Origin: Pseudomonadota bacterium
Lineage (GTDB): Bacteria; Pseudomonadota; Gammaproteobacteria; Steroidobacterales; Steroidobacteraceae
Direction of reading: 5' to 3'
Length of the DNA: 52,922 nucleotides
NCBI GenBank assembly: GCA_021787615.1
Contig: JAJYLP010000012.1
Span: forward strand, 1 to 52,922
A program made the position numbers and the translations under genes. This document shows, piece after piece, positions 1 through 52,922 of this stretch. Every line of letters begins with the position of its first letter. The first letter of the stretch is position 1. Below the pieces are notes generated by a model. That model saw only the letters and a program-made list of their open reading frames with translations, had not been told where the DNA came from and ran no database searches.

Positions 1-657
1 GAGCGGCGTCTGCGCGTCACGCGCGACATTCTCGAAGTGCTCGCGCGCTGCCGACACCCGCTCACCATCATCACCAAGAGCGCGCTCGTGCTGCGCGATC
101 TGGATCTGCTCGGTGCACTGGCGCGCGACAACCTGGCGCGGGTGGGTGTCAGCATCACCACGCTCGATGCCGAGCTCAAGCGAACCATGGAGCCGCAGGC
201 CGCATCGCCCGCGGCCCGGCTGCGCGTGGTGCGCGAGCTGACCGCGGCGGGGGTCCCCACCGGGGTGCTGGTGGCGCCGGTGATCCCGGCGCTGACCGAT
301 CACGAGATGGAGCACATCGTGCGGGCGGCCGCCGAGGCGGGCGCCCGCTGGGCCGGCTACGTCCTGCTGCGCCTGCCGTACGAGGTGGGTCCGCTGTTTC
401 GCGAATGGCTGGAGGCGCATTATCCGGACCGCGCGCCGCGCGTGCTGTCGCTGATCCGACAGATGCGCGGGGGGTGCGACAACGACCCGCGCTTCGGTCA
501 CCGCATGCGCGGCACGGGCCCCTTGGCCGAGCTGCTGCGCGCTCGATTCCACGCGGCCTGCCGCCGCTCGGGTTTGAGCACGGCGCGCGGCGAGCCGCTC
601 GATGCCAGTCGCTTCCGGCCCCCGGGTGCCGAGCAGCAGCTGACGCTCGAATTCTAG
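1..657 (+). CDS. PA0069-family radical SAM protein, C-terminal part
   Basis: Open from the left edge, so the N-terminus with the CxxxCxxC cluster motif is outside the window. The visible 218 residues read ITKSALVLRDLDLL, then VSITTLDAELKRTMEP and LRVVRELTAAGVPTGVLVAPVIPALTDHEM, the TIM-barrel second half typical of radical SAM proteins of the PA0069/Rv2578c type, which are distantly related to spore photoproduct lyase. The substrate of this family is not known to me. The C-terminal tail (GGCDNDPRFGHRMRGTGP) also fits the family. Its TAG stop shares a CTAG with the stop of the convergent gene on the other strand, giving a 4-bp tail-to-tail overlap. Function beyond radical SAM chemistry is inference. 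Confidence 0.8.
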   Translation, partial: ERRLRVTRDILEVLARCRHPLTIITKSALVLRDLDLLGALARDNLARVGVSITTLDAELKRTMEPQAASPAARLRVVRELTAAGVPTGVLVAPVIPALTDHEMEHIVRAAAEAGARWAGYVLLRLPYEVGPLFREWLEAHYPDRAPRVLSLIRQMRGGCDNDPRFGHRMRGTGPLAELLRARFHAACRRSGLSTARGEPLDASRFRPPGAEQQLTLEF

Positions 658-995
658 GGCCGCGCCGCGTCCAGGCGCTGCTCAGCCTGCTGCACGCATA
701 CGCTGTCGCGTTCGATGATCCGGCGCAGCGTCTCGCGGGTCGCTGCCCGATCGACGACATCGACCTTGAGCGCAAGATCGGATTGCGAGAAACCCTCGGC
801 AAGGGCGGCAGTGGTTTCGAGCGGCAACACTTTGGCGCTCATGACGAGCAGATCCAGGCCCGAGTGGCGCTTGGCCGTCTTGCGCGCCCGTGATCCGATA
901 GCGCGCACCTCGTGGCCGCCGACATGTCCGAGCAGAATATCGTGCACGCTGCGCCACAGCTGCGGGAGGATGTCAATGTCAGGTATTTCGCTCAC
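654..995 (-). CDS. MNT-type nucleotidyltransferase, catalytic Asp changed to Gly
   Basis: A 113-residue minimal nucleotidyltransferase of the kind paired with HEPN proteins (HI0073/MntA-like). In active members the signature is GS-x10-D-x-D, whose two aspartates bind metal; MntA antitoxins use it to AMPylate the HEPN toxin. Here residues read GSRARKTAKRHSGLDLLV, that is GS-x10-G-x-D, so the first aspartate is glycine (codon GGC, one base from GAC). The start is GTG at 995, overlapping the TGA of the upstream HEPN-like gene by GTGA, the usual coupled arrangement. Because a catalytic aspartate is missing and the partner is interrupted, this is probably an inactive remnant, although the frame itself is intact. 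Confidence 0.7.
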   Translation of the reverse strand: MSEIPDIDILPQLWRSVHDILLGHVGGHEVRAIGSRARKTAKRHSGLDLLVMSAKVLPLETTAALAEGFSQSDLALKVDVVDRAATRETLRRIIERDSVCVQQAEQRLDAARP

Positions 996-1369
996 GCCAG
1001 GCGCAGTCGGAGCCGTTCGTGCAGAAAGCGCGCTTCATGGAGGAATGCCGGGATGCCCGCGAACACTTCCACCGCCACATCGTCGTCATGAGTGCGGCTG
1101 GCCTCGGCAAGCATCTCGCGCTATGTGCGCCAAGCGGGCCAATCACCACGCAGCAGATCCTGTTCGATTGCCGAGCGGATCGGCTCGTGGAATGCCACCG
1201 CCTCATACTGCTCAGGGGTCGCCGACTGGAATTCGAGGTCGCGCTTCAACCTCCAGTGGTGCGACTCATCCGTGAAGTCAAAGCGCTGGATGAGCCCATC
1301 GCGAATCTGTAAATCGGCGGCGTTCTCCTGATATCGGCGCAGGCTCTCGGCCAAGGGCTCGATTGCCAT
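992..1369 (-). pseudogene. HI0074-like HEPN (nucleotidyltransferase-substrate-binding) gene with in-frame amber stop
   Basis: Starting at ATG 1369 the frame gives MAIEPLAESLRRYQEN, then LQIRDGLIQRFDFTDES and LKRDLEF, the hallmarks of the HI0074/HEPN family (RD-x-[VL]-IQRFE/DFT-x-E). It stops at a TAG at 1121-1123 after residue 82. The same frame then continues for about 42 more residues (REMLAEASRTHDDDVAVEV to LRLRLA) and ends with a TGA that overlaps the start of the nucleotidyltransferase gene. Read through, the length of 125 residues matches the family. A nonsense mutation is the simplest reading. I see no good R-x4-6-H ribonuclease motif even in the read-through part, so the toxin site also looks lost. 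A sequencing error at one base would be the alternative. Confidence 0.7.
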
Positions 1370-1526
1370 CGTCAGGGGCTGCCGGTTGGGCTTTGCGGTG
1401 GGCACGTGGGCAGTCCCGGTTCCCGCTGGCATCCGAGCGGTGCCACGGCCCCTCATCGGCCGAGTGGGTGCCGCTCCGGGCCTCCTGCCACGTGCTCGCG
1501 CCGAGTGAGGTGCCCGATGCGGCGCC

Positions 1527-2273
1527 TCACAGCGGCCGATAGCGGAACCGTGCCACCAGTCGATGCTGGTCGCACGGATAAATTACCCGCACGTGGGTGA
1601 TGCGCAGCGCGTCACGCCACGTGTTGCGCTCGATGCTCAGGCAGGCGGTGTTGCGACGGATCGCGAGCCGGCGGGCAATGACCTCATCGGCGTTGAGGGC
1701 ACCGATCTGATGCTCGGCCTCCGTCCACGGGATACGCTGCAGGAGCCAGCGCCCGGGAGAGATGTCGCTGAAGCGCTCCCCGCGCGCCTCCGGCACGGCC
1801 TGCAGATTGATCAGCCGTTCCTCGAGCGCGTGAGGCCGCCCTCCGGCGCGGTGCAGGCCGGTGAGCGCGAGCACCGGCGTCCCCGACGGCACCCCGAGGG
1901 TACTGGCGTCAGATGGACTCGCGCGACGCGTGCGGCGCTCGAGCGACTGATAGGCGTAGCTCACTCCGGCGGCGAGCAGCTCGGCCTCGATGTCGTGGAT
2001 CTCCAGCACCGATTCCTGCGGGCGCGGCACGTCGACGGTGGTGCCGGCCCGGCGCCGCCGCGTGACCAGGCGTTGATCGGCGAGCGCCCCGAGCGCCTTG
2101 CCGATGGTCATTCGCGCGCAGCCGAACGTCCGGGCCAGCTCGTGCTCGGACGGCAGACGGTGCCCGGCGGGCCACTCGCCGGAGACGATCTTCTGCCGCA
2201 GCGCGTCGTAGATCTCGCGGTAGCGGGGCAGGGCGTTCGGGCGGGTTGCGATCTGCGAGTCGTCGCGGCTCAT
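1527..2273 (-). CDS. hutC: Histidine utilization repressor HutC (GntR family)
   Basis: A 248-residue GntR/HutC-type repressor. Residues ~15-80 form the winged helix (YREIYDALRQKIVSGEWPAG, LPSEHELARTFGCARMTIGKAL), and residues ~95-240 are the UTRA ligand domain (EERLINL, SPGRWLLQRIPWTEAEHQI, RNTW). Family knowledge: HutC represses hut operons and is released by urocanate. ATG at 2273 lies one base after the hutF stop (TGA-C-ATG), so hutF and hutC form one operon and the repressor controls its own synthesis if it binds the double palindrome found in the hutF-hutI gap. The genomic context of all five catabolic enzymes makes the assignment firm. Confidence 0.93.
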   Translation of the reverse strand: MSRDDSQIATRPNALPRYREIYDALRQKIVSGEWPAGHRLPSEHELARTFGCARMTIGKALGALADQRLVTRRRRAGTTVDVPRPQESVLEIHDIEAELLAAGVSYAYQSLERRTRRASPSDASTLGVPSGTPVLALTGLHRAGGRPHALEERLINLQAVPEARGERFSDISPGRWLLQRIPWTEAEHQIGALNADEVIARRLAIRRNTACLSIERNTWRDALRITHVRVIYPCDQHRLVARFRYRPL

Positions 2274-2274
2274 G

Positions 2275-3645
2275 TCAGGCGGTCTGTAACAGGCTCTTCA
2301 GCGTGCGCCGATACGTGGTATCGATGCGATCACGGTCCGTGTGCCGCCCGTTCTCGACAACCGTGCGGCCGCCGGCGATCACATCGCGTATGAGTGACCG
2401 GCCGACGGCGAACAGCCAGGTGTCGATGGTGAGGTCGGGAGCGCGGCCGGCGAGATCCGGGTGCTGCGCGTCGAGGCCGAGAAAATCCGCGCGGTAACCC
2501 GTCGCGATCGCGCCCACCGGCAGCGCGAGCGCCTGCGCGCCGCCGCGCAGCGCCGCCTCGAGGAGACTCGCGCCGGTCGAGGGCTGCTCGGGCCGGGCCA
2601 GCACGTTGCGCTGGCGGCGGATGAGCCGCTGCGCATACTCGAGCTGCCGCAGCTCCCCAGCCGCATCGAGCCCAATGTGCGAATCGGTCCCGATGCCCCA
2701 GCGGCCCTCGGCCTCGCGATAGGCGGGCGCCGGGAAAATGCCATCGCCCAGGTTGGCCTCGGTCACCGGGCACAGGCCTGCGACCGCGCCGCTGTGCGCC
2801 AGGCCCGCGGTCTCCTGCGCCGTCAGATGAGTCGCATGGACCACGCACCAGCGCGCATTCACCTCGGCGTGCTGCAACAGCCACTCGACCGGGCGCATGC
2901 CGGTGAACGCCAGGCAGTCCTCGACCTCCTTCACCTGCTCGGCGGCATGAATGTGCACCGGACCCTGAGGATGACCGGCCAGGAGCGCCGCGAGGTGCGG
3001 GCCGGTGACCGCGCGCAGCGAGTGCGGCGCGATGCCGGTGTTGCGCCCGCAGGACGGGCGGACCTCGGCGCGCACTCGCTCCACGATGCGATCGAACGTC
3101 TCCAGATCGGTGATGAAACGACGTTGCCCGGCCGTGGGCGGCGCGCCTCCGAACTGGCTCGCCTCATAGAAGGCGGGCAGGAGCGTGAGCCCGATGCCGG
3201 TGGTATCGGCCGCGGCCGCATGACGCAGCGCGAGCTCCGCCGGGTCCTGGTACAGATCGCCCCGCGGGCCGAGGTGCAGGTAGTGGAACTCCCCGACGCA
3301 GGTAAAGCCGGCCTCGAGCAGGTCAGCATAGGCGTACGCGGCGATCGCCTCGAGATCGTCGGGCTCGATGCGGCCGAGGAAGCGGTACATCACCTCGCGC
3401 CACGACCAGAAATCATCCGTGCCACTCGGTCCGCGCCGCTCGGCAAGCCCGGCCATGGCGCGTTGAAACGCGTGGCTGTGCACGTTCGGCAGGCCGGGCA
3501 CCACCAGCGCGAGGCGGGAGTCGCCCGGTGCGGCCGCCGCGCCGCACGCAATTTCCCGGATCACGCCGTCGAGCACCGCAACGCGCACGTTGCGCCGCCA
3601 TCCGGCCGGCAGCCATGCGGTCTCGAAGAAGAATGTGCGGTTCAT
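2275..3645 (-). CDS. hutF: Formimidoylglutamate deiminase HutF
   Basis: A 456-residue amidohydrolase that converts N-formimidoyl-L-glutamate to N-formyl-L-glutamate and ammonia, the five-step branch of histidine breakdown. The metal-binding HxH is at residues 56 and 58 (PNVHSHAFQRAMAG). Further family motifs are FHYLHLGPRG, IAPHSLRAV, the metal His in HIHAAEQ.KEVEDC, WCVVHATHL, and the catalytic Asp in GIGTDSHIGLD. ATG 3645 (MNRTFFFETAW) was preferred over an upstream ATG at 3696 because the latter would place the start inside the operator. It is the first gene of the divergent hutFC operon, and it supplies the substrate for HutG encoded on the opposite strand. Confidence 0.93.
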   Translation of the reverse strand: MNRTFFFETAWLPAGWRRNVRVAVLDGVIREIACGAAAAPGDSRLALVVPGLPNVHSHAFQRAMAGLAERRGPSGTDDFWSWREVMYRFLGRIEPDDLEAIAAYAYADLLEAGFTCVGEFHYLHLGPRGDLYQDPAELALRHAAAADTTGIGLTLLPAFYEASQFGGAPPTAGQRRFITDLETFDRIVERVRAEVRPSCGRNTGIAPHSLRAVTGPHLAALLAGHPQGPVHIHAAEQVKEVEDCLAFTGMRPVEWLLQHAEVNARWCVVHATHLTAQETAGLAHSGAVAGLCPVTEANLGDGIFPAPAYREAEGRWGIGTDSHIGLDAAGELRQLEYAQRLIRRQRNVLARPEQPSTGASLLEAALRGGAQALALPVGAIATGYRADFLGLDAQHPDLAGRAPDLTIDTWLFAVGRSLIRDVIAGGRTVVENGRHTDRDRIDTTYRRTLKSLLQTA

Positions 3646-3683
3646 GCTTCGCTCGTTGCGGCCGCGCCGTGGGGGTTCCGCGA

Positions 3684-3716
3684 TATGTCTAGGCATATTA
3701 TAATTTGCCTAGTCAA
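3684..3716. promoter_or_regulatory. Double palindromic operator between hutF and hutI (probable HutC sites)
   Basis: Two near-perfect 12-bp palindromes with a CTAG core lie here: ATGTCTAGGCAT at 3685-3696 and TTGCCTAGTCAA at 3705-3716. Each is broken at one base pair only. Their centres are 20 bp apart, two helical turns, so two dimers would sit on the same face of the DNA. Together they also form a larger inverted repeat, CTAGGCA (3689-3695) and TGCCTAG (3706-3712). The position between the divergent hutF and hutI starts, next to hutC, makes HutC the likely ligand. That is inference. Confidence 0.7.
3697..3704. promoter_or_regulatory. Palindromic -10 element ATTATAAT serving both hut directions
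   Basis: ATTATAAT is its own reverse complement, so a consensus TATAAT exists on the plus strand (3699-3704) and on the minus strand (3702-3697), offset by two bases. It is the only AT-rich stretch in the gap and lies exactly between the two palindromic operator sites. I find no convincing -35 hexamer at 16-18 bp for either direction. Polymerases for hutF and hutI would compete for this site and a repressor bound at either palindrome would block both. Confidence 0.55.
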
Positions 3717-3734
3717 AAAAGAAGGCCCTGGGAA

Positions 3735-4937
3735 GTGCAATTCGATCGTCTGTGGCGCGGCGCGAGCCTGGCAACACTCTCGCCGAGACGTGGCGGCATC
3801 GGCCTCATCGAGCACGGCGCGCTCGGCGTCACCGACGGGCGGATCACCTTTGCCGGAGCGATGTCCGAGCTGCCGTCGGACGCCCGCGCCGGCGAGGAAA
3901 TCGATCTCGGCGGACGGCTGGTGACCCCGGGGCTGATCGACTGCCATACCCACATCGTCTTCGGCGGGGAGCGCAGCGCGGAATTCGAGATGCGTCTCGC
4001 CGGGACCGACTATCAGAGCATCGCCCGCGCCGGCGGCGGGATCCTCTCTACGGTGCGCGCCACGCGCGCGGCCACGGACGAGACGCTCATCGCCACGGCG
4101 GCAGAACGGCTGCGCAGCCTGATGGCCGAGGGCGTCACCACGGTGGAGATCAAGTCCGGCTACGGTCTCGATGTGCCCCACGAGCTGCGCATGCTGCGCG
4201 TGGCACGCGAGCTCGGCCGGCGGCTGCCGTTGGGCGTGGCGACCACGTTGCTGGCCGCGCACGCCGTGCCGCCCGAGAGCGAGCGCGCCGAGTACCTGCG
4301 GCGCATCCGCGAGGAGTTGATTCCGCGCGCTGCCGCCGAGGGGCTCGCCGATGCCGTCGATGGCTTCTGCGAGAGCATTGCCTTCAGCGCCGCGGAGCTG
4401 CGAGCGGTATTCGTGGCGGCGCGCGGGCACGGCCTGCCCGTCAAGCTGCATGCCGATCAGCTCTCCGACGGCGGCGGCGCGGCGCTCGCCGCGCAGTTTC
4501 AGGCACTCTCCGCCGATCACCTGGAGTGGACCGGCGAGGCCGGCGTCGCCTCCCTGGCGCGCTCCGGCACCGTGGCAGTGCTGCTGCCCGGAGCCTTTTA
4601 CTGTCTGCGCGAACGGCGCGTGCCGCCGATCGCGGCGCTGCGCAAACAGGGTGTGCGCATGGCGCTTGCCACGGACTGCAACCCGGGCACATCGCCGCTG
4701 CTGTCGATTCTCACCGCCATGAACCTCGGCGCGGTCCAGTTCGGCCTGACCATCGAGGAAACCCTCGCCGCCGTGACGCGCGAGGCGGCGCATGCGCTCG
4801 GAAGGCAGGATGAGATCGGCACGCTCGAGCCCGGCAAGCGTGCTGACCTTGCCATCTGGAATGCCGTGCGCCCGGCGGAGCTCGTGTACTGGATCGGCCG
4901 CAATCCCTTGCATCAGCGCATCTGGAGGGGCCATTGA
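3735..4937 (+). CDS. hutI: Imidazolonepropionase HutI
   Basis: A 400-residue amidohydrolase that hydrolyses 4-imidazolone-5-propanoate to N-formimidoyl-L-glutamate. The metal-binding HxH is at residues 71 and 73 ([17 protein letters not shown]). Other signatures are [45 protein letters not shown] and the metal Asp in [11 protein letters not shown]. The start chosen is GTG 3735, with GAAGG at 3721-3725 as ribosome-binding site; the in-frame TTG at 3705 lies inside the operator and would add ten unlikely residues. First gene of hutIHGU; its stop overlaps the hutH start. Confidence 0.92.
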
Positions 4938-6475
4938 AACCCTGCGTCATCAAACCGGGCCGGGTCGTGCTGGCCGAATGGGCGGCCGTCTACCGCGGCG
5001 CGCCCGTTTCGCTCGATGCGGCCTGTTACGAACGCATCGCCCGCGGCGCCGAGTCGGTGACGCGCATCGTGGCGCGCGGCGAGCCGGTGTACGGCATCAA
5101 CACGGGCTTCGGTAAGCTCGCGAGCGTGCGGATCGAGGCGGCCGACCTGACCCGCCTGCAACGCAACATCGTGCTGTCGCACTGCGCCGGAGTCGGCGAG
5201 CCCATGCCCGCTCCGGTCACGCGGCTGATGCTGGCGCTGAAGATCGCCAACGTCGCACAGGGCGCCTCGGGCGTGCGTCCGGAGACGGTCCGGCGGCTGT
5301 GCCAGTTGCTCGAGCGTGATCTGCTGCCGGTGGTGCCCGCACAGGGCTCCGTCGGCGCCTGCGGCGATCTGGCGCCGCTTGCGCATCTGGCGGGCGCGCT
5401 GATCGGGGTCGGTGAGATCCGCCTGCCGGACGGGGCGCGGCTGGCGGCCGAAGAGGCGCTGCGCCGCGCGGGACTCGAGCCGCTGACACTCGCGCCGAAG
5501 GAGGGCCTTGCGCTCCTGAACGGCACCCAGTTCTCCACCGCGAACGCGCTTGCGGCGCTGTTCGACATCGAGACGGTGTTCCAGTCCGCTCTGGTGACCG
5601 GGGCGCTCGCCACCGAGGCGGCCAAGGGCTCCGACACACCCTTCGATGCGCGCATTCACGCGCTGCGCGGCCATCGCGGCCAGATCGAGACCGCCGCGGC
5701 GCTGCGCTCGCTCATGACCGGCTCGGCCATCCGCGACTCGCACCGGGTGGCCGACCCGCGCGTGCAGGATCCTTACTGCTTGCGCTGCCAGCCGCAGGTG
5801 ATGGGCGCGGCGCTCGACCTGCTGCGCTACGCGGCGGCCACACTGGCGTGCGAGGCGAACGGCGTGTCGGATAACCCGCTCATCTTCCCCGACACCGACG
5901 AGGCGCTCTCGGGCGGGAATTTCCACGCCGAGCCGGTCGCCTTCGCCGCCGATGTGATGGCGCTCGCGCTGTGCGAGATCGGCTCGCTCGCCGAGCGACG
6001 CATCGCCATGCTGGTCGATCCGGCCCTCTCGGGGCTTCCGGCCTTTCTCACGCCGAGCCCGGGGCTGAACTCCGGGCTGATGATGGCGCAAGTGACCGCC
6101 GCGGCGCTGGTCGCGGAGAACAAGCAGTGCGCGCATCCGGCGAGCGTCGACTCCATCCCCACCTCGGCCAACCAGGAGGATCACGTGTCGATGGCTGCGC
6201 ATGCGGCGCGCCGGCTGCATCACATGATCCGCAACGCCGCCGCGGTCATCGGCATCGAGCTCATCACCGCCGCGCAGGGCTGCGACTTTCATCGCGGGCT
6301 GCGCTCGAGCGCGCCGCTCGAGGCCGTGCGCCGCGCGGCGCGCGCACGCATCGCGCCACTCGGGCAAGACCGCTACCTGCACGCCGACCTCGAGGCGGCC
6401 GGCGCGCTGGTGCGTGAGCGCGTGCTCCTCGAAGCCGTCGACGGCGTGCCGTTGCCGTCGCTGGAGCCTGGATGA
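4934..6475 (+). CDS. hutH: Histidine ammonia-lyase HutH with Ala-Cys-Gly at the MIO site
   Basis: A 513-residue histidine ammonia-lyase, histidine to urocanate plus ammonia, the first step of the pathway. Tyr53 in [14 protein letters not shown] matches the active-site tyrosine. The MIO cofactor normally forms from Ala-Ser-Gly at 142-144; here the sequence is [15 protein letters not shown], with Cys143 (TGC at 5360-5362), in exact register with Pseudomonas putida Ser143. An engineered Ser143Cys form of that enzyme was reported to be active, so function is plausible. Other motifs ([56 protein letters not shown]) are intact. The start is TTG, overlapping the hutI stop as TTGA, with GGAGGGG at 4924-4930 as ribosome-binding site. 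Confidence 0.93.
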
Positions 6476-7298
6476 GCGCCTGGCTCGAGATACAGCGCGG
6501 CGAGGCGCCGCTCGTGGTGAGCTTCCCGCACACCGGAACGGAGCTGCCTTCTGAGCTTACCCCGCGCCTGGTCAGCGCCTGGCTCGCCCGCAAGGACGCG
6601 GACTGGCACGTCGATCGCCTCTATGCGGTGGCGCTCGCGCTCGGCGCGACCACGGTGCGCACCACGATCAGCCGCACGGTGATCGACGTCAACCGCGATC
6701 CTTGCGGCGCATCGCTCTACCCGGGGCAGGCCACCACGGAACTGTGCCCGACGAGCACCTTCGACGGCGAGCCGCTCTACCGCGCCGCACAGGCGCCGGG
6801 CGAGGAGGAGATCGGCGCGCGGCGCAGCCGCTATTTCGCGCCGTATCACGCGGCGCTCAGCGCCGAGCTCGAGCGGCTGCGGGCGCGCCACGGGCGAGTC
6901 GTGCTCTACGACGCGCATTCGATCCGCTCGCGTGTGCCACGCCTGTTCACCGGCGAGCTGCCCCATCTGAACCTCGGCACCCATCGCGGTGCGAGCTGCG
7001 ATCCGGCGCTGACGCGCGCGATCGAGCGCGCGTGCGAGGATCCGCGATTCAGCCGCGTTACCGACGGCCGATTCGTCGGCGGCTGGACGACGCGTCACTA
7101 CGGCCGACCGGAGCGCGAGGTGCACGCGGTGCAGATGGAATTGGCCTGCCGTGGCTATCTCGCCGAGCCGGACTCGCCCGGCCCCGCGAACTGGCCGCCG
7201 CCGTTCGAGCCGCAGCGCGCCGCGCCGCTCGGCGCGGTGCTGCAGCGCGTGCTTGCCGCCTGCCTGAATTTCGCCCAAGTTGCACCAGGAGTCCCCTG

Positions 7299-7299
<1 letters not shown>
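6472..7299 (+). CDS. hutG: N-formylglutamate deformylase HutG
   Basis: A 275-residue N-formylglutamate amidohydrolase, releasing glutamate and formate, the last step of the five-step pathway. Family motifs: [11 protein letters not shown] near residue 16, [60 protein letters not shown] and [10 protein letters not shown]. It starts with ATG 6472 overlapping the hutH stop (ATGA) and is followed immediately by hutU, so translation is probably coupled. HutG acts on the product of HutF, which confirms the formylglutamate route and not the one-step formimidoylglutamase route. Confidence 0.92.
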
Positions 7300-8996
<1,697 letters not shown>

Positions 8997-9127
8997 GCGC
9001 AACGGCCGCGCATGACATATTGCGCCGCTCATGCGACATAAAGACGGCGCGCCGGCGCCCGCCGCCGCGTTATGTACGCAGCGGATTGCGGCAAATGCGA
9101 CCTGAGATTTGCGCCTCAATCCTGCGC

Positions 9128-9156
9128 TTGACACTCTGGGGCAGCACGCTGACACT
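9128..9156 (+). promoter_or_regulatory. Possible sigma70 promoter for the riboswitch transcript
   Basis: A consensus TTGACA at 9128-9133 is followed after 17 bp by a weak -10, GACACT (9151-9156). Transcription would start near 9163, at the 5' edge of the aptamer, which is the right place. The weak -10 keeps confidence low. Confidence 0.4.
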
Positions 9157-9158
9157 TT

Positions 9159-9250
9159 GCGTCAGTGACAAGGGCAAACCCGTCGAAAGGCGGGGACGCA
9201 AAGCCACCGGTCTTCGGGAGGATCCCATGACGGCGGGGCTGCCACGAGCG
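9159..9250 (+). promoter_or_regulatory. Cyclic-di-GMP-I (GEMM-I) riboswitch
   Basis: The stretch matches the class-I c-di-GMP aptamer nearly base for base in its conserved parts: GACAAGGGCAAACC, a GAAA tetraloop (GTCGAAAGGC), GGGACGCAAAGCC, the CCGG arm, a variable hairpin (9209-9230), and the receptor arm GGCGGGGCTGCC. P1b is formed by CCCG/CGGG around the tetraloop; P2 by GCC/GGC; P1a can form between CGTCAGTG (9160-9167) and CACGAGCG (9243-9250) with two mismatches. Family knowledge: the tetraloop docks on its receptor and c-di-GMP binds at the three-way junction. The aptamer ends 86 nt before the next start codon. I see no terminator with a T-run there, so control may act on translation or RNA stability. 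On or off polarity cannot be read from the sequence. Confidence 0.92.
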
Positions 9251-9336
9251 CGCTTGAGGCGCATCGCTTGCATCCTCCGTCTCCTCTGGGCACACCGCCG
9301 GCCGATCGGGGCATCACGACCGAGCGTCCAAGAGAC

Positions 9337-10791
9337 ATGACACCAGCGGAAAACCTCGCGCCGCTCCCTGAGTCCGGCGCAGCATCATCGGTGGAGCCCG
9401 CCGTCGAGGCCGGCCCATTCGTGATCAACCTGTGCTCCTCGAGCACGCCCATGGCGCTGCCACGCGCGGACCTGCCCGAACTGAAGCGCTTCACGTTCTT
9501 CGTGAGCCGCCGTTTCGAGGAGGGCCGCGAGCGCTTTCGGCTGCACATGGGATTCTTCGCGACCCAGGCCGAGGCCGATAGCTGGATCGCCCTGGTGCGC
9601 GACATCTATCCCGGTGCATGGGCGGGGGAGGCACCGGGCAAGAAGCTGCGGGCCCGCGCCGTGGCTGCCGCGGAGGTCCAGGCCGCGCATGCGACCGGCC
9701 CGCACTCGCTCGCGCCTCAGGTCGAGCCGCCCGCGCTGCCGCCCGTGGTCGCGGAGGCGTCGCCCGCAGCCGTCCGGTCGGTGCCGACGCTGCAGCCGGC
9801 CGCTGCGGCTCCGGCAAAGCCCGTTACGGCTCCGGCAAAGCCCGCTGCGGCTCCGGCAAAGCCCGCTGCGGCGCGCAGCGCCCCGGGACGGTCCGCCCCG
9901 GCGAGGCCGTCCCGGCCTGCCCCGCAGGCCGCGCCCGCCGCCGCCCAGAAGCCGGCCGCGGCCGCCGCCTCGAACCTCAAGGAAGTGAACTCGAACATCA
10001 AGGCGGTGCTCGCGTCGCTCGATGAGACCGCGACGGCGACCGGGCTGACGCGCGCGCTGCCGATTCCGGCCGCGACCCTGAACGACAACGAGACGCTGCA
10101 GTGCCTGGAGGGCCGCATGGCGGATGCCGCCAAGCCGGCCGCATTCGCCGTGCAGTTGAAGTGGTCCGTGGAGCCGATTGCCTTCGAGAAGCTCCCGCCG
10201 CTCGCGATCTTCAGTGCCTACATGCTCTATTGCGTCGAGGGCAGCCGCGAAGGGCGCAAGTGGTTCGGACTGCGGCTCGGCTTCTTCAACGACCCGATCT
10301 CCGCCAAGCAGGTCGCCGGCTACGTCCGCTCGGAGTTCGCCTCGGCCGCCGTCGTGCCGGTGAGCGCCGATGAGCGCCAGCGGGTGAGCGGCGAGACCGG
10401 CCCGGTCGCGCCGCGGGCAACTCGCCAGACGCCGGTTCCCACCAATCACGAATTCAAGCTGTTCGATGCCGATATGCCGCCGCCGCGCGAGCCTGCCGCG
10501 GCGTCTGCGCCGCCCGCTGCGGCAGCGAAGCCGAAAGCGCCCGTGCACGAGCTGCGGCTCACAACCGCCAAACGGACCGCGAGCGGTAACAAGGTGCACG
10601 CGCGCGAGCGCCGGGCGCCCCAGACGCTCGAAGAGACGCTGGAGATCCTCGGCGCGAACGAACTGACCATCGACGACAAGCGCAGCGAAGCGGGCGACGC
10701 GCGCGCCGCCGGCGAGTCCCGCAGGACGGAGAGGAGCACGCCGTTCACGCGGCTGCTTGAGCGGTTGGGCGAGCGAGTGAGGAAAACCTGA
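9337..10791 (+). CDS. SPOR-like two-module protein under c-di-GMP riboswitch control
   Basis: A 484-residue protein I do not recognise by name. Two similar modules, ~27-100 (KRFTFFVSRRFEEGRERFRLHMGFFATQAEADSW) and ~268-345 (AYMLYCVEGSREGRKWFGLRLGFFNDPISAKQVAGYV), share the pattern of an aromatic beta-strand, a charged loop, a LxxGFF strand and an A-rich helix that recalls SPOR peptidoglycan-binding domains. They are joined by a 130-residue Ala/Pro/Lys linker with PAKP repeats. No signal peptide or membrane segment is visible, which is odd for a SPOR protein. A basic C-terminal third follows. ATG 9337 has only a weak ribosome-binding site (AAGAG), suiting a gene whose expression depends on its leader. 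Monocistronic: the next gene is on the other strand. A role in c-di-GMP-controlled surface behaviour is inference. Confidence 0.7.
   Translation: MTPAENLAPLPESGAASSVEPAVEAGPFVINLCSSSTPMALPRADLPELKRFTFFVSRRFEEGRERFRLHMGFFATQAEADSWIALVRDIYPGAWAGEAPGKKLRARAVAAAEVQAAHATGPHSLAPQVEPPALPPVVAEASPAAVRSVPTLQPAAAAPAKPVTAPAKPAAAPAKPAAARSAPGRSAPARPSRPAPQAAPAAAQKPAAAAASNLKEVNSNIKAVLASLDETATATGLTRALPIPAATLNDNETLQCLEGRMADAAKPAAFAVQLKWSVEPIAFEKLPPLAIFSAYMLYCVEGSREGRKWFGLRLGFFNDPISAKQVAGYVRSEFASAAVVPVSADERQRVSGETGPVAPRATRQTPVPTNHEFKLFDADMPPPREPAAASAPPAAAAKPKAPVHELRLTTAKRTASGNKVHARERRAPQTLEETLEILGANELTIDDKRSEAGDARAAGESRRTERSTPFTRLLERLGERVRKT
9808..9870 (+). repeat. Three 21-bp tandem repeats encoding APAKP-x-x
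   Basis: Three direct copies of a 21-bp unit beginning GCTCCGGCAAAGCCC occur at 9808, 9829 and 9850; copies two and three are identical and the first differs by three bases near its end. They encode APAKP(V/A)(T/A) in the linker of the SPOR-like protein. Unit length is a multiple of three, so copy-number change would lengthen or shorten the linker without a frameshift. Confidence 0.9.
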
Positions 10792-10821
10792 TGGCCGGCG
10801 GCGTGCTCCTCGCCGCCCCTC

Positions 10822-11124
10822 TCAGCCCTTGCCGAAGAGTCGCTCCAGCGCCGCGCGCGAGCGATCGACCTCGGCCGCGTTCGGCGCCGCATAGGCGCCG
10901 GGCCGCGGCTTGAAGAAATCGCAGAAGTTCGCCTGCTCCTTGTTCCGCACTTCTTCCGCCGTCGGCTCATGGCAGTGCGTCGCTACTGTCGTGTCGTACT
11001 CGACGCACATCCGGCAGGCGTGCAGCTGCGCGCGGCAGCGGGGGCATTCATCGAGCCGGCGCAGCGGCAGCGTCAGCGCCGCGAGCGCCGCGCCGCACTT
11101 CCAGCAGACCAGATCGTGTGCCAT
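10822..11124 (-). CDS. Small cysteine-rich zinc-ribbon-like protein
   Basis: A 100-residue protein with four cysteine clusters: CWKC (residues 7-10), CPRC (28-31), CRMC (37-40), then CHEP and FCDFF. The first two CxxC pairs look like a zinc ribbon; the second half (ATHCHEPTAEEVRNKEQANFCDFFKPRPGAY) is a conserved tail I have seen in uncharacterised proteobacterial proteins. No function is assigned. ATG 11124 (MAHDLVCWKC) was chosen over one six codons upstream because the conserved part begins there. It lies directly upstream of uvrA's 3' end on the same strand but is transcribed after it (uvrA stop at 11139, 14 bp before this start), so co-transcription with uvrA is likely. Confidence 0.65.
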   Translation of the reverse strand: MAHDLVCWKCGAALAALTLPLRRLDECPRCRAQLHACRMCVEYDTTVATHCHEPTAEEVRNKEQANFCDFFKPRPGAYAAPNAAEVDRSRAALERLFGKG

Positions 11125-11138
11125 CGCGGCACTGTACC

Positions 11139-14100
11139 TCAATCACCAGCGCGTCGCGTCGCCAGGAACTGCGCGAGCACCCGTCCGGTGTGCGACCGAG
11201 CGGCGCGGCCCGCTACGTGCGCCGGGGCGCCCTGCGCGACGACGCGGCCGCCGCGCTCGCCGGCGTCCGGCCCCATGTCGAGGATCCAGTCCGCCTCGGC
11301 CATGATGTCGAGGTTGTGCTCCACGACCACGGCGGTATTGCCGGCATCGACCAGCCGGTGCAGCACGTGGATCAGCTTCTCCACATCGGCCATGTGCAGT
11401 CCCACGGTCGGCTCATCGAGCACGTACAGGGTGTGCCGGGCCGCCTGGCGAGCGCCGGGCGGACCGCCCGCTCGCGCCGGGTCGCGCACTTTGGCGAGCT
11501 CCGTGACCAGCTTGATACGCTGCGCCTCCCCGCCGGAGAGGGTCGGGCTCTGCTGCCCGAGGGTGAGATAACCGAGGCCCACGTCCTGCAGCAGCTTCAG
11601 CGCGTGATGGATGCGCGAATGCGCCGCAAAGAACGGCACCGCCGTGTCCACGTTCATCGTCAGCACATCACCGATGCTCTTGCCGCGCCACAGGACCGAG
11701 AGCGTCTCGGAGTTGAATCGCCGGCCGCCGCACACGTCGCACAGCACCTTCACGTCGGGCAGAAAGCTCATCTCGATGGTCTTCACGCCCTGACCCTCGC
11801 AGGCATCACAGCGGCCGCCGGCGGTGTTGAACGAGAAGCGGCTCGCGGTATAGCCGCGCAGGCGCGCCTCGTTGGTGGCCGCGAAGATCCGGCGGATGTC
11901 GTCCCAGAAGCCGATGTAGGTCGCCGGGCAGGAGCGCGGCGTCTTGCCGATTGGAGTCTGATCCACCTCCAGGACGCGGTCGATGTGCTCCAGGCCGCGC
12001 ACGGCGCGGCATCCGGCAAGATCGGCGGTGCGCCTGCGGGCGCGCCTCGGCGCCGACTTGGCGGAGGCGCCGAGCAGCCGGCGCAGATTCGTATAGAGCA
12101 CATCGCGCGCCACGGTCGATTTGCCCGAGCCCGACACACCCGTGACGACCACGAGTCGTCCGAGCGGAATCCTCACGTCCCCGCGCACGTTGTGCAGCGA
12201 GATCTCCTCCAGCGTCAAATGCGCGGTCTGCGCATTTGTCGCTCTGCGCGGCTCGGCCGGGTGCTGCAGCGGATGACGCAGGAAACGCCCCGTGACCGAG
12301 CGCGGATTGCGCATCAGCTCCTTCACCGTCCCCGCGCCGACGACTTCGCCGCCGAGCACGCCCGCGCCCGGGCCGAGATCGAGCACGTGATCCGCGCGGC
12401 GGATGGTCTCCTCGTCGTGCTCCACGACCACGAGCGTGTTGCGGTGGCTCGCGAGCTCCGCGAGGGAATCGAGCAGGATCTCGTTGTCGCGCGGGTGCAG
12501 GCCGATGGTTGGCTCGTCGAGCACGTAGCACACGCCCTGCAGGTTCGAGCCGAGCTGCGCCGCGAGGCGGATGCGCTGCGCCTCACCGCCGGAGAGCGTC
12601 GGCGCCGAGCGGTCGAGCTGCAGGTAGCCGAGCCCGACGCGCTCGAGAAACGCCAGGCGCGCGCGGATCTCGGCGAGCAGGTCGCGGCCGATCTGCCGCT
12701 CGCGCGAGGAGAGCTTCAGCCGGCGGAAGAACTCCGCCGCGCGCAGCACCGGCTCGAGCGTCAGGTCGGCGATGGAGCGGTCGCGAAACCGCACGTTGAG
12801 CGCGACCGGGTTGAGGCGCCGGCCCTCGCAGGCGGGGCAGGTGCGCGGCTCGCCCTCGAGCCAGTCGTTCCACCAATGCTCCTCGCCCGACTGCTCGGCG
12901 TCGAAGCCCGGCATCGCCAGCCCCGTGCCGTAGCAGCTCTCGCACCACCCGTGCTTGGAATTGAACGAGAACAGCCGGGGATCCGGCTCGGCGAAGCTGC
13001 GCCCGCACGACGGGCAGGCCCGTTTGGTCGAAAACACCGTCACGCGCGCGGCGTTCGGCGCGCGCACGTGCACCAGTCCCTTGCCGAAATCGAGCGCTCG
13101 CACGAGTGACTGGTGCAGCTCCGTGTCGGTGCGCGCGCCGACTTCGATGTCTGCGACCGGCAGCTCGATGGTGTGCTCCTTGAAGCGCGACAGCCTGGGC
13201 CACTTCGCCGTGGGCAGCCCGATGCCGTCGACGCGCAGGGTCCTGAACCCCTTCTTGTGCGCCCATTTGGCCAGATCCGTGTAATAACCCTTGCGCGCCA
13301 TGACCAGCGGCGCGAGCAGCTCGATCCGCTTGCCGCGGTACTCGCGCAGCAGCCGCGCCGCGATCGATGCGGCGCTCTGCGGCTCGATCGCCACGTCGCA
13401 CTCGGGGCAGTACTGGGTGCCGAGCTTCACGTAGAGCAGGCGCAGAAAGTGGTAGATCTCCGTGAGCGTCGCCACGGTGCTCTTGCGGCCGCCGCGGCTG
13501 GTGCGCTGCTCGATGGCCACCGTCGGCGGGATGCCGAATATCGCATCCACGTCGGGGCGCGCGGCCGGCTGCACGAACTGGCGCGCGTAGGCGTTCAGGG
13601 ACTCGAGGTAGCGGCGCTGGCCCTCGTTGAACAGGATGTCGAACGCGAGCGTCGATTTGCCCGAGCCCGACACGCCGGTGATCACCGTGAAGCGCTCGCG
13701 CGGGATGCGCGCGTCGATGCTCTTGAGGTTGTGCTCGCGCGCGTTGTGAATGACGATGTCGTGCCGCGCGGCGGCGTCGATTGCCCCGTAGCGCGGCGCG
13801 GCCTCCGCGACCTCGGGCAGCGCCTCGCCCCCGGGGTGAGTCTCGCCAGCCAGCGACTGCTCGTATTCCAACAGCGCGCGCGCGGTGTGCGAGCCGCTCT
13901 CGCCGCGCACCTGCTGAGGCGTGCCGGCGCACACCACCCGCCCGCCTTCCTCGCCGCCCTCGGGGCCGAGGTCGATGATCCAGTCGCACGCGCGGATCAC
14001 ATCGAGATTGTGTTCGATGACCAGCAGCGAGTGTCCTGCGGCGAGCAGCTTGCGAAACGCCATCAGCAGCCGCGCGACGTCCTGGAAGTGCAGCCCAGTG

Positions 14101-16901
14101 GTCGGCTCGTCGAACAGGAAGAGCTTGCCCTTGTGCGTGACGCTCGAGAGCACCGAGCCGGCCTGCGCCAGGTGCCCGGCGAGCTTCAGCCGCTGCGCCT
14201 CGCCGCCGGAGAGCGTCGGCACCGGCTGGCCGAGCTTCACGTACTCCAGGCCCACATCGGCGAGCGGTGCGAGCCGCGCGCAGACCTCGCGCGAGTCGCG
14301 GAAGAACGCCAGCGCCTCGGTGACCGTCAGGTCGAGCACTTCGGCGATGTTGGCGCGCCGCCCATCGCTGCCTTCGCGGCGGATGTCGAGCACCTCGTCG
14401 CGGTAGCGGCGGCCGTTGCAGTCGGGACAGCGCAGGTACACGTCGGAGAGGAACTGCATCTCGACGTGCTCGAAGCCGTTGCCGCTGCAGGTCGGGCAGC
14501 GTCCGTTGCCGGAGTTGAAGCTGAAGGTGCCGGCAGTGTACTTGCGCTCGAGCGCGGCCGGTTCGGCGGCGAACAAAGCGCGGATGGCGTCGAATGCGCC
14601 GACGTAGCTGGCGGGATTGGAGCGCGTCGTGCGGCCGATCGGGCTCTGGTCGACCATCACCACGTCGTCGATGAGCTCGGCGCCTGCGAGTGCGGCAAAG
14701 GCGCCGGGCGCCTCGGTCGGCTTGCCGTGATATTTGAGGAGCGCCGGGCAGAGCACATCCTCGATGAGCGTGGATTTTCCGGAGCCCGACACGCCGGTGA
14801 CGCACACCAGGCGCTTCAGCGGGATGCGCACGTCGATGTGCTTGAGATTGTGCTGACTGACTCCACGCAGCTCGAGCCAGCGGTTGGAGCGTGCCTCGGC
14901 GATGACCTCGCCGGGGGGAGGAGCCGGCAGCGGCCGCGCCGTGCCCTGGGCCGTCCCTGGCGGCGAAGCTCCCGGCCCGAACGTCCTGTTCGGGCGCTCG
15001 GCGCTGACGTGCCTGCGCCCACTCAGATACTCACCCGTGAGCGAGCGCGCGCTGCGGCGGATCTCGCGCGGAGTGCCGAAGAACACGATCTGCCCGCCGC
15101 GCTCTCCGGCGCCGGGACCCAGATCGAGGATCCGGTCGGCCTCGAGCATGATCTGCGGGTCGTGCTCCACCACCAGCAGCGAGTTGCCCGCATCGCGCAG
15201 GCGTTTCATGACTGCGATTACCCGCTGCATGTCGCGCGGGTGCAATCCGATGGAGGGCTCGTCGAGCACGAACAACGTGTTGACCAGCGAGGTGCCGAGG
15301 GCGGTGGTGAGGTTGATGCGCTGCACCTCTCCGCCCGAGAGCGTGCGCGACTGGCGGTCGAGCGTGAGATAGGCGAGTCCGACGTCGGCGAGATAACCGA
15401 AGCGCGCGCGGATCTGGCCGAGCAGCAGATCGGCCGCCTCATCGAGCGGTTTTGGCAGCGACAGCCGCTCGAAGAACGCGCGCGCCCGCCCGACCGGCAG
15501 CAGCATGATGTCGTGCAGCGACAGGCCCGGGAGGCGTTGGCGCGTCGTTTCGCTCCATTCGGCGCCGCGCGGCTGGAAGCGCGGCGTCGGGCCGAGCGCC
15601 GCGTCGGCCGCTTCGCGCGCGCCCACCCGCCACAGCAGGCCCTGGGTCTTCAGGCGCGCCCCGCCGCAGGCCTCGCAGGGGGTGTAGGCCCGGTAGCGCG
15701 ACAGCAGCACGCGCACGTGCATCTTGTAGGAGCGGCTCTCGAGCCAGGCGAAGAACCGCTTCGCGCCGTACCACACGCCCTTGCTCCAGTCCCCTTCGCC
15801 TTCGATCACCCAGTTGCGGTGCGCGCTGCCGAGGTCGCGCCAGGGGGTATCGAGCGGCACGCCGCGCTTGCGCGCGAGTCTCTCCAGGTCCTGCTGGCAT
15901 TCGGCATAGGACTGGGTCTGCCAGGGCCTGATCGCGCCGCCGCGCAGCGTCTTGCTGTCGTCCGGCACCACCAGGCCGTAGTCGATGCCGATGACGCGCC
16001 CGAAGCCGCGGCAGGTCTCGCACGCCCCCACCGGCGAGTTGAACGAGAACAGGCTCGGCGTGGGGTCCTGATAGGACAGGTCGCACTCGGCGCAGTGCAG
16101 CCCGCTCGAGTAGCGCCAGATCGACAGGGTGTTGGGTGGATCGGCCTCGTCGACCACGCGGATGTTGACCTTGCCCCGCCCGACGCGCAGCGCCGCTTCG
16201 AGAGACTCGAGGATGCGGCCGCGCTCGGCGCGGGCAGCGCGGAAGCGGTCCTGGATCACCTCCAGCGTGACCGTGCTCGCCGGCACGGCGCCGCGGCGGC
16301 GCTTGCCGGTGCGCTGCGGCGGCGGCGCCTCGCGCGGCTGCTCGATGAACCGCGTATAGCCCTGTGTCTCGAGCAGCGCGCGCACTTCCTGTGCCGTGAA
16401 GTTCCCCGGTACGTCGACCGGAAACGTCACGAGCAGCCGCGGATCGCCGGCGGCCGCGGCGCGCTCGAGCAGGTCCTGGTGAATGCTCTCGGCGCTGTCG
16501 CGCCGCACCGGCTGTCCGCAGCGCTGGCAGTAGAGCGTCCCGGCGCGGGCGAACAGCAGCTTCAGATGATCGTTGAGCTCGGTCATCGTCCCGACCGTGG
16601 AGCGCGACGTGCGCACCGGATTGGTCTGGTCGATGGCAATCGCCGGAGGGATGCCGCCGACGGCATCCACCTGCGGCTTGTCCATGCGGTCGAGGAACTG
16701 GCGCGCGTACGGGGAGAAGGTCTCCACGTAGCGGCGCTGGCCCTCGGCATACAGCGTGTCGAATACCAGCGAGGATTTCCCCGAGCCCGACACGCCCGTT
16801 ACGACGACCAGCTCGTTGAGCGGGATGTCGAGATCGAGATTCTTGAGATTGTTCTGACGCGCGCCGCGTACGCGGATGACGTCTCGGGGGGCGTCGGTCA
16901 T
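11139..16901 (-). CDS. uvrA: Tandem (double-length) UvrA excinuclease subunit
   Basis: 1,920 residues, about twice a normal UvrA (~940). Four Walker A motifs GVSGSGKS[ST] lie near residues 35, 700, 1073 and 1585, and four ABC signatures LSGGE[AV]QR near 519, 897, 1434 and 1784, so two complete UvrA units are joined by a ~40-residue linker around 1010-1050. Both units keep CxxC zinc pairs (for example CAECD/CETC, CPTC/CPDC, CPSC/CESC, CDAC/CDVC). UvrA dimerises to find bulky DNA lesions and load UvrB; a fused dimer would be a covalent pair, though the two halves are diverged. ATG 16901 (MTDAPRDVIRVRGARQNNL) fits the family start. Double UvrAs are known in other proteobacteria, usually beside an ordinary uvrA elsewhere in the genome. 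I see no SOS box upstream. Confidence 0.93.
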   Translation of the reverse strand: MTDAPRDVIRVRGARQNNLKNLDLDIPLNELVVVTGVSGSGKSSLVFDTLYAEGQRRYVETFSPYARQFLDRMDKPQVDAVGGIPPAIAIDQTNPVRTSRSTVGTMTELNDHLKLLFARAGTLYCQRCGQPVRRDSAESIHQDLLERAAAAGDPRLLVTFPVDVPGNFTAQEVRALLETQGYTRFIEQPREAPPPQRTGKRRRGAVPASTVTLEVIQDRFRAARAERGRILESLEAALRVGRGKVNIRVVDEADPPNTLSIWRYSSGLHCAECDLSYQDPTPSLFSFNSPVGACETCRGFGRVIGIDYGLVVPDDSKTLRGGAIRPWQTQSYAECQQDLERLARKRGVPLDTPWRDLGSAHRNWVIEGEGDWSKGVWYGAKRFFAWLESRSYKMHVRVLLSRYRAYTPCEACGGARLKTQGLLWRVGAREAADAALGPTPRFQPRGAEWSETTRQRLPGLSLHDIMLLPVGRARAFFERLSLPKPLDEAADLLLGQIRARFGYLADVGLAYLTLDRQSRTLSGGEVQRINLTTALGTSLVNTLFVLDEPSIGLHPRDMQRVIAVMKRLRDAGNSLLVVEHDPQIMLEADRILDLGPGAGERGGQIVFFGTPREIRRSARSLTGEYLSGRRHVSAERPNRTFGPGASPPGTAQGTARPLPAPPPGEVIAEARSNRWLELRGVSQHNLKHIDVRIPLKRLVCVTGVSGSGKSTLIEDVLCPALLKYHGKPTEAPGAFAALAGAELIDDVVMVDQSPIGRTTRSNPASYVGAFDAIRALFAAEPAALERKYTAGTFSFNSGNGRCPTCSGNGFEHVEMQFLSDVYLRCPDCNGRRYRDEVLDIRREGSDGRRANIAEVLDLTVTEALAFFRDSREVCARLAPLADVGLEYVKLGQPVPTLSGGEAQRLKLAGHLAQAGSVLSSVTHKGKLFLFDEPTTGLHFQDVARLLMAFRKLLAAGHSLLVIEHNLDVIRACDWIIDLGPEGGEEGGRVVCAGTPQQVRGESGSHTARALLEYEQSLAGETHPGGEALPEVAEAAPRYGAIDAAARHDIVIHNAREHNLKSIDARIPRERFTVITGVSGSGKSTLAFDILFNEGQRRYLESLNAYARQFVQPAARPDVDAIFGIPPTVAIEQRTSRGGRKSTVATLTEIYHFLRLLYVKLGTQYCPECDVAIEPQSAASIAARLLREYRGKRIELLAPLVMARKGYYTDLAKWAHKKGFRTLRVDGIGLPTAKWPRLSRFKEHTIELPVADIEVGARTDTELHQSLVRALDFGKGLVHVRAPNAARVTVFSTKRACPSCGRSFAEPDPRLFSFNSKHGWCESCYGTGLAMPGFDAEQSGEEHWWNDWLEGEPRTCPACEGRRLNPVALNVRFRDRSIADLTLEPVLRAAEFFRRLKLSSRERQIGRDLLAEIRARLAFLERVGLGYLQLDRSAPTLSGGEAQRIRLAAQLGSNLQGVCYVLDEPTIGLHPRDNEILLDSLAELASHRNTLVVVEHDEETIRRADHVLDLGPGAGVLGGEVVGAGTVKELMRNPRSVTGRFLRHPLQHPAEPRRATNAQTAHLTLEEISLHNVRGDVRIPLGRLVVVTGVSGSGKSTVARDVLYTNLRRLLGASAKSAPRRARRRTADLAGCRAVRGLEHIDRVLEVDQTPIGKTPRSCPATYIGFWDDIRRIFAATNEARLRGYTASRFSFNTAGGRCDACEGQGVKTIEMSFLPDVKVLCDVCGGRRFNSETLSVLWRGKSIGDVLTMNVDTAVPFFAAHSRIHHALKLLQDVGLGYLTLGQQSPTLSGGEAQRIKLVTELAKVRDPARAGGPPGARQAARHTLYVLDEPTVGLHMADVEKLIHVLHRLVDAGNTAVVVEHNLDIMAEADWILDMGPDAGERGGRVVAQGAPAHVAGRAARSHTGRVLAQFLATRRAGD

Positions 16902-17240
16902 ACCTTCACCTTGGGACGAATCGGATCGGGGGCTGCCCCTGCGCAGCCGGCGCACGGGAGTAGGCATTCTACCGGAAAGCGCAAGGGCGGCGCGGCGCGC
17001 GGCCCGAGAGCCGCGCCGAACGCCCTGTTTACAGTGCGGGTAGGTCCGGGGTACTGGATGGCCGCGATGCGAGCGTCCGCGGCTGCAGGGGCCGAACCGC
17101 CGCTCCGCGGTCTTGTGGCCCCCAAACGGGCCGCGGACATCCCCGGGTGACACATGTCACCTGCGGATCCTGACGTTTCAAACTGCCGTCCCCGTGCCGC
17201 GCCGTCTATGTTTCGCTCCGGGATGTGATGGGGGCCGATC
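16902..17240. other. Divergent intergenic region between uvrA and the Rieske pseudogene
   Basis: About 340 bp without a convincing gene. It must hold the uvrA promoter (minus) and the promoter of the Rieske gene (plus), but I cannot point to good -35/-10 pairs for either. It contains one clear operator-like inverted repeat, listed separately. Confidence 0.6.
17146..17161. promoter_or_regulatory. Operator-like inverted repeat GGTGACA-CA-TGTCACC
   Basis: Two perfect 7-bp arms, GGTGACA (17146-17152) and TGTCACC (17155-17161), with a 2-bp spacer, 80 bp before the Rieske gene start. Size and symmetry suit a TetR- or MarR-type dimer. No regulator gene is adjacent, so the binding protein is unknown. 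Confidence 0.5.
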
Positions 17241-18132
17241 GTGGAAACCGACGCCATCTTTCCGCTCATTGCTTCGAGCTGGTACAGCGCCGCGCCGTCG
17301 AGCCGCCTGGCGGCCGCCCCTGTGGCCTGCCGCGTCCTGGACCACGACATCGTGCTGTTTCGCGATGCGGCCGGGACCGCGCACGCGCTGCTCGACAGAT
17401 GCTGTCACCGCGGCGTCAGGCTGTCGCTGGGCACGGTGAGCGGCGATCCGCTCGCGTGCGGCTATCACGGCTGGCGCTACGACGGCGCGGGCTGCTGCGT
17501 GCACATTCCCTCGCTGACGCAGGGTGCGCAGCCGCGCCAGCGCGCGCGGGTCAGGAGCTTCCCGTGTGTCGAGCAGGATGCGTATCTCTGGGTGTGGACC
17601 GGCGCCGAGGCGCCGCCGGCGCGGATCGAGCGGATGGACGAGTTCATCTGGCAGCAGGGGACGCTGCCCATGCAGTGCGCCGCGACGCTCGGCATCGAGA
17701 ACAATCTCGACTGGTGTCATCCGGTGTTCGCGCATCCCTGGACGCACGGACAGTTCTTCCAACCACCAGCTGGCCGGCTTCACCGAGCACACCTACGAAA
17801 CCCGCGTGACCGACATCATGCACCTCGTGCCGACCGGAACGGATACCTGCCGCCTCGAGTGGCTGAATGCGATCATGCCCTCGAGCACGCCGCTCGCAGG
17901 CGTGCGGTTGCGCTGGAGCGAGGAGGAATCGACGGTCTTCATACAGGATCGCGTCCTGCTCGAGAGCGCGCAGCGCGCGTACGACCGTGCAGGCGGCGAA
18001 TTCGAGAACAGCGTGGGCGCCGACACTTCCACTCTGCTTGCGCGGCGCATCATCGCGCTCGCCGCGCCGCAGCGCTGGCCGAGCGCGCGAGGCACGCTTG
18101 CTCACCGGCGCGTCATCGCCGTTCGCGCCTAG
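17241..18132 (+). pseudogene. Rieske-type aromatic-ring-hydroxylating oxygenase alpha subunit, frameshifted
   Basis: The first frame (GTG 17241) encodes a Rieske [2Fe-2S] site: CCHRG (CxH) and, 17 residues later, CGYHGW (CxxH), then the mononuclear iron site ENNLDWCHPVFAHPW (D-x2-H-x4-H). After GQFF, near 17760, the homologous sequence continues in the +1 frame: NHQLAGFTEHTYETRV, IMHLVPTG, RLEWLNAIMP, VFIQDRVLLESAQRAY, ending at TAG 18132. One extra base (or two missing) in TTCTTCCAACCACC explains this. Unshifted, the protein would be ~297 residues, a plausible length for this compact family. The substrate is unknown. Either a recent pseudogene or a sequencing error, since the reading frame is otherwise well kept on both sides. 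Confidence 0.75.
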
Positions 18133-18142
18133 GAGAATCACG

Positions 18143-18889
18143 ATGACTCAACATGAGCCGCTCCCGCCGGCCGGTCCCGGCCAATCCGCCGCCGCTCCCG
18201 CGGCGCAGGCTGATGCGGGGTTCGGCCCGCCGCAACGGCCGAGTGTGCGGCCGATGATGCTCGAGATGGCGATCGATGCGGGCATTCCGTTCGGCTGTTA
18301 CTGGCTCTCGATGCACTACCTCTCGCGCTCCGAGGTCCTCGCGCTGCTGGTGGCGAGCATCTTCCCCACCCTGAAGAGTCTCTACGGGGTGCTGCGCCGC
18401 CGCGCGCGCGATCCCATCAGTGTGCTCATACTCGCCGGCCTGCTTTTTGGGCTCGCGGCCCTGCTGGTCGGCGGCGGCGCGAAGCTGCTGCTGATCCGCG
18501 AATCGCTGTTCACCGGGGCGTTCGGCCTCGCCTGCCTCGTCTCGCTGCTCTCGCGCTCGCGGCGCCCGGTGATGTTCTATTTCGGGCGGTTCTTCGCTGC
18601 CGGCAGCGATCCGGTCCGGCGCGCGCGCTTCGATCAGCTCTGGCAGTACGCGAGCTTTCGCCGCGTGCAGCGCATCATGACGCTGGTGTGGGGACTGGTG
18701 TTTGTCGGGGAATTCACGGTGCGCGTCGTGTTGATCTATACGGTCTCCCCCGCGACGGTTCTGGCCGTCTCGCCCATCGTTCTCGGCTCAGCGACGCTGC
18801 TCACGGTGCTGTGGACGGTCCGCTACGCGGCCCGCGCGCGCAAAGCAGGCGCCGCGGCCGGCATGCAGGCGTCGACTCAGGGTCTTTGA
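18143..18889 (+). CDS. VC0807-family integral membrane protein
   Basis: 248 residues with a Pro/Ala-rich N-terminal ~40 and then five or six hydrophobic segments (about 50-70, 85-100, 110-130, 135-150, 190-210, 215-235). MLEMAIDAGIPFGCYWL, FPTLKSLYGVLRRRARDPIS and RRPVMFYFGRFFAAG are characteristic of VC0807-like proteins, whose function is unknown. ATG 18143 has AGGAG at 18131-18135. It begins 10 bp after the end of the frameshifted Rieske gene, so the two probably formed a transcription unit. Confidence 0.75.
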   Translation: MTQHEPLPPAGPGQSAAAPAAQADAGFGPPQRPSVRPMMLEMAIDAGIPFGCYWLSMHYLSRSEVLALLVASIFPTLKSLYGVLRRRARDPISVLILAGLLFGLAALLVGGGAKLLLIRESLFTGAFGLACLVSLLSRSRRPVMFYFGRFFAAGSDPVRRARFDQLWQYASFRRVQRIMTLVWGLVFVGEFTVRVVLIYTVSPATVLAVSPIVLGSATLLTVLWTVRYAARARKAGAAAGMQASTQGL

Positions 18890-19338
18890 CCTCTCGGGGT
18901 GCGCAGCGGCAAGACGGCAGAGCCCCGGGGATCGGTCGCCCGGCGTCGGCGAGGCCGGCGACAGAGAATCCGGGATCCCCGGGAGCCGACGCCGTGCCCT
19001 CGAGCTGCGGCGTCCGATATTGCCGAGAAGCCCCGTGATTGTTTGTCTGAGTCGCCAGACGTGAGACACTACGGGCTCGCCAATGGATGTCCCGAGCATG
19101 CCCAGCGACCATCGGCCCAAACGTATTCTGAGCGCCGCACGTGGGCTGAACCCGAGCGGGGGTCATTGTGGCCGCAAACGGTAGGCCGCCAAATCGCCTG
19201 GCGCGTGAAGCCCCTGCGCTCGCTCAATGGGCGTGCTTGAGCGCCTGTCAGCCGCGGCAGAGGTGCAAGGCGCGGTCGTGGGGACTGCATGAGCAGAATC
19301 GCGACGGGCGCAGCCGCAGCGGACCAGGCAGTCGCTGA
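18890..19338. other. Gene-free stretch with a structured 5' portion
   Basis: About 450 bp between the VC0807-type gene and the DOMON-like gene. The first 100 bp hold the inverted repeats listed separately. In the remaining 350 bp I recognise no gene on either strand; short open frames there show no family motifs. The base composition is slightly less GC-rich than the flanks between 19020 and 19200, so it may be decayed coding sequence, but I cannot name it. Confidence 0.5.
18924..18993 (+). repeat. Nested and mutually exclusive inverted repeats
   Basis: Outer arms CCCGGGGATC (18924-18933) and GATCCCCGGG (18974-18983) pair perfectly over 10 bp. Inside, GTCGCCCGGC (18935-18944) pairs with GCCGGCGAC (18954-18962) apart from one bulge. 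GGCGTCGGC (18942-18950) can instead pair over 9 bp with GCCGACGCC (18985-18993), which would break the inner stem and clash with the outer one. It begins 35 bp after the stop of the membrane protein. There is no T-run, so it is not an ordinary Rho-independent terminator. Confidence 0.7.
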
Positions 19339-19947
19339 ATGAGAGCCGACCCGCACGAGGCTCGTCTTGGCGATGGGTCACGCGTTCGCCTCGTCCCCCA
19401 TGCGGATTCCGCCTGCGCAGCGGTGCACTCGCTCGAGGCCCGGGTGCAGGCGCTGCGCCCGGGCGTGATGGGTGTTGAGTTCACGCTGACGGGCGAGCTG
19501 CGCTCGGTCCGCATTCCGCCGCCCGGCCCCGCGGAACGCGCCGGCGAGTTGTGGCGGCACACGTGTTTCGAGGCGTTCGTGCGGCGTGACGACGTGCCCG
19601 GCTACCTCGAATTCAACTTCTCGCCCTCGGGGGCGTGGCAGGCCTATCACTTCATCGGCTACCGGCAGGATCGGCTGCCGGCGCTGCTGCCTTCGCCGCC
19701 TCAGGTCACCGTCGGCCACCGGGAGCGCGCCGGGAACGCGGCGGGCGCGGACGATGCGCTCGTCCTCGAGGCGCTGGTCCATCTGCCGGCGCCCTTCAGC
19801 GCTGCGCCGCAGGGGCTTCGCCTGGCCTTGAGCGCCGTCGTGGAGCAGCAGACCGGCAGCCTGTCATACTGGGCCCTGCGGCATGCGCCGGGGCGGCCGG
19901 ATTTCCATCATCCGAACGCGTTCGCGCTGACGCTGGCGGCGAGGTGA
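19339..19947 (+). CDS. DOMON-like domain protein
   Basis: A 202-residue cytoplasmic protein of the DOMON-like (murB-associated) type. Recognisable parts are LWRHTCFEAFVRR near residue 72, YLEFNFSPSGAWQAYHFIGYR, the LEALVHLP strand and the C-terminal GSLSYWALRHAPGRPDFHHPNAF. The domain is a beta-sandwich related to haem- or sugar-binding DOMON domains; the role of this stand-alone form is unknown to me. It precedes the NamZ-type gene by 35 bp on the same strand, suggesting a joint role in handling cell-wall sugars; that is inference. ATG 19339 has no good ribosome-binding site, so the true start could be a little downstream. Confidence 0.75.
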   Translation: MRADPHEARLGDGSRVRLVPHADSACAAVHSLEARVQALRPGVMGVEFTLTGELRSVRIPPPGPAERAGELWRHTCFEAFVRRDDVPGYLEFNFSPSGAWQAYHFIGYRQDRLPALLPSPPQVTVGHRERAGNAAGADDALVLEALVHLPAPFSAAPQGLRLALSAVVEQQTGSLSYWALRHAPGRPDFHHPNAFALTLAAR

Positions 19948-19982
19948 CCTCGCCCATCGCCCGTCACCGGCCCTGATTCACC

Positions 19983-21188
19983 ATGAAATTCGGCATCGAT
20001 CGCCTGCTCACCGAGCCGGCCCTGCGCAAGCCGCTGGCGGGCCGGCGCCTCGCGCTGCTGGCGCATCCGGCCTCGGTGACGCGCGGCCTGACGCACAGCC
20101 TGGATGCGCTGGCCGCACTCGGGGAGCTGCGCCTGACCGCCGCCTTCGGTCCGCAGCACGGGCTGCGCGGGGACAAGCAGGACAACATGGTGGAGTCGGC
20201 GGACTTCACCGATCCGGCGCACGGCATTGCGGTGTTCAGCCTGTATGGGCCGGTGCGCCGGCCGACGGACGCCATGATGGACACCTTCGATGTGCTGCTG
20301 GTCGATCTGCAGGACCTCGGCTGCCGCGTCTACACCTTCGTGACCACCCTGCGCTATGTGCTCGAGGCGTGCGCCCGGCACCGCAAGAGCGTGTGGGTGC
20401 TCGATCGGCCCAACCCCATCGGCCGGCCGGTCGAGGGGCTGACGCTGCGGCCCGGCGGTGAGAGTTTCGTCGGCGCCGCGCCGATGCCCATGCGCCACGG
20501 CATGACGCTCGGGGAGCTGGCGCGCTGGTTCGTGCAGACCCTGAGCCTCGATGTGGAATGCCAGGTCGTCACGCTCGAGGGGTGGAACCCGCACGCCGCG
20601 CCCGGCTACGGCTGGCCGCTCGGCGAGCGCACCTGGGTCAACCCCAGCCCCAACGCCCCGAATCTCTTCATGGCGCGCTGTTATCCCGGCACGGTGATGC
20701 TCGAGGGCACGACCCTCTCGGAGGGCCGCGGCACGACCCGGCCGCTCGAGCTGTTCGGCGCGCCGGACCTGGACGTCCCGGCGCTGCTCGCCGCGATGCA
20801 TACCCTGGCGCCGGCCTGGCTGCGCGGCTGCCATGCGCGGCCCTGCTGGTTCGAGCCGACGTTTCACAAGCACGCCGGAACGCTGTGCGCCGGGGTGCAG
20901 GTGCACGTGGAGGACCCGGTGCACTACGATCACCGGGCGTTCCGGCCGTGGCGGCTGATGGCGCTCGCGCTCAAGGCGCTGCGCCGGCTGCGGCCCGACT
21001 ACCCGCTGTGGCGCGACTTCCCCTATGAGTACGAGCGCGGGCGATTGGCCATCGACGTCATCAACGGCGGCGAGGCGCTGCGTCGCTGGGTGGATGACCG
21101 GGCCGCCACCCCCCACGATCTCGATGTGCTGGCCGCGGCCGATGAGGCCGCATGGCAGGATGCGCGGCGGCCTTTTCTGATATACTGA
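19983..21188 (+). CDS. DUF1343/NamZ-type exo-beta-N-acetylmuramidase-like protein
   Basis: 401 residues matching DUF1343. Signatures are [31 protein letters not shown] near residue 58, [58 protein letters not shown] and [20 protein letters not shown]. The founding enzyme NamZ of Bacillus removes N-acetylmuramic acid from the non-reducing end of peptidoglycan fragments. This copy has no signal peptide, so it would act in the cytoplasm, presumably on imported muropeptide sugars. The conserved motifs make the family sure; the exact activity is transferred from the family. It follows the DOMON-like gene. Confidence 0.85.
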
Positions 21189-21340
21189 TATTATTCAAGG
21201 AGTTGCCGGCCAGGCCCGCGGCCTGGCTCGCGGCGACCGCGCATCGGCGCGGCACCGCGCGGCGATCGCTTACCTGCTCGTTTCGGACCGCCGCGCGCGC
21301 TCCCTTTGCCACCGGCGCATCGCGCCGCTCTGCTGACCTT

Positions 21341-23485
<2,145 letters not shown>

Positions 23486-23501
23486 ACACGAGACGGCTCC
23501 C

Positions 23502-24197
23502 GTGCACGCCCCGAATCCCCTCGATCGTCCCGTCTGGGCCACCCTCACCACGCATCACGCCGCGATTGCCGCCGGCGGCGCGCGGGCGCGGCGCTTCCTG
23601 CCCGAATACAACGTGTTCGCCTCGCCGCGCGATGAGTCGGAGCCGGCGCTCGATGCCCTGACGGCGCTGGTCGCGCCCGGCGAGCGCGTCTGTGTCATTC
23701 AGGCGCTGCCGGTCGCCGTGCCGCCGGGGCTGATCCTGGAGCAGTCGCTGCAGGGTGTGCAGATGGTCGCGACGCGCCCGCTCAGCGAACAGGCGGGCGC
23801 GGAGACGATCCTGCCCCTCACCGAGGCCGATGCGGCGGAGATGTTCGCGCTCGCGCGGCTCACCGAGCCGGGTCCGTTCGCGCCGCGCACGCACACCTTG
23901 GGACGGTTCCTCGGCATGCGCATCGACGGGCGGCTCGCGGCCATGGCCGGGGAGCGGTTCCGCTTCCCGGGGTACACCGAGGTGAGCGCGGTGTGCACGC
24001 ATCCGGACTTCCGTGGCCGCGGCTTCGCGCGCCGGCTGACAGCCGCGGTCGCCGTCGCGATCCAGGAGCGCGGCGAGCAGGCATTCCTGCAGGCCTGGAA
24101 GACCAACACCCCGGCCATCACGCTGTATCGCTCGCTCGGCTTCGAGATCCGCGCCGAGATGAACGTGCGGGTGTTGCAGCGGCCGGAGCCGGGCTGA
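23502..24197 (+). CDS. GNAT-family N-acetyltransferase (FR47-like)
   Basis: 231 residues. The C-terminal half is a GNAT fold with the acetyl-CoA loop [14 protein letters not shown] near residue 167 (R/Q-x-x-G-x-G/A type) followed by [27 protein letters not shown], the typical beta-strand-helix ending of FR47-like members. The N-terminal half ([30 protein letters not shown]) is a weaker second GNAT-like half. The start is GTG 23502; the open frame extends upstream inside ygiQ but without family similarity. Probably co-transcribed with ygiQ. Substrate unknown. Confidence 0.8.
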
Positions 24198-24545
24198 CCG
24201 GACCGGGGATTTCAGGCGGGCGCAGCGCCGAGAGGGACGGCTCCCGATCGACAGTCGCTCTGCGCGACGGCACAACGGCTCGGTCAACTCGCTCCATGGC
24301 GGATCTTCCCGCCCAGGCGCTGCGTCAATGGACAGTCGGCTGCACCCGCGGGAGCGTCAGCCTCCTATGTCGCCGTGCGCACGCCGCCAGTGCCAACTCA
24401 TCCGTCCATCGGCGGCTGGTGCGTGCGTGCGCGGAAGCTCCCGGTTAACACACCCTGACACGCCTTCCCGCCCACGTTCACACACCCCGCTTGGCGGTGG
24501 GGCGCGTGTTGAGCTCCGCCGCAGACCCCGCCGAAGGAGATCAAC
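24198..24545. other. Intergenic stretch without a recognisable gene
   Basis: About 350 bp. I find no gene or RNA family. AAGGAGA at 24533-24539 is a good ribosome-binding site for the gene starting at 24546, so the end of this stretch is its leader. Confidence 0.5.
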
Positions 24546-24967
24546 ATGCCTGCGCATCTTCGTGACGCCGACATCGAGCGCATCGCGCGCGGCCTCACCG
24601 ACCGCACGCTGCCGAAAGCCGACTGGACGCACGCCGCCGCCGCGCTGTGGCTGCTGCGCGAGCGAGGGTTGAGCGCCTGCCTGCAGGAGATGCCGGGGCT
24701 GATCCGCGCCCGCAACGCAGCGACCGGCGTGCCGCGCACGGACACCGCGGCTACCATGCGACGATCACGGTCGCCTCGCTGCGCGCCGGCGAGGCTTGGC
24801 TCGCCGCGAGTGCGCATCTGTCGCTGTCGGCTGCGCTCGGGGAGCTGCTCGGCAGCGAATACGGCCGCTGCCACTGGCCGCTCGCGCACTGGTCGAAGGC
24901 ATCGCTCTGCTCGGTCGCGGCCCGCCGCGCCTGGGTCGACCCCGATTTGCGGCCGCTGCCGTTCTGA
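24546..24967 (+). pseudogene. Conserved hypothetical protein, frameshifted
   Basis: From ATG 24546 (ribosome-binding site AAGGAGA) the frame encodes DADIERIARGLTDRTLPKADWTHAAAALWLLRERGL and EMPGLIRARNAATGVPRTDT. Immediately after, near 24750, sequence that reads as its continuation lies in the -1 frame: GYHATITVASLRAGEAWLAA, LGSEYGRCHWPLAHWS and ARRAWVDPDLRPLPF, ending at TGA 24967. Restoring one base between the codons for TDT and GYH joins the two into ~140 residues. I know this pattern (WTHAA, MPGLIR, GYH-x-TIT, LPF end) from uncharacterised bacterial proteins but can name no function. A single-base deletion or a sequencing error is the cause. Confidence 0.6.
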
Positions 24968-25126
24968 GACTCATCCCCTCGCGGGCGGCGCGGGTTGCGG
25001 GCCTTGAGATGCGGGGCGAGAATGACCCCGGGGGGGCGGCACGGGCGATGTCTGCCGCGCCGGGCGCTGCGCGCCACGGGGCGGCGGGCCCGGCCTGACC
25101 GGATTGCGCAGCACAAAAGGCGAATC

Positions 25127-27139
25127 ATGAACAGCGGCACGATACTGACGATTGCAGCAGCGGCGGCGCTCTGCGCCGGCCACATGGGGCGCGCCTCGGC
25201 GCGCGAGTTCCAGCTGAAGGACCTGCGCCGCATCGTCACGCTGAGCGATCCGCGCATTGCGCCCGACGGGCGCCACATCGCCGTCGTGGTCTCCAGGCCC
25301 GACTGGAAGAGCGACAAGCCCGATCAGCAGATCGCTCTCGTCGAGGTGGCGAGCGGCACGCTGCGGCCGTTGACCCGGTACCGCAAGGACGTGCACTCGC
25401 CGCGCTGGTCGCCCGGCGGTCGGCGTCTCGCCTTCATCGCGCGCGGGCCCGCCGCCAAGGGCGCAGCGGGCAAGCCCCGCAAGGCGCACGATCAGGTGTT
25501 CGTGATGCCCATGGGCGGCGGTGACGCGCTGCGCGTGACCGACGCCAAGCGCGGGGTCATCTCGTTCGCGTGGAGCCCCGACGGCGCGCGCATCGCCTAC
25601 ATCGCCAAGAACGAGCACCCGAACGAAAAGGCGCTCAAGGCGCACGACAACGTCTTTCGGGTCACCGACAACAATTTCATGGTGCATGGTGATGCGGCGC
25701 GCTCGCAGCTGTGGGTCGTGCCGAGCGCGGGCGGCAAGGCAATGCGCCTGACCGACGGCAAGTTCAGTCTCGACACCGATCAGCAGGATCCGCAGCCCGC
25801 GCCGGCCTGGAGCCCGCACGGCCGCTCCATCGCCTTCGCCCGCTTCCCCGATCCGTTCTGGGCGCTGTCGTTCAAATCGGTGATCGACAGCGTCGGCTCC
25901 ACGGGTGGTGCGCCCGCCACGCTCGTGCCGCTGCAGGGCTCGGTGATGATGCATTACGCGCCAACCGGCGGCGCCCTCGCGTTCATGCGGCCCCGCAACG
26001 GCGATGAGAACAACGGCAACGCGGTCTACATCAAGGAGGGCGACAGGACCTTCGATGCGACTCGTGCGCTGGCGCGCAACGTCGATACGTACGCCTGGCT
26101 GCCGGGCGGGCGCAGCCTGCTGCTCACGGGCGAGGACGGCACCCGCTCGGTCATGTGGCGCCAGCCCCTCGCAGGCGCGGCCCGGCAGCTCGACCTCGCG
26201 GGCGTCGATGTCGTCAGTCAGCCGAGTGTCTCCGCGCACGGCGTGATCGCCTTCATCGGCCGCACGCCGATGCACGCCGATGAGCTCTACGTGATGGCCT
26301 CGAGCTCCGCCGCGCCGCGCCGGCTGACCGACCTCAACGGCTTCCTCGATGGGCTCTCGCTGGGACGGACCGCAGCGATCCACTGGCGGGGACCGAACGG
26401 ATTCCATGAGGACGGCGTGCTCACGTATCCGCCGCACGACCAGACGGGCCGCAAATATCCCCTGGTGCTGCTGATTCACGGCGGGCCGGAAGGGGCCTCC
26501 ACCGCAGCGTTCTCCTCGCTCGCGCAGCTGCTCGCGGCGGCGGATTTCGTGGTGTTCCAGCCCAACTACCGCGGCAGCACCAATCTCGGCGACGCCTATC
26601 AGCACGCCATCTACCGGGACACCGGCGCCGGTCCGGGCAAGGACGTCATGGCGGGCCTCGCCGCGGTCGAGAAGCTCGGCATCGTCGATCGCCGCCGCAT
26701 CGGGGTGAGCGGCTGGTCCTACGGCGGCTACATGACCGACTGGCTGACCGGGCACTATCCGCGGGTGTGGAAGGCGGCCGTCGCCGGCGCGGCGCTCAAC
26801 GACTGGGTCATGGACTACACCATCGCCTACTACCAGCAGGGCGATGTGTATTTCTTCGGCGGCTCGCCCTGGGCGCGCAAGGACTACCGCATCTGGCGGG
26901 CGCAGTCCCCGATCGCCTACGCGCTCAACGTCAAGGCGCCGACGCTCATCATGGGAGACGTCTTCGATCCCAACGTGCCGCTGGTCAACAGCTACGAGTG
27001 GTACCACGCGCTGCGCGACAACGGCGTGACGGTGAAGTTCTACGCCTACCCCGCGCACACCCACTTCCCCTCGGACATCGTCCGCCAGAGCGACGTGTTC
27101 CGCCGTTGGGTCGGGTGGATGAAGCACTACCTGAAATGA
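25127..27139 (+). CDS. Secreted S9-family peptidase (acylaminoacyl-peptidase/dipeptidyl type)
   Basis: 670 residues. Residues 1-25 (MNSGTILTIAAAAALCAGHMG, ending ASA) are a signal peptide, so it acts outside the cytoplasmic membrane. Residues ~30-400 carry TolB/WD-like beta-propeller repeats (PRWSPGGRRLAFIA, FAWSPDGARIAYIA, PAWSPHGRSIAFAR). The alpha/beta-hydrolase domain follows from ~430 with the oxyanion HGGPEG, nucleophile Ser531 in GWSYGG, Asp614 in DVFDPNVP and His646 in AHTHF, the complete prolyl-oligopeptidase triad. Such enzymes trim short peptides. ATG 25127 follows AAAAGG. Its stop overlaps the next gene's ATG (ATGA), so the acetyltransferase is coupled to it. Confidence 0.9.
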   Translation: MNSGTILTIAAAAALCAGHMGRASAREFQLKDLRRIVTLSDPRIAPDGRHIAVVVSRPDWKSDKPDQQIALVEVASGTLRPLTRYRKDVHSPRWSPGGRRLAFIARGPAAKGAAGKPRKAHDQVFVMPMGGGDALRVTDAKRGVISFAWSPDGARIAYIAKNEHPNEKALKAHDNVFRVTDNNFMVHGDAARSQLWVVPSAGGKAMRLTDGKFSLDTDQQDPQPAPAWSPHGRSIAFARFPDPFWALSFKSVIDSVGSTGGAPATLVPLQGSVMMHYAPTGGALAFMRPRNGDENNGNAVYIKEGDRTFDATRALARNVDTYAWLPGGRSLLLTGEDGTRSVMWRQPLAGAARQLDLAGVDVVSQPSVSAHGVIAFIGRTPMHADELYVMASSSAAPRRLTDLNGFLDGLSLGRTAAIHWRGPNGFHEDGVLTYPPHDQTGRKYPLVLLIHGGPEGASTAAFSSLAQLLAAADFVVFQPNYRGSTNLGDAYQHAIYRDTGAGPGKDVMAGLAAVEKLGIVDRRRIGVSGWSYGGYMTDWLTGHYPRVWKAAVAGAALNDWVMDYTIAYYQQGDVYFFGGSPWARKDYRIWRAQSPIAYALNVKAPTLIMGDVFDPNVPLVNSYEWYHALRDNGVTVKFYAYPAHTHFPSDIVRQSDVFRRWVGWMKHYLK

Positions 27140-27633
27140 GCGAGGAGGCTGCGCCGGCGCTGCGCATCAGGGCGGCGCGCGAGTCCGACGCCGCGGAGCT
27201 TGCGCGGCTCTCGGCGCAGCTCGGCTACCCGGCCGATGCCCGGGTGATGATCGCGCGCCTGGCGCAGATCGGCGCGCGCACGGATCAGGCCGTGTTCGTG
27301 GCGGAGGACGCCGCCGCAGACGCTCAGGCGGCGGGCGACCCTGCGGGCCGGCCGCCGGCGCTGCGGGGTTGGATACACGTGGCGTACGGGATGCGGCTCG
27401 AGTCCGGCGAGAGCGCCGAAATCGTCGGGCTCGTGGTGGATTGCGGGATGCGCCGCGGCGGCGTGGGCCGGCAATTGGTCGAGGCCGCCGAGCGGTGGAG
27501 CCGGGCGGCGGGGCTGGAGCGGATCGTGGTGCGCTCGAACGCGGCGCGCACGGAGGCTCATTCCTTTTATCCGGCGCTCGGTTACGTCCTGACCAAGACG
27601 CAGCGCGTGTACGGCAGGCCGCTCGCCGGCTGA
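27136..27633 (+). CDS. GNAT-family N-acetyltransferase
   Basis: 165 residues spanning a single GNAT domain: RIRAARESDAAELARLSAQLGYP at the N-terminus, the strand EIVGLVVDCGMRRGGVGRQLVEAAERW with the acetyl-CoA loop (RRGGVG), and RIVVRSNAARTEAHSFYPALGYVLTKTQRVY at the end. ATG 27136 overlaps the peptidase stop by ATGA. Substrate unknown; coupling to a secreted peptidase might suggest work on amino acids or peptides released by it, but this is speculation. Confidence 0.82.
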   Translation: MSEEAAPALRIRAARESDAAELARLSAQLGYPADARVMIARLAQIGARTDQAVFVAEDAAADAQAAGDPAGRPPALRGWIHVAYGMRLESGESAEIVGLVVDCGMRRGGVGRQLVEAAERWSRAAGLERIVVRSNAARTEAHSFYPALGYVLTKTQRVYGRPLAG

Positions 27634-27820
27634 TGCCGCGCTGCGCCCCGGGTGCCGGGGCCCGGCGCTAGGGGAAAACCACACTGTCGGGTGCTCATCG
27701 CGCGGCTTAAGGTGCTGCAGGTCGGGGTTCTCGCCGAGGTGTGCTGATGCGACCCAAACGATCGGCGCCGGGGCCGGCCGCGCCGCGGCTGCGCAGCGCG
27801 CAATCTGCCGATCCGCGCCC

Positions 27821-28083
27821 GTGCGGCGGATCTACGTCGCCGACGTCGAGCGGCTCGTGCACACGCGCGGCTTTCGGGAGCCGGGCCTGCGCGATCCGCA
27901 GGTGCAGCGCGCGTACTGCTACGGGGACACGGGCCTCATCGCCGCCACCGTGTATCGGTTCGCCGCGGCCACGGGGTCTGCGGCGTGGTTGCACAATTGC
28001 GACCGCGCGAGGCTCACGGCGGCTGCCGCTGCGCGAGGGGCAGCGCGTACGGTTCGCGCAGGCGGCGGGCTCTCCGCCGCAGC
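27821..28083 (+). pseudogene. Nitroreductase C-terminal remnant, frameshifted
   Basis: The frame at 27821 reads RRIYVADVERL, then RAYCYGDTGLIAATVYRFAAATGSAAWLHNCDRARL, the C-terminal half of a nitroreductase (VYVAD, DTGLI-x-x-NVY, LAA/W). Near 28020 the similarity moves to another frame, LPLREGQRVRFAQAAGSP, the usual last strand of the family. The flavin-binding N-terminal half is absent; the 190 bp before it (27634-27820) contain nothing I can identify. So this is a truncated and frameshifted remnant. Assignment rests on motif memory only. Confidence 0.6.
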
Positions 28084-28093
28084 GGCCCCGCCG

Positions 28094-28386
28094 ATGCGAC
28101 TCCCCGGCAATACGGTGCTGATCGCCGGTGGCGGCAGCGGGCTCGCCCTGGCCGAGAAGTTCCTGCAGCACGGCAGCGAGGTGATCATCTGCCGCAGCGG
28201 CGGACCTCTGGAGGCCGCGCGCGCCGGCCGCGGCGGCAGATCGACCTGGAGCCCGCAGAGTTCGCCGCGGTGATGATGGGCGATCTCGAGGCGGATGGTG
28301 CGCAGATCGGCTACCGGTTCAGCGCCGAGCTCACCCGCGCCTGGCGCACCGAGATCGGCCGCCGGTTCGAGCAGATGAACGGCCCG
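28094..28386 (+). pseudogene. Short-chain dehydrogenase (DltE-like) remnant with internal deletion
   Basis: ATG 28094 begins MRLPGNTVLIAGGGSGLALAEKFLQHGSEVIICR, an SDR start in which the NAD-binding TGGGSGIG has lost its last two residues and Thr is Ala. After about 45 residues the sequence jumps, in a different frame, to an SDR C-terminus (LEPAEFAAVMMGDLEADGAQIGYRFSAE, then RAWRTEIGRRFEQMNG). The whole catalytic middle with Tyr-x3-Lys is missing. It adjoins the nitroreductase remnant, so a short oxidoreductase cluster seems to have decayed here. Confidence 0.65.
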
Positions 28387-28467
28387 TGGTCGAGCGGCTC
28401 GCCGATCGGCAGGCCGGGGCGCTGTGCGGCGGGTTGCCGCCTGCGGCAGCGCGAGGATAATGCAGTC

Positions 28468-29808
28468 ATGAGAGCGCCGTTCACCGCGCTGATGGCGCTG
28501 TTGGCCGCCGGTCCGGCCGCAGGGCGGGCGGCGGTACCCCTCGCTGCCGCGGCCCCATCCCCGGCGATCGGCCTCGAGCTGCGCGGCGCCATCGGGCCGG
28601 CGACCGCAAGATACGTCGTGAACGGGCTGCAGACGGCCGCCGCGCGCGGCGCGCCATTCGTCATTCTGCGCATCGACACGCCGGGCGGCCTCGAGACCTC
28701 GATGCGCGAGATCATCAAGGCCATCCTGGCCGCGCCCATGCCGGTGGTGGGCTACGTTGCGCCCTCGGGCGCGCGGGCCGCGAGCGCCGGCACGTACATT
28801 CTCTATGCCTGCCCGATCGCGGCCATGGCCCCGGCCACCAACGTCGGCGCGGCGACGCCGGTGTCACTCGGCGGGGCCACACCGGCGCCGCCGGCCGGCA
28901 AGAGCGGCGCCTCTTCCGGCCCGCCCATCAGCGCCGAGCAGCGCAAGATCCTCAACGACTCCATCGCCTATATCCGCTCGCTTGCCGAGCTGCGCGGCCG
29001 CAACGTCAAGTGGGCCGAGCAGGCGGTGCGCGGCGCGGCCAGCCTGCCGGCCGACGATGCACTGCGCGAGCACGTCGTCGATCTCATCGCGCCCGACCTC
29101 GCGAGCCTGCTCGGCGAGCTCAATGGCCGGACCGTCACGCTGCACGGGCACGAGCTGACGCTCGCGACCGGCGGCGTCACGGTCACTTGGCTGCGGCCGG
29201 GCTGGCGGACCCGTGTGCTCGCGGTCATCACCAATCCCATGATCGCCTACGGACTGCTGATGATCGGCATCTGGGGGCTGATCTTCGAGGGCTTCCACCC
29301 GGGCGGCGTGCTGCCGGGGGTGGTCGGGGTGATCGCGCTGCTGGTGGCCTTGTTCGCCTTTCAGCTGCTGCCGACCGACTTCGCGGGGCTCGCGCTGATC
29401 GTGGTCGGCTCAGGGATGATGGCCGGGGAGTTCTTCTTTCCGACCTACGGCTCGCTCGGTATCGGCGGACTCATCGCCTTTGTGGTCGGATCACTGGTTC
29501 TGTTCGACTCGGGAGTACCCGGCATGCACATCAGCCGCGCCCTGATCGGGGCGATCGCCACCGTCGGGGGGCTGATCATCCTCGGGATCGTGTATCTTGG
29601 CACCCGCGCCCTGCGCCGCCCGCCGGCGACCGGAGTGCAGGCCATGGTCGGCGGCACCGTGGAGGCGGAGGAGGATATCGCGGCGAGCGGCCGGGTCCGC
29701 TACGGCGGGGAGCTGTGGAACGCGGCCGCCTCGGCGCCCCTGAAGCGGGGACAGCGGGCGCGCATCGTGAAGGTCGAGGGTCTGCAACTGTGGGTCGAGC
29801 CGTTGTGA
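28468..29808 (+). CDS. Full-length NfeD membrane serine protease
   Basis: 446 residues. A signal peptide (1-25) precedes a ClpP-class protease domain (~35-230): RIDTPGGLETSMREIIKAIL and the nucleophile region APSGARAASAGTYILYAC, with a candidate catalytic Lys in EQRKILNDSIAYIRSLAE. Four to five membrane segments follow (~255-390: MIAYGLLMIGIWGLIFEG, LPGVVGVIALLVALFAF, FAGLALIVVGSGMMAG, IGGLIAFVVGSLVLF), then a C-terminal OB-fold NfeD domain (GTVEAEEDIAASGRVRYGGELWNA). Family knowledge: long NfeD proteases cleave partner stomatins and are encoded with them; here the slipin gene follows by 25 bp. Role in membrane quality control is inferred from the family. Confidence 0.9.
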   Translation: MRAPFTALMALLAAGPAAGRAAVPLAAAAPSPAIGLELRGAIGPATARYVVNGLQTAAARGAPFVILRIDTPGGLETSMREIIKAILAAPMPVVGYVAPSGARAASAGTYILYACPIAAMAPATNVGAATPVSLGGATPAPPAGKSGASSGPPISAEQRKILNDSIAYIRSLAELRGRNVKWAEQAVRGAASLPADDALREHVVDLIAPDLASLLGELNGRTVTLHGHELTLATGGVTVTWLRPGWRTRVLAVITNPMIAYGLLMIGIWGLIFEGFHPGGVLPGVVGVIALLVALFAFQLLPTDFAGLALIVVGSGMMAGEFFFPTYGSLGIGGLIAFVVGSLVLFDSGVPGMHISRALIGAIATVGGLIILGIVYLGTRALRRPPATGVQAMVGGTVEAEEDIAASGRVRYGGELWNAAASAPLKRGQRARIVKVEGLQLWVEPL

Positions 29809-29833
29809 GGCGTATCGCCACGGGGAGGGTCTC

Positions 29834-30595
29834 ATGCCTTATTTCCTGATCGTCGTTATCGTATTGATCGCGCTGCTCGTGTTCACTTCCGTGCGGGTGC
29901 TGAACGAGTACGAGCGCGCCGTCATGTTCACCCTGGGGCGCTTCACGGGCGTGCGCGGCCCCGGCCTCATCATCCTCTGGCCGATCATCCAGCGCATGAG
30001 CAAGGTGGACCTGCGGGTCATCGTGCTCAACGTGCCGAAGCAGGACGTCATCACGCGTGACAACGTGTCGGTGAAGGTGAACGCGGTCGTCTACTTCCGC
30101 ATCGTCGATCCGGCCAAGGCCATCATCCAGGTGGCCAACGCCTGGGAGGCCACCAGTCAGGTCGCGCAGACCACGCTGCGCTCGGTGCTCGGCCAGCACG
30201 AGATGGACGATCTGCTCTCGCAGCGCGACAAGCTCAACGCCGACATCCAGCGCATCCTCGATGAGAACACCGAGGCGTGGGGCATCAAGGTGGCCAATGT
30301 CGAGCTCAAGGACGTCGATCTCGATGAGACCATGGTCCGCGCCATGGCCCGCCAGGCCGAGGCCGAGCGCAACCGCCGCGCCAAGGTCATCAACGCCGAA
30401 GGCGAGCGCCAGGCGGCCCAGACGCTGGTCGAAGCGGCCAAGGCGCTCGCGCAGCAGTCGAGCGCGCTGCAGCTGCGCTATCTGCAGACGCTCGCGGACA
30501 TCTCGCACGACAAGTCGCAGCTCATCATCTTCCCGCTGCCGCTCGATCTCATCGGGCCGCTGATCGGCCGCGGCGGTACGCCGCCGCAGGCCTGA
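29834..30595 (+). CDS. Slipin (stomatin/SPFH) membrane protein
   Basis: 253 residues. An N-terminal membrane anchor (YFLIVVIVLIALLVFTSV, residues 3-20) is followed by the SPFH domain: VRVLNEYERAVMFTLGRF, GPGLIILWPIIQRM, VLNVPKQDVITRDNVSVKVNAVVYFRI, and TLRSVLGQHEMDDLLSQRDKLN. The coiled coil (~165-210, RQAEAERNRRAKVINAEGERQA) and the hydrophobic C-terminus LIIFPLPLDLIGPL complete the classic architecture; the C-terminal hydrophobic stretch is the part cut by the partner protease in studied systems. It is the second gene of an nfeD-slipin operon and DUF423 follows after 6 bp. Confidence 0.92.
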   Translation: MPYFLIVVIVLIALLVFTSVRVLNEYERAVMFTLGRFTGVRGPGLIILWPIIQRMSKVDLRVIVLNVPKQDVITRDNVSVKVNAVVYFRIVDPAKAIIQVANAWEATSQVAQTTLRSVLGQHEMDDLLSQRDKLNADIQRILDENTEAWGIKVANVELKDVDLDETMVRAMARQAEAERNRRAKVINAEGERQAAQTLVEAAKALAQQSSALQLRYLQTLADISHDKSQLIIFPLPLDLIGPLIGRGGTPPQA

Positions 30596-30601
30596 GCCGC
30601 G

Positions 30602-31021
30602 ATGACGCGGGACGCATCGCTGGGGCGCGTGCCGGTCGTGGCCGGCGCGCTGCTGCTGGCGCTCGCCACGATCGCCGGCGCGCTCGGCGCGCACGCGCTG
30701 CCGGCCGCCTGGTCGGCCCAGCAGGTGCGCATCTTCAACATTGCCGTGCGCTACCAGTTCTTCCAGTCGTTGGGACTGCTCGCGATGGGCGCGTGGCTCG
30801 CCACCCGCGATCTGCCGTCGATGCCCTCGAAACGGCGGCTGAGCGTGCAGCGATGCCGCGCGGCGACGACGGCGCTGCTCCTCGGCACGGTGTTGTTTTC
30901 CGGGAGCCTCTACGCCCTGAGTCTGCAGGCGCCGCGCTGGCTGGGCTTTCTCACCCCCCTCGGCGGTGCGCTCATGATCGTGGCGTGGAGCGTGTTCGCC
31001 CTGGAAGCCTGGCGGAGCTGA
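30602..31021 (+). CDS. DUF423 family small membrane protein
   Basis: 139 residues with four hydrophobic segments. The start VAGALLLALATIAGALGAHALP and the following FNIAVRYQFFQSLGLLAMGAW, plus FSGSLYALSLQAPRWLGFLTPLGGALMIVAW, are diagnostic for DUF423 (YgdD/YwdK-like). Function unknown. It lies between the slipin and hrpB genes with gaps of 6 and 9 bp, so all three are probably co-transcribed. Confidence 0.85.
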   Translation: MTRDASLGRVPVVAGALLLALATIAGALGAHALPAAWSAQQVRIFNIAVRYQFFQSLGLLAMGAWLATRDLPSMPSKRRLSVQRCRAATTALLLGTVLFSGSLYALSLQAPRWLGFLTPLGGALMIVAWSVFALEAWRS

Positions 31022-31030
31022 CCGCAGCCG

Positions 31031-33559
31031 GTGGCGAGCGACTCGGGTCTGCCCATCGATGCGGCGTTGCCGGCGTTGCGTGCGGCGCTGGCCGAGCACG
31101 ACTCGGCCGTGCTCACCGCTGCGCCGGGAGCGGGCAAGAGCACCGTCGTGCCGTTGGTTCTGCTCGCCGAGCGCTGGGCGCGCGAGAGACGGATCCTGAT
31201 GCTCGAGCCGCGGCGGCTGGCGGCGCGCGCCGTGGCCGAGCGCATGGCACGCACGCTCGGGGAGCCGGTCGGACGCACCGTCGGGTACCGCATGCGGCGC
31301 GACACCCGGGTCTCGAAGGATACCCGCCTGGAGGTGCTCACCGAAGGCGTGCTGACCCGCATGCTGCAGAGCGATCCGGCGCTCGAGGGCGTCGCGGCGG
31401 TGCTGTTCGATGAGTTTCACGAGCGCAGCCTGCAGGCCGATCTTGCGCTGGCGCTCGCTCTCGATGCGCGTGAGACGCTGGCCGCGGACCTGAGGATCCT
31501 CATCATGTCCGCGACGATCGAGGCCGAAAGCGTCGCCGCGCTGCTCGGCGGGGCGCCGGTCGTGCGCGCCGCGGGCCAGACCTTTCCCGTCGAGACGCGC
31601 TATGCGGGAACGGGGGCGCCGCCGCTGCCCGATGGCGCGCCACGCGGCACGCCGAGCCCCGAGCAGCGCCTCGCGCGGCTGGTGCTGCGGGCGCTCGAGG
31701 AGACGCACGGCGACGTGCTGGTGTTCCTGCCGGGCGCGCGCGAGATCCGGCGCGTCGCGCAGCTGCTCGAGGGCGCCGCCGCCCGCGTCCTGCCGCTCTA
31801 CGGCGATCTGCCTGCCGAGGCACAGGATGCCGCCCTGACCCCCGCGGGCGGTGTCCGCCGCGTCGTGCTCTCCACCAACATCGCCGAGACCAGCCTGACA
31901 CTCGAGGGGGTGCGCGTGGTCGTCGACTCCGGCCTGGTGCGCCGCCTGCGCTTCGATCCGAACACCGGCATGAGCCGTCTTGAACTCGGGCGCATCTCGC
32001 GCGCCTCTGCCGCGCAGCGCCAGGGCCGCGCGGGACGCCTCGAGGCGGGTGTGTGCTACCGCCTCTGGAGCGAAGCGGCGCACCGCGCGCTCGCCCCCTT
32101 CACCCCGCCGGAGATCCTCGAGGCGGACCTGGCGCCGCTCGCGCTCGAACTGTCCCGCTGGGGCGTGCGCGACGCCGCGGCCCTCAAGTGGCTCGATCCG
32201 CCGCCGCCGGCGCTGCTCGACAGCGCCCGCGGTCTGCTCGAGCGGCTCGGCGCGCTCGATGCCGGCGGGCGCATCACGGCCCACGGCCGTGACATGGCAG
32301 GCCTCGCCGTCCATCCGCGCCTGGCGCACATGCTGCTGCGGGCGCGCCAGCTCGGCGCTGTGCCGCTCGCGGCGGATCTGGCCGCGCTGCTCTCGCAGCG
32401 CGATCTGCTGCGCGGGCTCTCGGGGGGACCGGATGCCGATATCCGCACCCGCCTGGAGATTCTGCGCGGGGAGAGCCGTGCCGGCGGCGCCGACCGCGTT
32501 GCGCTGCAGGCCGCGCGGGCGCAATCGCGCGAGCTCACGCGCCAGCTCGAGCGCCCCGCCGGACCCCGCGTCGATGGGCGGGCCCCTTCCGTCGGGGCGC
32601 TGCTCGCGCTCGCGTTCCCGGACCGCATCGGCGCGCTGCGGCCCGGCGGCGAGGCACGCTACACCCTCGCCAATGGCCGCGGCGCGCATTTCGCGCAGGC
32701 GCAGAGCCTGGCGCGCCAGGCGCTCATCGTCGCGGTCGACCTGGATGATCGCGAGCGCGATGCGCGCATCCTGCTCGCCGCGCCGCTCGAGCGCGACGCG
32801 CTGCAGGCCGCGCTGCCCGAGCGGCTCGAGTGGCGCGAGACGGTCGAGTGGAGCCGGCGCGAGCAGGCGGTGCTGGCGCGGCGCGAGCTGCGGCTCGATC
32901 AGCTGCTGCTCGAGACGCGGCCGCTCGCCGAGCCGCCCGCGGAGCGCTCGCTCGAGGCGATGCTCGCGGGCGTGCGCGAGCTCGGCATCGCGGCGCTGCC
33001 CTGGGACCGCGACACGCGCGACCTGCAGGCGCGTGCCGCATTCGTGCGCCAGCTCGGCGGCCCGTACGCCGTCTGGCCGGATCTGTCGGACGAGGCGCTC
33101 GCCGAAGGGCTCGGGACGTGGCTCGCCCCCTGGCTCGCGGGACTGACCCGGCGCGAGCACCTGGCGCGGCTGCCGCTCGCCGCGGCGCTGCGGGCGCGGT
33201 TGGGTTGGGAGAGAGAACGCGAGCTCGATGCGCTGGCGCCGACGCATCTCGCCGTGCCCAGCGGCTCGCGCATCCGCGTCGATTACCTCGATGAGAGCGC
33301 GCCGGCCGTGGCGGTGCGCCTGCAGGAGGTGTTCGGGCTCGCCGCGACGCCACGGCTCGGCGGCGGGCGGGTGCCGGTGACCTTCAAGCTGCTCTCGCCG
33401 GCGCACCGGCCGGTGCAGGTGACCCGGGACCTCGAGAGCTTCTGGCGCCGCGGCTACGCCGAGGTGCGCAAGGATCTGCGCGGCCGCTATCCGAAGCATC
33501 ACTGGCCGGAGGATCCGCTCGCGGCCGAGCCCGTGCGGGGCGTGCGGCGGCGGCCCTGA
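31031..33559 (+). CDS. hrpB: ATP-dependent helicase HrpB (DEAH-type)
   Basis: 842 residues. The helicase core has Walker A APGAGKST near residue 36, motif Ia LEPRRLAARAVAERMA, motif II DEFHER, motif III MSATIE, motif V STNIAETSLTLEGV and motif VI QRQGRAGR. The C-terminal HrpB-specific region is present (LPLAAALRARLGWER, PVTFKLLSPAHRPVQVTRDLESFWRRGYAEVRKDLRGRYPKHHWPEDPL). HrpB is a DExH RNA-helicase-like protein of unclear cellular role. GTG 31031 is the start. Slightly longer than the ~810-820 of Escherichia coli. Confidence 0.93.
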   Translation: MASDSGLPIDAALPALRAALAEHDSAVLTAAPGAGKSTVVPLVLLAERWARERRILMLEPRRLAARAVAERMARTLGEPVGRTVGYRMRRDTRVSKDTRLEVLTEGVLTRMLQSDPALEGVAAVLFDEFHERSLQADLALALALDARETLAADLRILIMSATIEAESVAALLGGAPVVRAAGQTFPVETRYAGTGAPPLPDGAPRGTPSPEQRLARLVLRALEETHGDVLVFLPGAREIRRVAQLLEGAAARVLPLYGDLPAEAQDAALTPAGGVRRVVLSTNIAETSLTLEGVRVVVDSGLVRRLRFDPNTGMSRLELGRISRASAAQRQGRAGRLEAGVCYRLWSEAAHRALAPFTPPEILEADLAPLALELSRWGVRDAAALKWLDPPPPALLDSARGLLERLGALDAGGRITAHGRDMAGLAVHPRLAHMLLRARQLGAVPLAADLAALLSQRDLLRGLSGGPDADIRTRLEILRGESRAGGADRVALQAARAQSRELTRQLERPAGPRVDGRAPSVGALLALAFPDRIGALRPGGEARYTLANGRGAHFAQAQSLARQALIVAVDLDDRERDARILLAAPLERDALQAALPERLEWRETVEWSRREQAVLARRELRLDQLLLETRPLAEPPAERSLEAMLAGVRELGIAALPWDRDTRDLQARAAFVRQLGGPYAVWPDLSDEALAEGLGTWLAPWLAGLTRREHLARLPLAAALRARLGWERERELDALAPTHLAVPSGSRIRVDYLDESAPAVAVRLQEVFGLAATPRLGGGRVPVTFKLLSPAHRPVQVTRDLESFWRRGYAEVRKDLRGRYPKHHWPEDPLAAEPVRGVRRRP

Positions 33560-33616
33560 GCCGGTACACTCCACGTCCAACATCACCCCAGCCGTGCACC
33601 GCTCAGCCAGGGATAC

Positions 33617-34363
33617 ATGACGACACAGAGAGCCGAGGCCGCCGCCGCGCCGGCCATCGACATCCGTTTCGGGCAGGTCGGCTTGATTCAGGTGCTCATC
33701 TGGACGACCGATCCGGGTGCCATTCTCGATGAGCTGACCGGGCGGGTGGCCACGGCGCCGAAGTTCTTCCAGCGCACGGCGGTGTCGCTCGACGTCGGAC
33801 CGCTCGGCCGCGAGCCCTCGCTCGAGGAGATGCGGGGAGTGCTGGAGGCGGTGCGGCGCGCCGGCATATGCCCGGTGGGCCTCTCGAGCGGCTCGGCAGC
33901 CGCGCAGGCGCTCACCAAGCCGCTCGATCTGCCGCTGCTGCCGCCGTTTCGCGAGTTTCAGCCGCCCGCCGAGGCCGTGGGGCGCGCGCGCCGCGTCGAG
34001 CCGGCGCCGGCGCAAGCCGAGCCCGCCGGCGCGCTGGCCCAGGTGCACGCCCATCCCGTGCGCTCCGGCCAGCGGCTGTACGCGCGCGGGCGCGACCTGG
34101 TGGTGACCGCCATGGTCGGCGCCGGGGCGGAGGTGATCGCCGACGGCTGCGTGCACGTGTACGGCGCGCTGCGCGGCCGGGCGGTGGCCGGGGCGCGCGG
34201 CGAGACGGCCGCGCGTGTGTTCTGCCAGGAATTCCACGCGGAGCTGGTGTCGATCGCCGGCGTGTTCCGCGTCTTCGAGACGTTGCCGCCGGAGCTCGCG
34301 GGCAAGCCCGTGCAGGCGTGGCTGGATGGCGACGCCTTGCATTTCGAGCGGTTGGGCGCTTGA
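33617..34363 (+). CDS. minC: Septum site-determining protein MinC
   Basis: 248 residues. The N-terminal domain (~12-105) that opposes FtsZ assembly includes RFGQVGLIQVLIWTTDP and FFQRTAVSLDVGPL; a Pro/Ala linker (~115-140) follows; the C-terminal beta-helix domain (~142-245) reads HPVRSGQRLYARGRDLVVTAMVGAGAEVIADGCVHVYGALRGRAVAGARGETAARVFC, where MinD and the septum bind. First gene of minCDE, 39 bp before minD. Length is a little above E. coli MinC (231), mainly in the linker. Confidence 0.95.
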   Translation: MTTQRAEAAAAPAIDIRFGQVGLIQVLIWTTDPGAILDELTGRVATAPKFFQRTAVSLDVGPLGREPSLEEMRGVLEAVRRAGICPVGLSSGSAAAQALTKPLDLPLLPPFREFQPPAEAVGRARRVEPAPAQAEPAGALAQVHAHPVRSGQRLYARGRDLVVTAMVGAGAEVIADGCVHVYGALRGRAVAGARGETAARVFCQEFHAELVSIAGVFRVFETLPPELAGKPVQAWLDGDALHFERLGA

Positions 34364-34402
34364 GTGCGCCGAGCGCTGTCAACCTGATTCGAGGAGCGAC
34401 CT

Positions 34403-35215
34403 TTGACTGAAATCATCGTGGTGACCTCCGGCAAGGGCGGGGTCGGCAAGACCACTACCTCGGCCAGCATGGCCTGCGGGCTGGCCCGCCGCGGCAAGCG
34501 CGTGGCGGTGATCGACTTCGACATCGGCCTGCGCAACCTCGACCTCATCATGGGGTGCGAGCGGCGCGTGGTGTACGATTTCGTCAACGTCATCAACGGC
34601 GACTGCGCGCTGAAGCAGGCGCTGATCAAGGACAAGCGTCTCGAGACGCTGCATGTGCTGGCCGCCTCGCAGACTCGCGACAAGGACGCGCTCACCGAGG
34701 AGGGCGTGCGCCGCGTGCTCGATGAGCTCATCGCCGAGGGGTTCGACTACATCATCTGCGACTCGCCCGCCGGCATCGAGAAGGGCGCCCATCTGGCGAT
34801 GTACTTCGCCGACCGCGCGGTGGTGGTGGTCAACCCGGAAGTCTCCTCGGTGCGCGACTCCGACCGGATCCTCGGCCTGCTCGCGAGCAAGACCCATCGC
34901 TCCGCCAACGGCAACGGGGGCGTGAAGGAACACCTGCTGCTGACCCGCTACAACGCGCGGCGCGTGGCGAACGGCGAGATGATGAGCGTCGGGGACATCA
35001 AGGAGATCCTCGGGCTCGATGTGATCGGCGTGATCCCGGAGTCCCCCGACGTGCTCGCCGCCTCCAACGCCGGCGTGCCCGTGATTTTCAACGACGACAG
35101 CGATGTGGCGAGCGCCTACGGCGATGCGGTGGCACGCCTGCTCGGCGAGGCGCTGCCGCTGAGGTTCCTCGAAGAACCCAAGCGCGGCTTCTTCGCGCGC
35201 GTGTTCGGAGGCTGA
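34403..35215 (+). CDS. minD: Septum site-determining ATPase MinD
   Basis: 270 residues, the family norm. The deviant Walker [11 protein letters not shown] carries Lys11 and Lys16; [26 protein letters not shown], the Walker B-like [15 protein letters not shown] and [16 protein letters not shown] follow. The C-terminal amphipathic membrane-targeting helix is [16 protein letters not shown]. It recruits MinC to the membrane and oscillates with MinE. The start is TTG 34403 with GAGGAG at 34391-34396; no in-frame ATG or GTG lies upstream in range. minE follows with one base between. Confidence 0.96.
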
Positions 35216-35216
35216 C

Positions 35217-35474
35217 ATGGGCCTGTTGGCAATGTTTCGCAGCAAGCCCAACTCGGCGAGCATCGCCAAGGAGCGCCTGCGCATCATCGTGGCGCAGGAG
35301 CGAGTCGGGCGCGGCGGCCCGGACTACCTGCCGCTGCTCAGGCGCGAGCTGCTGCAGGTGATCCACAAGTACGTCAACGTGGATCCGGAAGCGGTGCAGA
35401 TCAACCTCGAGCGCGAGGCCGGGCACGAGGTTCTGGAGTTCAGCGTAGCGCTGCCGGAGAAGCCGGGCGCCTGA
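35217..35474 (+). CDS. minE: Cell division topological specificity factor MinE
   Basis: 85 residues. The N-terminal membrane- and MinD-contact part ([47 protein letters not shown]) and the C-terminal dimerisation strand ([18 protein letters not shown]) are complete. MinE stimulates MinD ATPase to set up pole-to-pole oscillation. ATG 35217 lies one base after the minD stop. It is the last gene of the operon; in the 141-bp convergent gap to edd there is a short GGGCGG/CCGCCC hairpin but no T-run. Confidence 0.95.
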
Positions 35475-35615
35475 GCGGCGCCGCGCTGATCCGCGTGCAC
35501 GGCGCACCTCGGCGCGCCGGCATTCGGCAGCGTCGGCTCGCTCAGCCGCACGGGGCGGATGTGCCGCCCGCTGCGCTCGGACCGTCTGCGCTCCTTTGCG
35601 GCCCTTTGCGGCACC

Positions 35616-37439
35616 TCAGCATACGCCGCCGCCCTGTTCCGCCGGGGCGGCATGCGCGCGGAACAGGCTGAACAGCTCCCGCCCCATGCCGAACGCGTTG
35701 CCGGACAGATCGGCGCTCGAGTTCTCGCGCCCGTTCCATTTCTCCTCGCTCACCTGCGCCTCGAGCACGCCGGTGCGGCTGTCGAGACGGATGAGGTCCC
35801 CATCGCGGATTCTGCCGATGGGACCGCCGCAGACCGCTTCGGGCGTCAGATGGATCGCGGCCGGCACCACGCCCGAGGCGCCGGACATGCGCCCGTCGGT
35901 GACGAGCCCCACGCGATGGCCCTTGCTCTGCAGCGAGGTGAGCGCCGGCGTCAGACCGTGCAGCTCGGGCATGCCGTTGGCGCGCGGCCCCTGGAAGCGC
36001 ACGACCACCACCACGTCGCGGGCCAGCTCGCCCTGCTTGAACGCGTGCAGCACCTCTTCCTGGCTGTGGAACACCCGGGCCGGCGCTTCAACCGAGCGGT
36101 GCTCGGGCTTGACCGCCGAGACCTTGATCACGGCGCGGCCGAGATTGCCCTTGAGCAGCTTCAGCCCGCCATCGCCGCTGAACGGATCGGTCACGCGCCG
36201 CAGCACTTCCTTATCGCCGCTGTTGGCCGGCGAGTCCCGCCAGGCGAGCCCCTCGTTCGAGAGCCACGGCTCCTGCGCGTAGCGCGCGAGGCCGGGGCCG
36301 GCGACGGTGAGCACGTCGCTGTGCATGAGGCCCGTGCTGAGCAGCTCGCGCACCAGGAAGCCCATGCCGCCGGCGGCATGGAAGTGGTTCACGTCCGCGC
36401 TGCCGTTGGGATAGATGCGCGCGAGCAGCGGCACGACCTCCGAGAGTGCGTTGAAGTCGTCCCAGTCGACGAGAAGGCCGGCGGCCCGGGCGATGGCCAC
36501 GATGTGCAGCGTGTGGTTGGTGGAGCCGCCGGTGGCGAGCAGTCCCACCACGGCGTTGACGATGCTGCGCTCATCGAGCACGCGCGCGAGCGGCAGGTAT
36601 TCCTCCCCGAGAGCGGTGATGCGGGCCGCGCGGCGCGCGGCCGCGGCGGTCAGCGAATCGCGCAGCGGCGTGTTCGGCGGCACGAACGCGCTGCCCGGCA
36701 GGTGCAGCCCCATCACCTCCATCAGCATCTGGTTGCTGTTGGCAGTGCCATAGAACGTGCAGGTGCCGGCCGAGTGGTAGCTGTCGGCCTCAGACTGCAG
36801 CAGCGCCTCGCGCCCGACTTGGCCCTCGGCGAACAGCTGGCGGATGCGCGCCTTCTCCTTGTTGGGCAGCCCCGAGGCCATGGGGCCCGCGGGCACGAAT
36901 ATCGTCGGCAGCTGCCCGAAGGCGAGCGCCCCGATCAGCAGCCCCGGCACGATCTTGTCGCACACACCCAGGCACAGCGCCGCATCGAACATGCCGTGCG
37001 CGAGTGCGACGCCGGTCGCCATCGCGATCACATCGCGGCTGAACAGCGACAGCTCCATGCCGGGCTGGCCTTGCGTGACCCCGTCGCACATGGCGGGCAC
37101 GCCGCCGGCCACCTGCGCGGTGGCGTGCGCCTCGCGCGCCGCCTGGCGAATGAGTCCCGGGAAGCGCTCGAACGGCTGATGGGCCGAGAGCATGTCGTTG
37201 TAGGCGGTGACGATGCCGAGATTCGCGCCGCGCAGCGCCTTCAGCGCTTCCTTGTCGGTGGCGCTCGAGGCGGCGAATCCGTGCGCGAGATTGGTGCAGG
37301 AGAGGCGCGTGCGCGCCGGCCCACGGGCCTGGCCCCGCATGCGCTCCAGATAAGCGGCCCGCGTGTCGCGGCTGCGCTCACGAATGCGTTCGGTGACCTC
37401 TCGAACGCGAGGGTTCAGCGGCGTGGGCGTCTCGGTCAT
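35616..37439 (-). CDS. edd: Phosphogluconate dehydratase Edd
   Basis: 607 residues, the usual length. It converts 6-phosphogluconate to 2-keto-3-deoxy-6-phosphogluconate, first committed step of the Entner-Doudoroff pathway. IlvD/Edd signatures are [59 protein letters not shown] (cluster cysteines in AMCDG and VCDKI), [25 protein letters not shown], and the C-terminal [14 protein letters not shown]. It is distinguished from dihydroxy-acid dehydratase by this Edd-type spacing and the 600-residue size. The aldolase eda is not in the window. It begins 7 bp after yggX and is likely the tail of the long minus-strand unit. Confidence 0.93.
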
Positions 37440-37446
37440 GGGTCGC

Positions 37447-37722
37447 TCAGTCCTCCTTGGGCGGCTGGTAGCCCTCGGGCCGGGTTGCGCCGGCGCCGAA
37501 GAAGAACTTTTCCATTTCGGCCTCGAGGAACTGGCGGGCCTTGGGCTCGACCGGGCTCAGCCGGTACTCGTTGATGAGCATGATCTGGTGCTGTATCCAG
37601 CGCTGCCACGCCTCGCGCGAGACGTGCTCGAAGAGGCGCTGGCCGAGCGCTCCGGGATAGGGCGGACGGTCGAGGCCCGGCGCTTCACGCTTCAACATCA
37701 CACACTGCACCATTCGGGACAT
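37447..37722 (-). CDS. yggX: YggX-type Fe(2+)-trafficking / oxidative-protection protein
   Basis: 91 residues, as expected for Ygg[31 protein letters not shown] and [20 protein letters not shown] and [11 protein letters not shown] are hallmark stretches, including the conserved Cys7. YggX protects iron-sulfur enzymes from oxidants. It follows mutY by 38 bp, the same order as in E. coli, where MutY is itself an Fe-S protein; edd, another Fe-S enzyme, comes next. GGAG precedes the ATG. Confidence 0.93.
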
Positions 37723-37760
37723 GGTGTTCTCCGTAGTGAAAAAACAAATTATTCAAAGAG

Positions 37761-38861
37761 TTACGTCTTGGCGGCCGACGATGCCAGGCGTTGCAGGAAT
37801 CGCTGGATCGGGGCCGGAAGGCCGAGCGCGCCCGGCGCGCTGACGTGGTACCAGGCGTGGCGCGCCGGATCCGGCGCGGCGTCATGGTCCGAACAATGAG
37901 CCAGAAGCGGCGTGATGACAAGATCGAAATGCGTCAAGGCGTGCTCGATCGCCTCGAGCGGACGCGCTCGGTGCGCCGTGCCGAGCATGCGGCCGAGGTA
38001 GTTCTCGGCCGCCGCGGCGCTGTCGAATTCCGGCAGGCACCACAGGCCTCCCCAGAGGCCGCGCTCGGCGCGGCGCTCAAGCAGCACTGCGCCGTCGGTG
38101 CGCTGTGCGGCAAGCATGAACACCCGCCGCAGCCGACGCTCGGGCCGGCGCTTCGGCGCCGGCAGCTCGTGCTGCCGGCCGGCGCGGCGGGCGAGACAGG
38201 TCTGCGACAGCGGACAGTCCGGGCACGCCGGGTTGCGGCGCGTGCACACGGTCGCGCCGAGATCCATGACGGCCTGCGTGTACACCTCGATGTGTTGGGT
38301 CGGAGTGCACGCCTCGGACAGCGCCCATAGCCGCTCGACGGTGCCCCGCTGCCCCGGGTCGCCCTCCACCCCGAAATATCGGCACAACACGCGGCGCACG
38401 TTGCCGTCGAGGATCGGAAAGCGCTCGCCGCGGGCGAGCGCGAGGATCGCCCCCGCGGTCGAGCGCCCGATTCCGGGCAGCGCGGCCACGGCAGCGAAGG
38501 CTCCCGGGAAACGCCCGTCGTGCTCATCACGGATCCGAATCGCGGCACGGTGCAGGTTACGCGCGCGGGCGTAGTAGCCGAGACCCGACCAGACGTGCAG
38601 CACCTCATCGAGCGGTGCATCCGCGAGCGCGCCAATGTTGGGAAAGCGCCGCATGAACCGCTCGTAGTACGGAATGACCGTGTTCACCTGGGTCTGCTGC
38701 AGCATGATCTCCGACACCCAGATGCGGTAGGGGCTGCGGTCGCGCTGCCAGGGCAGATCGTGCCGTCCGCGGCATCCGTGCCACTTGATGAGCGCGCGCG
38801 CGACGCGCACGCCGGCTTTCGCGGCGCCGGACGGGGCCGGTGCCCTTCGTTTGGAACTCAC
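37761..38861 (-). CDS. mutY: Adenine DNA glycosylase MutY
   Basis: 366 residues. It removes adenine mispaired with 8-oxoguanine. The catalytic region is DLPWQRDRSPYRIWVSEIMLQQTQVNTVIPYYERF with the active-site Glu in SEIMLQQTQ; helix-hairpin-helix LPGIGRSTAGAILA; Asp in LDGNVRRVLCR; the [4Fe-4S] loop C-x6-C-x2-C-x5-C (CTRRNPACPDCPLSQTC). The C-terminal NUDIX-like domain (VLLERRAERGLWGGLWCLPEF, LTHFDL) reads 8-oxoG. GTG 38861 overlaps the stop of the AsmA-like gene (GTGA); no family sequence lies upstream of it. Confidence 0.94.
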   Translation of the reverse strand: MSSKRRAPAPSGAAKAGVRVARALIKWHGCRGRHDLPWQRDRSPYRIWVSEIMLQQTQVNTVIPYYERFMRRFPNIGALADAPLDEVLHVWSGLGYYARARNLHRAAIRIRDEHDGRFPGAFAAVAALPGIGRSTAGAILALARGERFPILDGNVRRVLCRYFGVEGDPGQRGTVERLWALSEACTPTQHIEVYTQAVMDLGATVCTRRNPACPDCPLSQTCLARRAGRQHELPAPKRRPERRLRRVFMLAAQRTDGAVLLERRAERGLWGGLWCLPEFDSAAAAENYLGRMLGTAHRARPLEAIEHALTHFDLVITPLLAHCSDHDAAPDPARHAWYHVSAPGALGLPAPIQRFLQRLASSAAKT

Positions 38862-40021
38862 TGCACTTGCAGCCGCACGTCGCGCATCGCCGTGCCGCCG
38901 TAGGTCGCGCGGTTGACGGTGAGCGTGCCCTGGGCCCGAAGGGCACGCAGCATCGCGAGCGGCAGCTTCAGGGGCTTGGGATGCTTGCGCGCGGGCGGCA
39001 GGTAGTTGCCGAAGTTGATTCGGTTCGCGTGCAGGTCGAAGGTCCAGCCCGCCGCGGCGCCGCCGGAGCGTTGCGCCCACCCGGTGAGCGTGGTCGCATC
39101 GAGCCGGGCGGTGAGCGGCGCGATGCGCAGCGCGCCGCCCCGCAGCCGCCAGCGCCCCGACAGCGACAGGGCGCCGAGCGCGGCGGGATCCTTCGGCAGG
39201 CGCATCTTCAGGCCCCACTGGCCGATCAGCCCCCGCACCGACGGCACGGTGAGGGCAATGGCTCCCGCGGCGCGCGGTCGCCCGCCCGCATCGGCGAACT
39301 GCAGTGCGCCGGACAATGCGGCGCTCGCCACCGTCAGTGTCCAGTGTGGTGCGGCAAGATCGAGCGGCGTGGTCTGCGCGCGCAGGTCCTTGGCGTCGAA
39401 GCGGATCGGCACGCCGGCAGGCGGCAGCTTCGGTGCCTGCAGGATGAAGCGCGTGCGCAGCGAAAACGGCCGGCCCGGATGCAGGGCCCCCACATGCAGC
39501 TGCCAGCGCCGCAGACGGACCGTTCCGCTCGCGGCGGCGAACTCGAGTGTCGCATCCTCCAGGATCAGCCCGCCGATCGGCGGAGCGGGACTCGCAGCGG
39601 GTCCGGATGCCGCAGAGCTCACCAGCAGATGCTGCCAGTTGCCGACGCCCTGGGCGTTGCGCCACAGATGGATGTCCGCGCCGTTCACCCGGATCGTGCC
39701 GAGCTCGATGCGCCGATGCAGCAGCAGCGGCAGCAGCCGCACCGGGACGCGCGCCGAGCGCCACTCGAGCAGGTCCGGCCCGCGCATGCCGCTCGGGTTG
39801 CCGAGGCGCGCCGCGCCGATGCCGAGCGTGAGCCAGGGATACCAGCCGAGGCGCAGGTGGCCCTCGATCACGAACGGCCGACCGGTGTAGCGGCTCACCA
39901 GCCGCTCGGCCTCGCCCCGGTAGTCATTGGGATTGATGAGCCGGGTGGCGATGAAAGCCGCCAGCACGATCAGCAACAGCAGGGCGGCGAGAATGCCGAG
40001 GCTCCAGCGCAGCGCTTTCAT
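38858..40021 (-). CDS. AsmA-family protein
   Basis: 387 residues. One N-terminal membrane anchor (LGILAALLLLIVLAAFIATRLI, residues 8-29) is followed by the AsmA start NPNDYRGEAERLVSRYTGRPFVIEGHLRLGWYPWLTLGIGAARLGN. The rest is beta-rich with repeats such as LEWRSARVPVRLLPLLLHRRIELGTIRVNGADIHL. AsmA-like proteins belong to the bridge-like lipid-transfer group spanning the periplasm; this is a short version (E. coli AsmA has 617). ATG 40021 lies directly after the TAG of the PRC-barrel lipoprotein gene, with no intervening base, and the stop overlaps mutY. A shared envelope role with the lipoprotein is inference. Confidence 0.85.
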   Translation of the reverse strand: MKALRWSLGILAALLLLIVLAAFIATRLINPNDYRGEAERLVSRYTGRPFVIEGHLRLGWYPWLTLGIGAARLGNPSGMRGPDLLEWRSARVPVRLLPLLLHRRIELGTIRVNGADIHLWRNAQGVGNWQHLLVSSAASGPAASPAPPIGGLILEDATLEFAAASGTVRLRRWQLHVGALHPGRPFSLRTRFILQAPKLPPAGVPIRFDAKDLRAQTTPLDLAAPHWTLTVASAALSGALQFADAGGRPRAAGAIALTVPSVRGLIGQWGLKMRLPKDPAALGALSLSGRWRLRGGALRIAPLTARLDATTLTGWAQRSGGAAAGWTFDLHANRINFGNYLPPARKHPKPLKLPLAMLRALRAQGTLTVNRATYGGTAMRDVRLQVQ

Positions 40022-40588
40022 CTACAGGTTCATGCTCGGTCGCTCTCGCGAGCGCGTCGTCGGATCGACCGGGAGGAACGGCGCCTCGCCCAAGCGCGAC
40101 CAGTAGGCATCAGCCGTCGCGCTCCAGCCCTGCGCGTCGAGCTGCGGCCAGTCATCGGGCGCGAAGCCCGGCGCGGCCGTCAATTCCTTGCTCTTGAGCA
40201 CGAGCGCGCCGCCGTGCACGTGCTTGATCGCGAGGTTCCAGGGAATGGGGATCAGGGTGCCGGAGGCGCCACCTGCGCCGCTCAGCACCACGATGAGGTG
40301 GGAGGCCCGACCGTCGCTGCTGAAGACGATGTCGGCCACCGCCCCCAGCCGCTCGCCCGCGCGGGAGCGCACCGGCAGCCCGATCAGGGTCGAGGCGCGC
40401 TGCGCGGCGGTGGGCAGCGGCGCAGCGGGGATGCTCGGTGCGGCGGGCGCGCTTGCGGTGGTGCCGGAGGCACCGCCCCCGGGCATGAAGTCCGCGTTCT
40501 GCTGGCTGCAGGCGCCGAGCGCTACCGCCGACAGCGCGCACAGCGCCGGCGCCACGATCCTCTTTATCCGAACAGCTCGTCTCACCAT
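40022..40588 (-). CDS. PRC-barrel domain lipoprotein
   Basis: 188 residues. Residues 1-26 form a lipoprotein signal with lipobox LGAC and Cys27 as the lipidated residue. An Ala/Pro/Ser spacer follows (to ~60). Residues ~65-140 are a PRC-barrel: STLIGLPVRSRAGERLGAVADIVFSSDGRASHLIVVLSG, then TLIPIPWNLAIKHVHGGALVLKS. PRC barrels bind protein or RNA partners; the partner here is unknown. The start at ATG 40588 overlaps the last seven bases of hemF (an alternative GTG at 40585 would overlap by GTGA). It joins the haem operon to asmA and mutY. Confidence 0.75.
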   Translation of the reverse strand: MVRRAVRIKRIVAPALCALSAVALGACSQQNADFMPGGGASGTTASAPAAPSIPAAPLPTAAQRASTLIGLPVRSRAGERLGAVADIVFSSDGRASHLIVVLSGAGGASGTLIPIPWNLAIKHVHGGALVLKSKELTAAPGFAPDDWPQLDAQGWSATADAYWSRLGEAPFLPVDPTTRSRERPSMNL

Positions 40589-41415
40589 CTGACCAGCGGT
40601 GGCAGACTCATCAGGTAGGCCTCAGGGTCCGCGTCGGTCTGAAAACCGAACCGCGTGCCCCGATCATAGACCAGGTTGAACTCCACGTAGCGTCCCCGCT
40701 TGTAGAGGAGCTTCTCGCGCGCCGCCTCGTCGTAGGGGGTGTCCCGGCGGCGCGCCACCAGGGCCGGATAGACCCCGAGGAAGGCCTCGCCCACCTGTCG
40801 CACGAAAGCGAAATCGGCCTGCGGATCGTGGCCCGCGAGCTCATCGAAGAAGATGCCGCCCGCGCCGCGCGGCTCATGGCGGTGGGGCAGGTAGAAGTAC
40901 CGGTCGCACCAGGCCTTGAACTGCTCGTACGCGTCCGGGCGATATGTGTCGCAGGCGCGGCGCAGCGCGGCGTGGAACTCGGCCGTGTCCTCCTCGAACG
41001 GGAACGTCGGCGTCAGGTCCGAGCCGCCCCCGAACCAGCCGCGGCTGGTGTGCAGGTAGCGCAGGTTCATGTGCACCGTGGGCACGTAAGGGTTCGCCAT
41101 GTGGGCCACGAGCGAGATGCCGCAGGCGAGGAACTTCCCGTCTGACTCCGCCGCTCCCGGGATCTGCGCGCGCGCCTGCTCGGAGAAGACGCCCCAGACG
41201 TGGCTGAAGTTGACACCGACTTTCTCGAACACCTGCCCGCGCAGCAGCCGCGATTGCCCGCCGCCTTCGAGCCGGTGGGCGCTCGGGCGGCTCCAGCTGC
41301 GCGCCTGGAAGCGCTCGGCGTGCTCGAACGCCTCGAAAACCGCGCAGATGCGATCCTGCAGATCGCGGAAGTAGTCCGCGGCCGCCTGCGCGAGCGGTGC
41401 GCGGATCTCGCTCAC
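40582..41415 (-). CDS. hemF: Oxygen-dependent coproporphyrinogen III oxidase HemF
   Basis: 277 residues, slightly shorter than the ~300 of E. coli. It decarboxylates coproporphyrinogen III to protoporphyrinogen IX using O2. Signatures: LEGGGQSRLLRGQVFEKVGVNFSHVWG, NPYVPTVHMNLRYLHTSRGWFGGGSDLTPTF, KAWCDRYFYLPHRHEPRGAGGIFFDEL, and KRGRYVEFNLVYDRGTRFGFQTDADPEAYLMSLPP. The use of the oxygen-dependent enzyme supports an aerobic organism. GTG 41415 overlaps the hemE stop as GTGA. Last haem gene of the run; protoporphyrinogen oxidase and ferrochelatase are not here. Confidence 0.95.
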   Translation of the reverse strand: MSEIRAPLAQAAADYFRDLQDRICAVFEAFEHAERFQARSWSRPSAHRLEGGGQSRLLRGQVFEKVGVNFSHVWGVFSEQARAQIPGAAESDGKFLACGISLVAHMANPYVPTVHMNLRYLHTSRGWFGGGSDLTPTFPFEEDTAEFHAALRRACDTYRPDAYEQFKAWCDRYFYLPHRHEPRGAGGIFFDELAGHDPQADFAFVRQVGEAFLGVYPALVARRRDTPYDEAAREKLLYKRGRYVEFNLVYDRGTRFGFQTDADPEAYLMSLPPLVRW

Positions 41416-42458
41416 CTCGCACCTGCGGCTCGGGCGGAGCGCTCGTGCACCACATCGACCAGCCGCGCCACCGCCTCGGGGTCGGTATGCGGCCAGATGC
41501 CGTGGCCCAGGTTGAAGATGTGTCCCGGCCGGCCGCCGGCCTCGTGCAAGACGCGGCCGGCCTCCTGCTCGAGCACCTCGGGCGGCGCGAACAGCGCCGC
41601 GGGATCGAGATTGCCCTGCACGGCCTTCTGCCCGCCCAACAGGTGGCGCACCGCGCCGAGCGGGGTGCGCCAGTCGACGCCGATCACATCCGCCTCGAGT
41701 GTTGCGAGGCGCTCGAGCAGCGCGCTGCCCTGGTTGAGGTAGTAGATGAGCGGCACGCCGCAGGAGCGCAGGGCCGCAAGCGTGCGCCGCGCGGCGCGCA
41801 GTGCGAACTGCTCGAACTGCGGCGGGGCGAGCAGCCCGCCCCAGGACTCGAACAGCATCAGCGCCTGGGCGCCCGCCGTGGCCTGCGCGGCGAGATAGGC
41901 GGCCATGGCATCGGCGAGATGCTCGAGCAGCCGCTCGGCCGCCTCAGGGTCTGAGTAAAGAAATGCGCGCGCGGTCTCGAACTCCTTCGACGGCCGTCCG
42001 CCGACGAGGTAGCAGAAGAGCGTGAACGGGCCGCCGGCGAAGCCGATGAGCGGCACGTCGCGCGGCGCGGCCGCGCGGATCAGCCGGATGCTCTCGAGCA
42101 CGAACGGCACGTCGCGCTCGGGCAAGAGCGGCCGCAGCGCCTCGATGGCCGCATCGCTGCGGATCGGCTCGCGCACCACCGGGCCGGGCTCGAACGTCAG
42201 CTCGACGCCCATGCCCTGCAGCGGCGTCATGATGTCGCTGAAGAGAATGGCCGCATCGAGGGCAAAGCGCCGCAGCGGCTGCAGCGTCACTTCCGCGGCG
42301 AGCTGCGGCGTGCGGGTCAGCGTCTCGAACGAGACTTTGGCGCGCACCTTGCGGTACTCCGGCAGATAGCGTCCCGCCTGGCGCATGATCCAGATGGGCG
42401 TGTAGGGCACGGGCTCGCGCCGGCAGGCGGCGAGAAAGACCGACGGGCCGGCACTCAT
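41412..42458 (-). CDS. hemE: Uroporphyrinogen decarboxylase HemE
   Basis: 348 residues. It removes four carboxyls from uroporphyrinogen III to give coproporphyrinogen III. Signatures: PVPYTPIWIMRQAGRYLPEYRKVRAK with the substrate-binding arginines, LDAAILFSDIMTPLQGMGVELTFEPGPVV, GFAGGPFTLFCYLVGG, ALMLFESWGGLLAP, VIGVDWRTPLG and VQGNLDPAALFAP. ATG 42458 overlaps the hemB stop (ATGA), and its own stop overlaps the hemF start. Confidence 0.96.
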   Translation of the reverse strand: MSAGPSVFLAACRREPVPYTPIWIMRQAGRYLPEYRKVRAKVSFETLTRTPQLAAEVTLQPLRRFALDAAILFSDIMTPLQGMGVELTFEPGPVVREPIRSDAAIEALRPLLPERDVPFVLESIRLIRAAAPRDVPLIGFAGGPFTLFCYLVGGRPSKEFETARAFLYSDPEAAERLLEHLADAMAAYLAAQATAGAQALMLFESWGGLLAPPQFEQFALRAARRTLAALRSCGVPLIYYLNQGSALLERLATLEADVIGVDWRTPLGAVRHLLGGQKAVQGNLDPAALFAPPEVLEQEAGRVLHEAGGRPGHIFNLGHGIWPHTDPEAVARLVDVVHERSARAAGAR

Positions 42459-43432
42459 GCGCCGAGCCAGCGCGCCACCTGCGGCGCGTAGTAGGTGATG
42501 ATCAGGTCGGCGCCGGCGCGATGAATGCCGATGAGGGTCTCCATGGCCGCCGCGCGCTCATCGATCCAGCCGCGCTCGGCGGCCGCCTTGATCAGGCTGA
42601 ACTCCCCGCTCACCTGGTAGGCCACCACCGGCACCCGCACCGCATCGCGCACCTGGCGGATGATGTCGAGATAGGGGCCGGCGGGCTTGACCATGACCAG
42701 GTCGGCGCCTTCCTCGACGTCGAGCAACACCTCGCGCAGCGCTTCGCGGCCGTTGGCCGGATCCATCTGATAGCTGCGCCGGTCGCCGAAGGCGGGGGCG
42801 GATTCGGCCGCCTCGCGGAACGGACCGTAGAACGCCGAGGCGTACTTCGCCGCATACGACACGATGGGCGTCATGACGAGCCCGTCGCGGTCGAGCAGCC
42901 GGCGGATGGCCTCGATGCGTCCGTCCATCATGTCGCTCGGCGCGACCGCATCGGCGCCGGCGCGCGCGTAGTTGAGCGCGACCTGGGCGAGCGTCTGCAC
43001 CGAGGAGTCGTTGTCGATCACCCCGCCCGGCAGCACGTGGCCGCAATGGCCGTGGTCGGTCGCCCCGCACAGGCACACATCGGCCCACACCAGCAGCCGC
43101 GGGCAAGCCTCCTTGATCGCGCGGATCGCCTCGGCGGCGAGTCCGTGCGGATCGAGCGCGGCGCTCGCCCGCTCGTCCTTGTGCGCCGGGGCGGCGAACA
43201 GCAGCACCGCCGGCAGGCCCGCCTGCTCGGCCATGCGCGCCTCCTTGACCGCCTCGTCGACCGACAGCTGAGAGATGCCCGGCATGCTCGCCACCGGATG
43301 GCGCACGCCCGCGCCGGGCACGACGAACAGGGGATAGATCAGCTGATCGGGCGTGAGGCGCGTCTCGCGCACCATGCGCCGCCACTGATCGGACTGGCGG
43401 GTGCGCCGCGGCCTGACGGAAGGGAAGTTCAT
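42455..43432 (-). CDS. hemB: Delta-aminolevulinic acid dehydratase HemB (zinc type)
   Basis: 325 residues. It condenses two 5-aminolevulinates into porphobilinogen. The three-cysteine zinc site is intact in WADVCLCGATDHGHCG (C-x-C-x7-C), so this is a zinc-dependent enzyme rather than the Mg-type with aspartates. The two Schiff-base lysines are in SYAAKYASAFYGPFREA and LVMVKPAGPYLDII. APSDMMDGRIEAIR and VPVVAYQVSGEFSL also match. ATG 43432 overlaps the hemD stop by ATGA. Confidence 0.96.
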   Translation of the reverse strand: MNFPSVRPRRTRQSDQWRRMVRETRLTPDQLIYPLFVVPGAGVRHPVASMPGISQLSVDEAVKEARMAEQAGLPAVLLFAAPAHKDERASAALDPHGLAAEAIRAIKEACPRLLVWADVCLCGATDHGHCGHVLPGGVIDNDSSVQTLAQVALNYARAGADAVAPSDMMDGRIEAIRRLLDRDGLVMTPIVSYAAKYASAFYGPFREAAESAPAFGDRRSYQMDPANGREALREVLLDVEEGADLVMVKPAGPYLDIIRQVRDAVRVPVVAYQVSGEFSLIKAAAERGWIDERAAAMETLIGIHRAGADLIITYYAPQVARWLGA

Positions 43433-44247
43433 GTTTCGAGCCTCTTTGCGGCGCGACGCGCCGTTGCATGTTCGGGTTGCGCGCTTGGCGGTCCTGGTTG
43501 ATTTGCGTGCAACAGCGCCTCGCAGGCGAGCGCCAGGCCGCGCAGCGTGTGATCCGACGCGACGACGGGTGTTACGGCGCGCGCCTCGAGTTCGTGCGCG
43601 GTGGTCGGACCGATGGCGAGCGCGGGAGCGTCTGCGAGCAGCCGTTCAAAGTCCGCGTCGCCGAGCGCGCGCTCCAGCTCGATCACCGCCGAGGGGCTCG
43701 CGAAGGTCACGGCGCTGATGCCGCCGCGCGAGATCCAGCTGCGGCAGTCGGCGACATCGAGCGCGGCGCCCACGGTGCGATAGGCGGCGAAGCGCACGAC
43801 CTCGGCGCCGAGCCGCTCGAGCCCTTCCGATAGCGTGGACAGTGCCCGGGAGCTCGCCGGATAGAGCACGCGTCGGCCGCCCACGCCGGCCTCGGCAAGC
43901 GGGCCGAGCAGTCCCTCGGCGCCGCTGCCGTGGCCGGTGAGATCCACCGGCCAGCCCCGCTCGCGCAGCGTCTCGGCCGTGGAGGGGCCCACGGCAGCGA
44001 TGCGGGCGTGCGCGGGCTTCGCCAGGGCGTCAGCCAACACCTCGACCGCGTGTGCGCTGGTGAACACGATCCAATCGAACGTCCCGATCGCCCGGCGATG
44101 CATTTCCCACTCGGCCGGATCTGCAGGCTCGATGCCGACCACCGGCCAATGCAGCACGGGCAGGCCGAGGCGCGCGAGCTCGGCGCTCAGACCGCTGCCC
44201 GGCGGCTCGGCGCGCGTCACGACCACGGGCCGGGCGAGATCACTCAC
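43429..44247 (-). CDS. hemD: Uroporphyrinogen-III synthase HemD
   Basis: 272 residues. It cyclises hydroxymethylbilane to uroporphyrinogen III. As usual the sequence is poorly conserved, but the two-lobed pattern is clear: RPVVVTRAEPPGSGLSAELARLG at the start, FDWIVFTSAHAVEVLADAL, RIAAVGPSTAETLRERGW, RRVLYPASSRALSTLSEGLERLGAEVVRFAAYRTV, ISAVTFASPSAVIELERAL and LAIGPTTAHELEARAV. GTG 44247 overlaps the hemC stop (GTGA). Position between hemC and hemB confirms it. Confidence 0.92.
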   Translation of the reverse strand: MSDLARPVVVTRAEPPGSGLSAELARLGLPVLHWPVVGIEPADPAEWEMHRRAIGTFDWIVFTSAHAVEVLADALAKPAHARIAAVGPSTAETLRERGWPVDLTGHGSGAEGLLGPLAEAGVGGRRVLYPASSRALSTLSEGLERLGAEVVRFAAYRTVGAALDVADCRSWISRGGISAVTFASPSAVIELERALGDADFERLLADAPALAIGPTTAHELEARAVTPVVASDHTLRGLALACEALLHANQPGPPSAQPEHATARRAAKRLET

Positions 44248-45197
44248 GGGTTCGAGGCCTGCTGCGCCGCGCGCTGCGCGGCGATGAGCCGGTCGGCGCC
44301 CTGCGCGAGGAGCTCTCCGGCAAGACGCTCGCCGAGCGCGCGCGCCGCGTCGGCTTCGGCCGCGCACTGACCCGTGGCGGCGAGGCTGCTCGTCCCGTCG
44401 AGCGAGCACACGACGGCCCGCATGTCGATCCGGGTGTCCTCGAGCTCAGCGAGCGCGCCGAGCGGGACCTGGCAACCCCCTTCGATGCGCTGCAGCAGGG
44501 CGCGCTCGGCCGTGGTGGCGAGACGCGTGGCGGGGTGATCGAGCCGGCTCAGCCAGCGGCGGGTGTTGGAATCCGCGGTGCGCGCGCAGATGCCGATCGC
44601 GCCCTGTGAGACCGCCGGCGGAAAGTCCGCCGGAGACAGCCGTTCGCAGATGCGTTTCTCGAGCCCGAGACGCTTCAGACCCGCCGCCGCGAGCACGATG
44701 GCGTCGTAATCGCCGCGCTCGAGCCGCTCGATGCGCGTGGGAACGTTGCCGCGCAGCTCATGGAGCTCGAGGTCCGGCCGCACTCGCGCGAGGAACGCGC
44801 GCCGGCGCAGGCTGCTCGTGCCGACCCGCGCGCCGCGCGGCAGCGCCGCGAGGGTTGCGCCAGCACGGCTGACCAGCGCATCGCGCGGGTCCTCCCGCTC
44901 GAGCACGGCCGCGAGCGCCAGCCCCGGCTCGAGCTCGGTGGGCAGATCCTTCAGGCTGTGCACGGCGAGGTCGACGCGTTCCTCGAGCAGCGCGCGGTCG
45001 AGCTCCTTGGTGAAGAAGGCGCGGCCGCGCACCGCCCACAGCGGCACCTGCGTCTGCAGGTCGCCCGAGGTCACGATGGGCACGAGCTCGACCTGCGGCG
45101 CATCCGGCAGGGCGCGCAGCAGCGACTCGACGTGGCGCGCCTGCCACAGTGCGAGCGCGGAGGCGCGGGTGCCGATGCGCAGGGTGTCTGCGGTCAT
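44244..45197 (-). CDS. hemC: Porphobilinogen deaminase HemC
   Basis: 317 residues. It links four porphobilinogens into hydroxymethylbilane. Cys242 in RIEGGCQVPLGA carries the dipyrromethane cofactor, the same number as in E. coli. TLRIGTRASALALWQA, AFFTKELDRALLEERVDLAVHSLKDLPTEL, VGTSSLRRRAFL and LRGNVPTRIERLERGDYDAIVLAAAGLKRL match. ATG 45197 overlaps the stop of the OmpR-type regulator gene by ATGA, which means that translation of hemC is likely coupled to that of a response regulator. Confidence 0.96.
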   Translation of the reverse strand: MTADTLRIGTRASALALWQARHVESLLRALPDAPQVELVPIVTSGDLQTQVPLWAVRGRAFFTKELDRALLEERVDLAVHSLKDLPTELEPGLALAAVLEREDPRDALVSRAGATLAALPRGARVGTSSLRRRAFLARVRPDLELHELRGNVPTRIERLERGDYDAIVLAAAGLKRLGLEKRICERLSPADFPPAVSQGAIGICARTADSNTRRWLSRLDHPATRLATTAERALLQRIEGGCQVPLGALAELEDTRIDMRAVVCSLDGTSSLAATGQCAAEADAARALGERLAGELLAQGADRLIAAQRAAQQASNP

Positions 45198-45919
45198 GAT
45201 TCGATCTCGATCAGAAAGCGGTAGCCCACGCCCCAGACGGTGAGGAAGTGGCGCGGGTTGGCCGGGTCGCGCTCGAAGCGCCGCCGCAGCCGCAGGATGA
45301 AATTGTCCACGGTGCGCGTGGAGGGAAACACGTCGTAGCCCCAAACGCGCTCGAGCAGATCCTCGCGCGAGACGATCTCCCCAGGGTGCTCGGCGAGCAC
45401 CTTCAGGATCATCGCCTCCTTCTCGGTGAGCTCCTGCGCGAGCCCGTTCCAGGCGCGGGCGCGGAAGGCGCGGAAGTCCACCTCGTTGTCGCCGAAGCGC
45501 AGCACCGCGGTCTCGGCCGCGGCGCTGTGATACCAATCCCAGCGCCTGAGGATAGCCCGCACCCGCAGCAGCAGCTCCTTCAGATGAAAGGGCTTGGGCA
45601 GGTAGTCATCGCCGCCGACCTCCAGACCCCGCACCCGGTCGGCGGGATCGCCGCGCGCGGTCAGAAACAACACCGGCGTGTTGTCGCCGCGCTCGCGCAG
45701 CGTGCGGCACACCGTGAACCCGTCGAGCTCGGGCAGCATCACATCGAGCAGCACCAGGCCGTAGGAGGCGCCGGCGAGCGCCTCGAGCGCCGAGCGCCCG
45801 TCGCCCACGTGATCGACGTCGTAGCCCTCGGCGCGCAGGTTCTCGACCACGCCGGCGGCGAGGTGCGGGTCGTCCTCGACCACCAGGATGCGGCTCGCCG
45901 TCTCGCCCGGGGAGTTCAT
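45194..45919 (-). CDS. OmpR-family response regulator embedded in the hem operon
   Basis: 241 residues. The receiver domain (~9-122) keeps all key residues: acidic pair in VVEDD, phospho-acceptor Asp59 in VLLDVMLP, Thr in FLTARGD, and Lys in LPKPF. The winged-helix output (~140-238) reads LTEKEAMILKVLAEHPGEIVSREDLLERVWGYDVFPSTRTVDNFILRLRRRFE, VWGVGYRFL. It overlaps the kinase stop at its start and the hemC start at its end, both ATGA. Targets are unknown; autoregulation of the hem operon is a natural guess but only a guess. Confidence 0.93.
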   Translation of the reverse strand: MNSPGETASRILVVEDDPHLAAGVVENLRAEGYDVDHVGDGRSALEALAGASYGLVLLDVMLPELDGFTVCRTLRERGDNTPVLFLTARGDPADRVRGLEVGGDDYLPKPFHLKELLLRVRAILRRWDWYHSAAAETAVLRFGDNEVDFRAFRARAWNGLAQELTEKEAMILKVLAEHPGEIVSREDLLERVWGYDVFPSTRTVDNFILRLRRRFERDPANPRHFLTVWGVGYRFLIEIES

Positions 45920-47010
45920 GCCGGCTCCTGCGGCGCGGCCGGCCAGACCAGCACGAAGCGCGAGCCCTGGCCGGCGCCGCCGCTCTCGGCGCTTACTTTC
46001 CCTCCCATCAGCTGCATCATGCGTCGCACGATGTACAGCCCCAGTCCCGTGCCGTGATAGCTGCCGCCGCCGGGCTGCAGGCGCGTGAACTTCTCGAACA
46101 GGCGCGTCGCATCGGCGGGCCGGAAGCCCACGCCGGTGTCGCGCACCGTCAGCTCCACCGTCGCGTCGGCGCGCCGTCCGCTGAACTCGATGCTGCCGCC
46201 GCCGACCGGCGTGACCGCCGCGAGCGCATTGTCGAGCAGGTTGCGCAGGATGACATCGAGCGCGAGCGGATCGGCGAGCACCACCAGTCCGGGATCGATC
46301 TCGACCTTCAGGGCGATGTGCGCCTGCGCGGCGCGCTCCTCCGCCGAGGCGCTGACGCGGCGCACGGCGTTCGCGAGGTCGACGGGTTCGCGGCGCAGCT
46401 CGACTCGGCCGCGGTCGAGGCGCGCGCTCTCGAGGATGCGGCTCACCATCCCTTCCATGCGTGCGAGGTCCGCGAGCATGCGCTCGGTGAGCACGCGCGT
46501 CTGCTCGGCGGAAGCCGGGCGCAGCGTGAGGGTCTCAAGCGAGAGCTGCAGACTCGCGAGCGGTGTCTTGAACTGATGGGAGACCATCGCCAGGAAGTTG
46601 TCCTGCTCGATCATCACCAGGGCCTCGGCCCGCAGCGCGCGCGCGATGACCGCGATGCAGGCCAACAGGGCGAGCAGAAAGAACGAGCCCTCCCAGGCGT
46701 ACTGCTTGATGCGCAGGTGCTCCTCGTTGAGCAGGCTCTGCTCGATCACAGGACTCGGCCGGGCCCCGTCCGGCGTGAGCTGCACGGAGGGCAACAGCGC
46801 CTGCACGCGCACGACCGGGACGCCCGCCGCGAGCAGCGCGCGCGCGGCGGCGGCCTGCTGCCGGTAGGCCCGCTGCAGCTCGGCGACCTTCTCCACCGCG
46901 TAGCGGTGCTGGTCGTAGATCCACCAGACCACCTGCACCGTGCACACGAGCACGAGCACCATGACGGTGATCTGCAGGATGCGCGGGACTCGGGTCGCGC
47001 GCAGGCTCAT
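45916..47010 (-). CDS. Membrane sensor histidine kinase embedded in the hem operon
   Basis: 364 residues. TM1 ~11-32 (ILQITVMVLVLVCTVQVVWWIY), a small periplasmic domain of ~75 residues (33-107, with a coiled, Gln/Ala-rich start), and TM2 ~108-127. No HAMP domain is evident. The dimerisation helix has His145 in MVSHQFKTPLASL (phospho-acceptor, HQ-x-KTP type); the ATP domain has N box RNLLDNAL, G1 DTGVGF, F box LFEKFTR and G2 GTGLGLYI. The periplasmic domain resembles nothing I know; it has no cysteine pair or CXXCH, and only two histidines (His35 and His98), both close to the membrane. ATG 47010 overlaps the hemL stop. The signal is unknown; haem, a precursor, or envelope redox state are possible. 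Confidence 0.92.
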   Translation of the reverse strand: MSLRATRVPRILQITVMVLVLVCTVQVVWWIYDQHRYAVEKVAELQRAYRQQAAAARALLAAGVPVVRVQALLPSVQLTPDGARPSPVIEQSLLNEEHLRIKQYAWEGSFFLLALLACIAVIARALRAEALVMIEQDNFLAMVSHQFKTPLASLQLSLETLTLRPASAEQTRVLTERMLADLARMEGMVSRILESARLDRGRVELRREPVDLANAVRRVSASAEERAAQAHIALKVEIDPGLVVLADPLALDVILRNLLDNALAAVTPVGGGSIEFSGRRADATVELTVRDTGVGFRPADATRLFEKFTRLQPGGGSYHGTGLGLYIVRRMMQLMGGKVSAESGGAGQGSRFVLVWPAAPQEPA

Positions 47011-48296
47011 GCGGCGGCCGCGAGTGCCTGCTCGAGGCCTCGGGCGAGTGTGTCGAGATCCGCTTCCCGGTGCGCCAGCGACAGGAAGCAGGCCTCGTAG
47101 GCCGAGGGCGGGAAGTAGATGTCCTGGGCGAGCAGCGCGTGGAACAGGCGGCCGTAGCGCGCGCTCGCCGCCTCGCCGAGCGGCGCGGCCGTGCGCGGCG
47201 CGCCGGCCTCGTGCAGCGACAGCCAGAACAGCGATCCGGCGCGCACCAGATGCACCGGGAATGGCGCTCGAGAGAGCACCGGCCGCAGCGCCGCTTCGGC
47301 CTTGGCGCCGAGCGTCTCGAGCCGCTGCCAGCCGTTCTCGCGCGCCAGCACATCGAGCGTGGCGATGCCGCTCGCCATCGCCACGGGATTGCCCGAGAGC
47401 GTGCCTGCCTGATAGGTGTCCCCGTCGGGCGCAAGCCGCGCCATGATTTCGCGCGGCCCCGCGAAGGCCCCGACCGGCAGCCCGCCGCCGATCACCTTGC
47501 CGAAGGTGGCCAGGTCGGGCGTGATGCCGAGCCGCTCGGCCGCGCCGCCGCGCGCGAGCCGGAACCCCGAGATGACCTCGTCGAAAATCAACAGCGCGCC
47601 ATGCCGGCGGGTGAGGGCCCGCAGGCGCTCGAGAAACTCGCGCCGCTGCGGCAGCAGCCCGTGATTGGCGGGCAGCGGCTCGATGATGACCGCGGCGATG
47701 CGCGCGCCTTCGCTCGAGAGCTGCCGCTCGAGCGCGGCCTCGTCATCGAGCGGCAGCACCCGGGTGCAGGCGGTGAACGGCTCCGGCACGCCGGCCGAGG
47801 ACGGGCGGCCGAAGGTGGCGAGTCCGGAGCCGGCGGCCACCAGCAGATGATCGGCGTGGCCGTGATAGCAGCCGGAGAACTTCACGATGAGATCGCGTCC
47901 CGTGGCCGCGCGGGCCAGGCGGATGGCGCTCATCACCGCCTCGGTGCCCGAGGAGACGAAGCGCACCTGCTCGATGCCGGGATAGGCGGCCACGACGCGC
48001 TCGGCGAGCTCGATTTCCCCGGCGCACGGGGCGCCGAAAGTCGTGCCTTGCGCGGCCGCGGCCGTGATGGCGCGAATGACCTCCGGATGCGCATGGCCGA
48101 GGATGAGCGGTCCCCAGGAGCCGACGAAGTCGAGGTAGCGCCGCCCGTCGGCATCGGTCAGGTACTGGCCCTCGCCGCGCGCGATGAACAGCGGGGTGCC
48201 GCCGACGGCCCGGAAGGCCCGAACGGGCGAGTTAACGCCGCCGGGAATGACCGCGCGGGCGCGCGCATAGAGCTGTTCTGACTGGGGATGGCTCAT
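47007..48296 (-). CDS. hemL: Glutamate-1-semialdehyde 2,1-aminomutase HemL
   Basis: 429 residues. It turns glutamate-1-semialdehyde into 5-aminolevulinate with pyridoxal phosphate. Lys267 in ATFGKVIGGGLPVGAF is the PLP lysine. YLTDADGRRYLDFVGSWGPLILGHAHP, RFVSSGTEAVMSAIRLARAATGRD, KFSGCYHGHADHLLV and LIFDEVISGFR are classic. ATG 48296 overlaps the hemA stop (ATGA). With HemA it forms the C5 route to 5-aminolevulinate. Confidence 0.97.
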   Translation of the reverse strand: MSHPQSEQLYARARAVIPGGVNSPVRAFRAVGGTPLFIARGEGQYLTDADGRRYLDFVGSWGPLILGHAHPEVIRAITAAAAQGTTFGAPCAGEIELAERVVAAYPGIEQVRFVSSGTEAVMSAIRLARAATGRDLIVKFSGCYHGHADHLLVAAGSGLATFGRPSSAGVPEPFTACTRVLPLDDEAALERQLSSEGARIAAVIIEPLPANHGLLPQRREFLERLRALTRRHGALLIFDEVISGFRLARGGAAERLGITPDLATFGKVIGGGLPVGAFAGPREIMARLAPDGDTYQAGTLSGNPVAMASGIATLDVLARENGWQRLETLGAKAEAALRPVLSRAPFPVHLVRAGSLFWLSLHEAGAPRTAAPLGEAASARYGRLFHALLAQDIYFPPSAYEACFLSLAHREADLDTLARGLEQALAAAA

Positions 48297-49609
48297 GAGC
48301 TGTACGGTAGGGGTTTTTCAGCCGGCGGCGCATCGCTCGAGTCCGGCTGCCGGCGCAGGTGTGCTTCGCGGAAGAACGCCTCGAGCGCGTCCGTGGTGGT
48401 GTGGGGAGCCGCGGCGCGCAGGCCCGAGATGGGCAGGTGCACCAGGCTGTGCGCGACCCGCTCGGTGAGGCGTCGTACCGCCTCGCGCTGCGCCGGATCG
48501 AGCGTGTGCAGCTGAGCGCCGAGCGTCCGCTCGGCCTCCTCGGCGGCGATGCGCTCGAACGCCTCGCGCAGCTCGGCCAGGCGGGGGCCGATGGCGCGGC
48601 TCGCCATCTCGGCGCGCAGGCGGGTCAGCTGCTCGTCGATGGCCGCGCGCACCGGGGCGAGGCGCAGCAGCTCGTTGAGGCGGTGTTCCTCGACCGCCTG
48701 GACCAGATCATCCATGCCTATGCGATCGATGCGTGCGCGCCGCGCGGCTTGCGGCTCGAGGTTCGGCGGCACACCGAAGTCGATGGCGAGCGGCCGGCGG
48801 GTGGTGAGTGCGGCCAACCGCTCGAGCGTTGGTGCGCCGAGCACGGGCGTGCCGCCGCCGGCGGCGAGCACGAGGCCCGCGACCGGCTCGGGCCGCTCGC
48901 GGAAATCTTCGAGCGCGACGGCGCGGCCGTTGACTTCGGTGGCGAAGGCCTCGGCCGCCGCCGCGGTCCGGTTGACGATGAGCAGCGGCACGCCGGCGCG
49001 GGCGAGGGCGAGCCCGCAGCGGCGCGTCATGGGGGAGACCCCGATCAGGGCCACCGGCGGGGGTGGCGCGCCGAGGTGCTTCAGCATGCGCTCGACGGCC
49101 AGGTCCGCAAGCGATGGGGGGTGAACGCCCGAGCGCAGCCGCTGCACGCGGTTGGCCATGCCGAGCGCCTCACCGAGCAATCGGTTGAGCAGCGGGCCGC
49201 TGGTGCCCGCTTCCCGCGCGCTCCCCCAGGCGAGGCGCAGCTGCGCGGCGATTTCGCGCTCGCCGGCTTGTGCCGAGTCCAGTCCGCAGGCGACCAGCAG
49301 AACATGCTCGATGGCCGACTCGCCCGCCCAGGCGCGCAGCAGCCTCGGCGCATGGCCGGGCTGCGGGGCCCTTCCAGTGAGCTGCTCGAGCACCTCGGCG
49401 CGCAGGTCCCCGGCCGGCAGCCCGTCGCCCGTGGCGTAGACCAGCTCCACCCGGTTGCAGGTGCCGAGGTAGAGGAGCTCCGAGACGCCGAGGGCCGAGC
49501 GCAGCGCCGGCAGGCGCTGCGGCAGGTTCGTGCGATCGATGGACAGGCGCGCGAGCTCGTCTACCCCGGCATGCCGGTACGAGAGGCCTACAACGCCGAT
49601 CTGTTCCAT
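48293..49609 (-). CDS. hemA: Glutamyl-tRNA reductase HemA (somewhat divergent)
   Basis: 438 residues. It reduces glutamyl-tRNA to glutamate-1-semialdehyde. The catalytic Cys is in LGTCNRVELVYA; the conserved His and GLDS are in EHVLLVACGLDSAQAGE. Two sites depart from the family: the usual GE-x-QILGQVK is GEREIAAQLRLAW, and the dinucleotide loop normally reading GxGxMG is IGVSPMTRRCG before LLIVNRT. The C-terminal dimerisation domain (IDEQLTRLRAEMASRAIGPRLAELREAFERIA, LTERVAHSLVHLP) is intact. ATG 49609 was chosen (MEQIGVVGLSYRHAG); ATG 49636 is possible. First of the overlapping hem genes, about 100 bp after a NarL-type regulator gene on the same strand. Confidence 0.93.
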   Translation of the reverse strand: MEQIGVVGLSYRHAGVDELARLSIDRTNLPQRLPALRSALGVSELLYLGTCNRVELVYATGDGLPAGDLRAEVLEQLTGRAPQPGHAPRLLRAWAGESAIEHVLLVACGLDSAQAGEREIAAQLRLAWGSAREAGTSGPLLNRLLGEALGMANRVQRLRSGVHPPSLADLAVERMLKHLGAPPPPVALIGVSPMTRRCGLALARAGVPLLIVNRTAAAAEAFATEVNGRAVALEDFRERPEPVAGLVLAAGGGTPVLGAPTLERLAALTTRRPLAIDFGVPPNLEPQAARRARIDRIGMDDLVQAVEEHRLNELLRLAPVRAAIDEQLTRLRAEMASRAIGPRLAELREAFERIAAEEAERTLGAQLHTLDPAQREAVRRLTERVAHSLVHLPISGLRAAAPHTTTDALEAFFREAHLRRQPDSSDAPPAEKPLPYSS

Positions 49610-49709
49610 AGGGGTGAGGACACCACGAAAGCCCATCTGAGGTGTCACAGAATGGTCATCGCCCGGCACGCCGCGGCGGCCCCGGCCACGCGGCGCGTGA
49701 AGCGTTTCG

Positions 49710-50345
49710 TTACAGCCGGATCAGCCCGCGCTTGTGCGCCACCGCCACCGCCTCGGTGCGGCTGATGGCGTCGAGCTTCGTGAGGATCGATTTCACGTGG
49801 GTCTTGGCCGTGCCCTCGGTGATCGAGAGCCGCCGCGCGATGTCCTTGTTGCTGCGGCCCTGGGCGACGAGCTCGAGTACGTCGAGCTCGCGCTCGGTCA
49901 GGCTCGGCTTAGCCAAGCGCTGCAGCGCCTTGGCGGCGACCGTCGAGGAGGTGTAGGGGCGGTCCTCGCTCACCGCGCGGATCGCCGAGAGAATCTCCGG
50001 CCGCGGCGCATCCTTCAGGATGTAGCCCTTGGCGCCGTGCGAGAGGCACTGGAAGATGTCCTCGTCGCCGTCGTAGGTCGTCATGATGAGCAGGCGCGCC
50101 TTCGGGTTGATCTCCATCACCCGCTGCACGACGGCAAGCCCGTCGCGCTTGGGCATGCGCAGGTCGAGCACCATCACATCGGGCTGGTGCTGCTCGTAGA
50201 GCGCGACCGCCGCATCGCCGTCGCCGGCCTCCGCCACCACTTCCATGTCGGGCTGCTGGTTGACCATCGCCGCGAGCCCATCGCGCACCACGGGGTGATC
50301 GTCCGCGAGAATCACCCGGATCTTTTTGTGCATCTCGGCCGCCAT
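49710..50345 (-). CDS. NarL/LuxR-family response regulator
   Basis: 211 residues. The receiver domain has the acidic pair in VILADDHPVVRDGL, Asp61 in MVLDLRMPKRDG, and Lys in YILKDAP. The LuxR-type helix-turn-helix (~148-205) is LTERELDVLELVAQGRSNKDIARRLSITEGTAKTHVKSILTKL. ATG 50345 (MAAEMHKKIRVIL) shares a base with the stop of the kinase gene (TGATG), so the pair is coupled. No ligand or target is shown, but hemA lies just downstream on the same strand, making haem or respiration-related genes possible targets. Confidence 0.93.
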   Translation of the reverse strand: MAAEMHKKIRVILADDHPVVRDGLAAMVNQQPDMEVVAEAGDGDAAVALYEQHQPDVMVLDLRMPKRDGLAVVQRVMEINPKARLLIMTTYDGDEDIFQCLSHGAKGYILKDAPRPEILSAIRAVSEDRPYTSSTVAAKALQRLAKPSLTERELDVLELVAQGRSNKDIARRLSITEGTAKTHVKSILTKLDAISRTEAVAVAHKRGLIRL

Positions 50346-52162
50346 CAGGTTCTTCGCTTCTGCATGAGCACGCTTACGCGGGTGCCGGACCCTGGGCGGC
50401 TCTCGATGCGCCACTCGCCGCCGATATCCGTGGCGCGCTGGCGCATGCTGGTCAGGCCGAATCCTTGGCGCTCGTGCCGCTCCGGACTCTGGCCCATGCC
50501 GAGGCCGTCATCCTCGATGGCCATCACCCAGTGAGCGTCTTCGTCCGTCATGGTGATGCGTATGGTGCTCGGCCGGGCGTGGCGCACGGCGTTGCTCACC
50601 GCTTCCTGGGCGATGCGCAGCAGCTCGTGCTCCTGCTCGGGTCTGAGGCCGGTGTTGATTTCGTCGCCAGTGAAGGTGCAGGTCACTCCGCCCGGAACGG
50701 TGGAGCGCTCGGCGAGCTGGCGCAGCGCGAGCTCGAGCCCAGTGCGGCGGGTTTGATCCAGCCTGAGCGCCATCACCGAGCGGCGCGCCTCGGCGAGTCC
50801 GTCGCGCGCCAGATCCCGGATGCGCGTCAGCACGATCGCCAGGTTCGAGTTCTTATTCTTGCACGGCGGGTCTTCCTCGACCGCCCCCAACTGCATCAGG
50901 ATGCCGGTGAACGCCTGCGCCAGTCCGTCATGGATCTCCTGGCCGATGCGCGCCCGCTCGACGAGCACCGCGGCTTCCTTTGCCTGATACGCGAGGCGCG
51001 TCAGTTGTACCGCGAGGGTCGCCTGCTGGGCGAGCGCCACCAGCAGCTCGCTGTGCGGCACGTCCTCGGCCTTGCGCCGGAAGCGCAGGATCAGAAAGCC
51101 GACATTGCGCGAGCCGAACACCAGCGGATAGACCACCTTGCCGACGTAGCCCTCGCGCCGGTCGAAGGCGAGCATGCCGGGCCAGAACTCCTGGTGCTGC
51201 TGTGCGATGTCGAGATACATCGGCTCGTGCGGCTGGCCGAAGCGGTTGCCGAACGGGGAGCCCGTCGGCACGCTGATCGGGTAGGGCGGCTCCTCGAGCT
51301 TGCCCTCGCGCACGTGCGCGGCGATGCGCCACTCCTGTAGGCTGTCGCGCGAGACCACGACGGCGCCCGAGGCGGCATTGAACTGGCGGGTGGCCTCGAG
51401 GAGCAGGTGGCCGAGGAAACCGTTCAGGTCGGGCTCGCTCGCCAGGCGCTCGAGGTTGCCGCGGATCACGGCGTTGGCCTTGGCGAGCTCCGTCGCCCGC
51501 TCGTCGGCGGCGCGCTCGCGCTCGCGGCGCATGTCATCGAGGAGGCGCTGGCGGTGCAGGGCCGCGCCGATCACGCTCGCGGCGGTCTCGAGCGCGGCCA
51601 GCTCGGCGGCCTCGATGGCGCGGCGCTGGCGGGTATTGTCGAGACCCACGATGCCGATGAACTCTCCGGCCACGACGATCGGCACCACGGCCTTGCTCTT
51701 CGTGCCGATGCCCTCGAAGCGCGCTGCCCCGGTGCAGCCTCCGCCTGCGGCGCCGGGGTTGATGCAGACGCTGCGGCCGGCGCGCAGCTCGGCGGAGACG
51801 GAGGAGATTTCGCGCTCGTCACAGGCGCGCGCCGCCGCATCATCAATGTGCGGCGGCACGCCCTCGGCGGTCCACTCTCCCACCACTACGAGCAGGGGCT
51901 CGCCCCCGGGGCCGCTGCGGGCGAGCATCACGTTCACCCGGTCCACATGCGCCGCCTCGCCGATCAGTCGCAAGACCTTCGGGATCGCGCCGCGCACATC
52001 CGGGGCCTCGAGCAGCATCCGGCTCGCCTTGGCGGAGGCGGCAAGCAGCCCTTCCTGGCGGTGGAGCGACTCGTTGATATGGGTGAGCTCCTCGGTACAG
52101 GGAATGATGTCTTCCGCCGATGCCAGGCGGGGAGTGAGGCCTGATTCGGCCGCTGTGCTCAT
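50345..52162 (-). CDS. Soluble NarX/DevS-like histidine kinase with two GAF domains
   Basis: 605 residues with no membrane segment, so it senses something inside the cell. Two GAF domains are suggested at ~55-205 (ending AVVPIVVAGEFIGIVGLDNTRQR) and ~245-390 (VVYPLVFGSRNVGFLILRFRR), followed by a HisKA_3 helix with His411 in RARIGQEIHDGLAQAFTGILMQL and an ATPase domain (IAQEAVSNAVRHA, IEDDGLGMG, GFGLTSMRQRATDIGG). GAF domains in this class can bind haem, flavin or Fe-S clusters, but I see no sure haem ligand; the first GAF contains cysteines Cys133 and Cys143 that might bind a cofactor. ATG 52162 follows a 400-bp leader region. Confidence 0.9.
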   Translation of the reverse strand: MSTAAESGLTPRLASAEDIIPCTEELTHINESLHRQEGLLAASAKASRMLLEAPDVRGAIPKVLRLIGEAAHVDRVNVMLARSGPGGEPLLVVVGEWTAEGVPPHIDDAAARACDEREISSVSAELRAGRSVCINPGAAGGGCTGAARFEGIGTKSKAVVPIVVAGEFIGIVGLDNTRQRRAIEAAELAALETAASVIGAALHRQRLLDDMRRERERAADERATELAKANAVIRGNLERLASEPDLNGFLGHLLLEATRQFNAASGAVVVSRDSLQEWRIAAHVREGKLEEPPYPISVPTGSPFGNRFGQPHEPMYLDIAQQHQEFWPGMLAFDRREGYVGKVVYPLVFGSRNVGFLILRFRRKAEDVPHSELLVALAQQATLAVQLTRLAYQAKEAAVLVERARIGQEIHDGLAQAFTGILMQLGAVEEDPPCKNKNSNLAIVLTRIRDLARDGLAEARRSVMALRLDQTRRTGLELALRQLAERSTVPGGVTCTFTGDEINTGLRPEQEHELLRIAQEAVSNAVRHARPSTIRITMTDEDAHWVMAIEDDGLGMGQSPERHERQGFGLTSMRQRATDIGGEWRIESRPGSGTRVSVLMQKRRT

Positions 52163-52323
52163 ATCGATACGTCTCTCGCGTTCCAGATGAATCCTCGTGT
52201 GGCGCGTGCGCGGCGCCCCCGGAGCGTCAGGCGGCCGGCCTCGTGGTCGGCGGTGAGCTGCACCCCGGTCTCAGGCGCGGAATTTCCGTATCGGCGCAAC
52301 CACACAGTCTAGCGCGTCGCGAT

Positions 52324-52388
52324 CCGGGAGAAGCACCGGGTCTCCCGGCTTCCGGGTCGCGGCCTCTCCCGGATGGGAGAGGCCGCGA
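52324..52388. repeat. Perfect 14-bp hairpin next to a competing 8-bp hairpin
   Basis: TCGCGGCCTCTCCC (52357-52370) and GGGAGAGGCCGCGA (52375-52388) pair perfectly around a GGAT loop. Just upstream CCGGGAGA (52324-52331) pairs with TCTCCCGG (52341-52348). The 8-mer TCTCCCGG occurs again at 52365-52372 inside the large hairpin, so CCGGGAGA has two alternative partners. No T-run follows on either strand, so a plain terminator is unlikely. It may be a switchable leader of the kinase gene on the minus strand or a protein or RNA binding site. Confidence 0.7.
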
Positions 52389-52536
52389 AGCCCTGGGGCG
52401 CCCTAGGGCCTAGCGCGGATGGCCAGATCGAGCCGATTAGAAGATCTGAGGATGGGGGCGGACCTCTCAATTGTCCAAGGCCCAGAGCGGGCGGACAAAG
52501 CCGCAGAGGAGATCACTTCCCCGGTCCCGGCCCGCC

Positions 52537-52565
52537 TTGACGCTGTCCGCCCCGCCCGGTGTAAT
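52537..52565 (+). promoter_or_regulatory. Promoter of tRNA-Phe
   Basis: TTGACG (52537-52542), 17 bp, TGTAAT (52560-52565), followed 19 bp later by the tRNA. The GC-rich GCGGCCCC stretch between -10 and the start resembles the discriminator of stringently controlled stable-RNA promoters. Confidence 0.7.
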
Positions 52566-52584
52566 ACGCGGCCCCTTCTGCGGC

Positions 52585-52922
<338 letters not shown>

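Follow-up and report, generated by a model that had tools for sequence, protein, structure and literature searches.

Why should a complete two-component system be built into a haem-biosynthesis operon, and what would it respond to there? The question is raised by a 52,922-nt stretch of gammaproteobacterial DNA from the family Steroidobacteraceae (contig JAJYLP010000012.1 of assembly GCA_021787615.1; hereafter the window), in which open reading frames and Pfam domains place a histidine kinase and an OmpR-type regulator between hemL and hemC on the minus strand. Read in the direction of transcription, with all coordinates on that strand, the region starts with a hem-box-like direct repeat, TGACCATTCTGTGACA (49643–49658), 33 nt ahead of the ATG with which hemA begins (49609). 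Then come hemA for glutamyl-tRNA reductase (48293–49609), hemL for glutamate-1-semialdehyde aminomutase (47007–48296), a HemK-like sensor histidine kinase of 364 aa (45916–47010), and a HemR-like OmpR-family response regulator of 241 aa (45194–45919), the last two assigned from their reading frames, Pfam domains and positions in the kinase and regulator trees. They are followed by hemC for hydroxymethylbilane synthase (44244–45197), hemD for uroporphyrinogen-III synthase (43429–44247), hemB for porphobilinogen synthase (42455–43432), hemE for uroporphyrinogen decarboxylase (41412–42458), and hemF for oxygen-dependent coproporphyrinogen oxidase (40582–41415). The enzyme genes were identified with both Pfam and NCBIfam, except hemD, for which Pfam was used; the window's hemA falls under its NCBIfam equivalog cut-off (177.3 versus 209.55 bits).

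All eight junctions from hemA through hemF are 4-nt ATGA or GTGA overlaps, so that the arrangement given in the preliminary description is borne out by reading frames and Pfam. These overlaps suggest translational coupling of the signalling genes with the pathway enzymes. That description went on to say that the proteins must be made in step, but an overlap does not fix stoichiometry; and the hemL/kinase overlap, present in the window, is replaced by gaps of 10–27 nt in the related loci L045–L048, L053, and L059. Around the operon, genes for PRC-barrel, AsmA-family, and MutY-type proteins lie close behind hemF (37761–40588, minus strand), separated by few nucleotides or none in some members of the genus. 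Immediately upstream of hemA (49710–52162, minus strand) lies another two-component pair, made up of a GAF-domain HisKA_3 kinase and a NarL/LuxR-type regulator; it is so placed in part of the genus, and is otherwise more distant or inverted downstream. The sole tRNA gene found in the window is a tRNA-Phe (52585–52660, plus strand).

Haem-responsive two-component systems of Gram-positive bacteria (HssRS, HrrSA, and ChrSA) answer external haem and act on its export or breakdown; set beside them by description, the window pair shares two-component control of haem homeostasis. The preliminary description knew of no tetrapyrrole-dedicated system of the present layout. One has in fact been described, HemKR of Leptospira, discovered through a haem-requiring mutant (PMC2266917). 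The L. interrogans pair is reported to be flanked by hemL and hemE and to share a transcript with both, the L. biflexa pair does not adjoin hemL, and for Bdellovibrio a linkage is stated without the data being shown (PMC2266917); one Leptospira operon runs hemA, hemC/D, hemB, hemL, kinase, regulator, hemE (PMC7567364). Phosphorylated HemR is reported to bind TGACA-N6-TGACA and is regarded as an activator of hemA; on exposure to 5-aminolevulinic acid (ALA), HemK dephosphorylates HemR and the system is shut down (PMC11426443). In an open-access library, outside which most subscription journals lie, HemKR appears by name for Leptospira only, apart from the one Bdellovibrio remark.

By these published descriptions, the window pair resembles HemKR (Hklep/Rrlep in L. 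biflexa, LB014/LB015 in L. interrogans) in its HisKA kinase with two helices and a short loop, in its OmpR-type regulator, and in its position directly after hemL as in L. interrogans (PMC2266917, PMC7567364). The window thus holds a membrane HisKA kinase with an adjoining OmpR-family regulator, linkage to hemL, and, before hemA, the Leptospira box with one mismatch (PMC11426443). It differs in that the pair is followed by hemC, whereas the L. interrogans pair is followed by hemE; in a kinase loop of ∼72 residues as compared to 32 in L. biflexa; in a first half-site reading TGACC where Leptospira has TGACA; and in its gammaproteobacterial host.

The kinase matches the Pfam families HisKA (2.2e-13) and HATPase_c (1e-22), with a predicted phospho-site at H145 and a phosphatase Thr assigned by position, four residues on, at T149; the regulator matches Response_reg (4.3e-29) and Trans_reg_C (3.7e-25), with a predicted phospho-site at D59. 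The periplasmic stretch of ∼75 residues first noted in the kinase comes, read by eye, to ∼72 residues (32–103) between two membrane helices. Both helices appear in an AlphaFold model (mean pLDDT 78; five rows), which predicts long helices running through TM1 and TM2 on either side of a tip, making the loop a helical hairpin whose tip is small and two-stranded. Conservation lies mostly elsewhere. Across an alignment of 32 kinases, mean pairwise identity is 0.50 in the loop and 0.79 in TM2 and its motif (only the first 12 residues, at 0.47, score below the loop), and the maxima fall at Q26, W30, R100, and W106-E107-G108-x-F110-F111, the last being a WEGxFF motif at residues 106–111. The loops of these 32 kinases contain no conserved His, Cys, or Met, and two conserved Tyr, Y37 (26 of 32) and Y49 (31 of 32). 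Loop length, judged by eye in hem-linked kinases of one branch (L206–L209 and L211–L213), ranges from ∼10 residues (L206–L209) to well over 100 (L211).

An EG..F motif just N-terminal to the cytoplasmic part marks all 16 gammaproteobacterial hem-linked kinases and seven of nine from Bacteroidota, the other two reading E-A in place of EG. It occurs in 5 of 13 other kinases from a regulator-based scan and in none of 28 generic kinases of the class. For this comparison, 5 of 46 comparison kinases were dropped because they had no recognisable H-box.

The pair is a fixture of its genus and patchy around it. A kinase orthologue is present in 33 of the 36 other genus genomes; the remaining three are 62–75% complete and likewise gave no hemL match. 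Across the 33 genus loci compared, the order hemA-hemL-kinase-regulator-hemC is unbroken as far as the contigs reach. Within the family, the kinase was found in 5 of 25 sampled genera (150 genomes). In other families of the order, 2 of 23 genomes gave matches well above generic kinases, and their loci (L064 and L065, from one such family) read hemA-hemC-hemD-hemB-hemL-kinase-regulator-hemE. Across the class, 370 genomes gave 32 matches at E ≤ 1e-40, all of which except the window's own begin only at profile position 88 and cover mainly the cytoplasmic part.

The arrangement extends beyond the phylum. A scan of genomes with the window regulator, from which 80 loci were kept, included a Sphingobacteriaceae metagenome-assembled genome (L073) with the same order as L064 and L065. 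Among Bacteroidota, 120 of 148 genomes had a hemL match, and among the best 30 of these hemL loci nine carried such a kinase downstream of hemL, one of them in L073's own genome. Longer Bacteroidota stretches gave hemL-kinase-regulator in eight of eight, with hemE further along, directly or after a gap, in seven. Conservation of the neighbourhood across families had been proposed as a check, and the pair does follow hemL both in two families and among Bacteroidota. In a kinase tree of 66 rows, 16 gammaproteobacterial and nine Bacteroidota hem-linked kinases share a branch (support 99/97) with five kinases that do not adjoin hem genes, the same five that carry EG..F in the regulator-based scan, and with one unrelated, very long-branch kinase. 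The matching regulators likewise fall in one branch (99 rows, support 96/93), together with four others not known to be hem-linked. One of the branch's kinase-regulator pairs lies away from hem genes on a 4.3-kb contig of a planctomycete (L069/L274 in genome G428).

What is new here is the hem-box-like repeat before hemA and its co-occurrence with the kinase. The window repeat has the form TGACN-N6-TGACA, its first half (TGACC) departing from the Leptospira consensus at 1 of 10 positions. This form occurs upstream of hemA in 24 of 28 kinase-bearing gammaproteobacterial loci, as compared to 0.025 expected from shuffles. With at most one mismatch to the Leptospira box tolerated, the count is 25 of 28 (the other three, L045–L047, have two mismatches) versus none of 18 kinase-less loci of the same family and order, these being the hemA loci that matched among 26 genomes queried; the difference gives a Fisher p of 4.7e-10, to be read with the relatedness of the loci in mind and not as a count of independent events. 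When 26 loci are aligned on the box, mean conservation is 0.91 within it, 0.46 upstream, and 0.60 downstream. The box sits where a regulator overlapping a putative −35 element could act.

Bacteroidota show the same association. We sampled 30 genomes (handles G434–G473 with a hemL match, minus five examined before), found hemA in all 30, and could read upstream of it in 29, one locus (L305) having no upstream DNA. An exact box precedes hemA in three of the 29, exactly the three with the kinase (Fisher p 2.7e-4). In these three, the kinase is full length (E ≤ 5e-104, the rest of the 30 standing at 1.3e-65 or weaker), carries the GEG motif, and lies far from hemA. Matches of the looser pattern E[GA]..F to a PAS-like cytoplasmic stretch in L315, L320, and L323 were left uncounted. 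The five examined before (G437, G442, G447, G468, and G472) all have the kinase, with a box ahead of either hemA or hemL; in G437, G447, and G442, an exact box also precedes hemL. The G442 hemL locus (L259) has no kinase within its 8-kb stretch, and a kinase of the family is on another contig. Of 15 selected genomes, 12 yielded 13 hemA loci, of which six had an exact box, three had one mismatch, three (Bacteroidota or planctomycete loci) had two, and a second hemA copy had no box; shuffles predicted 0.003 exact boxes. The exact TGACA-N6-TGACA occurs in L064 as well as in several Bacteroidota, and in the planctomycete G428 hemA is preceded by a box with two mismatches and falls close to the hemA of kinase-bearing Gammaproteobacteria.

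All well-placed hem boxes read TGACA along the direction of transcription. The window's own genome contains 15 matches to the general pattern, as compared to five to the reversed pattern. Judged by eye from surrounding reading frames, only two sites looked well placed, the one before hemA and an array near pst-like genes; neither the 12 of 15 matches so read nor the pst-like locus showed a well-placed box at another haem gene. The array consists of tandem 11-bp TGACA-type repeats, recognised by eye between a porin-like and a PstB-like gene (contig C150, 17253–17367; L237–L240); these are probably Pho boxes. The only other TGAC-N7-TGACA match in the window (17403–17418, minus strand) has no recognised haem gene behind it.

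The history of hemA itself bears on how the pair arrived. A tree of 54 hemA proteins places those of kinase-bearing Gammaproteobacteria, the window's included, with those of 10 of 15 kinase-bearing Bacteroidota and the planctomycete, and apart from those of kinase-less members of the same family and order; for this tree, 12 of 26 kinase-less Bacteroidota loci were sampled and 11 kept. A single grouping of all gammaproteobacterial hemA is rejected (AU p 0.0007), a value to be taken with caution as many rows differ in letter make-up. In its protein tree, hemA tracks the kinase and regulator and not the species, and a joint arrival of hemA with the regulatory pair by horizontal transfer is probable. 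The remaining five kinase-bearing Bacteroidota have the other kind of hemA and yet an exact box, so that the association of operator with kinase holds on both hemA backgrounds.

We consider it likely that the window pair is a HemKR-type feedback switch controlling its own haem-biosynthesis operon. Dedication of the pair to tetrapyrrole synthesis is supported by comparative genomics, because the pair is conserved in hem operons and the repeat precedes hemA in kinase-bearing and not in kinase-less relatives. Several other explanations were weighed. The pair might sense redox, oxygen, iron, or envelope state, with the hem genes one target among many and the operon merely a convenient location; the five same-branch kinases away from hem genes and the GAF-domain sensor pair immediately upstream of hemA fit this idea, but even genomes with an unlinked kinase have the box before hemA, and of the 15 genomic matches, judged by eye, hemA and the pst array were the only ones that looked well placed, so that we think this account unlikely. 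We hold it highly improbable that the repeat is a PhoB site by which the hem operon answers to phosphate. The pair does share its broad kinase and regulator superfamilies with PhoR/PhoB, the Pho box half-site TGTCA is TGACA on the other strand, and the same genome has its 11-bp array of such repeats beside a PstB-like gene; but the well-placed hem boxes all read TGACA along transcription, and the box is missing in the 18 kinase-less relatives, which are expected to have PhoB. NCBIfam scores also fall far short of the cut-offs (regulator 171.4 versus 296.2 bits for PhoB; kinase 127.5 versus 334.2 bits for PhoR), and the genome's best HisKA score belongs to another kinase, on contig C150 with the pst-like genes.

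Direct binding of haem by the periplasmic loop of the kinase is highly improbable as well. The loop's 72 residues and its two conserved Tyr, possible haem ligands, would allow it; the poor conservation of the loop, its lack of a conserved His, Cys, or Met, and its reduction to ∼10 residues in some hem-linked homologues all count against it, as does the report that the Leptospira loop can be exchanged without loss of function while the membrane part is not dispensable (PMC2266917). Finally, the pair may owe its place in the hem operon to chance and have nothing to do with haem. Its patchiness in the family agrees with this, but the same post-hemL position recurs in two families, in Bacteroidota, and in L. 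interrogans, as far as the latter is described (PMC2266917), and the kinase co-occurs with the hemA operator. Absence from the hem operons of relatives, which the preliminary description would have taken as a sign of chance insertion, is not what the genus shows, and the conserved gene order contradicts such an insertion, to which we give almost no credence.

In the HemKR-type reading that we favor, the kinase would phosphorylate the regulator, as the domains of both imply, and the phosphorylated regulator would bind the TGACN-N6-TGACA site just before hemA, a candidate site recognised by its conservation. Once bound, it would set transcription of hemA-hemL-kinase-regulator-hemC-hemD-hemB-hemE-hemF and thus also regulate its own synthesis. 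By analogy with Leptospira, the phosphorylated form may activate hemA, and abundant tetrapyrrole precursors may turn the kinase into a phosphatase, bringing the operon down. Sensing probably takes place within or at the membrane, by way of the TM1/TM2 region and the WEGxFF motif and not through a haem-binding periplasmic domain, because kinase conservation peaks near TM1/TM2 and because the Leptospira kinase, as described, tolerates replacement of its loop and requires its membrane part (PMC2266917). Of the two ideas first put forward for this locus, feedback on haem supply is accordingly the best reading of the conserved hem linkage and the box, but periplasmic haem sensing does not stand.

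More broadly, the HemKR-like pair looks like a shared haem thermostat and not a one-off. We put forward tentatively, at somewhat less than even confidence, that HemKR may be a cross-phylum, horizontally mobile cassette (kinase, regulator, hem-box, and often its own hemA type) governing entry to the C5 tetrapyrrole pathway, and that its kinases may form a class of membrane-embedded sensors with (W/G)EGxxF at the start of TM2 and loops, from ∼10 to well over 100 residues, that carry no signal. With pair and operator present in a gammaproteobacterial lineage and across Bacteroidota, a wide comparison narrows where the signal is read, and a pathway gene is seen to move together with its regulator. 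The carriers include at least one named isolate, Pinibacter aurantiacus (L068/L273), which makes the HemK signal testable outside Leptospira.
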